From Magnetococcales bacterium WMHbinv6 (GTDB taxonomy: Bacteria > Pseudomonadota > Magnetococcia > Magnetococcales > Magnetaquicoccaceae): DNA of 55,365 bases. The DNA lies in assembly GCA_002753135.1 (NCBI GenBank), contig PDZV01000025.1:1-55365 (forward strand). Direction: 5' to 3'. The notes under the pieces were generated by a model. It was not told the DNA's origin and did not search any database. It saw only the letters and a list, made by a program, of their open reading frames with translations. The position numbers and the translations under genes are program-made. This document shows, piece by piece, positions 1-55,365 of this stretch (position 1 is its first letter; every line of letters starts with the position of its first letter).

Positions 1-72
1 CCTGCCGCACCCCCATCCCCCGGCAAAGCGCAGGCCCGGCATCTGGCGGCGTATCAGAGGAACAAACCGTAA
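1..72 (+). CDS. 3' end of an upstream gene (partial)
   Basis: Frame 1 is open from the window edge to a TAA at 70-72. It reads as a proline/alanine-rich tail ending in LAAYQRNKP. Codon use is GC-rich, unlike the less GC-rich cassette that follows. No domain can be recognised in 23 residues. It may simply be a chance open frame, since the window start gives no left context. Confidence 0.3.
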   Translation, partial: PAAPPSPGKAQARHLAAYQRNKP

Positions 73-192
73 TCTTTGTCTTGTATAACCCTGGCAATTC
101 TTTCGCAATAAATGTACCCTGCCCGGCAAGACAGCCAGGAACAGGTATAAAATGAGTCATTAATGAAGCATGCACGAGGGAGATGGCAGCAG

Positions 193-1422
193 ATGATCCG
201 TGTCCGTTCTTTCGGTTGTTCCCAATACAAGGCATTCCGGGACCCAGTCACCGTGGAGGTTCGGCCTCTGACCCTCTTTTATGGCAAAAACAGCAGTGGC
301 AAGTCGGCCATTCTGCGGTTACTCCGACTGCTGTTGAGATTGTTCAGCTTTCAATCCAATTTTTCGCTGTTTCCAATGGAAATCGATGGATTGCAATATG
401 GTGACAGTTTTATTGATCTGGTTCATGAAAAACTCCCTAACAGTAAAATAGACTTTTCTTTGTCGCTGATTCATGAAAAAAGCGGTGCAGCAAATTTCGA
501 CATTTCACTCCTGCATGCTCAAGATGCATGGAATAACCAACCATTACCAGTTCAACTCTGCTTAAACAACAATAAACTTGAGATACCACAAACAAACATG
601 GGAGAATCTTTGGAAATACTAAAGAAGCAATATAGTATTATATATTTTAAAGATATGTATAATGATGTTAATCAATTTGATTATAATGAACTAAGAGAAT
701 GGGAACAACTCATTCAATTTTACGAAAGCTGTCTGCAACATCTTGGCCCCTCACGCGCACCAATAAAGTCATGCTATAAACGGGGACAACCAAAACCTTT
801 GGCTTTTGATGGCAGTGGTTGCATCAACTGGTTGGCACAAAATAAAGAATTACATGAGAATGTCAGAGATTGGTTTGCAACCCATTTAGATGGTTGGCGA
901 CTGGATCTGGATAGCTCCGGCAATATGGTCGAATGTGTTCTGCGCAAAAGGGGTGTTGCCGTCAATCTGGCTGATGCCGGTCAGGGAATGCAACAGATTC
1001 TGCCTGTTGTCGTTTTGCAACTCGCCCATCAACACCATTTTCCTTATTCCAGCCCTTTTCTGGATCTGGTAGAAGAACCGGAAAGCAGTCTTCATGCTGC
1101 TGCGCAAGCCGCTTTGGGTGATCTGTTTCTGGAAACAACCAACTCCGACCATGGCCAGGTGTTGGTGGAGACCCATTCAGAAAATCTTTTGTTGCGCATT
1201 CGCCGTCGTATTGCCGAAGGCAAAGCCGATCCGAGCAAGGTTGCCCTCTATTGGGTTGACGAATCCCCGGAAGGTTACAGCACCATCCGCCCCATTCTTA
1301 TCCAAGAGGATGGCAGTGTCGATTGGTGGCCGTCGGGAATTTTTTCTGAAAGCTACCAGGAAGTACTGGCCATTAACCGTGCCAATAAGGAGCGCGGACG
1401 GCAACATAGGGGTGGGGAATGA
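193..1422 (+). CDS. DUF3696-type AAA ATPase, first gene of a putative defence cassette
   Basis: This 409-residue ATPase starts with an SMC/OLD-type N-terminal strand (MIRVRSFGCSQYKAF). A Walker A motif follows at residues 31-38 (GKNSSGKS). A signature-like segment near 258-271 reads DAGQGMQQILP, a Walker B near 290-300 reads DLVEEPE, and a terminal motif near 325-338 reads VETHSENLLLRIRR. The last three motifs together are typical of DUF3696 ATPases. The ATG at 193 is chosen over the one at 163 because a GGAG lies ten bases before it and the protein then begins at the conserved strand. The stop overlaps the next ATG by four bases, so the genes are probably translationally coupled. Stretches around 590-720 are strongly AT-rich compared with the rest of the window, which suggests horizontal acquisition. 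The likely role is an ATP-dependent sensor or regulator of the partner proteins; this is inferred from families with this architecture, not shown here. Confidence 0.85.
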   Translation: MIRVRSFGCSQYKAFRDPVTVEVRPLTLFYGKNSSGKSAILRLLRLLLRLFSFQSNFSLFPMEIDGLQYGDSFIDLVHEKLPNSKIDFSLSLIHEKSGAANFDISLLHAQDAWNNQPLPVQLCLNNNKLEIPQTNMGESLEILKKQYSIIYFKDMYNDVNQFDYNELREWEQLIQFYESCLQHLGPSRAPIKSCYKRGQPKPLAFDGSGCINWLAQNKELHENVRDWFATHLDGWRLDLDSSGNMVECVLRKRGVAVNLADAGQGMQQILPVVVLQLAHQHHFPYSSPFLDLVEEPESSLHAAAQAALGDLFLETTNSDHGQVLVETHSENLLLRIRRRIAEGKADPSKVALYWVDESPEGYSTIRPILIQEDGSVDWWPSGIFSESYQEVLAINRANKERGRQHRGGE

Positions 1423-2312
1423 GAATTTTTCTGTGCCAAGATGCAGTGGAAGATCAGTCCGAGTGGCACCATTTGGATATGGTCGCATATCGTATTTCTG
1501 AGGGATATCATATATGGGATGCGGCTTCTGCAGGAATCATCGAGGGGAGTGCCTGGTTACAATCATTGACTAATCATCTCCCCAACTATTTGTTACTTCT
1601 GCAAAAAGCAGCAGCCCATGCACTCTACTCAACAACCCTTCACAGCAAACGCATCACCGTCACAACCAAACAGCATGCCCATCCTCTTGCATTATCACCA
1701 GCCCATGCAGCAAAATTGCTCAATAAACCGTTGACCATTCTGGTGGAAAATCGGTTCAGCGATGCATTGTTTCTCAAATCGGTGTTACAGAGACTCGCAC
1801 CACCGGAATTGATTGAATATTGTCAGTCACAACCTGAGGCCATCGTCTGTGACAGCCCAGGTGGCCGAGGAGAATTGCCGAAAACCATTGAGGATTATGC
1901 AACAAACTCTATGACAAACAGCATCCCAATCCGGCTTGTGGTCATTGTGGATAACGAAGGAAATACAGCTGACCATCGCGACCGTATCGCCAATAAAATT
2001 ATCGATCTGTGTACGAAGCACAACATTCCTTATCATATTCTCAAAAAACGGGCAATTGAAAATTATATTCCAGACAAATTATGGGAAAATCATGCAACAA
2101 CAAGAGAACAAGCAGACAAAGAAAAGATAAATGAGTTTATCAAATCAGACAAGACAACACATGATTTTCATGATATCAAGAAACAGTTCGGGAAAAAATC
2201 TGTTGATTTGTTTGCGAAATATCACCAACATTTGACTGCCGACAATTTGCGCCTCCGGGATGGTGAAGGAGAGTTGGATCAGATTGTCGCCATGATTGTC
2301 AAGGAAGTGTGA
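1419..2312 (+). CDS. TOPRIM-like (DUF4435/OLD-type) candidate nuclease
   Basis: This 297-residue protein has no confident name. After about 100 unrecognised N-terminal residues, a segment carries the pattern expected of a TOPRIM fold: E110 in ILVENRFSDALF with D115, a GG turn at 148-149, D178 and E180 in VIVDNEG, and E214 in RAIENYI. The same succession of motifs occurs in DUF4435 proteins such as AriB of PARIS and in the nuclease half of OLD proteins. Here it is encoded separately from the ATPase. The gene overlaps the ATPase gene by four bases (ATGA) and is followed nine bases later by the DUF262 gene. The inferred role is the effector nuclease of the cassette. The fold assignment rests on motif spacing read by eye and needs a profile search. 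Confidence 0.6.
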   Translation: MRIFLCQDAVEDQSEWHHLDMVAYRISEGYHIWDAASAGIIEGSAWLQSLTNHLPNYLLLLQKAAAHALYSTTLHSKRITVTTKQHAHPLALSPAHAAKLLNKPLTILVENRFSDALFLKSVLQRLAPPELIEYCQSQPEAIVCDSPGGRGELPKTIEDYATNSMTNSIPIRLVVIVDNEGNTADHRDRIANKIIDLCTKHNIPYHILKKRAIENYIPDKLWENHATTREQADKEKINEFIKSDKTTHDFHDIKKQFGKKSVDLFAKYHQHLTADNLRLRDGEGELDQIVAMIVKEV

Positions 2313-2321
2313 GATGGATTG

Positions 2322-3983
2322 ATGAGTCAAACGCCTGAAGTAAAACCAGAAATCATGTTCATCTTTGACCTGATCCGCCGGGTGGAGCAGGGTATTATTC
2401 GCATTCCCGCTTTTCAGCGACTGTTTGTCTGGAAACGGGATCATATGCGTGATTTATTGGACAGCATTCGCAACCAATATCCCATCGGCTCCCTGTTGCT
2501 CTGGAGTACAGACAGCAAAATTGTCTGCCGCGAATCTTTCGGCCCTGTCTATGTTCAGCATACAGAACAGAAGAGAATCTCTCTTGTTCTTGACGGGCAA
2601 CAGCGTCTCTCCACCCTGGTCGGCACGTTGAAAATGCCACACAAACAGCATCCCGCCACGCCTCATGATAAGGATCCCGGTCGCTGGCGCATCCATTTCA
2701 ATGCCCAGAACGAACAGTTTGAATATCTTCTGGAACGGGAATCAGTAAAAAGCTGGCATTTTCCGCTCTGGAAAATGCTGGATACCTTTGCATTTTTGGA
2801 AGAGATGGAAAGAATCAAAAAAGAGGCTGGTGAACAGAATGGACAAATTTATATTAAAAAGATTCAGGAACTCAGCCGCACTTTCCAAAACTATAAACTG
2901 CCGGTTATCACCATTGAAAATACCGATCTTGCGCAAGCAGTGACCATTTTTTCCCGCCTGAACGCTAAAGGTCTCGACATCACCATGGATGAAATGGTTT
3001 CGGCCATGACTTATGGTGAGAAGGCACAAGGAACAACCGATTTCAACCTGGCCAGCAAGATTGATGAAATTCTTGAAGAGATTGGACCCTATGGCTTTGG
3101 GGATATTGATCGACCCATTATTGTGCGTGCCTTCCTGGCCAACATGGGACAAGATATTTATCGTACAGATTGGACGTTCCTCAAAGATCCAGAAAAATCA
3201 ACCATCCAGGAAAAATTGATTAATGTTTCCGACAAAACAAAAAAAGCTCTTGTCGCTGCCATTCATTTTCTGAAAGAAATGGGTGCGCATACCGAACGGC
3301 TTTTGCCTTATGCCATGCAACTGGTTATTCTAAGCTCCTTCTTCGGTGCATGCCTGCATCCCACTTCAACCCAAAAGCATTTTCTCCGCCGATGGTTTTG
3401 GGTTTCCTCGTTTACCGGTTGGTTTGCATCCGGCAACCCATCCCGTGTTGCAGATATGGCCAAAGAGTTCCGCGAAGAGATTGCCAACAATCCGAATCCA
3501 ACCTCTTTACAATCAATGGACCTGAATATTCCAGCCCAACCCTTTTCTGCCAGCTTTGACATGCGGAGTGCCAGAACCCGCATTCAGATGCTCATTTTGT
3601 TGGCTCTGGGACCAAAAGATAGGCAAGGTCATTCGATTCATGCACCCTGGGAACAGCTGGCCAGTCAGGGCAGTTATGCCTTCGCCTATTTTTTTCCTTC
3701 CATGGAAAATAAAAGCCTGCAATCCAGCCCGGCCAACCGCATCCTGCGCATTAAAGGAAATGTCGGTACGCCAAGCAAGTGGTTGAAGGGACTCAACCAA
3801 ATCGAAAGAGAAAAACGACTCGCTATTCTTCTCAGCCACGCCATCCCTGAAGAGGCGTACGAAGAACTGCTTGCAGACAACCAAGAGGCGTTTATTCGCC
3901 TGCGCATGGAATATATTCGTTCCCTTGAAAACGAGACCATGCAACGAGAAAAGGTCACCTTGCCAACCGGAGAAGCCGACTGA
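2322..3983 (+). CDS. DUF262 domain protein (GmrS/ParB-like fold)
   Basis: This 553-residue protein has the DUF262 hallmarks. Residues 28-37 read IPAFQRLFVW, followed by LLDSI and PIGSLLLW, and residues 91-95 read DGQQR (in VLDGQQRLSTLVGTL). In GmrSD and BrxU proteins this domain binds nucleotides and the DGQQR motif is essential. The usual C-terminal partner, a DUF1524 HNH nuclease, is not evident. The C-terminus instead ends in a helical stretch (SHAIPEEAYEELL) that only loosely recalls it. The ATG at 2322 follows a TTG at 2319; the ATG is preferred. It is the last gene of a tight three-gene operon with the ATPase and TOPRIM-like genes and faces the TPR gene at 3999 convergently. Its role in modified-DNA sensing or restriction is inferred. 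Confidence 0.85.
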   Translation: MSQTPEVKPEIMFIFDLIRRVEQGIIRIPAFQRLFVWKRDHMRDLLDSIRNQYPIGSLLLWSTDSKIVCRESFGPVYVQHTEQKRISLVLDGQQRLSTLVGTLKMPHKQHPATPHDKDPGRWRIHFNAQNEQFEYLLERESVKSWHFPLWKMLDTFAFLEEMERIKKEAGEQNGQIYIKKIQELSRTFQNYKLPVITIENTDLAQAVTIFSRLNAKGLDITMDEMVSAMTYGEKAQGTTDFNLASKIDEILEEIGPYGFGDIDRPIIVRAFLANMGQDIYRTDWTFLKDPEKSTIQEKLINVSDKTKKALVAAIHFLKEMGAHTERLLPYAMQLVILSSFFGACLHPTSTQKHFLRRWFWVSSFTGWFASGNPSRVADMAKEFREEIANNPNPTSLQSMDLNIPAQPFSASFDMRSARTRIQMLILLALGPKDRQGHSIHAPWEQLASQGSYAFAYFFPSMENKSLQSSPANRILRIKGNVGTPSKWLKGLNQIEREKRLAILLSHAIPEEAYEELLADNQEAFIRLRMEYIRSLENETMQREKVTLPTGEAD

Positions 3984-3998
3984 CACAGCTGCGGGTTG

Positions 3999-5072
3999 CT
4001 ATTGATCCGCCTCTGGTTGGCGCAATTCGCGTTGCCACATCATCCACACCCCCCACTGCTGTTTGGCTTCGACCAGCGCCCGACTGGCCTGCCAGTAGGT
4101 GGTGGCTTCCTCCGTTCGACCTTGGTGGTGGCGGAGTCGGGCCCGCAGGATCATCCATTCGGCCTGACGCTGGCCATAGCCCAGGGTTGCGATGCCCTCG
4201 CCTGCCGCGGTCATCGCTGTTTCGGCGGTGGTGGTCTCTCCGGCATCCACGGCCAAATGGCCAGCCAGCAACTGGCAATCGACACGGAGAGGGGGCAACC
4301 CGGCGCTATCGGCAATCTGCCACGCCTCCTGCCATAAAGCGTGCGCCCGCTCCGCCTCGCCGCAACGGCGCAAAAAATGGCCCTGCTGCAGCAAAAATTC
4401 CGGCAAAAAAAGACGACGGTTGGCTTTGCGCATCATTGCCACCGCCTGCTGCAGGGCCACCCTCGCCTCCTCCTCCCGCCCCAGGCCGGCCAACGCCCGC
4501 CCCTGGGCCAGCCAATCCATGGCCACGGCAAAAATATTTTTCACCACCTTCTGTGAATATTGGCTGCGGTGCAGCACCCGCTCCCAATCACCGGCCTCTC
4601 GCGCCAGATCCAACAATAATTCGCAATAGGAGCTGCCTGGCAGACCGATCAACCATTGATAGCGCGTCTGCCGCTCCCCCTGCCACTGCTCTGCCTCCTG
4701 AAACAGTCGCTGGCTCTCCGCCAGTTGACCAAAGCGGTGCCGCGCCACTGCCAGCCGACTGTGCAAGTAAAGGCGCGTCAAAGGATCCTCCTGCCGACGC
4801 AACCACGCCTCTGCCCGTTGCACCAAAGACACAATCGCCTGCCACTCTCCCATCAACAGCCCGACATTGCACAACTCTGCCGCACTGCGGGCAGCACTCT
4901 TCCAATCCTCTTCCTGCTCTGCCCGGGCAATCGCTGCCTGGCGCGACGCCACCATGTCGGCGACACCCCGCACACTCTCTGGCTCCAACTCAGCCTCAAC
5001 CGTTTCTGCCACAGGCAGCTTGTTGCCTGTCATGCGTGACCATAATGCGGCAAAATCCCATTTTCCACCCAT
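3999..5072 (-). CDS. TPR-like repeat protein of unknown function
   Basis: This 357-residue soluble protein is almost entirely alpha-helical. It contains repeated units of about 34-40 residues with the A-x-x-x-G spacing of tetratricopeptide repeats, for example GRALAGLGREEEARVALQQA and LAGHLAVDAGETTTAETAM. It has no signal peptide, membrane segment or enzymatic motif. The ATG at 5072 is preferred over the one at 5090 because an AGGAGAGGG ribosome-binding sequence lies between them. It is transcribed divergently from the large histidine kinase gene at 5285, and the 212-base gap presumably holds both promoters. The divergent position suggests, weakly, a scaffold role in the same signalling system. 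Function is otherwise unknown. Confidence 0.7.
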   Translation of the reverse strand: MGGKWDFAALWSRMTGNKLPVAETVEAELEPESVRGVADMVASRQAAIARAEQEEDWKSAARSAAELCNVGLLMGEWQAIVSLVQRAEAWLRRQEDPLTRLYLHSRLAVARHRFGQLAESQRLFQEAEQWQGERQTRYQWLIGLPGSSYCELLLDLAREAGDWERVLHRSQYSQKVVKNIFAVAMDWLAQGRALAGLGREEEARVALQQAVAMMRKANRRLFLPEFLLQQGHFLRRCGEAERAHALWQEAWQIADSAGLPPLRVDCQLLAGHLAVDAGETTTAETAMTAAGEGIATLGYGQRQAEWMILRARLRHHQGRTEEATTYWQASRALVEAKQQWGVWMMWQRELRQPEADQ

Positions 5073-5284
5073 CGCTTGCCCTCTCCTCATACCCGCTCTG
5101 GCAGCATTTTTTTATGCTTAGCCAAACAAGAAATTTCTTTATTGCCAAAAATTCACTCTCGACTCTCGCCAACGCGCTTCGATTCGGTTACTCTCTAGCC
5201 CAGTCGGCGGCATCCTTACCGGATGGCGCTACCTGTTCTGGAAACAGCAGGCTGTCAAAGTATCGGTCAGGAGACGATCCTACT

Positions 5285-8200
5285 ATGAGCTTGGACCACT
5301 CATACCCGTTGATCAACACCAAACAGACATCCAACCTGGATAAACGGCCAGTGGAAACCGCCTACGGTTTGCTGTGGAGTCAGAGCAACCGTTTCAAACC
5401 AAGTCACGCCTTGCAGGCCATGACCCAGGCATGGGCTACGCCAGAAAATTGGTGGCAGCAATTTTCCGTGCAAATCGCCCCTCCGGCCCCTACTCAATGT
5501 CCCGTCTGTCAACTGGGACAACGTATCGGTGTGGTCCGGGCCACTTTGTCCGAACCGGCTCTGGCCCATAACGCCCCGGAAGGGGAGACCCCGCCTGCAC
5601 TGCGGACCTTTGAGATCACCTACTCCGGCCACCCGCATATGTTGTTCGATTGGGATGGTGTGCCCTCCTCCGGGCAAAACAACGATCCGAACACCCCCTT
5701 GCCTGACCTGCTGTTGATTCGTGATCGTACCCAGGAACAACGCCATAACGATTTTGTCTGCCGGACCATCCAACAGTATGAATCAATCTGCACTTTCGTC
5801 CAGGATGTCTACTATCGGATGGATATGAAAGGCACGTTGTTGTTTGTCAGCCCATCCTGTCAAAAATTGCTGCTGTATCGTCCAGAAGATTTGATCGGCA
5901 CCCAGTTTACCGACCGGCTCACGACCCAGGAAAATTTTCACGAACTGCTGGAAATTTTAAAAAATACCCGTGTCATTCATGACTTTCAACTCCCTTTGCA
6001 GTGCAAACAAAACCGTCATCTCCCTGTCTCGATGACCGCCAAACTGGTGCTGGACAGCAACGGTCTGCCGATCGCCATCGAAGGCATCTTTCGCGATGTC
6101 TCGGAACGAGACCGGCTCGGCTCTCTGTTGGAAGAACAGACACAAATTTATCGCCACTCTCTCTCTTCGCTGGAACAGCTCAAGGATGCGACAGACCAGC
6201 ATGTTCTGATCAGTATCGTTGATCCGGAGGGCAATATTCTGACGGTCAACGATAAATTTCTCGAAGTCAGCCGCTATGATGCCTCGGAAGTGGTCGGCCA
6301 GAATCACCGTATCTTCAACTCCGGATACCATCCGAAATCTTTTTTCAAAGAGTTGTGGCGCACCATTCTCAACGGTTCCATCTGGCGCGGCGAAATTCGC
6401 AACCGCAAAAAAAATGGCGAATTTTTTTGGGTCGATTGCTCCATTGTCCCCTGTTTGACCCCGCTCGGACACCCCTTTCAATATATCTGGGTAGCCACCG
6501 ACATTTCGCATCTGGTGCGCACCCGTACCCGGCTGGAACGCAACCGCAACTTTTTGCACCGGGTGATCGATGCCATCGGCGAAGGGGTGATGGTCATGGA
6601 TCTGCAGGGTCAGCTGCTCAGCCTCAACCAGGAGGGGGAACGGCTGCTCGGATGGCGCGAGGCAGAGCTGATCCATAAAAACGTCCATGAAGCGATCCAC
6701 GCCAGACGTGTGGATGGCAGCCCCTTCCCCGCCGAAGAGTGCATGGTCCATCAAAGTCTTCTGGGGCGCATTTTCCGGGTGGAACAGGACCATTTCATTC
6801 GCAAAGATGGCTCTTTCCTGCCGGTCTCCCACATCACCTTCTCCCTGCGTGATGACGAGGAGATGATCGGTTCTGTGGCCATTTTCCAGGACAATTCCCG
6901 CATCCGCAAACGGCTGCAGGAGCTGGAACGGGAACGGACGATCGCCAGCGAATCGGCGCGGCTCAAATCGGAATTTCTCGCCAACATGAGCCATGAAATT
7001 CGTACCCCGATGAATGCCATCATCGGCATGAACGATCTGCTCATGGATACTCCCATGAACGAAGAGCAGGAGGAGTTTTGTGACATTATCCGTGATTCGG
7101 CAAAATCGCTGCTCTCTCTGATCAACGATATTCTCGATTTTTCCAAAATCGAAGCCGGGCGCATGGATATCGAAGAGATTGAATTTTCCCCAGTCACCGT
7201 CATCGAAGGGTGTGCCGAGCTGCTGGCCGCTCAGGCCCACGATAAAGGCCTGTCACTGATGACCTTTATCGATCCAGAGCTGCCGAAAATTCTTAAAGGG
7301 GATCCGGGCCGCCTGCGGCAAATGGTCCTCAACCTGATGAACAACGCCATCAAGTTTACCGAAGAGGGGGAAATTGTCGTCCGCGTGCAGCGACAGCTCC
7401 AGGATCCTGCCGCGCCGGTGAGCAAGGATCGCCTGTTGGTTCGTTTTGCCATCTCCGATACCGGTATCGGCCTGTCGGAACAGGTACGGGAAAAACTGTT
7501 TGAACCGTTCACCCAGGGGGATCGCACCACCAGCCGCAAATATGGCGGCACCGGCTTGGGCCTGGCCATTACCAAGCGGTTGGCCGAATTGATGGGCGGC
7601 AGCATCGGCACCGAACCAGATGGCAATCAAGGGACCACCTTCTGGTTCACCTTGCCGCTGCAGCCAACCCAGACCGCCAGCAGCCATGAAGAGAATCTCT
7701 CCCGTACCGTGTTACCCGGCGTCCACGCGCTGACCTTGCTCAGTCGCAAAAGTGATCAGGAAATTCTCGATCGTTACCTGCGAGCCTGGGGTTTGATCCA
7801 TCACTCTTCGCTCTATGCGGGAACCCTGCCTGATCGCTCCTGGCAACAACTGACGCAAGAGTTGCCCAACAATTCGGTTGTCATCATGACCCTTTCGGCT
7901 CAGGCGCTGCATGAACCCAGCCTGTTGCAGCGTCCCCTGCCCGCTGGCAACCAACACCAATGGATCGCTCTGCTGGAGCAGGACGATAAAAGTTTACGCG
8001 AACTGGCTGCCAGCATCGGCTTTGCCACCTCTCTGGTCAAACCGGTGCGCCAGGAAGAGTGGCTGCACTCTCTGCTGCGTCTGTTGACCCCGCTCAACAA
8101 CGAAGAGTTGGCAACTGCCAACACATCCTGGCCTGCCGATCTTGCCGGAACACCGGCCATCGATACCTTCGACGCCCTGGAATCGGGTCGGTTGGTGCTG

Positions 8201-8911
8201 CTGGTGGAAGACAACCCGGTCAACCAGAAGGTGACCCTGCTGCAATTGAAAAAACTCGGCTATGCCGCCCATGCGGTGGGCAACGGGCGGGAGGCGGTGG
8301 AAGCGGTGGCCAACCTGCCCTACGCCCTGGTCTTGATGGATTGCCAGATGCCAGTAATGGATGGCTTTGAGGCCACCCATGCCATCCGCAAAATGGAACA
8401 GACCACCCTCCGTCATACGCCCATTGTCGCCATGACGGCCAACGCCATGAAGGGTGATCGGGAAAGATGTCTGCAGGCAGGGATGGACGATTATCTCAGC
8501 AAACCGGTTGCCCCCAACATTCTGCTGAAAAAATTGCAATACTGGATGCCCAAGGGTACACACAGTCAGCCAGCCATCGAAATTCAGCAACTGCGCCAAC
8601 TCTTCGGCGAAGATGATGGCATGGTGCGTGAGTTGCTCCAGCAGTTTCCTGCCTCGGTGCGTGAGTTGCTTGATCGTTTGTGGCAGTATATTCGCGAACA
8701 AAACGGGGAGCTGTTGCATGACACCGCCTTTGAACTGCAGGAGGCCTGTGCCAATATGGGGGCATCCAGCATGTCTGCCTGCGCCAATTCCCTGGAAAAA
8801 ATTGTGGCCAAGGGGGATTGGGAGCAAGCCCTCTTGCTCATGGATCAACTGGAACATATCCTCCGGCAGGTGGAACATTATGTGCAGAACTACGAAACCC
8901 TTAGCCCCTGA
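5285..8911 (+). CDS. Hybrid sensor histidine kinase with three PAS domains
   Basis: A 1208-residue cytoplasmic sensor kinase with no membrane segment. In order: an unassigned N-terminus with a CPVC motif (about 1-150), PAS domains at about 155-280, 299-418 and 419-549, HisKA with phospho-acceptor H570 in NMSHEIRTPMN, HATPase_c at about 669-792 (DTGIGL, GGTGLGL), a degenerate receiver at about 809-932, a canonical receiver at about 966-1086 with D1019 in LMDCQMPVMDG, and an Hpt-like tail. The tail reads AFELQEACANMGA where an Hpt domain has AHxLKGAxxxxG, so the phosphorylatable histidine is absent. The open frame extends upstream to 4187, but that part is antisense to the TPR gene and lacks coding character. 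The ATG at 5285 has an AGGAG eleven bases ahead. The next gene supplies an intact Hpt domain, so the two probably form a phosphorelay. Confidence 0.92.
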   Translation: MSLDHSYPLINTKQTSNLDKRPVETAYGLLWSQSNRFKPSHALQAMTQAWATPENWWQQFSVQIAPPAPTQCPVCQLGQRIGVVRATLSEPALAHNAPEGETPPALRTFEITYSGHPHMLFDWDGVPSSGQNNDPNTPLPDLLLIRDRTQEQRHNDFVCRTIQQYESICTFVQDVYYRMDMKGTLLFVSPSCQKLLLYRPEDLIGTQFTDRLTTQENFHELLEILKNTRVIHDFQLPLQCKQNRHLPVSMTAKLVLDSNGLPIAIEGIFRDVSERDRLGSLLEEQTQIYRHSLSSLEQLKDATDQHVLISIVDPEGNILTVNDKFLEVSRYDASEVVGQNHRIFNSGYHPKSFFKELWRTILNGSIWRGEIRNRKKNGEFFWVDCSIVPCLTPLGHPFQYIWVATDISHLVRTRTRLERNRNFLHRVIDAIGEGVMVMDLQGQLLSLNQEGERLLGWREAELIHKNVHEAIHARRVDGSPFPAEECMVHQSLLGRIFRVEQDHFIRKDGSFLPVSHITFSLRDDEEMIGSVAIFQDNSRIRKRLQELERERTIASESARLKSEFLANMSHEIRTPMNAIIGMNDLLMDTPMNEEQEEFCDIIRDSAKSLLSLINDILDFSKIEAGRMDIEEIEFSPVTVIEGCAELLAAQAHDKGLSLMTFIDPELPKILKGDPGRLRQMVLNLMNNAIKFTEEGEIVVRVQRQLQDPAAPVSKDRLLVRFAISDTGIGLSEQVREKLFEPFTQGDRTTSRKYGGTGLGLAITKRLAELMGGSIGTEPDGNQGTTFWFTLPLQPTQTASSHEENLSRTVLPGVHALTLLSRKSDQEILDRYLRAWGLIHHSSLYAGTLPDRSWQQLTQELPNNSVVIMTLSAQALHEPSLLQRPLPAGNQHQWIALLEQDDKSLRELAASIGFATSLVKPVRQEEWLHSLLRLLTPLNNEELATANTSWPADLAGTPAIDTFDALESGRLVLLVEDNPVNQKVTLLQLKKLGYAAHAVGNGREAVEAVANLPYALVLMDCQMPVMDGFEATHAIRKMEQTTLRHTPIVAMTANAMKGDRERCLQAGMDDYLSKPVAPNILLKKLQYWMPKGTHSQPAIEIQQLRQLFGEDDGMVRELLQQFPASVRELLDRLWQYIREQNGELLHDTAFELQEACANMGASSMSACANSLEKIVAKGDWEQALLLMDQLEHILRQVEHYVQNYETLSP

Positions 8912-8931
8912 AACGCTGACAAGGAGCCATT

Positions 8932-10026
8932 GTGCAGGAAGATCGGCAGCATAACCAGCAACGGGATCCGATGACAGAGTGGGTTGCATTGATCCAGACA
9001 CAACTGCAGCAGATGCAGGCGCTGTTGCCACCGTCGCCCATGCAACCACACTTGCAACGCATTCAAGAAGCAAGCGACGCCTTGCTGGCTCTGTTGCGCC
9101 CGCCAGCGATGAGCAGCACCCTTTTTGCTCCAGAAAGCGCCGCAACCAGCCAACCGGCGCTTACCCAGACAGCCAGCAGCGATCAGGAGATCAACGCCCA
9201 CCGTTCGTTGCATATTTTGCTGGTGGAAGATAATCCGTTTACACAAAAATTGATGTCGCGCCTGCTGAAACTGCGTGCCTACCAGATCACCATCGCCAGC
9301 CACGGCGAAGATGCCCTGCAGCGGGTGCAAGCGGCTGCGGTACAAGGAGAAACGTTCGATATTATCCTGATGGATATCCGCATGCCTGGCATGGACGGCT
9401 TTGCCACCACCGCCGCCCTCCGGCAATGGGAGAGAGAACAGGGTCGCCCCCGAGTGCCGATCATTGCGGTTACCGTATTGAACAGCGATGATGATCGCCA
9501 GCGTGCCCTGCTTGCCGGAATGGACGGCTTTCACCCCAAACCGGTGCAAGCCAACCTGTTGTTTACGGAAATGGAGCAACTGATCCCTGCCCCTCTCTCG
9601 GCCAGCAGAGATGATGTGGACACACCGCCTGCGTTTGGGCAGGAGATTCCCGCCCCCAGCACCGCGCCGATCGATGTTGGCTTGAATATGCAATTGTTGC
9701 TCAAAACCGTCGAAAACGACTGGTTGTTGCTCAAAGAGATCATCGATTTATACCGCATGGATGCCCCAAAACAGCTGCAACGTATTCAAGAAGGGATCCA
9801 GCGTCAGGATCCTGATCTGGTACGGGAGGCCGCCCACTCCCTCAAAGGGGCCTCCGCTGCCTTTGGCAAGAGTACGCTGACCTATGCCCTGGCCTATCAA
9901 CTGGAACAGGCGGGCCACACCCAAAATCTTGCTCAGGCCAAAGAAATTTTCCACCAACTGCGCCATTCCATTGAGCTTTTGGAACAGGCTTTGGCTGCAG
10001 AATTGCTGAAACACTCTTCTCACTGA
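8932..10026 (+). CDS. Response regulator fused to an Hpt domain
   Basis: This 364-residue protein begins with about 90 residues of Gln-rich, probably helical sequence. A receiver domain follows at about 94-215 (ILLVEDNP, phospho-acceptor Asp in ILMDIRMPGMDG, conserved Lys in HPKPVQ). A C-terminal Hpt domain carries H302 in AAHSLKGASAAFG. The start is the GTG at 8932, six bases after a clear AAGGAG; no in-frame ATG is better placed. It lies 20 bases downstream of the hybrid kinase gene. Because that kinase has a degenerate Hpt tail, this protein is the plausible receiver/phosphotransfer partner. The final output regulator is not in the window. Confidence 0.9.
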   Translation: MQEDRQHNQQRDPMTEWVALIQTQLQQMQALLPPSPMQPHLQRIQEASDALLALLRPPAMSSTLFAPESAATSQPALTQTASSDQEINAHRSLHILLVEDNPFTQKLMSRLLKLRAYQITIASHGEDALQRVQAAAVQGETFDIILMDIRMPGMDGFATTAALRQWEREQGRPRVPIIAVTVLNSDDDRQRALLAGMDGFHPKPVQANLLFTEMEQLIPAPLSASRDDVDTPPAFGQEIPAPSTAPIDVGLNMQLLLKTVENDWLLLKEIIDLYRMDAPKQLQRIQEGIQRQDPDLVREAAHSLKGASAAFGKSTLTYALAYQLEQAGHTQNLAQAKEIFHQLRHSIELLEQALAAELLKHSSH

Positions 10027-10042
10027 CAGGGAATCAACCGCC

Positions 10043-11254
10043 GTGAAACTGATTCAACCATTTGCCGGCTGGCGCCCGCGGCCTGGTTTGGCCGCTGAGG
10101 TTGCTGCACCACCTTATGACGTACTCTCCAGTCAGGAGGCACGCCAGCTGGTCAAGGATCATCCTCACTCATTTCTCTATGTTTCCAAAGCGGAAATTGC
10201 TCTTGATCCCTCCCTGTCACCCTATGACGAGCAGGTTTATCAGACGGCAGCAGAACGTTTTGCCGCCATGCAACGGGAGGGCATTTTGCGGCAGGAAGCG
10301 ACCCCCTGTCTCTATATTTATCAATTGACCCTGGGCCAACGGCGACAGACCGGGGTTGTCGCGGCAGCCTCCATCGCCGCCTACCGCAACGAACGCATCC
10401 GCAAACATGAATTGACCCGTCCAGACAAGGAAAACGATCGCACCCGTCTGGCTGAGGTGCTTGCCGCCCATTCCGGCCCCGTTTTTCTGATCAGTCGACA
10501 GGATCAGCATCTGGACCGTATGGTAGAGCAGATTCAACAGGCCTCCCCCCCGAATGAAGCCTTTCTGGCCGATGATGGCGTGCATCATGCCCTGTGGGTG
10601 GTCTCTGAGCCGCACCTCATTGAGCAACTGGTGGATCGGTTTGAACAACACCCTCGCCTCTATATTGCCGACGGTCATCATCGTTCGGCAGCGGCAGCCC
10701 GGGTTGCCGAACGGCATGCGCACGCTGACCGTTTTCTGGCGGTTATTTTCCCGGAAAATCAGCTGCAAATTCTTGATTATAATCGTGTTGTCAAAGATTT
10801 ACGCGGCCTCTCCACACAAGCGTTTCTGCAGGCCGTGGCCGAACGGTTTCGCATCACCCCGGCACCCTCTGCCGTGGCCCCCAAGGAGCGCCATACCTTT
10901 GCTCTCTATCTGCCCGGCCAGTGGTATCAGTTGACTTTGGCTGCCGAGTGGATCGACGAGAGCGATCCTCTCTCGTCGCTGGATGTGGCCCTGCTGGATC
11001 GCCATCTGTTGCAACCCATTTTGGGCATTGAAGATCCCCGTCGGGACCAGCGGATTGATTTTGTCGGTGGGGTGCGGGGGACGGCGACCTTGCAGGCGTT
11101 GGTGGACTCCGGCAGCATGGCCGCCGCCTTCGCCCTCTGCCCGACCAGTCTGGCAGAACTGCTGGCCGTCGCCGACGCCAACAAAATCATGCCGCCCAAA
11201 TCCACCTGGTTTGAACCCAAACTGCGCGATGGGCTGGTGGTGCAGACCTTCTAA
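10043..11254 (+). CDS. DUF1015 family protein
   Basis: This 403-residue protein belongs to the conserved DUF1015 family. Signatures are the N-terminal PFAGWRP followed by AAPPYDVLS, the segment RKHELTRPDKENDR, the glycine/histidine motif IADGHHRSAAA and the C-terminal KIMPPKSTWFEPKLRDGLVV. The start is a GTG with AGGGAA nine bases upstream. The biochemical role of the family is not established. The HEx3 and DGHHR motifs hint at a phosphate- or metal-binding enzyme, sometimes linked to serine phosphorylation. It lies 16 bases behind the receiver-Hpt gene and could be co-transcribed with it, but no functional link is apparent. Confidence 0.88.
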   Translation: MKLIQPFAGWRPRPGLAAEVAAPPYDVLSSQEARQLVKDHPHSFLYVSKAEIALDPSLSPYDEQVYQTAAERFAAMQREGILRQEATPCLYIYQLTLGQRRQTGVVAAASIAAYRNERIRKHELTRPDKENDRTRLAEVLAAHSGPVFLISRQDQHLDRMVEQIQQASPPNEAFLADDGVHHALWVVSEPHLIEQLVDRFEQHPRLYIADGHHRSAAAARVAERHAHADRFLAVIFPENQLQILDYNRVVKDLRGLSTQAFLQAVAERFRITPAPSAVAPKERHTFALYLPGQWYQLTLAAEWIDESDPLSSLDVALLDRHLLQPILGIEDPRRDQRIDFVGGVRGTATLQALVDSGSMAAAFALCPTSLAELLAVADANKIMPPKSTWFEPKLRDGLVVQTF

Positions 11255-11258
11255 AACA

Positions 11259-11668
11259 GGCGTTATTCACCCCCCCCCAAGACAACTTGGGGTCCAGGGA
11301 GCTGGCTCCCTGGCGGGTCCAGGGCAGAGCCCTGGGAATTTGCCTTTAATCTGTTGCCTTTGGCGCGCTTTTCACCGTAAGCAGATTGGCGCAGCAGATC
11401 TGCGCAGCGCGCCTGTTGACGCAAGATGTTCGTGTTGGCGCGCTTTTATGCGCCAACACGAACATTCTCCCCATGGGTTTTGTCCGAGAGCATCCAAAAT
11501 CCTGCAAGGTTACAAGTCGGGCTCCGCCCTCCCAAAGCGTGCCCCTGCGGGGCACAGATTGTGGCGCGCTGCGCCAATTTGCTGCGCAAATTGGCTTCGG
11601 TGTAAGCGCGCCATTCATGCAGGGCGCTGCCCTGCAGCCGCAAGGGGAGATGATCTCCCCTTGACCCC
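11259..11668. repeat. Dispersed palindrome-mosaic repeat, copy A
   Basis: The 472-base gap between the DUF1015 and HlyD genes contains no convincing gene. It is a chain of short palindromes: TCCAGGGAGCTGGCTCCCTGG, CCAGGGCAGAGCCCTGG, a GTGTTGGCGC/GCGCCAACAC pair, AATTTGCTGCGCAAATT, GCAGGGCGCTGCCCTGC and GGGGAGATGATCTCCCC. The left part (11281-11395) matches 30815-30942 in reverse complement with few differences, including the block around GCGCGCTTTTCACCGTAAGC. The right part (about 11565-11665) shares its framework with the copies at 30740-30830 and 32240-32300. The arms differ between copies but stay self-complementary. Confidence 0.8.
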
Positions 11669-11726
11669 GCACTACTTTTGCTTGCCATTACCAGAGAGGA
11701 AGACTGAATCGTTACATGAGGTTGCC

Positions 11727-13130
11727 CTACGGCTCACGCAAACTTTCGTTGAACGAGCGGGTGATGGGGTTGAGAATGTAGGCGGCAATGCTGCGGTAGC
11801 CGACTTTGATCTCGGCGTTAAGCGTCATGCCACGGATCAGACGAATGCCTTCCGGCAGATTGTAGAGTTTGGTACTCATCAGCTCGACCCGACCGATGTG
11901 CATGGCTCCCGTCGCCCCCTTGTTATCCTTGCTGCCGATCATCGCCTCTTTGCTGTTGGGTGATTCGTTGCCGCCGCCATAAGACTCCTGACTGATAAAA
12001 CGGAGCCGTCCTTCCAGCATGCCATGCCGCTGATAGGGGAAGGCATCAATCTTGATCACCACTTTGTCGCCGACCTTGACATAGCCGATGTCGCGGGAGG
12101 GAATGGTAATTTCGGCCACAAAAATGGCATCCGCCGGTACGATGGTGATCAACAGTTCGGCCCCTGGCAACACAGCACCCGGTGAACGTTTAGCCACCTC
12201 CAGCACAACACCATCCTCCGGGGCCGTCAACACCTCAAATTCGGTAATTCTGCGCGCCTTGGTCACCGATTCATCCACTTTGGCCAACTCGGTACGGGTG
12301 GCCACCAGATGATCCAACACCTGACGCAGCCAGTCGTCGATAAAATTTTGTCGATCAGCCTTTTTCGACAACAGGCTGTGCTGCAACTCAATCAAACGGT
12401 TGACCGATGCGCGATAATCCTGCTCGGTACGAATGCTGCTTGCCTGCGACTCTTGATACTGCAAATTGGTGCCTGTCCCCGTCTTGGCCAAATCGCGTCG
12501 TTTGCTTTCAATGTCCCGGTTGATCTCCATCAATTTGGCCTGATGGCTGCGATTATCCTCCGTGGTGCGAATGGCGGCCTGCAAACCTTGAATCTCTTCA
12601 TCGTACATGCGCAGGCGGGATTTGTACTGGGAGCGCCGCTGATGCAACAAGGTGGCCTGCAACCGCTCGTCGGCATTGGAAGCGCTGTCGGCAACAAAAT
12701 CGCCGCCCTCCACCTCACTCTCCAAACGGCGCAACTGGGCCAAGAGTGCCTGTTGCTGCACCAGCAAAGCGGCCAGATCGGCACGGGCAAAAGTGGGGTC
12801 AAAGGTTGCCAAAACCTGCCCTTTCTTGACCAGATCTCCCGGTTTGACTATCATTTCACGGATAATCGAACGATCGACCGGCTGCAACTGAATCGGTGGG
12901 GTATCGGTGGTCAAGCGGCCTGAACCGACCACCACAATATCGGTGTCGGCCACGGAAGCGACCACCACCATGGCGATAAACATGGCCACGATCAAATAAT
13001 AGGTCGCCATCATCGCCTTGGGCGGTTCTGTTTCCATAACCGGCCCGATACCGGTCTGAAAAGGAATTGCCTCAGAGGTAATTTTCGCTTTGACACGTTT
13101 GAGGGGAATTTTTGCGAGAAAAGCTGCCAT
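11727..13130 (-). CDS. HlyD family type I secretion adaptor
   Basis: A 467-residue periplasmic adaptor (membrane fusion protein) of a type I secretion system. There is a short cytoplasmic N-terminus, one membrane segment at about residues 43-62, then a lipoyl half-motif (IVKPGDLVKKGQVLATFD). A long coiled coil of about 200 residues carries EQDYRASVNRLIELQ-like heptads. The second lipoyl/beta-barrel half includes TAPEDGVVLEVAKRSPGAVLPG and the family segment IDAFPYQRHGMLEGRL. Such proteins bridge an inner-membrane ABC exporter and a TolC-like channel. Neither partner nor a substrate gene is adjacent, so the gene is an orphan in this window. It lies directly beside repeat copy A. Confidence 0.9.
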   Translation of the reverse strand: MAAFLAKIPLKRVKAKITSEAIPFQTGIGPVMETEPPKAMMATYYLIVAMFIAMVVVASVADTDIVVVGSGRLTTDTPPIQLQPVDRSIIREMIVKPGDLVKKGQVLATFDPTFARADLAALLVQQQALLAQLRRLESEVEGGDFVADSASNADERLQATLLHQRRSQYKSRLRMYDEEIQGLQAAIRTTEDNRSHQAKLMEINRDIESKRRDLAKTGTGTNLQYQESQASSIRTEQDYRASVNRLIELQHSLLSKKADRQNFIDDWLRQVLDHLVATRTELAKVDESVTKARRITEFEVLTAPEDGVVLEVAKRSPGAVLPGAELLITIVPADAIFVAEITIPSRDIGYVKVGDKVVIKIDAFPYQRHGMLEGRLRFISQESYGGGNESPNSKEAMIGSKDNKGATGAMHIGRVELMSTKLYNLPEGIRLIRGMTLNAEIKVGYRSIAAYILNPITRSFNESLREP

Positions 13131-13223
13131 GTCCGTCTATCGTCAACTTCAGCAGGCAGACAGAACCAACTTGCATGGCAGCCGCCCCCATAACAGCCTG
13201 TTGCAACGCCACAACGGGCTCGA

Positions 13224-14078
13224 TTAAAAGGTCACATCCGCCACAATGGCGAGGAATAAAATTCCCAAATAGCGCATGGAACCCAAAAAGTTACGCCACC
13301 CCATTTCACGGGTAGGCGTGCGTATCAACCGCCAATTTTCCAATAAAAAGAGACCACCGGACAACATGGCTCCCGCCAGATAGATTTTGCCCAGCTGTCC
13401 GAAATACCAGGGCAACAATGAGGCACCGACCAGCAGCAGACTGTTGATAAAAATGTAGTAGGCCGCCTTCTGTTCTCCAACAACCACCGGCAACATCGGC
13501 ACTCCGGCTTTTTGATAATCCTCCTTCAAATGGATTGCCAGGCTCCAGAAATGGGACGGGGTCCAGAAAAAGAGAACCAAAGCCAACAACAACGGCAAGG
13601 CGCACAAAGCAGGATTGACCGAAGCCGCTCCGGCCATGATGGCAAAACTGCCCGCCAGACCACCCAGAACAATGTTCAACCAGGTGCGCCGTTTCAGCCA
13701 GACCGTGTAGACAACACCATAAAAAAAGGCCCCCAAAAACAGATGAATCGCTACCACCGGATTGAAGGTCCATACCGCAATGCCGACACCGGAAATCAAT
13801 AATCCACCTGCCAACCATAGGACATGATTGGAGCTGTTCATCGCCCGCATCGCCAAAGGCCGGTGTGAGGTCCGCTCCATGATCCGGTCAATATCCCGAT
13901 CATACCAATGATTGAACACTGCCGAACTGGCCGAGCCCAACAACATGGCCAAGGTCAACCAGAACAGATGCGCCAGACTGACCCGCTCCGCCATGGAGAG
14001 ATAGGAGACAACCGCCGTCAAGGCAATCATCCCGCCGATACGCAATTTTAACAGCTCGAGATAGTTGGCAAATGGCAT
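13224..14078 (-). CDS. ctaB: Heme O synthase (protoheme IX farnesyltransferase)
   Basis: A 284-residue integral membrane prenyltransferase of the UbiA superfamily. It transfers farnesyl to heme B to make heme O for terminal oxidases. The first Asp-rich motif is seen in FNHWYDRDIDRIMERTSHRP, together with KRRTWLNIVLGGLAGS, WTPSHFWSLAIHLKEDYQKAGVPMLPVV and about nine hydrophobic segments. Length is normal for the family. No oxidase genes lie next to it. Downstream is the HlyD gene, and the divergent ABC exporter starts 141 bases away. Confidence 0.96.
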   Translation of the reverse strand: MPFANYLELLKLRIGGMIALTAVVSYLSMAERVSLAHLFWLTLAMLLGSASSAVFNHWYDRDIDRIMERTSHRPLAMRAMNSSNHVLWLAGGLLISGVGIAVWTFNPVVAIHLFLGAFFYGVVYTVWLKRRTWLNIVLGGLAGSFAIMAGAASVNPALCALPLLLALVLFFWTPSHFWSLAIHLKEDYQKAGVPMLPVVVGEQKAAYYIFINSLLLVGASLLPWYFGQLGKIYLAGAMLSGGLFLLENWRLIRTPTREMGWRNFLGSMRYLGILFLAIVADVTF

Positions 14079-14219
14079 CTTTCCACCCTACCGTTATGGG
14101 AAAAAACCAGCTATTCTGACTCACCTTGGCAAAGCGTACCCATACTACACATTGCGCTGCCATAGTTCAATTCCAATCTCCAAACAAAGCGCAAAAAATC
14201 ACTGAGCCATCCAACGACC

Positions 14220-15155
14220 ATGATTCGCATCCAGCAACTGAGCCACTCCTACGAACAACGAGGCCAACCGGCACGGGCTGCATTGCGGCATCTCGACCTG
14301 GCCATTGCCGCCAACACCCTGTTTGCCCTGACCGGACCGAATGGCGGCGGCAAATCGACTTTGTTTCGCATTTTGTGCGGTCTTTGCCTACCCAGCGCCG
14401 GTAGCGTACAGATTGACGGTATCGATACCCTGCGCCATCCAGAGAAGGCACGGCAACGGCTGGGGGTGGTCTTTCAGCATCCAGCCTTGGACAAGCAGTT
14501 GACCGTCTTGGAAAATTTACAAATCCACGCCGATCTGCACCATCTCGACCGCCACACCTTTCAGCAACGATTGGAGAACGATCTGGCCTGGTCCGGTCTG
14601 GACAACCGACTGCATGATCGGGTCGCCACCCTCTCAGGCGGTACGGCACGCCGGGTCGAACTGGTCAAAGCGCTGCTGCATCGGCCACCGGTCATTTTAA
14701 TGGATGAGCCGACCAATGGCCTTGATCCCGGAGCCCGACGCGATTTTTTTGACAATCTGTTGCGCCTGCGCCGCGAATTGGCGTTGACCATTCTTTTTAC
14801 CAGCCATCTGTTCGATGAGGCGGAACAGGCCGATCAAGTCGGCATTCTGCATCAGGGCACACTGCTGGCGGTGGGCAGTCCGGCTACCCTGCGCAACCAG
14901 TTGGGACAGGAAATGGTGATTCTGCACATTGATCAGGCAGCAGACCGCCAACACCTGTTGCAACTGCTGGCCCAACGACCGGCCATTCAGGTCACCGAAC
15001 GGGAACAGGAGTTGCGCCTGAGCGGTATCGATGCCGATACCCTGCAGGAGCTGCTGTTCCATCACCGGCAACAGTTTCAATCCCTGGCCATTCACCATCC
15101 CACCCTGGAGGATGTGTTCATCCACCATACCAGCAGCACCGGGAGAGTTCCATGA
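14220..15155 (+). CDS. ABC exporter ATP-binding protein (DrrA/NodI type)
   Basis: A 311-residue nucleotide-binding subunit. Walker A reads GPNGGGKST (about residues 40-48), the signature is LSGGTARR, Walker B reads VILMDEPTNGLDPG, and the H-loop is in FTSHLFDEAEQAD. The extra C-terminal domain of about 90 residues is typical of ABC-2 exporters of the DrrA/NodI class. The last four bases overlap the start of the permease gene (ATGA), so the two form a unit. Placement beside ctaB recalls exporters found near cytochrome oxidase assembly genes, but the substrate cannot be told from sequence. Confidence 0.93.
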   Translation: MIRIQQLSHSYEQRGQPARAALRHLDLAIAANTLFALTGPNGGGKSTLFRILCGLCLPSAGSVQIDGIDTLRHPEKARQRLGVVFQHPALDKQLTVLENLQIHADLHHLDRHTFQQRLENDLAWSGLDNRLHDRVATLSGGTARRVELVKALLHRPPVILMDEPTNGLDPGARRDFFDNLLRLRRELALTILFTSHLFDEAEQADQVGILHQGTLLAVGSPATLRNQLGQEMVILHIDQAADRQHLLQLLAQRPAIQVTEREQELRLSGIDADTLQELLFHHRQQFQSLAIHHPTLEDVFIHHTSSTGRVP

Positions 15156-15937
15156 TGCGCCCGATTGTCGCCCTGGCACAGCGTGAGCTGGTGCGTTTTT
15201 TTCGCCAACCACACCGGGTGGTCGGCAGCCTGGCCCAACCTCTGCTCTTCTGGCTGTTTCTCGGCAGCGGTTTCAGCGCCTCGTTTCGCCCTCCGGGGCT
15301 GAGCGGCATGAGCTATCTGGAATATTTTTATCCCGGTATTTTATTGATGTTGCTGTTGTTCTCCGGCATTTTTTCCACCATCACCCTGATCGAAGATCGC
15401 AACCAGGGGCTGCTGCAAGGGGTGCTGGTCGCCCCCGTGCCACGCATGGCCATCGTGTTGGGTAAAGTGGCCGGTTCCATGGGGGTCGCCCTGTTGCAAG
15501 TGGCCCTGTTGCTGCTGGCCATCCCCTGGCTGGGGTTACAGTTGGGCTGGAGCGAAGCGGTTCTGCTTTTGGCCGGACTGTTGCTGGCCACCCTGGGCTT
15601 TACCACCCTCGGTTTTCTGATTGCCTGGAACCTGGAGAGTACCGCCGGTTTTCACGCCATCATGTCGGTCTTTCTGATGCCGCTATGGCTGCTCTCTGGC
15701 GCTCTCTTTCCCATGGATCATACCCCGAACTGGCTGCAGTTGGTGATGCAGATCAATCCGGTCAGCCACGCCCTGCGTCTGATCCGTCTCCCCTTCTACC
15801 AATCCAGCTCCACCCTGTTGCAGTTGCCGGAATATCAACTGGCGCTGCTCGTCACCCTGCTCTGGGCCGCCGTTTGCCTTGCGGCAGCCCTGTGGCAGGT
15901 CAGACGGATGGAACGGGGTGCCCCCATCATCCCCTGA
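15152..15937 (+). CDS. ABC-2 type exporter permease
   Basis: A 261-residue inner-membrane permease with six predicted hydrophobic segments. It carries the ABC-2 family signature around residues 95-115 (TLIEDRNQGLLQGVLVAPVP) and a typical second half (LMPLWLLSGALFPMDHTPNWL, QINPVSHALRLIR). It is translationally coupled to the ATPase gene through a four-base overlap. The pair presumably forms an exporter of a small molecule or lipid; the substrate is unknown. The gene ends 21 bases before the convergent dioxygenase gene. Confidence 0.93.
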   Translation: MMRPIVALAQRELVRFFRQPHRVVGSLAQPLLFWLFLGSGFSASFRPPGLSGMSYLEYFYPGILLMLLLFSGIFSTITLIEDRNQGLLQGVLVAPVPRMAIVLGKVAGSMGVALLQVALLLLAIPWLGLQLGWSEAVLLLAGLLLATLGFTTLGFLIAWNLESTAGFHAIMSVFLMPLWLLSGALFPMDHTPNWLQLVMQINPVSHALRLIRLPFYQSSSTLLQLPEYQLALLVTLLWAAVCLAAALWQVRRMERGAPIIP

Positions 15938-15958
15938 TTGAGGCACCCCGTCAGCGGA

Positions 15959-16846
15959 TCAGGCAGCAGGCAGACGATCAAAATAACGGGCCCGATACAA
16001 CACACGTACCGGCTGCCCCGCCGGATCAGAAAAAGCGTTGCGGGTATGCAGCACATTGTTGCTGATCAAACCCCAGCCCCGAGCCAGTTGGCCGCGAAAA
16101 AGATAGGGAGATGGTTGCTGCAATACCTGGCGAAAGGCCTCTACCGCCTGCCGGGTCGCCTCGTCATCCCGCCAACGAATGCTCTTGGTGCGATTGGTAA
16201 AGCGGGTGTGCAACGCCCCCTCTGCCGTGATGGAAAAGACCGGACCAGTTCGCTCCGGGCGGGCCACCGCACCCTGCGCATCGAAACGGGCCGGAATGGT
16301 CATCACATCCGGCTCCAGCAAAGTGGCAACCCAGGCCGGGTTGCGATCCCGCAACTGCATATAGACCAACTCATGGTCCAACAGCTCATTTTCGCCTCCC
16401 GTATGGGCAGGCCGTTCGCAATAGAGGCACAGGCTCTGCACCTGGTGATCGGCCGGATTATAATAACCATCGGTATGCCAGCCGATGGCCGCAGCCCGAT
16501 AGGGAATATAAGCCGCAAAAGGATCATAGGCCGATCCTCCCGGTGTCAAGGCCGACAAACCATCCTCTCCCGCCCCCAAATTATGATCCAGCTCCTTGAT
16601 GCCCAATTGAGCAGTGATGGCAGGAAGCGGGTTGTTTGTGCAGCGCTCAGGATAACGCAAGCGGAATAGAGCCATATTGCTCTTATGGCAGCGGCTCAGG
16701 ATGGCAGCGCGCTCCTCGGTCGTCAAAGCCTCCGGATCGACAATTTCCACCAACAAATCGGTCAAGCTGGTCGGATAATCCTGCAATTTTGCCTGTTTCC
16801 ATGCCTGGTAGCGGGCATCATCGCCCAAATGAAAAGGTGTCGTCAT
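15959..16846 (-). CDS. TauD/TfdA-like 2-oxoglutarate/Fe(II) dioxygenase
   Basis: A 295-residue protein of the TauD/TfdA fold. The facial triad is visible as HTD in AIGWHTDGYYNP and a distal His in NNVLHTRNAFSD, followed by Arg residues (VRVLYRARYFDRLP) that could bind 2-oxoglutarate. Substrate is unknown: it could be a sulfonate, an amino-acid derivative or another carboxylate. The ATG at 16846 is favoured over upstream Mets because a GGGAAGAG lies eight bases before it. It is downstream of dsrL on the same strand but behind a terminator, so it is probably expressed separately or by read-through. A link to sulfur metabolism is only suggested by position. Confidence 0.85.
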   Translation of the reverse strand: MTTPFHLGDDARYQAWKQAKLQDYPTSLTDLLVEIVDPEALTTEERAAILSRCHKSNMALFRLRYPERCTNNPLPAITAQLGIKELDHNLGAGEDGLSALTPGGSAYDPFAAYIPYRAAAIGWHTDGYYNPADHQVQSLCLYCERPAHTGGENELLDHELVYMQLRDRNPAWVATLLEPDVMTIPARFDAQGAVARPERTGPVFSITAEGALHTRFTNRTKSIRWRDDEATRQAVEAFRQVLQQPSPYLFRGQLARGWGLISNNVLHTRNAFSDPAGQPVRVLYRARYFDRLPAA

Positions 16847-16916
16847 CGTTATCTCTTCCCTCATCGCAGCGGCCAGCGCCGCGCCTTGTGGCGCAAGACA
16901 GATACCGCTTACTCCC

Positions 16917-16951
16917 AAAAGAAAAGGCGGGAGAGTATGACCCCTCCCGCC
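16917..16951 (-). terminator. Rho-independent terminator of the dsrABL block
   Basis: Read on the minus strand, a stem GGCGGGAG.../...CTCCCGCC (16926-16951) is followed by TTTTCTTTT. It lies 40 bases after the dsrL stop. A second perfect hairpin, CGGTCGT-GTG-ACGACCG at 16961-16977, sits between the dsrL stop and this terminator. Confidence 0.8.
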
Positions 16952-16990
16952 CACTTGACACGGTCGTGTGACGACCGAAATTTGCTTTAC

Positions 16991-18871
16991 CTACAAACCC
17001 ATACCCATCTGGATATAGCCGCAGGGACAGGCCTGGAAACAGACATGACAGCCATTGCAGCGGGTATAGTCGGTGAACATCACCTGACCTTGCGGACGTT
17101 TCAGGTCGCGGTGAATGGTCTCCTTGGGACAGAAAATCCGGCATTGGTCGCACGCAAAACATAAGCCACAGCTCATGCAGCGCTTGGCCTCGGCCATGGC
17201 CTGCTCCGCCGTAATGGTGAAGGTGGTCTCTTTGAACCCCTCAATGGCCTCGGTAGCTTCCAGTTTGGCCTCTTCGTTGCGCGGTGCCGGACGATAATAA
17301 TCCAGCCGCATCTCCTCGATCCGCACCGGCTTCACCTTGCCTGGAATTTGGTGCTTGGCCCCTTTCAGAAAGCTGTGCATCGCCCGTGCGGCTTGCCGAC
17401 CATGGCCGACAGAGCGGGTGGAAATACCCAACCCCAGCACATCACCACCGGCAAACACCCCCGGCAAAGAGGTTTCAAAGGCATTATTGGCGCTGATCCA
17501 ACCCCATTTGTTGGCCAACCCCTGCATTCCCTCTTCCAACTCCGGCACCTGACCGATACCCATGATCACCGTATCGCACGGCACGATGAACTCCGAACCG
17601 GGAACCGGTTCCGGGCGACGACGACCGGAAGAGTCCGGTGCCCCCAACTGCATGCGGATGCAACGGGCAGCCACCGCCCGCCCACCCTCGGTAATCAACT
17701 CCACCGGTGCGGCCAGCAGCTCAAACTTGACCCCTTCTTCCATCGCCTCGTCCACATCTTTGGCGATGGCTGGCATCTCATCCTTGGTGCGCCGATAGAG
17801 AATGGTCACTTCCGACCCACCGGCAACCCGACGCACGATGCGCGCCGAATCCACCGCTGTTTTTTCGGTGCTGACCACCTCTTCTTCTTTGCGCGCCTCT
17901 TCGTCGATGGCCTGCCGCACCGCATCATAACGGGCTTCATCCCCCGACTCTTCGGCAGCAATCAACTCTTTTTGCAAACGCAAGGAGACGCGGGCCGCAT
18001 CCATGGCGCTGTCACCACCACCGATGACCACAACCCGTTGGCCAATCTCCACCTTGGCACCGGTATTGACCCGGTTGAGGAAGCTGGCCGCGGTAAACAC
18101 GTTGGCCGACTCTTCACCCGGAATCTCCATGCTGCTCCCTTTGTGGGCACCCAAGGCCAGATAGATGGCAGCAAAATCCTTGCGCAACTGCTCAAAGGAG
18201 AGATCCCGGCCAATACGGGTATTGCACTTCAGCTCCACACCCAGATCGAGAATATTCTGGATTTCGCCGTCCAAAACATCATCGGGCAGGCGATAGGTGG
18301 GAATACCATAGCGCAACATGCCACCCGCTTTTTCAAAGGCTTCAAAGATGGTCACCTCATAACCACGGCGGGCCATCTGATAAGCACAGGAGAGACCGGA
18401 AGGTCCTGATCCGATCACCGCAACCTTTTGCGATTTTTTCTGGTCGGTGAGCTTTTTGAACTTCAGTTTGCGGCGCAAACCATGATCACCGATAAACCGC
18501 TCCATGTTGTTGATGGCCACCGAACCATCTTCCTTGTGCTGGCGATTGCAACCCGATTCGCAGGGGTGCGGGCAAATACGGCCATGGGTTGCCGGCAAAG
18601 GATTTTTATCGGTCAAAATCTCCCAGGCCTTATCCAACGCCTGATCCTGGGTCAACTTGTACTGACCAGCCTGCGCAATGACCGTCAGATAGCCGCGAAT
18701 ATCTTCGCTGCTCGGACAGGCATCTTTGCAGGGCGGCAGCCGTTGCACATAAGTCGGACATTTCCAACTGCTGCCATTGCGTACTACAACCTCTTCCGGA
18801 ATGCCCTTGCGCAAAGTTGGCTCAAGGTCTTCCCGGGTATAATCTTTGGTCAAGATGGTGGGTACTAACAT
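16991..18871 (-). CDS. dsrL: DsrL, NAD(P)H:acceptor oxidoreductase of the rDsr pathway
   Basis: A 626-residue iron-sulfur flavoprotein related to the small subunit of glutamate synthase. It works in the cytoplasm with DsrAB and couples sulfite production to NAD(P). N-terminal Fe-S ligands include C38, C48 and C52 and the CPHPCESGC segment near residue 100. The FAD site reads VIGSGPSGLSCAY, and the NAD(P) site reads VVIGGGDSAMDAA. Two C-terminal ferredoxin motifs (CMSCGLCFACDQC and CNGCHVCFQACPCG) separate DsrL from ordinary GltD. The start ATG has AAGGAG six bases upstream. It follows dsrB by 57 bases and ends at the terminator. Presence of dsrL marks the pathway as oxidative in most known organisms, although some sulfate reducers also have it. 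Confidence 0.95.
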   Translation of the reverse strand: MLVPTILTKDYTREDLEPTLRKGIPEEVVVRNGSSWKCPTYVQRLPPCKDACPSSEDIRGYLTVIAQAGQYKLTQDQALDKAWEILTDKNPLPATHGRICPHPCESGCNRQHKEDGSVAINNMERFIGDHGLRRKLKFKKLTDQKKSQKVAVIGSGPSGLSCAYQMARRGYEVTIFEAFEKAGGMLRYGIPTYRLPDDVLDGEIQNILDLGVELKCNTRIGRDLSFEQLRKDFAAIYLALGAHKGSSMEIPGEESANVFTAASFLNRVNTGAKVEIGQRVVVIGGGDSAMDAARVSLRLQKELIAAEESGDEARYDAVRQAIDEEARKEEEVVSTEKTAVDSARIVRRVAGGSEVTILYRRTKDEMPAIAKDVDEAMEEGVKFELLAAPVELITEGGRAVAARCIRMQLGAPDSSGRRRPEPVPGSEFIVPCDTVIMGIGQVPELEEGMQGLANKWGWISANNAFETSLPGVFAGGDVLGLGISTRSVGHGRQAARAMHSFLKGAKHQIPGKVKPVRIEEMRLDYYRPAPRNEEAKLEATEAIEGFKETTFTITAEQAMAEAKRCMSCGLCFACDQCRIFCPKETIHRDLKRPQGQVMFTDYTRCNGCHVCFQACPCGYIQMGMGL

Positions 18872-18928
18872 GGATGACTCCTTCTGCCCGATTGTCTCGT
18901 GCCCAAAAATGGTCTGGAATGCGCCCTG

Positions 18929-20002
18929 TTACAAACGGACCATCGCCGACCGGTTCAGGTTGGACAACGCCTCCGGACTGTCATCGATGTGATATTTGGT
19001 GAACGGGAAGCCGGTTTTTTCAAAAAACCGCTGCCAGCCGATACGCTCAATCCATTCACCCAAACGCTCCCAATCTTTGCCACCCTCTTTGTAAGCGGTC
19101 AAAATCCGCCGAATGGCAGCAGAAACTTCCGGCCAACGGGGCGGATTGTTGGGAATACCCCATACCGCCAGTTTCATGAAGGTCGGAGCAGAACGGGCGT
19201 TGGACATTTTACCGCCAACCCAGATCGACAGGGTATCGGTATTGGCGTCACGAATCTCCATGCTTGGGCATTGGCCATGGCAAGCACCACAGTACATGCA
19301 CTTTTCTTGCACCACTTCAACGCTCTCATGGCCGTTGACCACCGCCGGACGAATGGCGGCTGCCGGGCAGATGGCCACCACCTTGGGCAATTCACAGATC
19401 TGCATATTGTCATGGTTGATCCGTGGCGGATGATGATGTTGCACGATCACCGAGATATCCCCATGGCTGGCACAGTTGATCTGGCAGCAGGAGGTGGAAA
19501 GATGCACCCGGTTGGGAAAACTCTCCGATTTGAACTCTTCAATCAGGTCATCCATCATCGCCTTCACCGAGCCGGCGGCATCGGTACCCGGCAGGTTGCA
19601 GTGCAACCAACCCTGGGTATGGGCAATGTTGGAAACCGACGGACCGGTACCACCCACCGGCCAACCCAGATCCTGTTCCACCGTGTTGATCAAGCCATCC
19701 AACTGGCTTTCATCACCCAACAAAAACTCAATATTGGCCCGGGTGGTGAAACGGACAAACCCCTCACAATATTTGTCGGCGATGTCACAAACTTTGCGCA
19801 CCGTATCGGCGCTCATGGTGCGCGGAGAACCGGCGCGTACCGTAAACAGTTTGTCGCCACTTTCGGCCACATGAACCAAAACACCGGGACGCAACCGCTC
19901 ATGGTAATCCCACTTGCCATAGTTTTTGGCCATCAACGGGTGCAGATATTGGGTGTAGTCGGGAGCCCCCTGGTCCCGAGGTGCCATCGGTCTTTCGCTC
20001 AT
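18929..20002 (-). CDS. dsrB: Dissimilatory sulfite reductase beta subunit
   Basis: The beta subunit (357 residues) of siroheme sulfite reductase, which in sulfur oxidisers works in reverse to oxidise DsrC-bound sulfur to sulfite. Siroheme/[4Fe-4S] ligands lie in WLHCNLPGTD and STSCCQINCASHG. An inserted ferredoxin domain carries AICPAAAI and KCMYCGACHGQCP. The start is ambiguous: an ATG at 20002 lies eleven bases after GGAG, and a TTG at 20008 lies five bases after it. I use the ATG. It is separated from dsrA by an unusual gap of about 200 bases and precedes dsrL by 57 bases. Confidence 0.96.
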   Translation of the reverse strand: MSERPMAPRDQGAPDYTQYLHPLMAKNYGKWDYHERLRPGVLVHVAESGDKLFTVRAGSPRTMSADTVRKVCDIADKYCEGFVRFTTRANIEFLLGDESQLDGLINTVEQDLGWPVGGTGPSVSNIAHTQGWLHCNLPGTDAAGSVKAMMDDLIEEFKSESFPNRVHLSTSCCQINCASHGDISVIVQHHHPPRINHDNMQICELPKVVAICPAAAIRPAVVNGHESVEVVQEKCMYCGACHGQCPSMEIRDANTDTLSIWVGGKMSNARSAPTFMKLAVWGIPNNPPRWPEVSAAIRRILTAYKEGGKDWERLGEWIERIGWQRFFEKTGFPFTKYHIDDSPEALSNLNRSAMVRL

Positions 20003-20008
20003 CGTCAA

Positions 20009-20205
20009 TCTATCTCCACAAAGTATCGGTCAGTAGTATGAGAGCTTGTGAATAAATCTACTGCGCAGCCCGCAGGCACCGTGGCGGATCGGTTCGCTCC
20101 TCGCCTATCCCATCGACAGGTTTCGTCGCTCACCCACCCGCGCCTTGCCACCAGACTGGCTCGTGACGATTCATTCACCACAAGCCCTGAGAGAATCGTA
20201 CCCGC
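20009..20205. other. Repeat-like insertion between dsrA and dsrB
   Basis: This 197-base non-coding gap separates genes that are nearly contiguous elsewhere. It contains GTATGAGAGCTTGTG at 20036-20050, which matches 52824-52838 at 14 of 15 bases. GTGACGATTCATTC at 20163 matches the segment at 52863 with two differences. It also has a TCGTCGC...CTTGCCACC stretch that resembles, in inverse orientation, the centre of the inverted repeat at 52746-52824. No gene or obvious terminator is seen. It may be a degraded copy of a small dispersed repeat. Confidence 0.45.
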
Positions 20206-21489
20206 TCAATCAGCCGTTTCCGGCCCCTCGGATTCCCGGTTCCACACTTTCGGGTTTTGCGCTTGTTCGCCACCAAAACGGGTCGGGGCCAACTCCTCGA
20301 ACTTGATGTACGGGGAGGTGCGCGGACGCAGAATCATCCGCGGATCCGGCTCCAGGCCGATCCCATCCAGGAAGGTGGCCATGCCAACCCGATGAATGAA
20401 TTCACCGATCCGTTCGTGATCCATACCGTTATCGTTCCAGAACTCCCATACCCGCTCGATGAACTCTTTGAGGTTTTCCAGATCCTCATCGGTCTCCAAC
20501 TTCATGAAGGGTACCAGGACGGAACTCATGGTATCACCAATTTTCAGGGTACGATGGCCACCAACCAGAATGGTCACACCGCGATCCTTGCCCGGTTTCA
20601 GGGCTTTGTTCATGACGTTGATGCAGTGCATGCAGCGCACGCATTCGGAATCTTCCACCTTCAACTCTTTGCCACGCACGCTCATGCAACGGGTCGGGCA
20701 ACGGGTGAGAACGTTGTCGATCAGATATTCCATACCCTTTTCGTCGATAAATTCTGCAACTTTCTCCTGATTGACCTGCATCGGGCCACGCCAGGTACCG
20801 ATGATCGGCATGTCCGAACGGACGATCGAGTTGCCGCAGTCGTTGCCGCAACCGGAAAGTTTGAACTTGAATTTGTAGACGAATTCGGGGCGATGCAGAT
20901 ATTCGATGAAGCTGTCGGTGATAAACTTGGTGGTCTTCATGGTGTCAAAGCAGGCCATCTCACAGCGGGCCTGGCCGACACAGCATTGCAGGGTACGCAT
21001 GGCCGCACCGGAGCCACCGATATCCCAGCCATCGTGCATCAGATCTTCGGCCACATTCATCGATCCGTTGTCATCGAAACCCAGGAGCAGAATGTCGCCC
21101 GACATGCCATGCAGTTGCAAAATACCGGCACCATGGCGCTCGGCGGAATCGGCCAGATTGCGCAACGCCTGGGTATTATAAACCCAACCCGGCGGCTCGA
21201 TCACACGCACGGTGTGGAAATTGGCCAACGCCGGATATTTGTCTGCTTTTTCCGAGACACGGGCAATGACACCACCGCCATAACCGGGAACATTGATGAT
21301 TTTACCCAACCAGTAGTTCCACTTGTTCTCATACGACTCTTCCAACTGGTTGAGTAGCTGGACAATCTGTGGCCGTTTTTTGGAATATTCCTTCAAATCC
21401 TTGACAAAACTGGGCCAGGGGCCCGATTCCAACTCATTCAACAGGGGCGTGTTCAGCGTCATTCCCGGAGAATTGTCTTCGTTGCTCAT
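20206..21489 (-). CDS. dsrA: Dissimilatory sulfite reductase alpha subunit
   Basis: The alpha subunit (427 residues) of siroheme sulfite reductase. Siroheme-[4Fe-4S] cysteines are seen in TLQCCVGQARCEMAC and in LSGCGNDCGNS. The inserted ferredoxin domain carries RCPTRCMSV and ECVRCMHCINVMN. The ATG at 21489 is chosen over the longer frame because AAGGAG lies just upstream and the family N-terminus fits. With dsrB and dsrL it makes the catalytic core of reverse Dsr sulfur oxidation. It is the first gene of the block, and the promoter is presumably in the 395-base gap to the flagellin gene. Oxidative rather than reductive type is inferred from the co-occurring dsrEFH and dsrL. Confidence 0.97.
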   Translation of the reverse strand: MSNEDNSPGMTLNTPLLNELESGPWPSFVKDLKEYSKKRPQIVQLLNQLEESYENKWNYWLGKIINVPGYGGGVIARVSEKADKYPALANFHTVRVIEPPGWVYNTQALRNLADSAERHGAGILQLHGMSGDILLLGFDDNGSMNVAEDLMHDGWDIGGSGAAMRTLQCCVGQARCEMACFDTMKTTKFITDSFIEYLHRPEFVYKFKFKLSGCGNDCGNSIVRSDMPIIGTWRGPMQVNQEKVAEFIDEKGMEYLIDNVLTRCPTRCMSVRGKELKVEDSECVRCMHCINVMNKALKPGKDRGVTILVGGHRTLKIGDTMSSVLVPFMKLETDEDLENLKEFIERVWEFWNDNGMDHERIGEFIHRVGMATFLDGIGLEPDPRMILRPRTSPYIKFEELAPTRFGGEQAQNPKVWNRESEGPETAD

Positions 21490-21790
21490 GCGACACTCCT
21501 TGGCGAGGGGTTCAATATATATAAACCAAAACAACCAGTTAGACTAAGCATACCAATCATGCTACAGCAAATTCCATCCTTCAGGCAACCGATTCGCGCA
21601 AGTATAAACCAAGCAGCACGGCGCATACAACAGAAAATCATGGAATTCTAATATATATTTATTCAGGGGGATAAAATAGATTTTTATCAAAAAATGTTTC
21701 GATTTTTTCCAGAAAATGTTCCGTCTGCAACCTGACCTGCAGAGGGTCATCCTTTTTGATCTTATGGTCAATTCAACTTTTTTTCCCTAC
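21490..21790 (-). promoter_or_regulatory. AT-rich upstream region of dsrA
   Basis: No gene is seen here. The region is AT-rich and directly precedes dsrA; together with the terminator it fills the gap to the flagellin gene. Read on the minus strand, a TATATATA run lies about 35 bases before the dsrA start and could serve as a -10 region, but no convincing -35 is placed correctly. A direct repeat of AAAATGTT occurs at about 21694-21721. It probably holds the dsr promoter and regulator sites. Confidence 0.35.
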
Positions 21791-21833
21791 AAAAACAGAG
21801 ACACCCCCGCTGCCCAGGCAACAGGGGTGTTTC
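21791..21833 (-). terminator. Rho-independent terminator of the flagellin gene
   Basis: On the minus strand the stem ACACCCC/GGGGTGT (21824-21830 with 21801-21807) is followed by a T-rich tract (CTCTGTTTTT). It lies about 50 bases after the flagellin stop. Confidence 0.75.
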
Positions 21834-21884
21834 AGAAGAAATAACCGCAAAGTCAGACAACAAAGCAATAGGCGAATAGAGTCA

Positions 21885-22733
21885 TCAGGCGTTGGCAGAG
21901 GACGAGGCACCCAGCAGCTTCAACAATGACTGCGCCTGCAAATTGGCCTGAGCCAAAATGGCCACCGTCGCCTGTTGCCGGATCGACTGGGTGGCGGCGT
22001 TGGCACTCTCCTCGGCGACGTCACTGTCGGCCACGCGGGAATAGGCCTGCGTATAACCCAAAGAGGTGGCATCCAAGGTACTGGCAATGGATTGCAACCG
22101 ATTTTGCAAACCACCGATGGTGGCCCGCAACAGAGCAATCGAACTCAAGGCGCTGTCCACATTGGTGATGGTCGTTTGCGCGTTGGCCGAGGTATCCACC
22201 TTCAAATAGGAGCCGCTGTTATCCGCCCCCAAGGCCGCCAGACTGGCACCGCCGATGGTCATAGTGAAGGTTTGACCGGTATTGGGATTTACCTGCAGGT
22301 TGAGATTGAAGTTACCCGCCAACGGGGTCTGGCTGAAAATGGTGGTACCCGTAGCCAGTCGACTGATCTCCCGGACCAACCCTTTCACCTCCTCGTTCAA
22401 AGCGGCCCGATCACTGCTGGTATAGGTGGAAGTCGACGAACTGACCGCCAGATCACGGACCTGTTGAAAGGCGTCGGTACTCTCCTGCAAGGCGGCATCG
22501 GCAACCTGCAGCAAAGACAAGGCATCGTTGGTGTTCTGCTTGGCTGCCGTAATCCCGCTGATTTGCGAGGCCAGTTTCATGGCAAATGAGATCACTCCGG
22601 GTCCATCGCCGGCGGTCAGCAGTTTTGTCCCCGCAGCCAAACGTTGCAGACTTTTGTTCCAAGAACTGCTGGATTGCTCCAGGGCCTGGCGGGCCATCAA
22701 AACCGTGCTGGAATTGTTGATGGAAAGGCTCAT
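21885..22733 (-). CDS. Flagellin
   Basis: A 282-residue flagellin, the filament subunit exported by the flagellar type III system. The conserved N-terminal D0/D1 helices (SLSINNSSTVLMARQALEQS, then KSLQRLAAGTKLLTAGD) and C-terminal D1/D0 helices (LGYTQAYSRVADSDVAEESA, ATVAILAQANLQAQSLLKLL) flank a short variable centre of about 80 residues. That makes it one of the smaller flagellins. AGGAG lies nine bases before the start. A small hairpin, CCCGAT-GCC-ATCGGG at 22768-22782, is in its leader. It is a single gene with its own terminator and no flagellar neighbours. Its promoter is probably of the sigma-28 type, but I could not place one convincingly. Confidence 0.95.
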   Translation of the reverse strand: MSLSINNSSTVLMARQALEQSSSSWNKSLQRLAAGTKLLTAGDGPGVISFAMKLASQISGITAAKQNTNDALSLLQVADAALQESTDAFQQVRDLAVSSSTSTYTSSDRAALNEEVKGLVREISRLATGTTIFSQTPLAGNFNLNLQVNPNTGQTFTMTIGGASLAALGADNSGSYLKVDTSANAQTTITNVDSALSSIALLRATIGGLQNRLQSIASTLDATSLGYTQAYSRVADSDVAEESANAATQSIRQQATVAILAQANLQAQSLLKLLGASSSANA

Positions 22734-23006
22734 GCTGGTTACTCCTGATACTGAGTGATTCCGTTACCCCGATGCCATCGGGATCGAAAGTGAGTTGATT
22801 TTTACCGCAACATCTGACGCAACAGCGTGCGATGTACCGATATTGATGACGGTAAACCGCTGCCCAGTCAAGAAAATTATCTGCTTTATCCCGGTATTTA
22901 TTATTCATTTTCCGAGGCATTTTTCGAGCATGGTTGATTTTATCTGATGATCGTTGATTTTTTCCCTCTTTTGGCCAGAAAACCCGTATGGGTAACAGAT
23001 AATTTT

Positions 23007-23157
23007 CGGTCAATTTTGTCCGATATGGCCCACAAACAGACAGAATCGGTCAATAATGTCCGATTAATGGTACCGACGTGCGCAAATTTTCGGACAAATT
23101 TGTCCTGAAATTTTTTACTAATGTCCCTCTGTTTTCTGCCGATAAAGATAATGTCCC
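23007..23157 (+). repeat. Five iterated TGTCC sites upstream of the HicB-like gene
   Basis: The 478-base gap between the flagellin and the HicB-like gene holds no gene. It has CGGTCAATTTTGTCCG at 23007, CGGTCAATAATGTCCG at 23047, CGGACAAATTTGTCCT at 23091, and half-sites TAATGTCCC ending at 23127 and 23157. The consensus CGGWCAAWWWTGTCCG is palindromic and the third copy contains a perfect 14-base palindrome. Site spacings are 40, 44, 21 and 30 bases, close to whole helical turns. They could be operators for the adjacent gene or the multi-repeat end of a lost insertion sequence. Confidence 0.7.
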
Positions 23158-23211
23158 GGTATGCCTGGGATCACCGTCAGCAGCCAGCGGTCTGAATCCG
23201 GATCTCCCCGT

Positions 23212-23658
23212 ATGGAAACCCCTTTTTATTTTCCGGTTGTGGTGCGGCAACTCTCCGAGCAACGCTTTCAGGCCCACCTGCCCGATCTTCCGGAAACAGC
23301 CCGACAGCACACCACCCTGGAAGGGGCCTTGCACGCCGTCAATGAGGCCCTCACTACCGCGATAGCCTTGCGCATGCGCCGCAATCAGCCGTTGCCAATC
23401 CCTGCTGCCCCGCGCAGCAAAGAGCGCTATTGGGCTACCCTGCCCGCCCTGCTGGCCGCCAAAGCCCTTCTCTACCGCACCATGCGCCAACAAGGGCTCA
23501 GCAAAACGGCCCTGGCCAAAAAGTTGAATCACGATGAAAAAGAGATTCGTCGCCTGCTCGATCCAAACCACCCCTCCAAACTGGCCCGTTTGGAAAATGC
23601 CCTTACCGTACTTGGTTTACAGCTGATTCTGACCGTGCGCCAAGCCCCGACTCCGTGA
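23212..23658 (+). CDS. HicB-like antitoxin/DNA-binding protein (orphan)
   Basis: This 148-residue protein has the two parts of HicB antitoxins. The N-terminal RNase H-like fold reads FYFPVVVRQLSEQRFQAHLPDLPE. A C-terminal helix-turn-helix of the type found in HicB follows (GLSKTALAKKLNHDEKEIRRLLDP, then LENALTVLGLQLILTV). No HicA toxin of about 60-80 residues is found next to it. The ATG at 23212 is preferred over one at 23161 since it begins at the conserved first strand, but neither has a good ribosome-binding site. The gene follows the array of TGTCC sites, which it could bind. Confidence 0.75.
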   Translation: METPFYFPVVVRQLSEQRFQAHLPDLPETARQHTTLEGALHAVNEALTTAIALRMRRNQPLPIPAAPRSKERYWATLPALLAAKALLYRTMRQQGLSKTALAKKLNHDEKEIRRLLDPNHPSKLARLENALTVLGLQLILTVRQAPTP

Positions 23659-23777
23659 CACCCGCTTGCCAGGAAGATGTTTTGCCTTTACGCCGTGCAT
23701 GGAAGGGGGGAGAATGGCCCCCTTTTGCACGCAACGACCGACGATGAACGGATGAACGGGTACAGGAGGATACTGCC

Positions 23778-24197
23778 GTGTCACAACCAAGCGACTATCA
23801 ACACATTCTCGACAAAGCAATCGCGGCGGAAATGATTTCTGTCGAACAACTGCATCAGTTGCTGCAATACGCCCCTTTGCCACAGGTCACCCTGTTGGAT
23901 GTGCGCACGCCGAGCGAACAGCAGCAAGGCATTATTCCCGGTTCACTCCTGTTTCCCTGTGATCACGATCTGCAAAATCTGGAAAACACCACCATCTTTT
24001 CTGCCAGTTTTCACGCCAATTTTCATCCAGAAGCCTTTGATCCGGAACAGCATTATATTTTGATCTGTCGCACCGGTCCACGCACCGCCATTGCCCTGGA
24101 GGCGTTCTTGCATCACAACCTGATCGCCTGCGAATTGTTGGGTGGTATCACCGAATGGCGACAAAAGGGGTACAGCCTGCAGCAGTTGCAACCGTAA
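23778..24197 (+). CDS. Rhodanese-like sulfurtransferase domain protein
   Basis: A 139-residue single-domain rhodanese. TLLDVRTPSEQQQGIIPGS is the CH2A-like segment, and LICRTGPRTA holds the active-site cysteine in a six-residue CRTGPR loop, followed by LLGGITEWRQKGY. Start is the GTG at 23778 with AGGAGG upstream. Such proteins carry sulfur as a persulfide. In an rDsr organism it might feed sulfur to TusA/DsrE, but the gene is not in a dsr cluster and rhodaneses are general, so this is only a possibility. Confidence 0.88.
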   Translation: MSQPSDYQHILDKAIAAEMISVEQLHQLLQYAPLPQVTLLDVRTPSEQQQGIIPGSLLFPCDHDLQNLENTTIFSASFHANFHPEAFDPEQHYILICRTGPRTAIALEAFLHHNLIACELLGGITEWRQKGYSLQQLQP

Positions 24198-24277
24198 AAG
24201 GTGTCAGAGGAGAGCGCGCATCCGCAAGGTGGGCAGAACAGAGATTATTCAGAAAAAAAGGGAACAGCTTGGCAGGT

Positions 24278-24363
24278 TTGGTGCGGATGGCCGGATTTGA
24301 ACCGGCACAGCGTGAGCTACTGCCCCCTCAAGACAGCGTGTCTACCAATTTCACCACATCCGC
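24278..24363 (-). tRNA. tRNA-Leu (GAG)
   Basis: On the minus strand the acceptor stem GCGGATG pairs with CATCCGC, followed by A and an encoded CCA. The D arm reads GTGAAATTGGTAGACAC. The anticodon arm is CTGTC-TTGAGGG-GGCAG with anticodon GAG at 24327-24329. A long class II variable arm and GGTTCAAATCC in the T loop follow. Length is 86 bases including CCA. Confidence 0.96.
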
Positions 24364-24561
24364 ACTAACCCAGCGAGTCTAGCAAAGCCTTCTCCTGCAT
24401 TGCAATGGTTTTCCTTCGCCCATCCCGCCTCTTCCGGCTCCCCAGCCCATTATTCTTTGAACTCGGTTGAATAGTCACTTGCCAGCGTGTATCCTCTGTG
24501 TCAGATCGGAAAAAAAGGGCGATCTGGTGAACCGCTCATCAGGATAAAGAGGTGACTGTCA

Positions 24562-25425
24562 ATGAAGAATAAAGAGTGGTTGATTGAGGTGGATTACGAT
24601 TCCTTTGATCGGGATGTACTGGAACGATCGAGTGATGTTCCTGTATTGGTTGATTTTTGGGCTCCCTGGTGTGCGCCGTGCCGGGCTTTGGGCCCAATCC
24701 TGGAAAAACTGCAAAAAGAGATGGTGGACCGTTTTGTGCTGGCCAAAATTGATTCCGATAAAAATCCGGAACTGGCCAGAGAGTATCAGATTCGCACCAT
24801 TCCGGCGGTCAAATTGTTCGTCGACGGCGAGGTCGAAGATGAGTTTACCGGCGCCTTGCCGGAACAGGCCATCCGGCAATTTCTCGACAAAGCCATCCCC
24901 TCGCCGTTGGATCGTCTGGCCCAACAGGCCAGCATCTCTGCCGATCAAGGTGCCTGGGATAAGGCCGGAGAGCTGTTCAGCCAAGTGCTGGAGCAAAATC
25001 CCCACCATGTGTTGGGCCTGCTCGGCATGATCCGCGTCCTGCTCAATTCACAACGCAGCGAAGAGGCTGGCAAATATTTTGCCCGTTTGCCGATCAAAAC
25101 CGCAGAAAGCCAGGAAGGAAAACTGTTACGGGCCCGTATCGCCTTTTCCGGTGGCCAGAACAAAGACAGCCTGGAAGATCTGCAGGAAAAAGTGGCCGTC
25201 GCGCCGGGCAACCCCGCCGCCCGTCTGGCTTTGGGCCATGCCCTGGTGCGCCAGGAGCGCTATGCCGAAGGAATGGACCATTTTCTCGAAGCCCTGCGCC
25301 GCGAAAAAAACACCCAGGATTCCACCGCCCGCAAAGCATTGCTGCAGGTGTTCGATCTGTTGGGCCAATCGCACCCCCTGGTGGCAGAATATCGGCCCAA
25401 ACTCTCCTCCCTTCTCTTCTCTTGA
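24562..25425 (+). CDS. cnoX: CnoX/YbbN-type thioredoxin-TPR protein
   Basis: This 287-residue protein has an N-terminal thioredoxin domain (about 1-110) with an intact WCAPC active site and cis-Pro in IRTIPAVKLF. TPR-like helical repeats follow (about 120-280). This is the architecture of CnoX/YbbN, a chaperone-redox protein that protects substrates under oxidative stress and hands them to GroEL. Unlike the E. coli protein, which has SxxC, this one keeps both cysteines, as reported for the Caulobacter type. It stands alone and ends at a strong bidirectional terminator. Confidence 0.88.
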   Translation: MKNKEWLIEVDYDSFDRDVLERSSDVPVLVDFWAPWCAPCRALGPILEKLQKEMVDRFVLAKIDSDKNPELAREYQIRTIPAVKLFVDGEVEDEFTGALPEQAIRQFLDKAIPSPLDRLAQQASISADQGAWDKAGELFSQVLEQNPHHVLGLLGMIRVLLNSQRSEEAGKYFARLPIKTAESQEGKLLRARIAFSGGQNKDSLEDLQEKVAVAPGNPAARLALGHALVRQERYAEGMDHFLEALRREKNTQDSTARKALLQVFDLLGQSHPLVAEYRPKLSSLLFS

Positions 25426-25454
25426 CCGCTTTTGCGCCCTCAGACACCCCGTAC

Positions 25455-25488
25455 GAAAAAAGCCGGAGCATACGCCCCGGCTTTTTTT
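25455..25488. terminator. Bidirectional terminator between cnoX and the FmdB-like gene
   Basis: A stem AAAAAAGCCGG/CCGGCTTTTTT encloses a short loop, with a T-run on either strand. It lies 30 bases after cnoX and 28 bases after the convergent zinc-ribbon gene. Confidence 0.85.
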
Positions 25489-25515
25489 CTTCCTCACAGG
25501 TACTGTGTTTGACCA

Positions 25516-25743
25516 TTACAGGCCGCACATGCCTCCACCACAGCCACCTGTGGCACAGGAAGGCGGTGGCGATGAGGAGGAACCAATATTTCTGGTCCGC
25601 ACACTGATTCCGCCCGTCGTGAGAACTTTACGCACCTGCTGCGCCCCGCAATGGGGACACTCTTTTACCGGCGGGGCAGACATGGGATGATCCACCTCAA
25701 AACGGGTTGCACAGGCATCGCATTTATAATCATACAAAGGCAT
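25516..25743 (-). CDS. FmdB-family zinc ribbon protein
   Basis: A 75-residue protein of the FmdB regulatory-protein family. It starts MPLYDYKCDACATRFEVDH and has the second pair of zinc ligands in ECPHCGAQQVRKVLT. The Gly/Ser/Cys-rich tail (GGCGGGMCGL) is common in the family. AAGGAG is seven bases upstream of the start. A role in transcription was proposed for the founding members; most others have no known function. It follows rplI and may be the last gene of the ribosomal operon. Confidence 0.9.
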   Translation of the reverse strand: MPLYDYKCDACATRFEVDHPMSAPPVKECPHCGAQQVRKVLTTGGISVRTRNIGSSSSPPPSCATGGCGGGMCGL

Positions 25744-25769
25744 GGCTCTCTCCTTCCGTCACGGCAGGG

Positions 25770-26222
25770 TTACCGATTGACACGACGGGTAATCGAAATG
25801 GTAATTTCCGGAATGACATCCGGATGCAGGCGAATGCGCACCAAATGCTCACCCAAGGTACGAATGGGACGAGGCACATCAATGGTGCTGCGCGGTACGG
25901 CAATCCCTTTTTCCTGGAAGAAATGGGCAATATCGCCATTGGTCACCGAACCGAACAGTTTGTCGGAAGAACCAGCCGGACGATCCAACAGAACCGTCAC
26001 CTCCTGAATACGGGCGGCCAACTCTTCTGCCGACTGTTTGATCGCCTCTTGCCGCTCTTCAAAGGCCTGCCGTTCGGCTTCAAAACGGGCCCGATTGGCT
26101 GGCGTGGCAGGCAACGCCTTACCTTGCGGAATCAAAAAATTGCGTCCGTAGCCGTTACGCACTTTGACGACCGTGCCCAAATCCCCTAATTTGCCGATTT
26201 TCTCAAGCAAAATCAATTCCAT
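25770..26222 (-). CDS. rplI: Ribosomal protein bL9
   Basis: A 150-residue protein with the bL9 N-terminal signature MELILLEKIGKLGDLGTVVKV and GYGRNFLIPQGKALPAT. A long connecting helix rich in Glu, Arg and Ala follows, then the C-terminal rRNA-binding domain (LFGSVTNGDIAHFF). The ATG at 26222 is chosen since AAGGTGA precedes it by six bases, rather than the GTG at 26231. It follows the DUF2232 gene by five bases in the rpsF operon. Confidence 0.97.
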   Translation of the reverse strand: MELILLEKIGKLGDLGTVVKVRNGYGRNFLIPQGKALPATPANRARFEAERQAFEERQEAIKQSAEELAARIQEVTVLLDRPAGSSDKLFGSVTNGDIAHFFQEKGIAVPRSTIDVPRPIRTLGEHLVRIRLHPDVIPEITISITRRVNR

Positions 26223-26227
26223 AGCAA

Positions 26228-27184
26228 TCACCTTCCCGAAGGGTTCTCATCTTCTTTGTTGTCGAAAAAGCGTAGACGAAAATCAATCCACGTATCGAAA
26301 AGTCCCACCAGCAATACCAACAGGACCAAACCTGTCCAGAAAAACAGGGCCGTATACACAATGGCCCGCACAAAATGGCTGACCCGATACCACTGTAACG
26401 CCCGGTGCAAAATGGCCAACCCCTGAAAAAAATAGGGTATCGCCAAAAACAGACCCCAGTTGATACCGATGTGACGCCAGGCACCATGGGCAAACATGGC
26501 CAACAACCCCATGGCAATGACCGCCCAGACCAACATAAAGGGCAAGCGCATTGCCGATAAATTTTCCGGCGCGATATGCCCCTCCTGCCACTGTTCCATG
26601 ACCGAACGGGCCAGCAGCAGGTTGCCTACTTGGATCAGATACCAGCTGGTCAATACCATTGCCGGCAACAAGAGGCTGACGACGGCGATGAGTCGATCCA
26701 GATTGAGGCGCAATTCGGTCAAAGCGGCAGCAGACATCTCCTGTTTGCTGAGTGCGTCCAGGACCGCCTCTTTGAGGGTGTTCATCTCGCTGGTCAGATG
26801 GACGGGCAAATCCAGCCCCATCAGCAGCGAGATTCCCAACACCAGCAACAACACCAGGTTGCCTAACATGAAAGCAATCGAGGCACAGTGGCTGGTGCGC
26901 AAGCCCATGTGCAACAAACGGGCTGCCAGCAGGGGGAAGGCGGCAAACAGGAAAAAAATGGCCAGAGGGAACATCAGCCCCCCTCCCACCAGCCCTGCGC
27001 CAACCAACAGCAACGCCACCGCAAGCAACCCCGCCCCGCTGCCCAGCCGTAAACTGACCAAAAAGAGCGGCAACGGCACCAGCGCCTGCAACGGGGTCAG
27101 CAACGGCACCCACAAGGGCAACAACAGCAACAGCGTCGCCAACGCACCGGCAGCAAACGGATTCCGAGTCAAACCACTCAACAT
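26228..27184 (-). CDS. DUF2232 membrane protein
   Basis: A 318-residue protein with about eight hydrophobic segments. It fits the DUF2232 (YybS-like) family, whose members often lie between rpsR and rplI as here. Conserved-looking features are the loop with LNLDRLIAVVSLLLPAMVLTSW and the LPFMLVWAVIAMGL helix. No catalytic motif is apparent and the function is unknown. The ATG at 27184 has a weak ribosome-binding site; a TTG lies six bases earlier. A 152-base gap separates it from rpsR. Confidence 0.82.
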   Translation of the reverse strand: MLSGLTRNPFAAGALATLLLLLPLWVPLLTPLQALVPLPLFLVSLRLGSGAGLLAVALLLVGAGLVGGGLMFPLAIFFLFAAFPLLAARLLHMGLRTSHCASIAFMLGNLVLLLVLGISLLMGLDLPVHLTSEMNTLKEAVLDALSKQEMSAAALTELRLNLDRLIAVVSLLLPAMVLTSWYLIQVGNLLLARSVMEQWQEGHIAPENLSAMRLPFMLVWAVIAMGLLAMFAHGAWRHIGINWGLFLAIPYFFQGLAILHRALQWYRVSHFVRAIVYTALFFWTGLVLLVLLVGLFDTWIDFRLRFFDNKEDENPSGR

Positions 27185-27336
27185 GGCCAACCAGCCAATC
27201 CCGGGTCAACGGTGATCCGCACCAATAAACGACCAGCGGCGGCGTGACATTGACAAAGCCGCCGCTTTGCGCAGCGGGCAACAGGCCATCCGACCAGCAG
27301 CTGGTTGATCGGCATACAGACCATTGCCCGCAACCA

Positions 27337-27651
27337 CTAACTGACCAAATGCGGCAACAAAGCAATATTACGCGACCGTTTGATCGCTTTGCTCAAATGA
27401 CGCTGATGTGGTGCGCAGACACCGGTAATGCGACTGGGCACCATTTTGCCCCGCTCGGTAATGAAGCGCAGCAGCAGTTTGGGATCTTTGTAATCGATGG
27501 TCACCGTTTTGTCGGCACAAAACAGACAGACCTTGCGGCGACGCAGAAAAGGACGGCGAAAACCACCAGAAGGACGGGCACTGCCCTCCCCACCCGCTTC
27601 GCTGGTGCGATTTCCCGAGTTGGCAGACTCGGCAGCATTATATTCAGACAT
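27337..27651 (-). CDS. rpsR: Ribosomal protein bS18
   Basis: A 104-residue bS18 with the conserved core [17 protein letters not shown], then [19 protein letters not shown] and a C-terminal [13 protein letters not shown]. It keeps a CxxC plus a C-x-x-H pair, so it is probably the zinc-binding form. The N-terminus carries an unusual extra 30 or so residues rich in Ser, Gly and Asn. AAGGATG precedes the ATG by nine bases. Operon order is rpsF, priB, rpsR. Confidence 0.97.
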
Positions 27652-27702
27652 GGATAAAAGCATCCTTATGTATAATTGTTGCAAACGGCATCCCTGATCC
27701 GG

Positions 27703-28095
27703 CTATTCGGCCTGATCCGCAATGGTATCGCTCTGTTGTGCGGCGCCTGCTCCCTCTTGCAACAGACGGATATGCGCAGCCAACAACTCGGTCTGACCCC
27801 AGCGGATCCTGCCATCCCGAATCCAACGTTTTTGATTAAGCCTGCCTTCGACGTGCAACACGCTTCCCGGGTGCAGGGTGCGACACCATTCGGCCAGATC
27901 GCCGAGTGCCGTCACCGTGAGACGCAACTCGATACGTTGCGCTTCACTCTCTTCATGCCGGGAGAAATGTTCCAGGATCAAACTGGCAAGCAATCGCCCT
28001 GTCGGCGTAAAACGAAACTCCGGTGCTTCTGCCAGGTTACCTTGCAAAACAACCTGGTTGTCCCGTGGCGGTAAAGAAAACACCGGTTCCGGCAC
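27703..28095 (-). CDS. priB: Primosomal replication protein PriB-like OB-fold protein
   Basis: This 130-residue protein has the single-strand-binding OB-fold of PriB (NQVVLQGNLAEAPEFRFTPTG, ASLILEHFSRHEE, PGSVLHVEGRL). PriB helps PriA restart replication forks. Its place between rpsF and rpsR is the classic location. The start is a GTG that overlaps the rpsF stop by one base (TAGTG), so translation is probably coupled. Confidence 0.88.
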   Translation of the reverse strand: MPEPVFSLPPRDNQVVLQGNLAEAPEFRFTPTGRLLASLILEHFSRHEESEAQRIELRLTVTALGDLAEWCRTLHPGSVLHVEGRLNQKRWIRDGRIRWGQTELLAAHIRLLQEGAGAAQQSDTIADQAE

Positions 28096-28508
28096 TACAC
28101 AGCCTCGAAGGCGTTGATGGCCGCTGCGGCCTCTTCTTCTTCGTTGGCAAGCAGACCGGGAGAGCTTTCGCTTTCTGCCCGTTTATCCTCAAACGGCACC
28201 AACGGCGACGGACCCGTCTTGGGTTTGCGTACCGAAATGCTCTGATATTTCAGGACATCTTCGTTGATTTTCAACCAGGCTTCCAAGGTGGCGACCAGGG
28301 GACCACCCCCTTCGACAACATGGAACACATAGAAGCCCTTGCTTGTCTTTTTGACCGGATAGGCCAGTTGACGACGTCCCCACATTTCGGTTTCCAATAT
28401 TTTGCCACCCTGCCCGGCAATAATATCGGCAACCCGTTTGTTGATCTGCTCCACTTGTTCGGTGGTCAAATCTGGACGTAAGATATAGATGGTTTCGTAA
28501 AAAGCCAC
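28095..28508 (-). CDS. rpsF: Ribosomal protein bS6
   Basis: A 137-residue bS6 with FYETIYILRPDLTTEQVEQ, LAYPVKKTSKGFYVFHVV and LKINEDVLKYQSISV. A roughly 35-residue acidic C-terminal tail (KRAESESSPG, NEEEEAAAAI) recalls the glutamylated tail of some bS6 proteins. The start is a GTG at 28508 with AAAGGAGG four to five bases upstream; the longer frame is rejected. It is the first gene of the ribosomal operon and is divergent from pgeF. Confidence 0.96.
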   Translation of the reverse strand: MAFYETIYILRPDLTTEQVEQINKRVADIIAGQGGKILETEMWGRRQLAYPVKKTSKGFYVFHVVEGGGPLVATLEAWLKINEDVLKYQSISVRKPKTGPSPLVPFEDKRAESESSPGLLANEEEEAAAAINAFEAV

Positions 28509-28626
28509 AGCGCCTCCTTTCGGCTCACCACTAAAAAATGTTCCGCTGACCCTGCCGCAAAGCAGCAGGTACACGGAACCAAAACAGCCCCGGCCATCAT
28601 GTGCCCGGAGCAAGGAAGATCGGCTC

Positions 28627-29466
28627 ATGAAAATAAAGTCCCACAGTATGCCAGCCAAGGCGGGAGAAACGCAAGAGACAATTCCACTCCTGGTGACAGA
28701 AAATCACGAGACATTGCCTGGAATCATCCCTTTTTTCAGCACGCGGCACGGTGGCGTCAGCCAAGGCAACTGCACCAGCCTGAATCTGGGCCAACAAGTA
28801 CAGGATGACCCCCAGGCGGTGGCCATCAATCGCCAGCGAATCGTCGAGGCCTTGGGTGAAAAGATCCACTGGAGCAGCTTCTTGCATCAAGTCCATGGCA
28901 CCACCACCGTTACCGCTGACGCCCACCCCTGGCCCCGCCCACCCGAGGCCGACGCCCAGATTACCCGACAAAGCGGCGTCCTGTTGGCCATCCTGACCGC
29001 TGATTGTGCCCCACTCCTGTTTGCTGATCCGCAAGAGCGCATTATCGGTGCCGCCCACGCCGGATGGCGGGGCGCCCTTTACGGTGTTGTTGAGTCCTGT
29101 CTGAATGAGATGGTCGCCGCCGGAGCTTACGTTAATCAAATCCACGCATTTTTAGGACCTTGCATTCACGCCGCCTCGTATGAGGTTGATCCGCCATTTT
29201 ACAACACTTTCGCCGCGCAGGCCGAGAAAATGCGCACCGATTATAAAAAATTCTTTTCAAAACAAAATAATATTGGTAAGCTACGGTTCGATTTGCCCGG
29301 CTATCTGCGGGAAAGACTGGAGACGTATGGTTTATCGAAAGAGAGAATCCATGATGCCAAACAGTGTACTTACTCGAGAAATAGCGACTTTTTCAGTCAC
29401 AGATACGCGACGCAACGGAACACAGCCCCGTGCGGCAGACAGATGGGAGGGATCCTTCTGGTCTAA
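28627..29466 (+). CDS. pgeF: Peptidoglycan editing factor PgeF (YfiH/laccase domain)
   Basis: A 279-residue YfiH-family protein. Metal/active-site motifs are LTADCAPLLFAD, AAHAGWRGAL, GPCIHAASYEV and CTYSRNSDFFSHR. These enzymes are purine nucleoside phosphorylase/deaminase-like multifunctional proteins and also prevent L-Ser from entering the peptidoglycan stem. The last 116 bases overlap the start of the lytic transglycosylase gene in another frame, so the two are physically locked together. Both relate to the cell wall. Confidence 0.93.
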   Translation: MKIKSHSMPAKAGETQETIPLLVTENHETLPGIIPFFSTRHGGVSQGNCTSLNLGQQVQDDPQAVAINRQRIVEALGEKIHWSSFLHQVHGTTTVTADAHPWPRPPEADAQITRQSGVLLAILTADCAPLLFADPQERIIGAAHAGWRGALYGVVESCLNEMVAAGAYVNQIHAFLGPCIHAASYEVDPPFYNTFAAQAEKMRTDYKKFFSKQNNIGKLRFDLPGYLRERLETYGLSKERIHDAKQCTYSRNSDFFSHRYATQRNTAPCGRQMGGILLV

Positions 29467-30274
29467 CCAGCGATGGCGCTCGTGGCTCATCCTGGCCCTT
29501 CTGCTGGTGGTGGGCAGCACGGTCTCCTGGGCCAGTCCCCCCAAGCTCAGCTCCCTGATCGGTCAGGTGGCACAACAAGAGGGGGTCGACCCCAATCTGT
29601 TGAAGGCGGTGGTCGCCGTGGAATCGCAATTCGACACCGTCTCCGTCTCCACCCGTGGCGCTGTCGGCCTGATGCAACTGATGCCGGAAACCGCTCGCGA
29701 ACTGGGCGTCAGCAACCGCTTCAATCCCGAACAAAATTTACGCGGCGGGGCACGCTACCTGAAAATGATGATGGAGCGCTACCCCAACAGCCTACCGATG
29801 GCTTTGGCCGCCTACAACGCCGGTCCCAATGCCGTCAGCAAATTTGGTGGTGTGCCACCCTTCCCTGCCACCAAGCGTTACATCAACAATGTGCTAAACT
29901 ACTTCGCAAAAACCGTACCAGGCAGCAATCACTCTCCGAAAAAAATATATCGAGCCCGCAAGAAGCAGGATAACGATCCCTCCTTCGTTGCCGATACCCA
30001 TCAGCGGGTGGTTCGCCTGTTAGGCAATAACGACGAAGAGAGCGACGATACCCCGGTCATGCGTTCACCGCGTCCAGTTCCGTCTCCTAAAGCGGTCCAT
30101 TCCGTCAAAAACCGCACCACACCGTCAACGGCGCACTCAGCCAACGCTTCAACACCGACCCACACCTCTCGGGTGGTGCCCTATGTCGCGGCCCGCCATG
30201 TCAGTTCTCGCTACCAGGCAAAAAACACACTGGATAGCTCGGAAGAGATTCCGATCGTGGTCTTGCGGCGCTAA
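29351..30274 (+). CDS. Lytic murein transglycosylase (SLT domain)
   Basis: This 307-residue envelope protein has an n-region of about 45 residues, then a hydrophobic stretch (WLILALLLVVGSTVSWA) that acts as signal peptide or anchor. The SLT domain follows: catalytic Glu in VVAVESQFDT, then GAVGLMQLMPETA, GGARYLKMMM and ALAAYNAGPNAV. The C-terminal 110 residues are Ser/Thr/Pro-rich and low in complexity. No in-frame start lies between the signal segment and the ATGATG at 29351, where GAGAG stands five bases upstream. The gene therefore overlaps pgeF by 116 bases. Confidence 0.9.
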   Translation: MMPNSVLTREIATFSVTDTRRNGTQPRAADRWEGSFWSNQRWRSWLILALLLVVGSTVSWASPPKLSSLIGQVAQQEGVDPNLLKAVVAVESQFDTVSVSTRGAVGLMQLMPETARELGVSNRFNPEQNLRGGARYLKMMMERYPNSLPMALAAYNAGPNAVSKFGGVPPFPATKRYINNVLNYFAKTVPGSNHSPKKIYRARKKQDNDPSFVADTHQRVVRLLGNNDEESDDTPVMRSPRPVPSPKAVHSVKNRTTPSTAHSANASTPTHTSRVVPYVAARHVSSRYQAKNTLDSSEEIPIVVLRR

Positions 30275-30299
30275 TCACGATCATTGCGACTCTGTTCGT

Positions 30300-30340
30300 C
30301 ATACTGCCAAAAACGTGCCAAGTTCGTTATTGGCAGTATG
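30300..30340. repeat. 10-bp perfect inverted repeat after the transglycosylase gene
   Basis: CATACTGCCA (30300-30309) pairs with TGGCAGTATG (30331-30340), extended by ACG/CGT. No T-run follows. It may be an operator or a weak terminator, and the right arm overlaps the presumed start of the next gene. Confidence 0.6.
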
Positions 30341-30667
30341 ACGCCCCCCCATGGCATTCAGCGTGAAATCGGCAACGTGCGTATTCTGATCGTTTTGTTG
30401 TTGGCTCTTTTGGTGTTACTCGGCGCGTTGTATGGGGTGCGTCTGCTCTGGCGTGCCTGGCACCCGGACAACCAGGAAGTATTGGATGGGCAAGGCACGG
30501 AAAAAAAGATACTTTCTCGCAACGAGCAACTGCTCGGCTGGATTATTCTGGCTTTAACCCTGCTCTTGTTCATCGTCATGATCAGCGAACGCATGGAGCT
30601 GGATGGGTCCACGCCCGCTGACTGGACGGCCCCTCCCCCTGTGCAAAGCCACAGAAAAGCCCCCTGA
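30338..30667 (+). CDS. Small two-helix membrane protein, unknown
   Basis: About 109 residues with two hydrophobic helices (ILIVLLLALLVLLGALYGVRLLW and LLGWIILALTLLLFIVMI) joined by a charged loop of about 35 residues. A Pro-rich tail follows. The start is uncertain: ATG at 30338, GTG at 30378, or an upstream ATG at 30284; none has a strong ribosome-binding site. It follows the transglycosylase gene on the same strand. No family is recognised. Confidence 0.5.
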   Translation: MTPPHGIQREIGNVRILIVLLLALLVLLGALYGVRLLWRAWHPDNQEVLDGQGTEKKILSRNEQLLGWIILALTLLLFIVMISERMELDGSTPADWTAPPPVQSHRKAP

Positions 30668-30739
30668 TCGTTAAAAAATCCGTAACTATTCAGCTCCTCT
30701 GGATCGCTGCATTTGCAATGAACTGAAGCCAAAGTTCTG

Positions 30740-30948
30740 GTGGGTGCAGGGAGGATCATCCTCCCTGCCGGAGTGCAGAGGCGGAGCCTCTGTTTCTGGT
30801 GCGCTTGCACCGAAGCAGATTTGCTGCGCAAATCTGCTTACTGTGAAAAGCGCGCCAAAGGCAAAAGATTAAAGGCAAATTCCCAGGGTTCCACCCTGGA
30901 CCGGCCAGGGAGCCAGCCTCCCTGGATCCGCAATTGTTTTGGGTGCTG
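30740..30948. repeat. Dispersed palindrome-mosaic repeat, copy B
   Basis: The 484-base gap 30668-31151 holds no convincing gene. 30740-30948 is the reverse-complement relative of copy A. It shows GCAGGGAGGATCATCCTCCCTGC, CAGAGGCGGAGCCTCTG, GCAGATTTGCTGCGCAAATC, CCCAGGGTTCCACCCTGG and CCAGGGAGCCAGCCTCCCTGG in sequence. The connecting block around GTGAAAAGCGCGCCAAAGGC is nearly identical to copy A. The rest (30955-31151) is GC-rich with small palindromes such as GGCCTCCGAGGCC and shows no coding signal. Confidence 0.8.
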
Positions 30949-31151
30949 AATAGTTACAAAAATCCATGCCCTCGGGCTCCTGTGGCGGACCGATGCACAA
31001 ACGCTGCGTAAACAGGGTGTGTTGACATCTGGGACTCGGCGGCCTGCAGAGATGGCGCGGAGAGACGGGCTGCGCAGCCTGCCCGGTCGTGTGAGCAGCG
31101 GAGCCCTCCCCGCAGCGGGTCAAGGCCTCCGAGGCCAGGTTTCAATACGCC

Positions 31152-31541
31152 CTAATCGGTGGATGGTGTCGTTTGCTGGCGGTTTGTTTTCCACTCTTGA
31201 TAACGGCTGGCGAAAAGGGTTTCCAGTTCGCCGATCACTTCCGCATCCGGCGTGCCCATTATCCGTTTCAGCAGCAGTTGCGAGGCAGATTCCAACAAAG
31301 AAAAGTCTGCTTCTATCATAGGATAGCTTTTTTTCAGCCGTTTCATGGCCGCCACTGCCGACTCATTTTCCCCTTTGGCAATCGGCAGCGGCTCCTGGGG
31401 AATCTCTTTGCTCTGTCCTGCGCCACCGCTTTGTTGCACGAGAAATTCAGCAAAAAGACGCAGGTTACGCTGTTCCTCCCGGCCCAATTTTTCCCAGGCG
31501 GCAAGCAAACGGTTGCGTTCTTGCTCAACAGGCACGATCAT
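31152..31541 (-). CDS. Hypothetical soluble helical protein
   Basis: A 129-residue protein rich in Glu, Leu and Arg, probably all-helical (RNRLLAAWEKLGREEQRNLRLFAEFLVQQ). It has no signal peptide and no recognised motif. The ATG at 31541 has AGGTGG four bases upstream and is preferred over the ATG at 31553. Codon use resembles the surrounding core genes. Function is unknown. Confidence 0.6.
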   Translation of the reverse strand: MIVPVEQERNRLLAAWEKLGREEQRNLRLFAEFLVQQSGGAGQSKEIPQEPLPIAKGENESAVAAMKRLKKSYPMIEADFSLLESASQLLLKRIMGTPDAEVIGELETLFASRYQEWKTNRQQTTPSTD

Positions 31542-31581
31542 GATCCACCTCATTAGGCTGTCGGAATTTTGTCAGAACCGT

Positions 31582-31616
31582 CTGTTTTTTGACAGCCGCA
31601 AACAGTCAAAAAACAG
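31582..31616. repeat. 12-bp perfect inverted repeat upstream of the PCu(A)C gene
   Basis: CTGTTTTTTGAC at 31582-31593 pairs with GTCAAAAAACAG at 31605-31616 around an 11-base loop. It lies about 90 bases before the PCu(A)C start and just upstream of the divergent hypothetical gene. It suits a regulator binding site for either gene. Confidence 0.6.
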
Positions 31617-31708
31617 GGGATGCCTGGAGTGCCGCAACAGGGCAGCAACGGGCAAACATAATCGCTCTGTGAGCAGGAAGTAAACACTTTTTGAAAGGAT
31701 AAGGCGAG

Positions 31709-32179
31709 ATGAAAAGCAAGATCGGGGGATTGGCGCTACTGTTGAGTGGTTTACCGATGGCTTTGTGGGCCGCTGATCTGGCGGTCCAGGATGCCTGGGT
31801 ACGGGCCATACCACCCAATATGCAGACCACAGCAGCCTATATGGTGCTGCGCAACGCAGGCACGAGCGGCAAGACGGTGGTGGGTGCTGCCAGCCCGCTG
31901 TTTGCCCGCGTGGAGTTTCATGAAACGGTACAACAGGGTGGTGTCGCCGCCATGATGGCCAGAGACAGCCTGGTCATCGATGCCGGAGGACAGGTGACCC
32001 TGAAACCGGGTGGCTATCATATGATGTTGATTGGTCTGCAGGGTAAACCGTTGCAGGCAGGCGACAAGGTACCGTTGAAACTGCGCCTGAGTGACGGCAG
32101 CGAAGTGGCCATCAACGCCGATGTACGGGCCGCACAAACTCCGGCAGCCCAGGAACAGCACCATCATCACGGCCATTGA
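31709..32179 (+). CDS. PCu(A)C-type periplasmic copper chaperone
   Basis: A 156-residue secreted protein with a signal peptide (about 1-21, ending ALWAA). The PCu(A)C domain follows: DAWVRAIPPNMQTTAAYMVL, VEFHETVQQGGVAAMM and GGYHMMLIGL. The His/Met residues of these segments bind Cu(I). Such chaperones deliver copper to the CuA/CuB centres of cytochrome c oxidase. The C-terminus ends in a short His-rich tail (EQHHHHGH) that may add metal affinity. GAAAGGATAAGG precedes the ATG. Confidence 0.92.
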   Translation: MKSKIGGLALLLSGLPMALWAADLAVQDAWVRAIPPNMQTTAAYMVLRNAGTSGKTVVGAASPLFARVEFHETVQQGGVAAMMARDSLVIDAGGQVTLKPGGYHMMLIGLQGKPLQAGDKVPLKLRLSDGSEVAINADVRAAQTPAAQEQHHHHGH

Positions 32180-32199
32180 TCGGCTGCTGGGTTTTCATG

Positions 32200-32311
32200 G
32201 TGTACTGCGCCAATTTGCGCAGTAAATTATGTAAAAGTTTGCTTTTTTGCAGAGGCGCTGTCTCTGCACTCTGGCAGGGGGGATCACCCCTCCTGCCCTC
32301 CGGTGTTTTTG
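32200..32311. repeat. Dispersed palindrome-mosaic repeat, copy C (short)
   Basis: This copy contains ACTGCGCCAATTTGCGCAGT, GCAGAGGCGCTGTCTCTGC and a GGCAGGGG...CCCCTCCTGCC palindrome in the same order and spacing as the right half of copy A and the left half of copy B. Sequence identity to them is low in the arms and higher in the connecting bases. Confidence 0.6.
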
Positions 32312-32325
32312 CTTCTCCAAAGCAA

Positions 32326-32355
32326 ACAGGGCCCGGAATCTCTCCCGGGCCCTGT
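32326..32355 (-). terminator. Hairpin downstream of dsrP
   Basis: ACAGGGCCCGG pairs with CCGGGCCCTGT around an 8-base loop. On the minus strand it is followed by TTTGCTTTGG, a poor T-tract. It lies 26 bases after the dsrP stop and is the likely end of the dsrEFHJOP transcript. Confidence 0.55.
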
Positions 32356-32381
32356 AAGCACAACGAACGATCCTCTGTCGT

Positions 32382-33578
32382 CTATGGATGCCAGGCCACG
32401 TCCCAACCTTCCGGTGCGGTCGCTTTTTTCGGCAACAGGCGGAAGAAGCGAATGCCGAGCAGATACAACAAGCCACTCACCCCAATACCACCCAAGCCCA
32501 GCATGAACTCAACCAAGGTCGGGGCATAACTTCCTTCGACGCCATCCTGAAAGATACTGGCCGCCTCATAACCGGGGAACATGTTCATCGGATAGGCTTG
32601 GCCGGCAATCAGCACAAAACCGACAAAACAGAACAAGCCCAGCACCACCATGCCGGAGGCGAAAGCGATACCACCAATCTGATTGCCCAAGTTGGAGTTG
32701 AACAACACCGCCAACGGTCCCAGCACACCCAGCAAGACCACCCCACCCCAATACAACCAGGCATAGGAACCGGTCAGAATCCAGCTCTCCACATCATAGA
32801 AAGCCGGGGAATAAAACTTGGTGAACTTTTCGACGATCAACAGATACAACACCAACAACAGGAAAAAGATCAGCGCATTACGCAAGGCAAAGAGCAGGCG
32901 GCGATCCAACTCCCGCTCCGTGAAGCGAAATGAGGCCAACAAAAGCAAAATGCTCATCGCCGTGCCGGAGGTCAGCGAAACGGCAACAAAAGTCGGGGCG
33001 GTAATCGCCGAATGAAACACCTCACGGGCATGAATCACCCCGAAAATGGAACCTGTACCGGTGGTCAACACAAAACGCCAGGCAAAGGCCGCCGAGCCCG
33101 CCGCCTTGGTGAATTGCGGAAATTGAAACATGCTCCACAAGTAGAGGAAGCAGAGAACAGTAAAGCCGGAGTACAAAAAGACATTCCAGGTAAACATCGA
33201 ACGGAAGTTCATGTGCAGCATGATCAGCAACATCCGATCCGGTCTGCCCAGATCCAAGGTCAAAACCGTCAAACCACCCGCCAGCAGGACAATGGCCAAA
33301 AAGGCGGAAAAACGACCAAACTGTTTGAACTGCTTGACCGCAAAAATGGTCGACATGGAACCCAGATTCAACGAACCGGAGGCCATCACCAACAACGAAA
33401 TGGCAAAAATGTGCGGCAACCCCCAAACCACCGAGTTGTTCATGCCGGTCACACCATGGCCATTCACTTCAATGTAAATGAACGCCGCTGCTCCCAGCAA
33501 CAACAACAGCCCCATACCAGCGATCAACTTCCAATACCCTTGGGAACGACCCTCAATGGCTGCAAACTCATCAATCAT
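32382..33578 (-). CDS. dsrP: DsrP, NrfD/PsrC-like membrane subunit
   Basis: A 398-residue integral membrane protein with about ten hydrophobic helices. It belongs to the NrfD/PsrC family and acts as the quinone-interacting subunit of the DsrMKJOP complex. Family features include the GLPHIFAISLLVMASGSLNLG segment, the LDLGRPDR motif and HAREVFHSAITAPTFVA. The ATG follows GGGGGAG by six bases. It is the last gene of the block, after dsrO by 15 bases. With DsrJ and DsrO it forms the periplasm-facing redox module. The cytoplasmic partners DsrMK are absent from the window. Confidence 0.95.
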   Translation of the reverse strand: MIDEFAAIEGRSQGYWKLIAGMGLLLLLGAAAFIYIEVNGHGVTGMNNSVVWGLPHIFAISLLVMASGSLNLGSMSTIFAVKQFKQFGRFSAFLAIVLLAGGLTVLTLDLGRPDRMLLIMLHMNFRSMFTWNVFLYSGFTVLCFLYLWSMFQFPQFTKAAGSAAFAWRFVLTTGTGSIFGVIHAREVFHSAITAPTFVAVSLTSGTAMSILLLLASFRFTERELDRRLLFALRNALIFFLLLVLYLLIVEKFTKFYSPAFYDVESWILTGSYAWLYWGGVVLLGVLGPLAVLFNSNLGNQIGGIAFASGMVVLGLFCFVGFVLIAGQAYPMNMFPGYEAASIFQDGVEGSYAPTLVEFMLGLGGIGVSGLLYLLGIRFFRLLPKKATAPEGWDVAWHP

Positions 33579-33593
33579 GGCGCTCTCCCCCTT

Positions 33594-34337
33594 TTACAAT
33601 CCCTGATAGTAAACACGGGGTTTCAACCCCAGATCGGGCCGGATCGTCTTGGTGGCAACCGTATGGACCCGCTTGGCAATTTCTGAACGGGGATCATTGA
33701 GGTCACCAAACAGCATGGCACCCTTGCCTTCCTTCTTGCATGCCTCGACACAGGCCGGTTCCTGACCGTCATCCAGACGATGCACACAAAAAGTACATTT
33801 TTCGACTACACCCTTGCTGCGAATAGGTACATTGGGATTGCTCTCATCGGTGCGCCTGGTTTCATGGTAGACCAGGGAACGGGCCTTGTACGGACAGGCG
33901 ATGATGCAATAACGGCAACCGATGCAGCGGTGCATATCCACCAACACAATGCCATCCTTGCGAATGAACGATGCCTCGGTGGGACAGACATGCACGCAGG
34001 GCGGATTTTCGCAATGGTTGCACAGCACCGGCACCTGGACCGACGGACGCCGTTGATCTTTGTCGCGAAGCTCCACTTTGCGAATCCAGTGTACATCCCG
34101 CGACGGTTCGCCAAATAACGGCACATTGTTCTCTTTGCGGCAGGCTGTGGTACACGCCGTGCAACTGTTTGTGCATTGCGTGCTATCGATCAACATTGCC
34201 CAACGACGACCAGCAGAAGCTTCCGTCCGCTCGGCAGGTGCCGCCAGCAATGTAATGCCCGGTGCAAGCGTGACCCCTGCAGCCAACGCACCTCCCAGCC
34301 CCAACACTGCTCTTCTCTCTATCGTGGCCATGGTCAT
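33594..34337 (-). CDS. dsrO: DsrO, periplasmic ferredoxin-like iron-sulfur protein
   Basis: This 247-residue protein has an N-terminal twin-arginine-like signal (ERRAVLGLGGALAAG). The four-cluster arrangement of the NrfC/HybA type is seen as CTNSCTACTTAC, CNHCENPPCVHVCP, CIGCRYCIIACP and CTFCVH...ACVEAC. It carries electrons between DsrJ and the quinone site in DsrP. The start at 34337 has GGGG eight bases upstream; a second ATG lies six bases on. A 208-base gap with a long inverted repeat separates it from dsrJ. Confidence 0.95.
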   Translation of the reverse strand: MTMATIERRAVLGLGGALAAGVTLAPGITLLAAPAERTEASAGRRWAMLIDSTQCTNSCTACTTACRKENNVPLFGEPSRDVHWIRKVELRDKDQRRPSVQVPVLCNHCENPPCVHVCPTEASFIRKDGIVLVDMHRCIGCRYCIIACPYKARSLVYHETRRTDESNPNVPIRSKGVVEKCTFCVHRLDDGQEPACVEACKKEGKGAMLFGDLNDPRSEIAKRVHTVATKTIRPDLGLKPRVYYQGL

Positions 34338-34409
34338 GGCATATTCCCCAGTTTAGCTGCTGTGTTATCAGCCCGTTGCTCCAATCTCCGCACCGAGTGG
34401 CTGCCGCCC

Positions 34410-34468
34410 TGCGGCACTTGCTGCGAGGCTCATTGAGGGTTTCATCTGGGCTTCTCGCAAGTGCCGCA
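34410..34468. repeat. 12-bp perfect inverted repeat between dsrJ and dsrO
   Basis: TGCGGCACTTGC (34410-34421) pairs with GCAAGTGCCGCA (34457-34468) across 35 bases. It lies in the only large gap inside the dsrEFHJOP block and could form an RNA stem that adjusts dsrO/dsrP expression or mRNA stability. Confidence 0.6.
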
Positions 34469-34545
34469 CTCTCTTGGCAGAGCCATCCGACAAGGCAACT
34501 TTCAGGCTGTTATCCCATCTTTAGCGCCGAAAAAAGCTCCGGCGA

Positions 34546-34914
34546 TTATTTGGGATAGTGATGGCACTCAAAACAGTTGGGAGCAACACCGGCATAGGTG
34601 TGGCACCGATCACAAAATTTTTCCCGGCTTGTGTGGCAGGTCGTACAATTTTTCAAGCTGTCGGAGGTGACCCGTACACCTTCCCGCACGGCCATATCAC
34701 GATTATGCTTCAGAAAATCCATATGATTGCGGCGCATCCACTCCGTGGGTTTGACACACTCCTTCTTGCCCGCCGGCATCTCCAACCGCAATGCGCCAGG
34801 CACATGCTCTTGACCGTCAGAGGCCATAACGAGGGACGGATTCAGCCACAGCAATCCAACGGCAATCGGCAGGACCGTCAGCACGAACCGTACTAATGAT
34901 GAAAATCGCAACAC
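34546..34914 (-). CDS. dsrJ: DsrJ, triheme cytochrome c
   Basis: A 122-residue periplasmic cytochrome. A signal/anchor helix (about 8-30) is followed by three CxxCH heme sites near the C-terminus (CTTCH, CDRCH, CFECH). DsrJ contains one heme with an unusual His/Met/Cys ligation, and the lone cysteine in KKECVKPTEW is a candidate ligand. I take the GTG at 34914, with GGGAG ten bases upstream, over the TTG at 34938. It lies 49 bases after dsrH. dsrC, dsrM and dsrK, which stand between dsrH and dsrJ (with dsrL) in Allochromatium, are missing here. Confidence 0.94.
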   Translation of the reverse strand: MLRFSSLVRFVLTVLPIAVGLLWLNPSLVMASDGQEHVPGALRLEMPAGKKECVKPTEWMRRNHMDFLKHNRDMAVREGVRVTSDSLKNCTTCHTSREKFCDRCHTYAGVAPNCFECHHYPK

Positions 34915-34963
34915 GGTATGCAATCTCCCTGGCTGCAAGAGGATCCGAAATCAGTCAACCGGT

Positions 34964-35257
34964 TTACAGCCAAGAGTGAACTTTATGCTGTTCGATCAGT
35001 TCGACAAACCCGGCATAATCGGTTACCTTGACACCGTCCACCAACTCTTTGATGGCCCGGGCCTTGAGATCTGCGCTCAGGGCATAAATCGTAACCTGCT
35101 GCGTCATCTCTTCCAACAAAGCCGTCTGCGTAGTACCGGCTTGCGCTGCGAAAACACCATCTTCCAACAAGAGTACCACATCGCCGGCCTGCAGATAACG
35201 GCTGCAGTCGGACAGGGTGTTGTTTTGAAAGGGTGACTTATTGACAGTATGAAGCAT
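34964..35257 (-). CDS. dsrH: DsrH, sulfur relay subunit
   Basis: A 97-residue cytoplasmic subunit of the DsrE2F2H2 sulfur carrier. The N-terminus MLHTVNKSPFQNNTLSDC and the conserved cysteine in LSDCSRYL match the DsrH/TusB family, as do VVLLLEDGVFAA and the KVHSWL end. It relays persulfide sulfur between DsrE and DsrC. The ATG at 35257 is preferred; GAGG stands seven bases upstream. It follows dsrF by 20 bases. Confidence 0.95.
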   Translation of the reverse strand: MLHTVNKSPFQNNTLSDCSRYLQAGDVVLLLEDGVFAAQAGTTQTALLEEMTQQVTIYALSADLKARAIKELVDGVKVTDYAGFVELIEQHKVHSWL

Positions 35258-35277
35258 GCTCAATCCTCTCCTGGGCA

Positions 35278-35679
35278 CTAGAAGCTGAGGATGTTGTGTT
35301 GTTCCGCCATCATGGCCGCAATTTCCTGCGCATCCACAACCTGCGGTCTGATCGGCTCTTCGGTATCTTCATCTTCACCGATGATCACCAGATCATCTTC
35401 CGTCATGCCACGGCTCTCCATGGAGTGACGATCGACAAAAACTTTCTGAATTTCGTAATCGACCAGCGCGCCATAAGTGGCTTCAAACCCCTTGATACCC
35501 AACTCTTTGGTATCCTGGCCACGTTTGACGGCAAAGACGCCATCATCCATAAAGACCACGGAGATATCCGCGTCATACGCTGCCATGATCAGCTTGACTT
35601 CCAGCCCCTCGTAGACATAGATCGAACCATGGGGCGGCTTACGCACGGTGAACATGATTTTTTTAACTTCTTCGGCCAT
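35278..35679 (-). CDS. dsrF: DsrF, sulfur relay subunit
   Basis: A 133-residue member of the DsrF/TusC family (KKIMFTVRKPPHGSIYVYEG, ISVVFMDDGVFAVKRGQDT). It forms the heterohexamer with DsrE and DsrH. The start has AAGGAG seven bases upstream. An acidic segment (IIGEDEDTEEP) lies near the C-terminus. It sits 16 bases after dsrE in the same operon. Confidence 0.95.
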   Translation of the reverse strand: MAEEVKKIMFTVRKPPHGSIYVYEGLEVKLIMAAYDADISVVFMDDGVFAVKRGQDTKELGIKGFEATYGALVDYEIQKVFVDRHSMESRGMTEDDLVIIGEDEDTEEPIRPQVVDAQEIAAMMAEQHNILSF

Positions 35680-35695
35680 TGGCTTACTCCTTGTC

Positions 35696-36052
35696 TCAGT
35701 CGCCGAACACAACCATGCGATCGGCCTGAATGGCCATCATGGTCAGTTGTCCCAAGCCCGAAATGCGCACATTCGGCACCAATACTTCATCGACGATACC
35801 CCGCCGCTTGGCCGCAGCAATACACACCACAATGTCGATCCCCTTGGCCCCCAATTCTGACCAACGATTGGCAATGTGCCGGTCATCCTGAGGTGGTTCC
35901 ATGAGTTTGGTTACGTTGTAAACGCCGTCATGGTAGAAAAAAATACCCTGAATTTCATGTCCTCTGTCGATAGCCGCCTTAATGAAATTATAGGCACTAT
36001 CGGAGGCTTCATGATTGTATGGTCCTTCGTAGATGCAAACCGCAATTTTCAT
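35696..36052 (-). CDS. dsrE: DsrE, sulfur-accepting subunit
   Basis: This 118-residue subunit carries the active-site cysteine in DIVVCIAAAKRRG, which binds substrate sulfur as a persulfide in the DsrEFH complex. The N-terminus (MKIAVCIYEGPYNHEASDSA) and GIFFYHDGVYNV fit the DsrE/TusD family. The ATG at 36052 has GGAGG ten bases upstream. It is the first gene after the 179-base gap that follows dsrN, where a promoter is likely. Confidence 0.95.
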   Translation of the reverse strand: MKIAVCIYEGPYNHEASDSAYNFIKAAIDRGHEIQGIFFYHDGVYNVTKLMEPPQDDRHIANRWSELGAKGIDIVVCIAAAKRRGIVDEVLVPNVRISGLGQLTMMAIQADRMVVFGD

Positions 36053-36182
36053 ACGTAGCCATCCTCCATTCGCACCAAGCCCCGGTTGTTCTGTCCTGCA
36101 GAAACAAAAACGGGGCAACCAAAAGAGACCGGTTGATCCTCCTGGCGGAGGTGCAACCGGATGGAATCAAAAATCGGCGGGC

Positions 36183-36213
36183 AGTATATCATGACTTACT
36201 AATATTCTGGCAA
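36183..36213 (-). promoter_or_regulatory. Possible promoter for dsrEFHJOP
   Basis: On the minus strand, TTGCCA (36208-36213) and TATACT (36183-36188) are 19 bases apart, 130 bases before dsrE. The elements are good but the spacing is one to two bases long. Read-through from dsrN is also possible. Confidence 0.35.
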
Positions 36214-36231
36214 GTAAAAAAACGGCCTTTT

Positions 36232-37599
36232 TTAGCGCTGCCAGAATCTCCTTAAAAAGTCTGCCCAACCGGGTGCGCCATCCGTATGTATATGTGCATA
36301 CGAGGCAAAAATATTGCGGTACAGCAAACCATCCCACGCACCGTCCACCCCATGGCCGCGAACGACCCGGTAGGCAAAATCAACTCCTTCACCCAGACGT
36401 GACACCCGCGAATAATGAAATTCATGGCAGGCAACCCGCTGTCCCAAGGCTGGCCACCCCCCTTCCCGGCACCCCTCTACCGTCATGTAACCATAACCTT
36501 GTGGTCGTTTACCCATGGTGATTTCAATCGGCAAGGCACCGACCAGGGGTGCCGACCGCCCCTGCCAGTGCAGTTGTTCGGCCAATACCATCAAACCACC
36601 GCACTCGGCATAGACCGGCAGGCCGTCAGCGATGCGTTGACGCAAGGCACTGAACAGTGGCTGGTTGGCCGACAAGGCATCCATGAACATTTCCGGAAAA
36701 CCGCCGCCGATATAGATACCGGCTACATCCGGGAGCGAATCGGCACGCAGCAGGGAAAAGGGGACCCACTCGATGCCCCGCTCACGCAGGGCCTGCAAAT
36801 TTTCTGGATAATAAAAATGGAAGGCCTGATCGGTGACATAGGCAACCCGCAGCTTTTGCCCGGCGGGCAGGGCCCGGGTTGTGCTGCTCTCGACCGGCGG
36901 CAGCGGTTCTGCCCCATAGGCCAAGGCAAGCACGGCATCCAGATCCACCCGACTGGCGACCAACTGCCGGATGGCTCCAATCCGCTCCTGCACCCCTTCC
37001 CGTTCGCCCGCCGGTTCCAGCCCCAGATGGCGCTCTTCGATACCAACCGCTGCCTCCCGTGGCAAAATGCCCAACACCGGCACCGGGCAATAGTGCTGCA
37101 AGGCGCTGACAATTTTTCCTTCCTGTCGGCTGCTGCCCACATTGTTTAAAATCAGACCCCGAATCCGCTCCCCTCCCGGAAAGGCCAAATGGCCGGTCAC
37201 CAGTGGGACAATCCCCCGCGCCATACCCAGACAATCCACCACCAGAATGATCGGAGCCTGCAACAGGGCCGCCAGGGCGGCACCACAATCCGATCCCTGC
37301 ACATCCTGACCGTCAAACAGCCCCATATTGCCTTCCACCAGAGAGAGATCCGCTCCTTGCGCATAACGAAAAAAGTTGCTCAGAACTCTTTCCCGGCCCA
37401 TGATATGAAAATCCAAATTATGGCAATCACGACCGGCAGCGGCAGCCAGCCAGCGGGGATCAATATAATCCGGCCCTTTTTTAAACGGCTGCACCACTTT
37501 GCCACGTTCGGTCAAAGCGGCCAGCAAGCCGATCGAGATTAAGGTTTTGCCGGAACTTTTACGGGTTGCGCCGATAAACAATCTAGGAACAGGCACCAT
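36232..37599 (-). CDS. dsrN: DsrN, siroheme amidase (CobB/CbiA-like)
   Basis: A 455-residue cobyrinic acid a,c-diamide synthase homologue. It is thought to amidate siroheme to siroamide, the cofactor of DsrAB. The N-terminal P-loop-like site reads GATRKSSGKTLISIG. The C-terminal class I glutamine amidotransferase domain carries IYIGGGFPEMF, the nucleophile in VYAECGGLMVLAE and the His in ACHEFHYS. Its ATG at 37599 shares the palindrome CATG with the divergent hemH start, so the two 5' ends overlap by two bases. It lies upstream of dsrE on the same strand. In Allochromatium dsrN is at the other end of the cluster. Confidence 0.93.
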   Translation of the reverse strand: MVPVPRLFIGATRKSSGKTLISIGLLAALTERGKVVQPFKKGPDYIDPRWLAAAAGRDCHNLDFHIMGRERVLSNFFRYAQGADLSLVEGNMGLFDGQDVQGSDCGAALAALLQAPIILVVDCLGMARGIVPLVTGHLAFPGGERIRGLILNNVGSSRQEGKIVSALQHYCPVPVLGILPREAAVGIEERHLGLEPAGEREGVQERIGAIRQLVASRVDLDAVLALAYGAEPLPPVESSTTRALPAGQKLRVAYVTDQAFHFYYPENLQALRERGIEWVPFSLLRADSLPDVAGIYIGGGFPEMFMDALSANQPLFSALRQRIADGLPVYAECGGLMVLAEQLHWQGRSAPLVGALPIEITMGKRPQGYGYMTVEGCREGGWPALGQRVACHEFHYSRVSRLGEGVDFAYRVVRGHGVDGAWDGLLYRNIFASYAHIHTDGAPGWADFLRRFWQR

Positions 37600-38599
37600 G
37601 TCTCACTCATCTTCCCCCGATACGGGCGTATTGTTTGTGCAGTTGGGAACCCCGGATGATCCCGGTGAAGCGGCTGTCCGTCGTTATCTGGCCGAATTTC
37701 TCTCCGACCAGCGGGTAGTCGATCTGCCGCGCTGGCAATGGCTGCCGATTCTGCACGGCATCATTCTGCGCAGTCGGCCACGTCACTCGGCGGCCCTTTA
37801 CCAACAGATCTGGCGCGAAGATGGCCTCTCGCCTCTGCTCTATTATACCCGGCAACAGACCGAAGCGGTGGCTGCCGCACTGCTGCCGCAGCGAATTGCC
37901 GTCCACTACGCCATGCGCTACGGCAACCCCTCCCTGCCGGTACTGTTGCAGGCCATGCAGCAAGCGGGTATCGAGCGCCTGTTGATCTTTCCCCTCTTTC
38001 CGCAATTTTCTGCCGCCACCAACGCCACCATTCTCGATGCCGTGCAAGCGGCCTTTGCCAGCAGCCGTTGTATGCCTGTCCTGCGTTTTGCGCAACCATT
38101 TTTTTCGCATCCCGCCTATCTGGATGCCTGGCAGCAACAGATTATTGCCTCTGCCGACCCGGGGCAGTTTGACCAGGTGCTTTTTTCTTTTCATGGTCTA
38201 CCGCAACGCCATGTCGACCAGGGCGATCCCTATGCCCGTCACTGCCAGGCAACCGCGCAGGCCCTGGCAAAGCGTCTCGGTTTGGCGGAAGATCGTTGGC
38301 AGTTGTGTTACCAATCCCGCTTTGGCCGCGAACCCTGGCTGCTGCCCGCCACCGATCAACTGCTGCAACAGCTGCCATCACAAGGCATGCGCAACGTGCT
38401 GCTGGTGACGCCCGGTTTTGTCAGTGATTGTCTGGAAACTTTGGAAGAGATCGGTGTACGCGGACAGGAGAGCTTTTTGCTGGCGGGCGGTCAACATTTC
38501 CATCGGGTACCCTGCCTCAACGACACCCCCGCCTGGCTAACCGCCCTGCACCACCTCACCCGCCAGGAGCTGGCGGGGTGGTGGGAGAAAACATCTTAA
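37598..38599 (+). CDS. hemH: Ferrochelatase
   Basis: A 333-residue ferrochelatase that inserts Fe(II) into protoporphyrin IX in the last step of heme B synthesis. Motifs: GVLFVQLGTPDDPGEAAVRRYL, AMRYGNPSLP, the catalytic His in VLFSFHGLPQRHVDQGDPY, CYQSRFGREPWLLP and the Glu-rich VSDCLETLEEI. Length is normal. The ATG at 37598 is within the head-to-head CATG shared with dsrN; AGGA lies nine bases before it. Longer upstream starts would run antisense through dsrN and are rejected. Heme supply suits the cytochrome-rich metabolism seen here. Confidence 0.96.
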   Translation: MSHSSSPDTGVLFVQLGTPDDPGEAAVRRYLAEFLSDQRVVDLPRWQWLPILHGIILRSRPRHSAALYQQIWREDGLSPLLYYTRQQTEAVAAALLPQRIAVHYAMRYGNPSLPVLLQAMQQAGIERLLIFPLFPQFSAATNATILDAVQAAFASSRCMPVLRFAQPFFSHPAYLDAWQQQIIASADPGQFDQVLFSFHGLPQRHVDQGDPYARHCQATAQALAKRLGLAEDRWQLCYQSRFGREPWLLPATDQLLQQLPSQGMRNVLLVTPGFVSDCLETLEEIGVRGQESFLLAGGQHFHRVPCLNDTPAWLTALHHLTRQELAGWWEKTS

Positions 38600-38681
38600 T
38601 CTGAGCGGAACCTACGACAAACAACCATTGCCGCAGCCAAGTTTCTGTATTGGGTCGATTCGTGAGAAGGAGGGAGACAGA

Positions 38682-38858
38682 TCAACAAAAACGGTAGTCC
38701 CTTGCCCGTTTATCCATCTCAAATTTTGCTTTTTCCGCTTTACGAAAAATCTCTTTTGCCATTGCTTCGGCACGCGCAAAACGCTCAGGATCGGGTTTAT
38801 CTTCTACGAAATCTTTAAAAACCGAGGGGGCACTCTCCCGTGGTTTGATGGTGGCCAT
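38682..38858 (-). CDS. 58-residue basic/acidic small protein, unknown
   Basis: A short ORF reading MATIKPRESAPSVFKDF onwards, highly charged and helical (EAMAKEIFRKAEKAKFEMDK), ending ARDYRFC. AGGAG lies five bases before the ATG, and the frame shows good codon use. It lies 47 bases downstream of the 534-residue papain-like gene on the same strand, so the two may be co-transcribed. Size and charge resemble antitoxins or immunity proteins, but this is speculation. Confidence 0.55.
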   Translation of the reverse strand: MATIKPRESAPSVFKDFVEDKPDPERFARAEAMAKEIFRKAEKAKFEMDKRARDYRFC

Positions 38859-38905
38859 GGCAACTCCTGATTTTGGATTGTTCTGTTTATAAGATATTGT
38901 TTTGT

Positions 38906-40510
38906 TTATGAAATCAACTTGTGATTGCCTCGAAAAGAGCGCAGCATCGGGCTTGCTGTTTGAAAAGACTGGATTGACTCTTTACCATAAATTCGTTTCG
39001 CATTCAACCAAACTTTGGATAGGGTACGTATCCACAGAAAGGGAGATTTATCCCGTTTGCCCGCTGTCGCATCCAGCACGATTTCCATGCAAACAACTGC
39101 ACCATTATGTCGATCCTGCCAACAGGTTTCTGGAATAAACTCGGTTACCCATAAAAAATGGGGCAAAGAGAGACTGATCAATGCATGCGACATGGGATCT
39201 CCTTCCCCTCTCCTGAACTCTTTATAATTTTTTGACGAGGTACAATACATGCGTCTAATTATTTTAGGAAATGCATCAAAATCAGATGGCTTTGTATAGC
39301 TTGATATAATAATGTCTGTTATATTTTCTGCCTGATACGCATAGAGAAAAACTTTATCCGGCAGAGGGGCGACAAACACATCAATATTCTCAATATTATT
39401 ACGATACTGCCAATCTGCCGGCTTGACAGCCTCTCTGATGATCGCCTGGTATGGACTGATATTATCATCATTAATGACAAAACCGTGTACAAAATCAGAC
39501 GAAGGCATGACCTTCCCTGCCCTATCGACCAACGATGTATCGCCACAGATATAACCAAACGCGACGACAGCATGTTCCGGCAAACCAACGATCGGCGGCA
39601 GTGCGCTATCAACGTAAACGTGCAGATAACGGACCAATGCGTCAACAGATGATGTTCCCCCCTCAATCGGCTTTATTGTATGCCATGGATCTGATTCAGC
39701 CGCAACAGCAGATAAATCATCTGCATACTTGGGATCAAAATATTCTGCTGCCAAACCATATTCGGCAAAAACGGATGCGATTTGTTCCATCGTTAATCCT
39801 TGACTTGGGGTCGTTCTCCCTCTCGACTTGTCTTTGTTCAACAATGCAATATCGAAAGGATAAATCTCCCGGTAATAGGGATAACGTTGTGACAGGTAAC
39901 GGAACAGGCTCCAAAGTGCGGTCTCCGCGCAGACATGCGCTTCTGCATCTTGGCTTTGATGGGGAAATGCCAACACTTTTAACTGTTGACACAAAATAAC
40001 AACCCGATACTCTGCAAGTGCCCCCCACGTCTTGGAACCGGCCCAAGAGTGACGTACAATTTTCCTTGGATCAATCAAACATCGCCCAACGCGCGAATAC
40101 TCTGTTGGTCGCAGCACAACACTCCCTCTATAGCCTGGGGTGGTTCCTTCATATGATTCTAAATTAATCTCATCTGACAACGCTTTTAGTTTGTTATAAA
40201 ATTCATCACTAGGCAAATAGAAATCGCTAATGGAAATCATAACATCAAATATGTGTATACGAATAGCTCTACCATTGTAGTGGCTGAATTTTTTTGAATA
40301 ATAGCCAGAATAAACATTTCTATAATCTTTATCTATATAATCCCGCTCAATTAAAATACATTTAGCATTTTGTAAAATATTTATTATTATTTCTTTGTCG
40401 TCGTCACTCAATAAATCGACAAAATCTTCAATAGCAGCAAAATCAAATCCATCCTCATCAGCATCACTGATATCAAAGAACTTAAAAAACATCAAATCAG
40501 CATCTTCCAT
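38906..40510 (-). CDS. Papain/C39-like cysteine-peptidase-fold protein, unknown
   Basis: A 534-residue protein in an AT-rich stretch unlike its neighbours. The central part carries a plausible cysteine-protease triad: C194 in AHVCAETALWSLFRYL, H313 in GLPEHAVVAFGY, and an Asp/Asn group at 348-350 in HGFVINDDN. Between them lies TPSQGLTMEQIASVFAEYGL, as in C39-like peptidases. The N-terminal 150 residues and the C-terminal 170 are unrecognised. It has no signal peptide or membrane helix, so it probably acts in the cytoplasm. AGGGG lies six bases before the ATG. It is probably acquired; a role in defence, toxin activity or maturation is possible but unproven. The catalytic assignment is by eye. 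Confidence 0.6.
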   Translation of the reverse strand: MEDADLMFFKFFDISDADEDGFDFAAIEDFVDLLSDDDKEIIINILQNAKCILIERDYIDKDYRNVYSGYYSKKFSHYNGRAIRIHIFDVMISISDFYLPSDEFYNKLKALSDEINLESYEGTTPGYRGSVVLRPTEYSRVGRCLIDPRKIVRHSWAGSKTWGALAEYRVVILCQQLKVLAFPHQSQDAEAHVCAETALWSLFRYLSQRYPYYREIYPFDIALLNKDKSRGRTTPSQGLTMEQIASVFAEYGLAAEYFDPKYADDLSAVAAESDPWHTIKPIEGGTSSVDALVRYLHVYVDSALPPIVGLPEHAVVAFGYICGDTSLVDRAGKVMPSSDFVHGFVINDDNISPYQAIIREAVKPADWQYRNNIENIDVFVAPLPDKVFLYAYQAENITDIIISSYTKPSDFDAFPKIIRRMYCTSSKNYKEFRRGEGDPMSHALISLSLPHFLWVTEFIPETCWQDRHNGAVVCMEIVLDATAGKRDKSPFLWIRTLSKVWLNAKRIYGKESIQSFQTASPMLRSFRGNHKLIS

Positions 40511-40663
40511 GTTGATCCCCTGTACACATAATTATAATCAAACGACTGACAGATCGATTTCTATGATTTATACAAACAAGTAAATTACATTATTTTGCTC
40601 ATAGAAAATACCAACTATAAACAATTAATAGGATCTGTATGGCAAACCGTGGTCGTTGTCAAG

Positions 40664-40709
40664 GAAAAATAACAGCCACACATCTCCAACATCGGCACCG
40701 TGTGGCTGT
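40664..40709 (-). terminator. Rho-independent terminator of the portal-like gene
   Basis: ACAGCCACAC (40672-40681) pairs perfectly with GTGTGGCTGT (40700-40709). On the minus strand it is followed by TATTTTT. It lies 17 bases after the portal gene stop. Confidence 0.85.
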
Positions 40710-40725
40710 CATGTTAAAAAGCATG

Positions 40726-41892
40726 TTATGGCACCCCACCCTCCTGCCAACCTTCGCCATAAGTTTTACGAACATAATCCAGGCTGGGGCGAAAGCCCAT
40801 GCCGTAGATGATTTTATCTCGTTCCGCCTGCGGGCGCAGGTCGGACTGTTCGCGAATCTGGCGCCAGACGCGGGGAGGTTTTGCCCCGGGATAGTTCCAG
40901 GCGCTCAACCAGACGGCGACGCTGCGATTGAAGGTGTCGCACACCAGATCGGCATCGGCGCGCACCACTTCGTTGCGTACCGACTTTTGCACCTCTGATT
41001 TGTATAAACCGCCCGCCGCATCGGTGGTCATCGTCTGCGACAACACCACCTTGGCGATGGCCGCATTCATCCGATCGATAAACCCTTCATAGTGGACTTG
41101 ACCACCACGGGCCGCCTCAAGCAACTCAATCTGCATCCCCTCCGGAATGATAATACCGGAATCGGTCTGGATCGCCTGCAAGGCGGCCAACAGACGGCGT
41201 TTTTCTTCATCGGTGGCGTTGGCCGGATAGGTGCCCTTGGCGGTGGGCATGCCGAATTTGTCCATAAAAATCAACCACAATTTAATGCCATTGCGCTTGA
41301 AATAGACCGGCCAATAGAGCCAATGGGCCAAACCCAAACCATAGGGTTCATCATCATGGTCGGCACCGGTGCAAAAGTGCCAAAATTTTCGACCTGGCAG
41401 GCGCTCACCACGACTGTTGCCCGGCACCAGCAAGCGCAAATTGCCCTGCACATCAAAGGCAAAACGACGCTGCTTGCGCACCTTGAGTGCGCCCAGGGTA
41501 ATCTCCCGGCCATCGGTCGCCCACAGACACTCCGCCACCGCATAGCCATAAAAGACTCCATACAACATTTTTTCCGTCACATTGTCCCAACCGATCCGCT
41601 CCAACACTCCCCGCAGTTGCTCGGCGGCCAACCGACTCTGTCGGTCTGGACCACCCGGTATCACTCCCCACTCTGCCGAGGTGACCGCCATGCGCCGTTG
41701 CTGAAAGGTCGAGGCCACCTGATCGTCACGCAACACCTCCTCATAGAGCGTGTAATCCCCGCCTTTGTCGCGCAGGACACTGTCCTGCGGATGCAACAAA
41801 TCCAGTGACGACCAATAGGCACGGGTAATATCGCGACCATCCTGCGTGGTCGCCACCTCACGGTAGAGCGGGGGTGCGGCTCGATCCAACAT
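40726..41892 (-). CDS. Mu gp29-like portal protein (DUF935), orphan
   Basis: This 388-residue protein matches DUF935, the portal family of Mu-like phages. Recognisable parts are LRDKGGDYTLYEEVLRDDQV, QRRMAVTSAEWGVIPGG, MLYGVFYGYAVAECLW, the phage head segment FKRNGIKLWLIFMDKFG and EGFIDRMNAAIAKVVLSQTM. It is about 100 residues shorter than Mu gp29 and lacks some of its C-terminus. No other phage gene is near. It keeps a perfect AGGAG eight bases before the ATG at 41892 and its own terminator, so the reading frame has been preserved after loss of the prophage, or was recruited. Confidence 0.85.
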   Translation of the reverse strand: MLDRAAPPLYREVATTQDGRDITRAYWSSLDLLHPQDSVLRDKGGDYTLYEEVLRDDQVASTFQQRRMAVTSAEWGVIPGGPDRQSRLAAEQLRGVLERIGWDNVTEKMLYGVFYGYAVAECLWATDGREITLGALKVRKQRRFAFDVQGNLRLLVPGNSRGERLPGRKFWHFCTGADHDDEPYGLGLAHWLYWPVYFKRNGIKLWLIFMDKFGMPTAKGTYPANATDEEKRRLLAALQAIQTDSGIIIPEGMQIELLEAARGGQVHYEGFIDRMNAAIAKVVLSQTMTTDAAGGLYKSEVQKSVRNEVVRADADLVCDTFNRSVAVWLSAWNYPGAKPPRVWRQIREQSDLRPQAERDKIIYGMGFRPSLDYVRKTYGEGWQEGGVP

Positions 41893-42042
41893 GGGCAATG
41901 CTCCTGTCAAAAAAGAGTGAACTATCGATTGCCACAAGTGTAATGGAATTGGCTCGGAAAAATAACATGAAGAATTTCAGCAGACAGCTTGAGCTATCTT
42001 CCCTGTTTTGAACATCTTCCGCAAGTCCGTTGCCGAACCAAC

Positions 42043-42066
42043 AAAAAAGGGACGGTTACCCGTCCC
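42043..42066 (-). terminator. Rho-independent terminator of the sulfur-globule-like gene
   Basis: On the minus strand GGGACGG-GTAA-CCGTCCC is followed by TTTTTT. It lies 30 bases after the stop at 42096. Confidence 0.88.
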
Positions 42067-42095
42067 CTGTTTTGCCTGCCAGCCAAAAAAGCAGA

Positions 42096-42542
42096 TTATT
42101 TGTCCTCTTTTTTCGACTCTGCCGGAGCGGCTGCCGGAGCCCCCCAGGGATGGCCCCAACCCGGACCATAGCCCCAACCTGGTCCACCCCAGCCTGGACC
42201 ATAGCCCCAACCCGGTCCACCCCAGCCCGGGCCATAACCATAGCCGTTGTTCCAACCGTTGTTCCAGCCGTTGTAGTTGTTCCAGTTGTTGTTGCCCCAA
42301 CCACCGCCATCGGCGTCGCCACTCATGTTGAAACCAAAATTGCCCCGCGCCCGGCCATTGCCATTGCCGAACATGTTGTTGCCCCAGTTGTTGCCCCAAT
42401 TGTTCCAGTTGTTATTGTTCCAACCGTTGTAGGGACCGCCCCAACCCGGACCACCCCACCATGCGGATGCCGTATCCGCCGAAAACAGGGAAACACCCCC
42501 TAAAAACGCCGCAACTGCCAACACACTCAGGGTTTTTTTCAT
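42096..42542 (-). CDS. Sulfur globule envelope-like protein (Gly/Asn/Trp-rich)
   Basis: This 148-residue secreted protein has a signal peptide (about 1-27, cleavage after DTASA). A low-complexity mature part is very rich in Gly, Asn and Trp: an N/W block (NGWNNNNWNNWGNN), then tandem GPGWGGPGWGYGPGWG units. The tail reads APAAAPAESKKEDK. Composition, secretion and repeats match the CV1/CV2 (SgpA/B) coat proteins of purple sulfur bacteria, which line periplasmic sulfur deposits. This fits the rDsr genes 5 kb away. AGAGGA lies nine bases before the start. It is downstream of a Cys-rich secreted gene and has its own terminator. Glycine-rich envelope proteins of other kinds are an alternative. 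Confidence 0.8.
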   Translation of the reverse strand: MKKTLSVLAVAAFLGGVSLFSADTASAWWGGPGWGGPYNGWNNNNWNNWGNNWGNNMFGNGNGRARGNFGFNMSGDADGGGWGNNNWNNYNGWNNGWNNGYGYGPGWGGPGWGYGPGWGGPGWGYGPGWGHPWGAPAAAPAESKKEDK

Positions 42543-42594
42543 AGTCTGCTTTCCTCTTATCTATTCCTGGACGAAGTGAAAAAATAGTACGACC

Positions 42595-42966
42595 CTACTG
42601 ACACTTATTCATATCCGGGCGATCGGCTGCACAAAAATTGTTGCCGGATGTATCTGCCTTACCCACCGCATTGAAGCCGCCTACCAACGCCTTGCCGTCA
42701 AAATCAGCTGTGACTTTTTTGTATTTGGTAATATCCAGGCGATCATTGTCGCACGCCTTGAGCGCCGCAGCGGCACAAGCCTCTTTGGCGGTCGCCTCTT
42801 TCACCGTTTTGTCACAGGCCGCTTTGCCATCACATTTTTTGAACGCTTCCGCTTCTTTACCCGCACAGGCAATCCGTTCGTAATGCAACACACAATCCGC
42901 AGCATAGGCCGACCCCACCCATGCAACTGCCAACACCGCACCCATCCACACCTGCTTCATTTTCAT
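42595..42966 (-). CDS. Small secreted cysteine-rich protein, unknown
   Basis: A 123-residue precursor with a signal peptide (MKMKQVWMGAVLAVAWVGSAYA). The mature part of about 100 residues has nine cysteines in patterns such as CAGKEAEAFKKCDGKAACDK and ending KCQ, so it is probably disulfide-bonded in the periplasm. The ATG at 42966 has GGGAG seven bases upstream. It lies 52 bases upstream of the sulfur-globule-like gene and may be co-expressed. No family is recognised; no heme CxxCH motif is present. Confidence 0.75.
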   Translation of the reverse strand: MKMKQVWMGAVLAVAWVGSAYAADCVLHYERIACAGKEAEAFKKCDGKAACDKTVKEATAKEACAAAALKACDNDRLDITKYKKVTADFDGKALVGGFNAVGKADTSGNNFCAADRPDMNKCQ

Positions 42967-43054
42967 TGCCACGCTCCCTCACTCGCAGAAGACCGTTTAC
43001 CCGGAAAAAAAGTTCATCCGCTGAGTATAATCCGCCCCAATTTTTTTTCAATGC

Positions 43055-43552
43055 TTAATTCGGATTTTCCTTGACAGCTTTTTCCTGTCGCTGCCAACCG
43101 CTGTGGGCCTCCTGAATCCAGTATTCCATCTGGCAACCTGCGTCCCGATAATGGCGGTAGCGTTGGCGGCTGGCCCGCAGACTCTCCGGATCGGATCCGG
43201 AGACAAAATCGATCACCATATCAAACCGTTGCGGATCTTCCACCCGCTGCCCTGCCACCACCACCAACAGCGTCGCCTGATTGCTGTCCTCCCCGTGCAG
43301 GCCGATCAGAATCGGCTGCCGGGCCACTTCCGGACCGTTCCACAGGCCATGCGGCAAAAACTGTTGCGGCGGCGGCATCGACCACAACAACTCATCCAAC
43401 CAGCGCGCCTGCGCCTCATCCCGTACCAACAGAGAGCTGCGCACACCCCGTTGCCACGCCTTGCCAACCAGAGAGACCAACGCCACCTCCAACGGCATGG
43501 CGGCCAGTTGGTAAAAGCGCACCACCGGTGCCTGCTGCTGGCTGCGGGCCAT
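43055..43552 (-). CDS. holC: DNA polymerase III chi subunit
   Basis: A 165-residue HolC homologue. The start VRFYQLAAMPLEVALVSLVGKAWQRG is followed by LLVRDEAQARWLDELLWSMPPPQQFLPHGL, QPILIGLHGE and VIDFVSGSDPE. The chi subunit links the clamp loader to single-strand-binding protein. It follows pepA by three bases, the common pepA-holC order. valS, which often follows, is not here. Confidence 0.93.
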   Translation of the reverse strand: MARSQQQAPVVRFYQLAAMPLEVALVSLVGKAWQRGVRSSLLVRDEAQARWLDELLWSMPPPQQFLPHGLWNGPEVARQPILIGLHGEDSNQATLLVVVAGQRVEDPQRFDMVIDFVSGSDPESLRASRQRYRHYRDAGCQMEYWIQEAHSGWQRQEKAVKENPN

Positions 43553-43555
43553 GGC

Positions 43556-45109
43556 TTACAACCAGTGCGACTGAATGAAACGGCTCAACAGGCGAACCCC
43601 AACCCCTGCGGCACCTTTGGGAAAATGGGGACGGCTGCTGTTCAGGTCATAGGCTGTTCCGGCAATATCGATATGGGCCCAGGCCTGTTTTTCATCGACA
43701 AAACGGGACAGAAAACAGCCTGCGGTAATCGCTCCTCCGACCCGTCCGCCAATATTTTTGATATCGGCAACCGTTGACTTGATCTGCTCCTGGTATTCGC
43801 TGAACATCGGCAAACGCCAGACCCGATCGCCAGAGGCATCGCCCGCCTTTTCCAGCTGTCGCAACAACGAATTGTCGTTGCCCATCAAACCGCTGGCATG
43901 GCTGCCCAGGGCCACCGCACAGGCACCGGTCAAGGTTGCCAGATCGATAATGGCCGCCGGTTTGTAGCTGGCGGCATGATGCAGGGCATCGGCCAAAATC
44001 AAACGACCTTCCGCATCGGTATTCAATACTTCAACAAAAAGGCCGTTGGCCATGCGGATCACGTCGCCGGGTCGCTGCGCCGTGCCCGAGGGCAAATTTT
44101 CTGCCGCCGGAACAATACCGACCAGGTTGATCGGCCACTCCAGTTCGGCAGCGGTTTGCAGCAGGCCAAAGACTGCGGCAGCGCCGCACATATCAAACTT
44201 CATATCGCCCATCCCTTCGCCGGGTTTGAGCGAAATGCCTCCCGAGTCAAAGGTGATGCCTTTACCGACCACCGCCAGCACCGGGCGATCGCCCCCCTTG
44301 CGGTACTCCATGATAATCAGGCGGGGCAACGACTGACTGCCGCCACCCACCGCCAGAATGCCCTGCATCCCTTTGCGGGCCAACATTTTTTCGCTATACA
44401 CGGTTGTTTTGATCGCCGACAACCGTTCCGACAGCTGCCGTGCCTGCAGCGCCAGTGCCTCCGGATTCAGAATATTGCCGGGTTGGTTGGCCAAGTCACG
44501 GGCCAGGGCAACGCCACGGGTAATGGCCTCCACCTCGGCCAGCCGTTTTTTCTCCTGCGCCTGCCGCTCACCGGCAGTGCCGCACAACATCTGCTTGAAC
44601 GGCGTATTGTTCGCCTCCTCTTTTTTGCTCTCTTTGCTCTTGTACTGTTCAAAGCGATAATCGGCCAGCCAGGCCCCTTCCGCCAGTGCCTCCAGCACCG
44701 GAATCTGTTGTCGTCTGTTTTTGGCTTTGTGGTGCGGATCCAGGGTCAGCAAAAGATGGCAGGAGGCGATGCGTGCTTTGTGGCACAACTGGGTGATGTG
44801 ACCACCCAAAGTACGGAAACTTTCCGTATTCAGTGCCTCTTTTTTGCCCATGCCCAAGAGAAGCAGCCGGTCAATGGCCAAACCGCTGCCGGGTTGAGTC
44901 GGCAAGAGCAGCGATTCACCCAAACCGCCGCGCATCCATCCCTCGTCCAGACGTTTGCGCACCTCCTGCTCCACCTTTTTGCCACAGTGGGCCAAGGCAG
45001 GTTGCGCTTCTCCCCCTTCATACACGCCGATCACCAGTGCCTCGCCCTTCCAGCTCTGCACGGCAGTGGTGGCCAATCCGATCTTTAACGTCTGACTGTT
45101 TTTATCCAT
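43556..45109 (-). CDS. pepA: Leucyl aminopeptidase (M17)
   Basis: A 517-residue M17 aminopeptidase with two metal ions. Catalytic signatures: GKGITFDSGGISLKPGEGM (Lys and Asp ligands), MKFDMCGAAAV, and NTDAEGRLILADAL. Length and order of the N-terminal regulatory domain and C-terminal catalytic domain are normal. The ATG at 45109 (MDKNSQTLKIGLATT) is favoured over an upstream ATG. E. coli PepA also binds DNA at cer/carAB. It lies downstream of arnD by 62 bases. Confidence 0.96.
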   Translation of the reverse strand: MDKNSQTLKIGLATTAVQSWKGEALVIGVYEGGEAQPALAHCGKKVEQEVRKRLDEGWMRGGLGESLLLPTQPGSGLAIDRLLLLGMGKKEALNTESFRTLGGHITQLCHKARIASCHLLLTLDPHHKAKNRRQQIPVLEALAEGAWLADYRFEQYKSKESKKEEANNTPFKQMLCGTAGERQAQEKKRLAEVEAITRGVALARDLANQPGNILNPEALALQARQLSERLSAIKTTVYSEKMLARKGMQGILAVGGGSQSLPRLIIMEYRKGGDRPVLAVVGKGITFDSGGISLKPGEGMGDMKFDMCGAAAVFGLLQTAAELEWPINLVGIVPAAENLPSGTAQRPGDVIRMANGLFVEVLNTDAEGRLILADALHHAASYKPAAIIDLATLTGACAVALGSHASGLMGNDNSLLRQLEKAGDASGDRVWRLPMFSEYQEQIKSTVADIKNIGGRVGGAITAGCFLSRFVDEKQAWAHIDIAGTAYDLNSSRPHFPKGAAGVGVRLLSRFIQSHWL

Positions 45110-45171
45110 CTTCTCTCTTTTGCGGTCGCTAATCCGATACAACCCGGCAGCTCTCCTACCAGGCACCCAAA

Positions 45172-46074
45172 CTATTCACAGGCTTCCCCCTGCACCGCCA
45201 ACAGCCCCGATCGACCGGCAACGCTGCCCCAGACAACCCGATGACGGGGCAACACCCGGCCCGCCAACTCAGCATGCAGTTCTGCCAGCGTGCCGACGGT
45301 ATAACCCTCCGCTCGCCAGGCGATCAACAGGCGCTCCATCACCGGCAACAGTTTCATCCCTTCCAGTTCGGCATGCAGGGTATAGACATGGCCAAACGGT
45401 GTGGCGCGCCGACTCTGTTGCACTATCTGCGTATGCACCTGATCCGCTCCCAGCGCATCCACACCCAGCAGTTCATCCAAGGTGGGCAAGGTGGTGGGCA
45501 ACTGCGGGCAGTGAAAGGTGCGACCATCCATGACCGGCAGAAAGGGGTGCGTTCCCCGCGTATCGCTGGCATAGGGCAACCCCCACTCCTCCTCCACCTC
45601 CAGCAAATGGCTGTTGAGTTGCCAACCGGCAGCACCGTGGGTGGTGGGTGGACCGACCAGCGTTTCGTGCCTTGCCATCGCCTTTTCCAACGCCTGGCGG
45701 GTCCACACTTCTCCCTTTTGCGCCACATAATCCTGCCAGGCGACATGGTCATGGCAGTGGATACCACTTTCATGTCCGGCGGCAACCGCCTGCCGGATCG
45801 GCTCTGCCGCCCGTTCACCGATCACCGGACCGGGCAACAGCACCCCATACAACAAGGTTTTCAGTCCGTAATGGCTGAAAACCGAGGTGCGGCTGACTTT
45901 GCGTAAAAAGCCCCGGCGGAAAACACGCCGCAAAGCCCGCCCGGTATGGTCCGGCCCCAGACTCCACAAAAAGGTGGCCCGAACCTGGTGGCGGTCGAAC
46001 AGACGCACCAGAGCAGGCACCCCCTCCAGGGTACCGCGCAAGGTATCGACATCCACCTTCAGGGCAATGCGCAT
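45172..46074 (-). CDS. arnD: ArnD, 4-deoxy-4-formamido-L-arabinose-phosphoundecaprenol deformylase
   Basis: A 300-residue polysaccharide-deacetylase-fold enzyme. It removes the formyl group from undecaprenyl-phosphate-L-Ara4FN before transfer to lipid A. Motifs: KVDVDTLRGT (catalytic Asp pair), HESGIHCHDHVAWQ (metal-binding His), THGAAGWQLN and DTRGTHPFLPV. The start lies three bases after the preceding gene, with AAGG in the overlap region. It is the last gene of the arn operon. Confidence 0.94.
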   Translation of the reverse strand: MRIALKVDVDTLRGTLEGVPALVRLFDRHQVRATFLWSLGPDHTGRALRRVFRRGFLRKVSRTSVFSHYGLKTLLYGVLLPGPVIGERAAEPIRQAVAAGHESGIHCHDHVAWQDYVAQKGEVWTRQALEKAMARHETLVGPPTTHGAAGWQLNSHLLEVEEEWGLPYASDTRGTHPFLPVMDGRTFHCPQLPTTLPTLDELLGVDALGADQVHTQIVQQSRRATPFGHVYTLHAELEGMKLLPVMERLLIAWRAEGYTVGTLAELHAELAGRVLPRHRVVWGSVAGRSGLLAVQGEACE

Positions 46075-46077
46075 GGT

Positions 46078-47148
46078 TCAACCTTCCCGCGTGGCGGTCA
46101 ATTCATCCTGATCCAGCAAGGCCCCTGCCCGCTCCACCTCCGTGCGGTAGGTGGCAAAAATCCGCCGCAGGGAGGTCGCCAGAGCAATCTTGGGTTGCCA
46201 CTGCAAATCCTGACAGGTATTGTCGATCCACGGTACCCGATGTTCGATATCCTGGTAGCCCTCGCCATAATAGCGGGCAGAGTTGACATCCATCAGCTTC
46301 ACACAGCGCAAACCTGGCTGATATTCGGGAAATTCGGCGGCAATCTCCAACATCAGCTGCGCCAGTTCTCGAATCGAAAAACCGTTATTGGGGTTGCCGA
46401 TATTGTAAATTTTGCCGCTGGCCACGCCGTTGGGGTTTTCAATCACCCGCATCAGCGCATCAATACCGTCATCAATATCGGTAAAGCAGCGTCGTTGCGA
46501 ACCACCATCCACCAACTGAATCGCTTCACCCCGGGCAATATGGCCCAAAAATTGGGTCACCACCCGGGAAGATCCCTCTTTCGGGGTGTGCAGGCTGTCC
46601 AGACCGGAACCAATCCAGTTGAAAGGCCGAATCAGAGTAAAATCCAGCCCTGCCTCCATGCCGTACGCCCAGATGACCCGATCCATCAACTGTTTGGCAC
46701 AGGAGTAGATCCAGCGCGGTTTATTGATCGGCCCCAGGATAAAATTGGATTCATCGGGATGAAAGGCAGCATCCCGACACATGCCATACACTTCCGATGT
46801 GGAAGGAAAAACCAAACGTTTGCGGTAGCGGACACAATCGCGGATAATGGGCAGGTTGCACTCAAAATCCAACTCAAAAACCGCCAACGGATGGCGCACG
46901 TAGGAAGCCGGTGTGGCAATCGCCACCAAAGGGAGAATCACATCGCACTTTTTGACATGATACTGCATCCACTCCCGGTTGATGGCAATATCCCCCTCAA
47001 AAAAATGAAAGCGCGGATGGTTAAGCAAAGGGGTGATATGGTTGGCGTGCATGTCCATACCGTAGACATGCCAGTCGGTGCGATCGATAATCCGCTGCGA
47101 CAGATGGTGGCCGATAAAGCCGTTGACACCAAAAATCAATACATTCAC
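46078..47148 (-). CDS. arnA: ArnA decarboxylase half (UDP-glucuronate decarboxylase), separate protein
   Basis: A 356-residue short-chain dehydrogenase/epimerase equal to the C-terminal domain of E. coli ArnA. It oxidises and decarboxylates UDP-glucuronate to UDP-Ara4O. NAD site: NVLIFGVNGFIGHHLSQRI. Catalytic Ser/Thr-Glu and Tyr-Lys region: FPSTSEVYGMC and WIYSCAKQLMDRVIWAYG. ArnA-type Arg is in FTLIRPFNWIG. The GTG start at 47148 overlaps the stop of the formyltransferase gene (GTGA), with AAGGAG eight bases upstream, so the longer frame is not the gene. It is split from the other half, unlike enterobacteria. Confidence 0.93.
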   Translation of the reverse strand: MNVLIFGVNGFIGHHLSQRIIDRTDWHVYGMDMHANHITPLLNHPRFHFFEGDIAINREWMQYHVKKCDVILPLVAIATPASYVRHPLAVFELDFECNLPIIRDCVRYRKRLVFPSTSEVYGMCRDAAFHPDESNFILGPINKPRWIYSCAKQLMDRVIWAYGMEAGLDFTLIRPFNWIGSGLDSLHTPKEGSSRVVTQFLGHIARGEAIQLVDGGSQRRCFTDIDDGIDALMRVIENPNGVASGKIYNIGNPNNGFSIRELAQLMLEIAAEFPEYQPGLRCVKLMDVNSARYYGEGYQDIEHRVPWIDNTCQDLQWQPKIALATSLRRIFATYRTEVERAGALLDQDELTATREG

Positions 47149-48116
47149 AACACGTTCTCCTTCTCTATCGGAAACGGATGCAAGCACAACCCCTCTGATC
47201 CCCACTGTTGACACCATGCGGATTGATCCAGTAAAAGGCCATCCATGCCTATTTGCACCAACTGCAGGCGATAACCATCGCAGCAGTCGGCATAACAGCC
47301 TCCCTCCTGCCAATAGAGGCGTGGTCGCTCTGCGGCGCTGACGAGCGCCTGTTCTGCCCGGTAGTGACTGCTCAAAATATCGATACGCCGCCCTTGCCAG
47401 TAAAAAAAAGCCCCTGGATAGGGCGGAGCCACCGCCCGGATCAGATTATGAATGGTCCAGGCACTCTGCCGCCAGTCAATCCGTCCATCCTCTGGTCGGC
47501 GCCGACCGAAATAGCTGCCCTGGCTCAGATCCATTGCTTGCGCGCTCACCCGCCCGGCCAGCAACGCCGGTATCACCTGCCACAACAGTCGCTCACCGGC
47601 ACAGACCACTTTTTGGAACACCTGGTGGGCGGTATCGTTGGGCAAAATGCGCACCGCCTCCTGCCCGACAATGGCTCCGGCATCCGGTTTGAGAACCATT
47701 TCGTGCAGGGTGACACCGGTTTCCGACTCGCCATGACAGACCGCCCAGTTGATCGGCACCCGACCCCGATATTTCGGCAACAGAGATCCGTGCAGGTTGT
47801 AGGCCCCGCGTTTGGGCAGAGACAACAATTCGCTACCGAGCATATGCCGATAATAGAAAGAGAAAAGATAGTCCGGCGCACAGGCGGCCACCAAGGCGAC
47901 ACTCTCCGGCGCATTGGGATTATCCGGTTGTATGCAGGGGATGCCCTCGCAACGGGCCAGGGCGGCAACACTGTCGAACCATTGGTTTTCGTTCGGATCA
48001 TCCGGGTGGGTAACCACCAAAACAACCCGCACGCCCCGCGCCAATAACACCGCAAGGGCACGCACCCCCACATTGTGGTAGGCGAAGACGACCGCGACAT
48101 TGCCGGTGGCACTCAT
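47145..48116 (-). CDS. arnA: ArnA formyltransferase half, separate protein
   Basis: A 323-residue methionyl-tRNA-formyltransferase-like enzyme, equal to the N-terminal domain of ArnA. It formylates UDP-L-Ara4N. Motifs: AVVFAYHNVGVRAL at the start, NLHGSLLPKYRGRVPINWAV (catalytic Asn/His), DAGAIVGQEAV and the C-terminal OB-like fold. The ATG at 48116 overlaps the arnC stop by four bases (ATGA). It overlaps the downstream decarboxylase gene by four bases, so the two halves may be made in equal amounts. Confidence 0.93.
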   Translation of the reverse strand: MSATGNVAVVFAYHNVGVRALAVLLARGVRVVLVVTHPDDPNENQWFDSVAALARCEGIPCIQPDNPNAPESVALVAACAPDYLFSFYYRHMLGSELLSLPKRGAYNLHGSLLPKYRGRVPINWAVCHGESETGVTLHEMVLKPDAGAIVGQEAVRILPNDTAHQVFQKVVCAGERLLWQVIPALLAGRVSAQAMDLSQGSYFGRRRPEDGRIDWRQSAWTIHNLIRAVAPPYPGAFFYWQGRRIDILSSHYRAEQALVSAAERPRLYWQEGGCYADCCDGYRLQLVQIGMDGLLLDQSAWCQQWGSEGLCLHPFPIEKENVL

Positions 48117-49090
48117 GGGGATTCGGCAGCAGGCGGCGGCATGGTGCGTTGCAAAACCGTGCGCACCAGATAACGGGGGCGTTGTTTGGTTTGGTGATAA
48201 ATCCGGCCCAGATATTCCCCCATCATCCCCATACCGAACAAAGAGATACCGATCAGAAAAAAGACAATGGCAAACAGGGTGAACAATCCTTCCATCTCCG
48301 GGCCGATCACCAGACGGCGAATGGTCAGATAGACCACAAAACAAAAGGAAGCAATGGCCACACCGATGCCGGTCAAGGAAAAAATCCGTAACGGCGCTGC
48401 CGAAAAACCGGTCATCAGGTCAAAATAGAGCTGAATGAGGGAAAAAAGCGAATATTTGGAACGACCGGCTGCCCGCTCTTCATGTTCGACCACCACTTCG
48501 GTGGCATGACCGGCATAGAGAAAACCCAGGGCCGGGATAAAGGTGAACGACTCCTGCGAGGCCAGCAAAGGGGCGATGACATCGCGATGATAGCCGCGCA
48601 GCATGCAGCCTTGATCGGTGATGCGGATACGGGTCAAACGTTCGCGCAGACGGTTCATCAAGCGGCCAGCCACCTGCCGCCACCAGACATCCTGCCGCTT
48701 GCGCCGAATGCTGCCCACATAGTCGTATCCCTCATCCATTTTGGCAATAATTTTGGGAATCTCTTCCGGGGGATTCTGCAGATCGGCATCCAAGGTGATC
48801 ACATAGCGGCCCAGGCTGTGGCCAAATCCGGCCATGACCGCCGCATGTTGACCAAAATTGGTCCTGAGAATCACCACCCGTGTGCAATCCGGTCGGCTCT
48901 GAAACTGTTGCTGCAACAACCAGGCGGTACGATCCCGGCTGCCATCGTCGACAAAAATGACCTCGTAAGAACGGCCAATCTGATCCATCACCTGATAGAG
49001 GCGCTGGAATAAGATCGGCAAGACCAGCTCTTCGTTATAGACCGGAATGACAATGGAAACTTCTGGTTTGTTTGCTTGGTCTGCAGACAT
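48113..49090 (-). CDS. arnC: ArnC, undecaprenyl-phosphate L-Ara4FN transferase
   Basis: A 325-residue membrane GT2 glycosyltransferase that moves L-Ara4FN to undecaprenyl phosphate. Motifs: VSIVIPVYNEELVLPILF, VIFVDDGSRDRT, LDADLQNPPEEIPKI and RRKRQDVWWRQVAGRLMNRL. Two C-terminal membrane helices (about 233-300) are present. AAGGA is five bases before the ATG. It is 44 bases after arnB and overlaps the next gene. Confidence 0.95.
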   Translation of the reverse strand: MSADQANKPEVSIVIPVYNEELVLPILFQRLYQVMDQIGRSYEVIFVDDGSRDRTAWLLQQQFQSRPDCTRVVILRTNFGQHAAVMAGFGHSLGRYVITLDADLQNPPEEIPKIIAKMDEGYDYVGSIRRKRQDVWWRQVAGRLMNRLRERLTRIRITDQGCMLRGYHRDVIAPLLASQESFTFIPALGFLYAGHATEVVVEHEERAAGRSKYSLFSLIQLYFDLMTGFSAAPLRIFSLTGIGVAIASFCFVVYLTIRRLVIGPEMEGLFTLFAIVFFLIGISLFGMGMMGEYLGRIYHQTKQRPRYLVRTVLQRTMPPPAAESP

Positions 49091-49134
49091 ACTTTTCCTT
49101 TCTTGCTCTCAGCCACATGCTGAAAGGGCCATTC

Positions 49135-50271
49135 TCAACCGGCCATCAAAGCGGCAATAGTTTGCGCAACAACGGTCACATCCTCTTCCGGCATGGTGGG
49201 ATACAACGGCAGGGAGACGACCGTATCACCCATCTGTTCGGCCACGGGGAAGCGGCCCTTGCGGTAACCGAACGTTTCGGCAAAATAGTGGGTCAGGTGT
49301 ACCGGTCGATAGTTGACCATCACGCTGATCCCCCGGCTTTGTAATTCTTGCACCAATTGGTCCCGCTCCATCCCTTGCACCAGAATCGGAAACAGATGAT
49401 GGGCATGGACCGACTCTGGCGCTGGTGCTGCCAGCAGACGAATGCCCGGCACCTGGGACAACAAAGCCCGGTAACGATCGGTCAGTTGTTGCCGCCGCTG
49501 CAGGTTACGCTCGAGACGATCCATTTGGGGCAACAAAATGGCCGCCTCAATGTTGCTCATGTTGTATTTCCACCCCAGCACGGTCATATCCCAATGCTGA
49601 TACCCTTTTTCGGTCCGTTCCGCACCGGTACGGGTCATGCCGTGCAGGCGCAACAAACGCAGTTTTTGGTAGAGTTCGCTGTCATTGGTTGCCAGAGCGC
49701 CCCCTTCGCCACAGGTGATATTTTTGGTGGCATAGAAACTGAAGCAGGCGGTGGTGCTGGCTCCGGCAGGACGAATACCCTGCTCCTTCCCCTCCAGACA
49801 GTGGGCGGCATCCTCAATGATGGCCAGGCCGTGCCGTTCGGCCACTTGACGCATCGCCACCATGTCACACATGCGACCATAGAGATGGACCGGCAGGATC
49901 GCCTTGGTACGGGGGGTGATGGCGGCCTCAATCTGCGCCACGTCCAGATTGCCGGTTTCGGCCTCGACATCGACAAATACCGGCAAGGCACCCGCCTCCA
50001 GAATGGCCGTCGAGGTGGCAATGAAGGTCATCGGCGTGGTGATCACCTCATCGCCCGGACCAATTCCCAATCCCAACAGCGAGAGATGCATCGCTCCGGT
50101 GCAACTGGTCACCGCCAAGGCATGGCGACAGCCCAAATAGTCGGCCAGACGGCGTTCAAACCGTTCCACCGTTTCGCCCGTGGTCAAAACCGGATGACGC
50201 AAGGCCGCCGCCACTGACTCAATCTCTTCCTGCCCCAAATCATGCCGAAAAAAAGCTACCTTGAATGTCAT
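49135..50271 (-). CDS. arnB: ArnB, UDP-Ara4O aminotransferase
   Basis: A 378-residue PLP-dependent DegT/DnrJ/EryC1 aminotransferase. It makes UDP-L-Ara4N. Recognised parts: HPVLTTGETVERFERRLADYLG, VITTPMTFIATSTAIL, VHLYGRMCDM, IIEDAAHCLEG and the PLP lysine in FSFYATKNITCGEGGA. The ATG at 50271 is preferred over a GTG at 50301 that lacks a ribosome-binding site. It is the first gene of the operon and divergent from lptF. No arnT, arnE or arnF is visible here. Confidence 0.94.
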   Translation of the reverse strand: MTFKVAFFRHDLGQEEIESVAAALRHPVLTTGETVERFERRLADYLGCRHALAVTSCTGAMHLSLLGLGIGPGDEVITTPMTFIATSTAILEAGALPVFVDVEAETGNLDVAQIEAAITPRTKAILPVHLYGRMCDMVAMRQVAERHGLAIIEDAAHCLEGKEQGIRPAGASTTACFSFYATKNITCGEGGALATNDSELYQKLRLLRLHGMTRTGAERTEKGYQHWDMTVLGWKYNMSNIEAAILLPQMDRLERNLQRRQQLTDRYRALLSQVPGIRLLAAPAPESVHAHHLFPILVQGMERDQLVQELQSRGISVMVNYRPVHLTHYFAETFGYRKGRFPVAEQMGDTVVSLPLYPTMPEEDVTVVAQTIAALMAG

Positions 50272-50337
50272 CGCCCCCGCCTTGTGTGAAACCGTCGCCA
50301 CCGGAACATACTGTCATTAATCTTGTCAACAAGGCCA

Positions 50338-50366
50338 ATTTTCCTGCCCTTTGCCCTGACGGTCAA
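50338..50366 (-). promoter_or_regulatory. Possible promoter for the arn operon
   Basis: On the minus strand TTGACC (50361-50366) and GAAAAT (50338-50343) are exactly 17 bases apart, about 67 bases before arnB. It is a moderate match to the sigma-70 consensus. No two-component regulator box was recognised. Confidence 0.35.
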
Positions 50367-50468
50367 GGAATTATCCGCCCCAGATGCTGCCATCCTTTGC
50401 AATGCGGAACGGAATGGGGTGGAATATCTCTTCGCACCTGTTCCCTTCCGGCAGAAAGTTTGCCTACC

Positions 50469-51635
50469 ATGCACCGTCTTGCCCGCTATCTCTTCCTGGA
50501 GTGCGCCACTTCGTCACTGATCGCACTCCTGGTACTCTCCTTTATGGCCATGCTGCCACAGGTGTTGCGCCTGGTTGATCTGTGGGTCAATCGCGACCTG
50601 CCCGTTTCCGTGTTGGGAATGATGATCTCTCTCTCCATCCCGAAAATATTTTTGACCACCATCCCCATGGCTTTGCTGGTCGGCACCCTGCTCTCTCTGG
50701 GCCGCATGGCGCAGGAGAGCGAACTGGTCATCCTCAAGGCCTGTGGCATCAGCCCGCTGCAAATTTTGCAGCCGGTGGCTCTGCTGGCTCTGCTCTATAC
50801 CGCCCTGGCCCTGGCCCTCAGCACCCTCTGGTTACCCAGCGCCTACCACCAATTTGCCGACTTGAAACAAACGTTGCTCTCCTCCACTTCACTGGCCTTG
50901 AAACCGCAAGCCTTCAGCCATGCCATTCCCGGCTTGACCATCTATTTTGAGCAACAGGATCCGCAAAGCCAACAGCTCTCCGGACTGCTGATCCACGACC
51001 GGCGCAATCCGGACAATCCGATCACCCTGACTGCCCGTCGTGGCGAAATTCGTTCCCTGCCCAGCGGACAAACCCTGCTCTTCCTGCAGGAGGGCACGCG
51101 CCATCACTCTCTGCCCGATCAACATTATCGGGCGTTGCGCTTCAGCCACTATCAGATGGACCTGGCCATCGCCCTGGACGCCAAAGCCAACCCCGGCAAA
51201 CAACAACTCGATGAAATGTCCCTGGCGGAATTGTCACAGCAGATGCGCGATGCCCCGCCAAAAGAGTCGTATGCCGCCTGGATGGAGTGGCACCGCCGTT
51301 TTTCTTTTCCCACGGCCACCCTGATTCTTGGCCTGTTCGCCGTTCCCCTGGGGTTGCAGCAGTCACCGCGTTCCGGTCGCAGTTATGCGCTGGTGGTGGC
51401 AATCGTCACCCTGATCGTACACTTTGCCCTGCTTTCGATCGGCGAAACCATGGCCCGCAAACAGATCATCAGCCCGATCATCGGCTTCTGGCTGCCCAAT
51501 CTTTGCATGGCCATGCTGACTCTCTATCTCATCACGGCCACCCATCAGTGCCGACCGTTCCATTGGGCCAACTGGCTCGCCAACAGCCTCGCCAACCTGC
51601 CGCAACGACTGCTGGCCGCTCCCAAGGAACCCTGA
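50469..51635 (+). CDS. lptF: LptF, LPS export permease
   Basis: A 388-residue inner-membrane permease of the LptB2FG complex that extracts LPS from the inner membrane. Three N-terminal helices, a periplasmic beta-jellyroll domain (about 130-260) and three C-terminal helices (FPTATLILGLFAVPLGLQQS onwards) fit the YjgP/YjgQ family, as does the coupling region with TIPMALLVGTLLSLGRMAQESEL. The ATG at 50469 starts at the conserved MHRLARYLFLE; the longer frame overlaps the divergent arnB and is rejected. Confidence 0.94.
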   Translation: MHRLARYLFLECATSSLIALLVLSFMAMLPQVLRLVDLWVNRDLPVSVLGMMISLSIPKIFLTTIPMALLVGTLLSLGRMAQESELVILKACGISPLQILQPVALLALLYTALALALSTLWLPSAYHQFADLKQTLLSSTSLALKPQAFSHAIPGLTIYFEQQDPQSQQLSGLLIHDRRNPDNPITLTARRGEIRSLPSGQTLLFLQEGTRHHSLPDQHYRALRFSHYQMDLAIALDAKANPGKQQLDEMSLAELSQQMRDAPPKESYAAWMEWHRRFSFPTATLILGLFAVPLGLQQSPRSGRSYALVVAIVTLIVHFALLSIGETMARKQIISPIIGFWLPNLCMAMLTLYLITATHQCRPFHWANWLANSLANLPQRLLAAPKEP

Positions 51636-51638
51636 TCG

Positions 51639-52742
51639 ATGCCTATCCTCTTTCTCTACCTGCTGCGTCTCTTTTTGTCTGGTCTGTTGCAGATTGTCGG
51701 CCTGTTCATCGCTCTTTTCCTGCTGATCGACGGCATCGAAAGCATTCGCCGCTTTGCCCTGAAGCCTACCTTCAACTGGTTCGACATGGTGTGGATGATG
51801 CTCTGCCGTCTGCCCGACTTCATCACCCTGCTGCTCCCTTCCATCTCCCTGCTGGCGGTGTTGATGGTTTTGGCCCGTCTCTCCCGACAAAATGAAATTA
51901 CCGTCATGCGTGCCAGCGGTCTCTCCCTCTACCGCATTCTGATCCCTTTCCTGCTGGGTGGCCTGTTGATTGCCTCTGCTCAACTGCTGCTGCGCGACCA
52001 GTTGGTCCCTTTGAGTAAACGGCTCGCCCAACAGATGGAAGATCGTTTTCTTGGTCGCGACACCCCGACCCAAACCGATATCGATAACCTGTGGCTGAAA
52101 GTGTGGACCAAACACGGAGACCGCCAGTTGCTCAATGTGCAGCAGGTGCTGCCCGATGAACGGGTTATGCTCAACGTATCCCTCTTTGAATGGGATGCCG
52201 AACATCGTCTGCGCACCTACACGCAAGCGCGCAGCGCCCATATGGTGCAGGACAAATGGGTTCTCAACCAAGGCATCCGCTACCAGTATGGGGAAAACGT
52301 TCAGGCAGAACGTTTCATCCACCGCGACTGGCCGGCACTTCTTGGACTCGATCAGCTGAATCGCACGGCCATCAACCCCGATTTTCTCACCTTTGAGCAA
52401 ATACTCCGTCTGATCGAACGCACCGAACGGGAGGGCTACGATGCCACGCGACTGCATGTCCTGCTCCACAGCCGTCTGTCGCAGCCGGTAACCACCCTGG
52501 CCGCCATTCTGCTCGCCTTTCCCTTCACCTTGCGTTTGCCCCGGCGTGGTGGTATCACCCGTTCCCTCTTGCTGGGCGTGCTGCTTGGCTTTACCCTGTT
52601 CATTATCGCCGATCTGGCGCAAGCTCTCGGTATCGGTGGACGCTTGCCACCACCTCTTGCCGCCTGGGCTCCAGTCTGTTTTTTTGCCGGTGTCGGCGGC
52701 TTTTTGTTGATCCACCTGGCCGATCCGAAACGGCAGGGCTGA
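51639..52742 (+). CDS. lptG: LptG, LPS export permease
   Basis: A 367-residue partner of LptF in the LPS exporter, with the same topology. The N-terminus (MPILFLYLLRLFLSGLLQIV) is followed by ISLLAVLMVLARLSRQNEIT, a periplasmic domain, and RLSQPVTTLAAILLAFPFTL with the last three helices. AAGGA lies ten bases upstream and the gene follows lptF by three bases. A strong inverted repeat lies just after the stop. Confidence 0.94.
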   Translation: MPILFLYLLRLFLSGLLQIVGLFIALFLLIDGIESIRRFALKPTFNWFDMVWMMLCRLPDFITLLLPSISLLAVLMVLARLSRQNEITVMRASGLSLYRILIPFLLGGLLIASAQLLLRDQLVPLSKRLAQQMEDRFLGRDTPTQTDIDNLWLKVWTKHGDRQLLNVQQVLPDERVMLNVSLFEWDAEHRLRTYTQARSAHMVQDKWVLNQGIRYQYGENVQAERFIHRDWPALLGLDQLNRTAINPDFLTFEQILRLIERTEREGYDATRLHVLLHSRLSQPVTTLAAILLAFPFTLRLPRRGGITRSLLLGVLLGFTLFIIADLAQALGIGGRLPPPLAAWAPVCFFAGVGGFLLIHLADPKRQG

Positions 52743-52745
52743 TGC

Positions 52746-52824
52746 CAAGTCGCAAGCGAATGGGGAACAAGGCGGCAAGGAGGAGGCGACGAGAACGCCG
52801 TTACCCGTTCGCTTGCGGCTTGGT
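52746..52824. repeat. 24-bp imperfect inverted repeat after lptG
   Basis: 52746-52769 pairs with 52801-52824 with about three mismatches; the core is CGCAAGCGAA/TTCGCTTGCG. The 31-base centre is purine-rich (GGCGGCAAGGAGGAGGCGACG). There is no T-run, so it is not a classical terminator. Flanking sequence at 52824-52838 recurs in the dsrA-dsrB gap, so it may be a member of a small dispersed repeat family. Confidence 0.65.
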
Positions 52825-52898
52825 ATGAGAGCGTGTGCAGCGATAGGTTGCGCGCAACCCTTGTGACGATACACTCTGACGAGCGGTGAAATAATCTG

Positions 52899-54107
52899 AT
52901 GTTACCCTTTCTGCGCACCCTGTTACCCGCTGATCCGCCCCTGGCACCGATGGTTTTTTCCCGGCGACCCATTGTGCATCGTTTTTGGCTGACCGGTCTG
53001 CTTGCCGCCTGGTGCGGTTTTGCCCTGGGCTTCTGGCTGTGGGCCAGCCAACTGGCCCTCGTGGAGGTAACCGCCTTGTGGCCTGCGCTGAAATTGTGGC
53101 ATGCCCGGCTGCAAATTGAACTTTTTCTCGGTGCCTTTCTGCTCGGCTTCGCCCTGCAGTCGGGTCCGCACGTGATCGGCGGCAAGTCACCACCCCCTGT
53201 TCCCCTGCTGCGCCTGCTCGCCCTGCTGCAACTGGGCTTTCTGCTCTCTCTGCCCCTTTTTGCCGGCTGGCCTGCCTGGAGCGGACAACTGCTGCTCTCG
53301 GTCGCCTATCTGGGTGCCGTCTACTTTTTGGCCCGCATCACGGCGAGCGGTGATGGGCAACGCCGTCTCTCCCGTGGCATCCCCTTGACCGCCTCTTTTC
53401 TGCCCCTGGCCCTGGCCCCCTGGCTGCCTCTGGAACAACCCGCCGTCGCCCTCTGGGTTCTCTGGTGTGGTCCGGTGACCAGCGCCCTGGTCGCCGCACA
53501 ACAGTTGGTGCAGAATGTTCTCGGCGGTCAAAATCTGCTCGGCCCGGCTGCCCGCCGCTTTGCCGCCGCTCTGCTCGCTGCCTGGAGCCTGACCACCCTG
53601 GCCGCTTTTCTCTTGCCTGCCCTGTGGCCTGCCGCCGGTCTCTCCTGGCTGCTGGTGTTGTTCATCTTCAGCCATGCCACCCGTTTTTTGTCGGCTGCCC
53701 GCCAATTCGGCTTTTCCTCCATTCAACTGACCCTGCTGCTCGGCTTTGCTGCCGCCGTGCTGGCCGCCGCAACCCTGCTGCTGCCCAGCCCCCCTCTTGA
53801 TGCCACCCTGCACCTGCTCGGTGCGGGTACCTTCACCGTGTTGATCCTGGGGGTCGCTGCCCGCGTGGTCAGCTTTTTTTCCGGCATTCCGGCCCTCAAC
53901 GATCGCCTGCTCTGCTATTTTCTGCTGCTCTGGAGCCTGATCGCCCTGGTCAGAGCTGCCTCGGCCATCGGCTGGTCACCCTCACCACCTCTGTTGATCC
54001 TGGTGCTGCTGCTCGCCCTTCTCCTGCTTGCCACCTGGTCGGGACGTGTCGCCCTCTGCCTGCGCAAAATCAGCCTGAAAATAACACCTGATTTGCTATA
54101 CAAATAA
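52899..54107 (+). CDS. NnrS-like heme/copper membrane protein (tentative)
   Basis: A 402-residue protein with about twelve hydrophobic helices. The motif WHARLQIELFLGAFLLGFALQSGPHVIGG near the start and HLLGAGTFTVLILGVAARVV in the last third resemble the NnrS family. These heme- and copper-containing membrane proteins are linked to nitric oxide stress. The match is by general pattern; other polytopic families cannot be excluded. The ribosome-binding site is weak. The gene lies between lptG and cysZ with no nitrogen-oxide genes nearby. Confidence 0.55.
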   Translation: MLPFLRTLLPADPPLAPMVFSRRPIVHRFWLTGLLAAWCGFALGFWLWASQLALVEVTALWPALKLWHARLQIELFLGAFLLGFALQSGPHVIGGKSPPPVPLLRLLALLQLGFLLSLPLFAGWPAWSGQLLLSVAYLGAVYFLARITASGDGQRRLSRGIPLTASFLPLALAPWLPLEQPAVALWVLWCGPVTSALVAAQQLVQNVLGGQNLLGPAARRFAAALLAAWSLTTLAAFLLPALWPAAGLSWLLVLFIFSHATRFLSAARQFGFSSIQLTLLLGFAAAVLAAATLLLPSPPLDATLHLLGAGTFTVLILGVAARVVSFFSGIPALNDRLLCYFLLLWSLIALVRAASAIGWSPSPPLLILVLLLALLLLATWSGRVALCLRKISLKITPDLLYK

Positions 54108-54129
54108 TATCATCAAGGAGAACGAGACC

Positions 54130-54891
54130 ATGCTCAACAAACTGATTCTCGGTGGCAGTTATCCCGTGCGGGGTTTGCTGATGCTCAACAAGCCCGGCAT
54201 CCGCCGTTTCGTCATTGTGCCGCTCTCCATCAATACGTCGCTTTTTGCCATCGGCATCCACTTTTTTTTCGGCAATCTGTTCGCCTTTGTCCACTGGATC
54301 GACGGCTATCTGCCCAGTTGGCTGCACTGGTTGCAATGGCTGCTGGCCCCGTTGCTGGTCTTGGCGGTGGCAACCACGCTGTTTTTCTCCTTTTCGATGA
54401 TGACCAATCTGATCGCCGCCCCCTTCAACAGCCTGCTTGCCGAACAGGTGGAGCTGCAATTGACCGGGCGTTACCCGAACAGCACCCCGTTCACCGTTGC
54501 CACCCTGTTGACCAGGGCTGTCCCCTTGTTGGGCAATGAACTGAACAAAATTGTTTATTCCCTGCTTTGGCTGCTGCCTTTCCTGCTTATCTATCTGATC
54601 CCTGGCCTCAATCTGGCCGCACCCCTGCTCATGCTGCTCTACTCTGCCTGGATGTTGGCGATTCAATATCTGGATTTGCCGATGGGCAACCGGGATTTGA
54701 GCGGCAGGGAGGTGCGTCGGCGACTGCGGCAGCAACGGAGCCTGGCCATCGGCTTTGGTGGCATGACCCTGTTGCTGACCACTGTACCGATTGTGAATTT
54801 TCTCGCCATGCCCGCTGCCGTAGTTGGGGCAACATTGCTGTGGGTTGAACGGTTTGCTGAGCAGGAAAAGTTGCTTAACGGTGGAGCATGA
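54130..54891 (+). CDS. cysZ: CysZ-like sulfate permease
   Basis: A 253-residue inner-membrane protein of the EI24/CysZ family. CysZ takes up sulfate for cysteine synthesis. Features are the amphipathic start GGSYPVRGLLMLNKPGIRRF, TNLIAAPFNSLLAEQVE and the LLYSAWMLAIQYLDLPMGN segment. AAGGAG lies nine bases upstream. Its last 17 bases overlap the end of the convergent kinase gene. It could also transport sulfite, as in some family members, which would suit an rDsr organism; this is inference. Confidence 0.88.
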   Translation: MLNKLILGGSYPVRGLLMLNKPGIRRFVIVPLSINTSLFAIGIHFFFGNLFAFVHWIDGYLPSWLHWLQWLLAPLLVLAVATTLFFSFSMMTNLIAAPFNSLLAEQVELQLTGRYPNSTPFTVATLLTRAVPLLGNELNKIVYSLLWLLPFLLIYLIPGLNLAAPLLMLLYSAWMLAIQYLDLPMGNRDLSGREVRRRLRQQRSLAIGFGGMTLLLTTVPIVNFLAMPAAVVGATLLWVERFAEQEKLLNGGA

Positions 54892-55365
54892 GCCGCTGCA
54901 AAACGGCCAGCAGCTCTTTTTTGCTGATCGGTTTGGTTAAATGGAGATCACATCCTGCTGCCAGACTCTCCGTCGCCTTGTCAGCACCGGCATGGGCGCT
55001 GAGGGCGATGATGGTCAACGGCTGCGCACCCTCCTGCCCTGCCTGCCACCGGCGGGTGGCTTTGGCCAAGGCGTAACCATCCATTTTTGGCATCTCAATA
55101 TCGGTCATCAACAGGTCAAAGCGGCTCTGCTGAATGCGCAGCAACGCCTCTTCACCGTTGTTGACCATCTCCAACTGATGCGGACTCTTTTTCAGATAGC
55201 TCTGAAAAAGAAGTTGATTTTCTGGCGAATCCTCTGCCAGCAAAATGCGCAACCCTGGCGCATTTTCGACCAGCGCACTCTCCACCTGTAATTCGGCAAC
55301 GGCAGGCGCTTCGCCTGCCCGCAACGGCAGGGTAAAATAAAAACAACTGCCCACCCCCACCGCTT
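54875..55365 (-). CDS. Hybrid histidine kinase, C-terminal part (cut by the window)
   Basis: The visible 3' part encodes the last motif of an HATPase domain (GVGSCFYFTLPL). A canonical receiver follows: ILLAEDSPENQLLFQSYLKK, the phospho-acceptor Asp in LLMTDIEMPKMDG and the Lys in LHLTKPISKKELL. No Hpt domain follows. The start lies outside the window, and the visible Met near 55360 is internal. The gene is convergent to cysZ with a 17-base overlap. Confidence 0.9.
   Translation of the reverse strand, partial: AVGVGSCFYFTLPLRAGEAPAVAELQVESALVENAPGLRILLAEDSPENQLLFQSYLKKSPHQLEMVNNGEEALLRIQQSRFDLLMTDIEMPKMDGYALAKATRRWQAGQEGAQPLTIIALSAHAGADKATESLAAGCDLHLTKPISKKELLAVLQRLMLHR

Follow-up and report, generated by a model that had tools for sequence, protein, structure and literature searches.

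BIMEs, the mosaic REP arrays of E. coli, consist of modular short palindromes in intergenic DNA. The repeat family described here, from Magnetococcales bacterium WMHbinv6 and its relatives, is likewise a modular mosaic of short intergenic palindromes, but its modules are fixed in order and spacing, its unit is larger and, in several species, it bears MITE ends. With REPINs and REP doublets (PMC3116915, PMC3733652) it shares inverted palindromic halves, a high copy number, intergenic positions downstream of genes or between convergent ones, and a hairpin with compensatory changes, as has been reported for the REPIN hairpin (PMC3116915); it differs from them in that the cassette measures about 400 bp and holds some ten stems, no GTAG was seen, no RAYT gene adjoins it, and IS66 duplications are found where ends are present. 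ISBst12-group IS66 elements and MITEs, among them ISDge4, an active member whose end reads GTAACTGCTCAGCA and whose repeat measures 8 bp (PMC12898284), resemble the family in their GTAACT..TCAGC-type ends, in their 8-bp duplications and in the single-ORF transposase of the partner, whereas the copies analysed here lack a transposase, carry a palindromic and unrelated cargo, and have no partner in their own assembly. Among the papers searched, none dealt with MITEs or with repeats of this kind in Magnetococcales. The explanation that we favour for the whole, at a probability of roughly 75%, is that these are MITEs moved by an IS66-type transposase and loaded with a palindromic cargo, whose arms are re-paired mostly at the DNA level and whose hairpin D is strand-specific.

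Copies in the window and the cassette they carry

The window, meaning the whole stretch of DNA that was analysed, is a contig of 55,365 nucleotides, one of the 80 in a 3.84-Mb draft genome. An initial annotation of its sequence had proposed a dispersed mosaic repeat, and this was borne out: the copies are real and belong to a family far larger than the window, copy 1 giving 33 blastn matches in the source genome. All three proposed copies are present, each between convergent genes, but their limits had to be redrawn, as copy 1 extends further to the right, copy 2 is longer on both sides and copy 3 is merely a decayed piece. The features are as follows.

11259..11715, + strand: copy 1, MITE-like, old, with eroded ends and the full cassette A-B-C-D-E-C'-B'-A'; between convergent genes 10043-11254 (+) and 11727-13130 (-)
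11259..11271, + strand: copy 1 left terminal repeat, eroded, GGCGTTATTCACC, 8/13 to GTAACTATTCAGC
11294..11313, + strand: copy 1 palindrome A, CCAGGGAGCTGGCTCCCTGG
11319..11335, + strand: copy 1 palindrome B, CCAGGGCAGAGCCCTGG
11362..11413, + strand: copy 1 module C, made up of GGCGCGC/GCGCGCC as outer stem, TTTTCACCGTAA as unpaired segment, the inner hairpin at 11381-11403, and GCA
11426..11465, + strand: copy 1 hairpin D, ATGTTCGTGTTGGCGC-loop-GCGCCAACACGAACAT
11519..11555, + strand: copy 1 palindromes E1 (GGGCTCCGCCC) and E2 (GTGCCCCTGCGGGGCAC)
11563..11612, - strand: copy 1 module C', the C architecture inverted, with different inner arms; covariance model E 1.8e-14
11618..11636, + strand: copy 1 palindrome B', TGCAGGGCGCTGCCCTGCA, inverted counterpart of B
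11641..11663, + strand: copy 1 palindrome A', CAAGGGGAGATGATCTCCCCTTG
11703..11715, - strand: copy 1 right terminal repeat, eroded, GTAACGATTCAGT, 2 mismatches
30674..30681, no strand: copy 2 target site duplication, left, AAAAATCC (8-bp)
30682..30957, - strand: copy 2, a 276-bp MITE with intact ends, deletion derivative A'-B'-fused C'/C-B-A, orientation opposite to copy 1
30682..30694, + strand: copy 2 terminal inverted repeat GTAACTATTCAGC (perfect 13-bp)
30945..30957, - strand: copy 2 terminal inverted repeat GTAACTATTCAGC (perfect 13-bp)
30958..30965, no strand: copy 2 target site duplication, right, AAAAATCC (8-bp)
32200..32311, + strand: copy 3, decayed fragment, with B' and A' the only clear palindromes, ends not recognisable; between convergent genes 31709-32179 (+) and 32382-33578 (-)

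The cassette consists of about ten palindromes, and its second half repeats the architecture of the first in inverted form. Module C comprises the conserved outer stem, a partly conserved unpaired TTTTCACnnnAA and a variable inner hairpin, two pairs of which are broken in copy 1. Between copies 1 and 2 there is an inverted match of 103 nt at 92% identity (11301-11403 against 30815-30917); copy 2 is devoid of D and E because a deletion fused it within the inner hairpins of C and C'. No target duplication is recognisable at the ends of copy 1. A search of the window for the C-module pattern gave a single occurrence, which none of 100 shuffles reproduced, and the C covariance model matched copy 1 twice (E 1.8e-14 and 4.4e-12) and copy 2 once (E 5.7e-07).

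In genome-wide searches the C model gave 17 matches in the source genome (G000), 83 and 86 in the relatives G004 and G025, and at least 123 each in G001 and G006; the cassette reaches more than 120 copies per genome, frequently without IS66 ends. The source-genome copy number is probably an underestimate, because contigs C33, C40, C62, C67 and C80 terminate within the repeat. Most named matches to the C-module pattern come from Magnetococcales, including 'Ca. Magnetaquicoccus inordinatus', and the single matches in other taxa are without the conserved inner hairpin, a distribution from which the source genome, too, can be placed in that order. The C model found nothing in about 350 sampled genomes from other orders of the phylum, the A-B pattern occurred once, in one genome of this kind, and the A-B module had no plasmid match. 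In this sampling the cassette is confined to Magnetococcales. Relatives of the same genus hold it without IS66 ends, and for many of the relatives' copies neither such ends nor a target duplication was evident; in G004, A-B-C-D is enclosed by IS66 ends, and G021 has only A and B.

Two copies contain tandem repeats: the cassette at L121:233-766 (G006:C43 region or C135 neighbour) has its B-C linker swollen to a long tandem TTTTATC run, and an end-less cassette at L149:400-995 (G001, HCHbin5) holds at its centre a tandem repeat with a unit of about 54 bp (AAGCGTAATATCCGAAGGTTCTGG...).

Terminal repeats, target duplications and the IS66 partner

Elements were scored as two-ended if both ends were found with no more than 2 mismatches in all, which yielded 37 among the loci fetched from the source and related genomes. 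The 8-bp duplication was perfect in 24 of them and matched at 7/8 in 4 more; 28/37 therefore stand at 7-8/8, against 2.2% reaching at least 7/8 when flanks were re-paired at random. Three of the 37 measure 1722-1740 bp and represent IS66-family elements in full; they lie in G007, G030 and G046, share the GTAACTATTCA ends and are flanked by 7-8/8 duplications. The others, at 53 to 432 bp, are too short to hold a transposase. A further complete IS66 element, its left flank missing, lies at a contig edge in G006 and encodes a homologous product of 471 aa that matches DDE_Tnp_IS66 (PF03050). The ends resemble those of ISDge4, and in G021 exact GTAACTATTCA was counted 93+86 times, against 0 in the reversed control. 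Because relatives hold complete 1.7-kb ISBst12-type IS66 elements with identical ends, the short elements are MITEs, and copies 1 and 2 of the window can be assigned to MITEs with IS66-family (ISBst12-type) ends with little doubt. From the ends, the target duplications and the complete partner elements in relatives, we infer that the elements would be moved in trans, by an IS66-type transposase whose gene lies elsewhere.

The earlier remark that no transposase is near holds locally but misleads, given the IS66-type ends and 8-bp duplications on the copies and the autonomous element in relatives. Complete IS66 partners were found in relatives, but the source assembly gave 0 matches to the partner transposase and holds only a terminal relic of the partner, about 35 bp long, at C16:57328. 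As contigs break inside repeats, a collapsed partner copy in the source genome is conceivable. The source genome's own IS66 element (C15) was ruled out as the partner by its GTAAGCG.. ends, and the Y1/IS200 gene at C1 was discarded as mobiliser, the hairpins flanking it being unrelated.

At the small extreme, a mini-element of 53 bp (L067:820-872; G000:C55:8319-8371) is hardly more than two ends, with the perfect 8-bp duplication CAAATTCT. At L074 (G000:C59:12256-12274) the contig breaks off after 19 bp of an element whose end, GTAACTATTCACCCCCCTG, is different and which is inserted beside another palindromic repeat; this element may be a collapsed IS66 copy.

Covariation of the palindrome arms

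The arm pairs on which the initial annotation had based its case for covariation are present, GCAGGG/CCCTGC (11618-11636) against CAGAGG/CCTCTG and GGGGAG/CTCCCC (11641-11663) against GGGAGG/CCTCCC. Three copies made the case suggestive and the family makes it strong, with 97-99% of stem cells paired, above shuffled and slid controls, which involve no tree-based null. In 25 C modules, picked for arm diversity so that variation is inflated and pairing is not, 97.4% of cells were paired and 12/17 pairs had changed on both sides; both-side changes were seen in 74 cells versus 23 in shuffles, and the covariation score was 0.479, compared with 0.145 for shuffled alignments and 0.05-0.08 for slid structures. 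For 31 D hairpins the corresponding values were 98.9% paired and a score of 0.318 versus 0.084 shuffled. The arms of the cassette palindromes thus keep their complementarity while their sequence changes.

The further claim, that compensatory change implies selection, could not be established, because template switching in hairpins yields the same pattern; during replication it is predicted to change both arms in one step and to leave inverted loops (PMC8794818). Among the 58 cassettes of HCHbin5, the varying pairs were CG34/TA12, CG38/GC9, CG50/AT8, GC43/TA15, AT32/CG25, AT35/CG22, CG37/TA21 and CG40/GC16, each with 0-2 mismatched cells; there are accordingly almost no intermediates, and most of the differences are transversions, which offer no G-U path. 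In all, 149 cells were compensated and 69 uncompensated, out of 3706. The loop is inverted (TGC for GCA) in three C hairpins, L222 and L247 of HCHbin5 and L328 of G006, given as loci instead of totals since overlapping matches had been counted repeatedly. Whether template switching is the main cause of the covariation we consider evenly balanced; the scarcity of intermediates could instead reflect selection against them or recombination between old subfamilies, and the cause is probably mixed. Complementarity of hairpin A up to its centre was dropped as an argument for duplex dyads, the central TNA being nearly constant.

Hairpin D alone shows a strand-specific tolerance of G-T. On the TTTT-loop strand of 47 distinct D hairpins, G-T mismatches outnumbered A-C by 16 to 1 (p 0.0003), or by 13 to 1 (p 0.002) when related copies were discounted by eye, in a test devised after the mismatches had been inspected. 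The linkers of three of the four genomes had no matching bias (C>T vs G>A 14:13, 93:110 and 11:10); those of HCHbin5 were biased (191:99), and HCHbin5 cassettes contribute no D hairpins. In other stems the ratio of G-T to A-C was 3:3 (A/B right) and 0:0 (C), an apparent 7:0 excess of G-T on the left was partly made up of D and C hairpins, and all stems of the four genomes together gave 39 G-T and 49 A-C. A general G-T bias was therefore unsupported once D and the ambiguously oriented E2 hairpins had been set apart. Because G-T but not A-C mismatches are kept, a strand-specific, RNA-like constraint on D is favoured, the pattern being the one that pairing in RNA or in single strands would produce, although for a constraint acting at the RNA level itself we would put the odds at about one to one.

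Position relative to genes and alternative explanations

With genes called by a simple codon-usage script, the 115 classifiable intergenic elements divided into 46 convergent, 60 tandem and 9 divergent, and one further element lay within a gene; element-free gaps numbered 21, 157 and 55, respectively (p 3e-11 for convergent, 2e-4 for divergent). The elements thus lie downstream of genes, as REPs do, for which the same downstream and convergent bias is documented (PMC3733652). Judged by position, elements at gene 3' ends are possibly tolerated or useful, as two-way RNA 3'-end or insulator hairpins. A terminator reading was abandoned, as terminator-like matches were no commoner than chance.

Under the favoured explanation, an IS66-type transposase encoded elsewhere would move the non-autonomous elements in trans; the order-specific chain of palindromes, with its inverted structure, would be their cargo, which in relatives exists without IS66 ends. 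Template switching or hairpin-mediated conversion within the palindromes would change both arms in one event, restoring pairing mostly at the DNA level, and D would additionally be under constraint as a hairpin of one strand, probably within read-through transcripts.

The strongest competitor, for which we see roughly one chance in three, is a functionless selfish passenger, in which mutation by template switching alone would make and keep the palindromes paired and the positions would be harmless insertion sites. The few intermediates and the inverted loops are as it predicts, and the shortage of elements within genes and upstream of them is what purifying selection would leave by removing harmful insertions, whereas the asymmetry of G-T and A-C in D and the unpaired segments conserved across the order suggest some constraint. 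Somewhat less likely is a structured RNA, with selection on the transcript keeping all stems and the copies acting as dispersed functional RNA elements (3'-UTR structures, terminators or processed RNAs). The strong covariation of C and D, the G-T excess in the TTTT-loop strand of D, the conserved unpaired segments and loops of C and the placement downstream of genes would all suit such an RNA; against it, no clear G-T excess exists outside D, many double transversions lack intermediates, and Rfam gave no match, the window having none at the gathering threshold except a tRNA and copy 1 none at E of 1 or below. More doubtful still, though worth stating, is that the cassette is a distinct, order-specific structured selfish element, independent of RAYT, which would need the strand-specific hairpin D for its spread or persistence and would have been repeatedly captured into IS66-type MITEs.

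A REPIN-like element, moved as single-stranded DNA by a RAYT (TnpA-REP) Y1 transposase, is improbable: the inverted halves, the variable central hairpin, the bare copies without evident duplications and the Y1 genes of relatives (open frames of about 225-234 codons in G001, G002 and G006; in G004 a gene broken by an internal stop) recall such a system, but these Y1 genes have no flanking cassette modules, which leaves an association with RAYT unsupported, the single cassette next to one, in G006, overlaps the gene and looks like an insertion, the sole Y1 gene found in the source genome is IS200-like, a GTAG (or CGTC) tag is absent by eye (GGTCC or similar precedes A and B, and D has no conserved tag), and two-ended copies bear IS66 duplications instead. 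The overlapping cassette (L395:198-394, G006:C135) apparently disrupts a Y1 gene of RAYT length. At L170 (around G000:C1:179229-179582), the IS200-like Y1 transposase gene and another transposase-like gene are apparently inserted in another coding region.

For the magnetotactic cocci, the analysis yields a likely mobiliser for one large family of repeats. Covariation is widely taken to prove a functional RNA stem, and this family cautions against doing so in palindromic repeats: its dispersed copies, which run to hundreds within single genomes, bear signs of DNA template switching in the majority of their stems, and in one stem they show signs of a strand-specific constraint. As hundreds of natural replicates, they offer a means of separating selection from DNA template switching in the pairing of hairpins.
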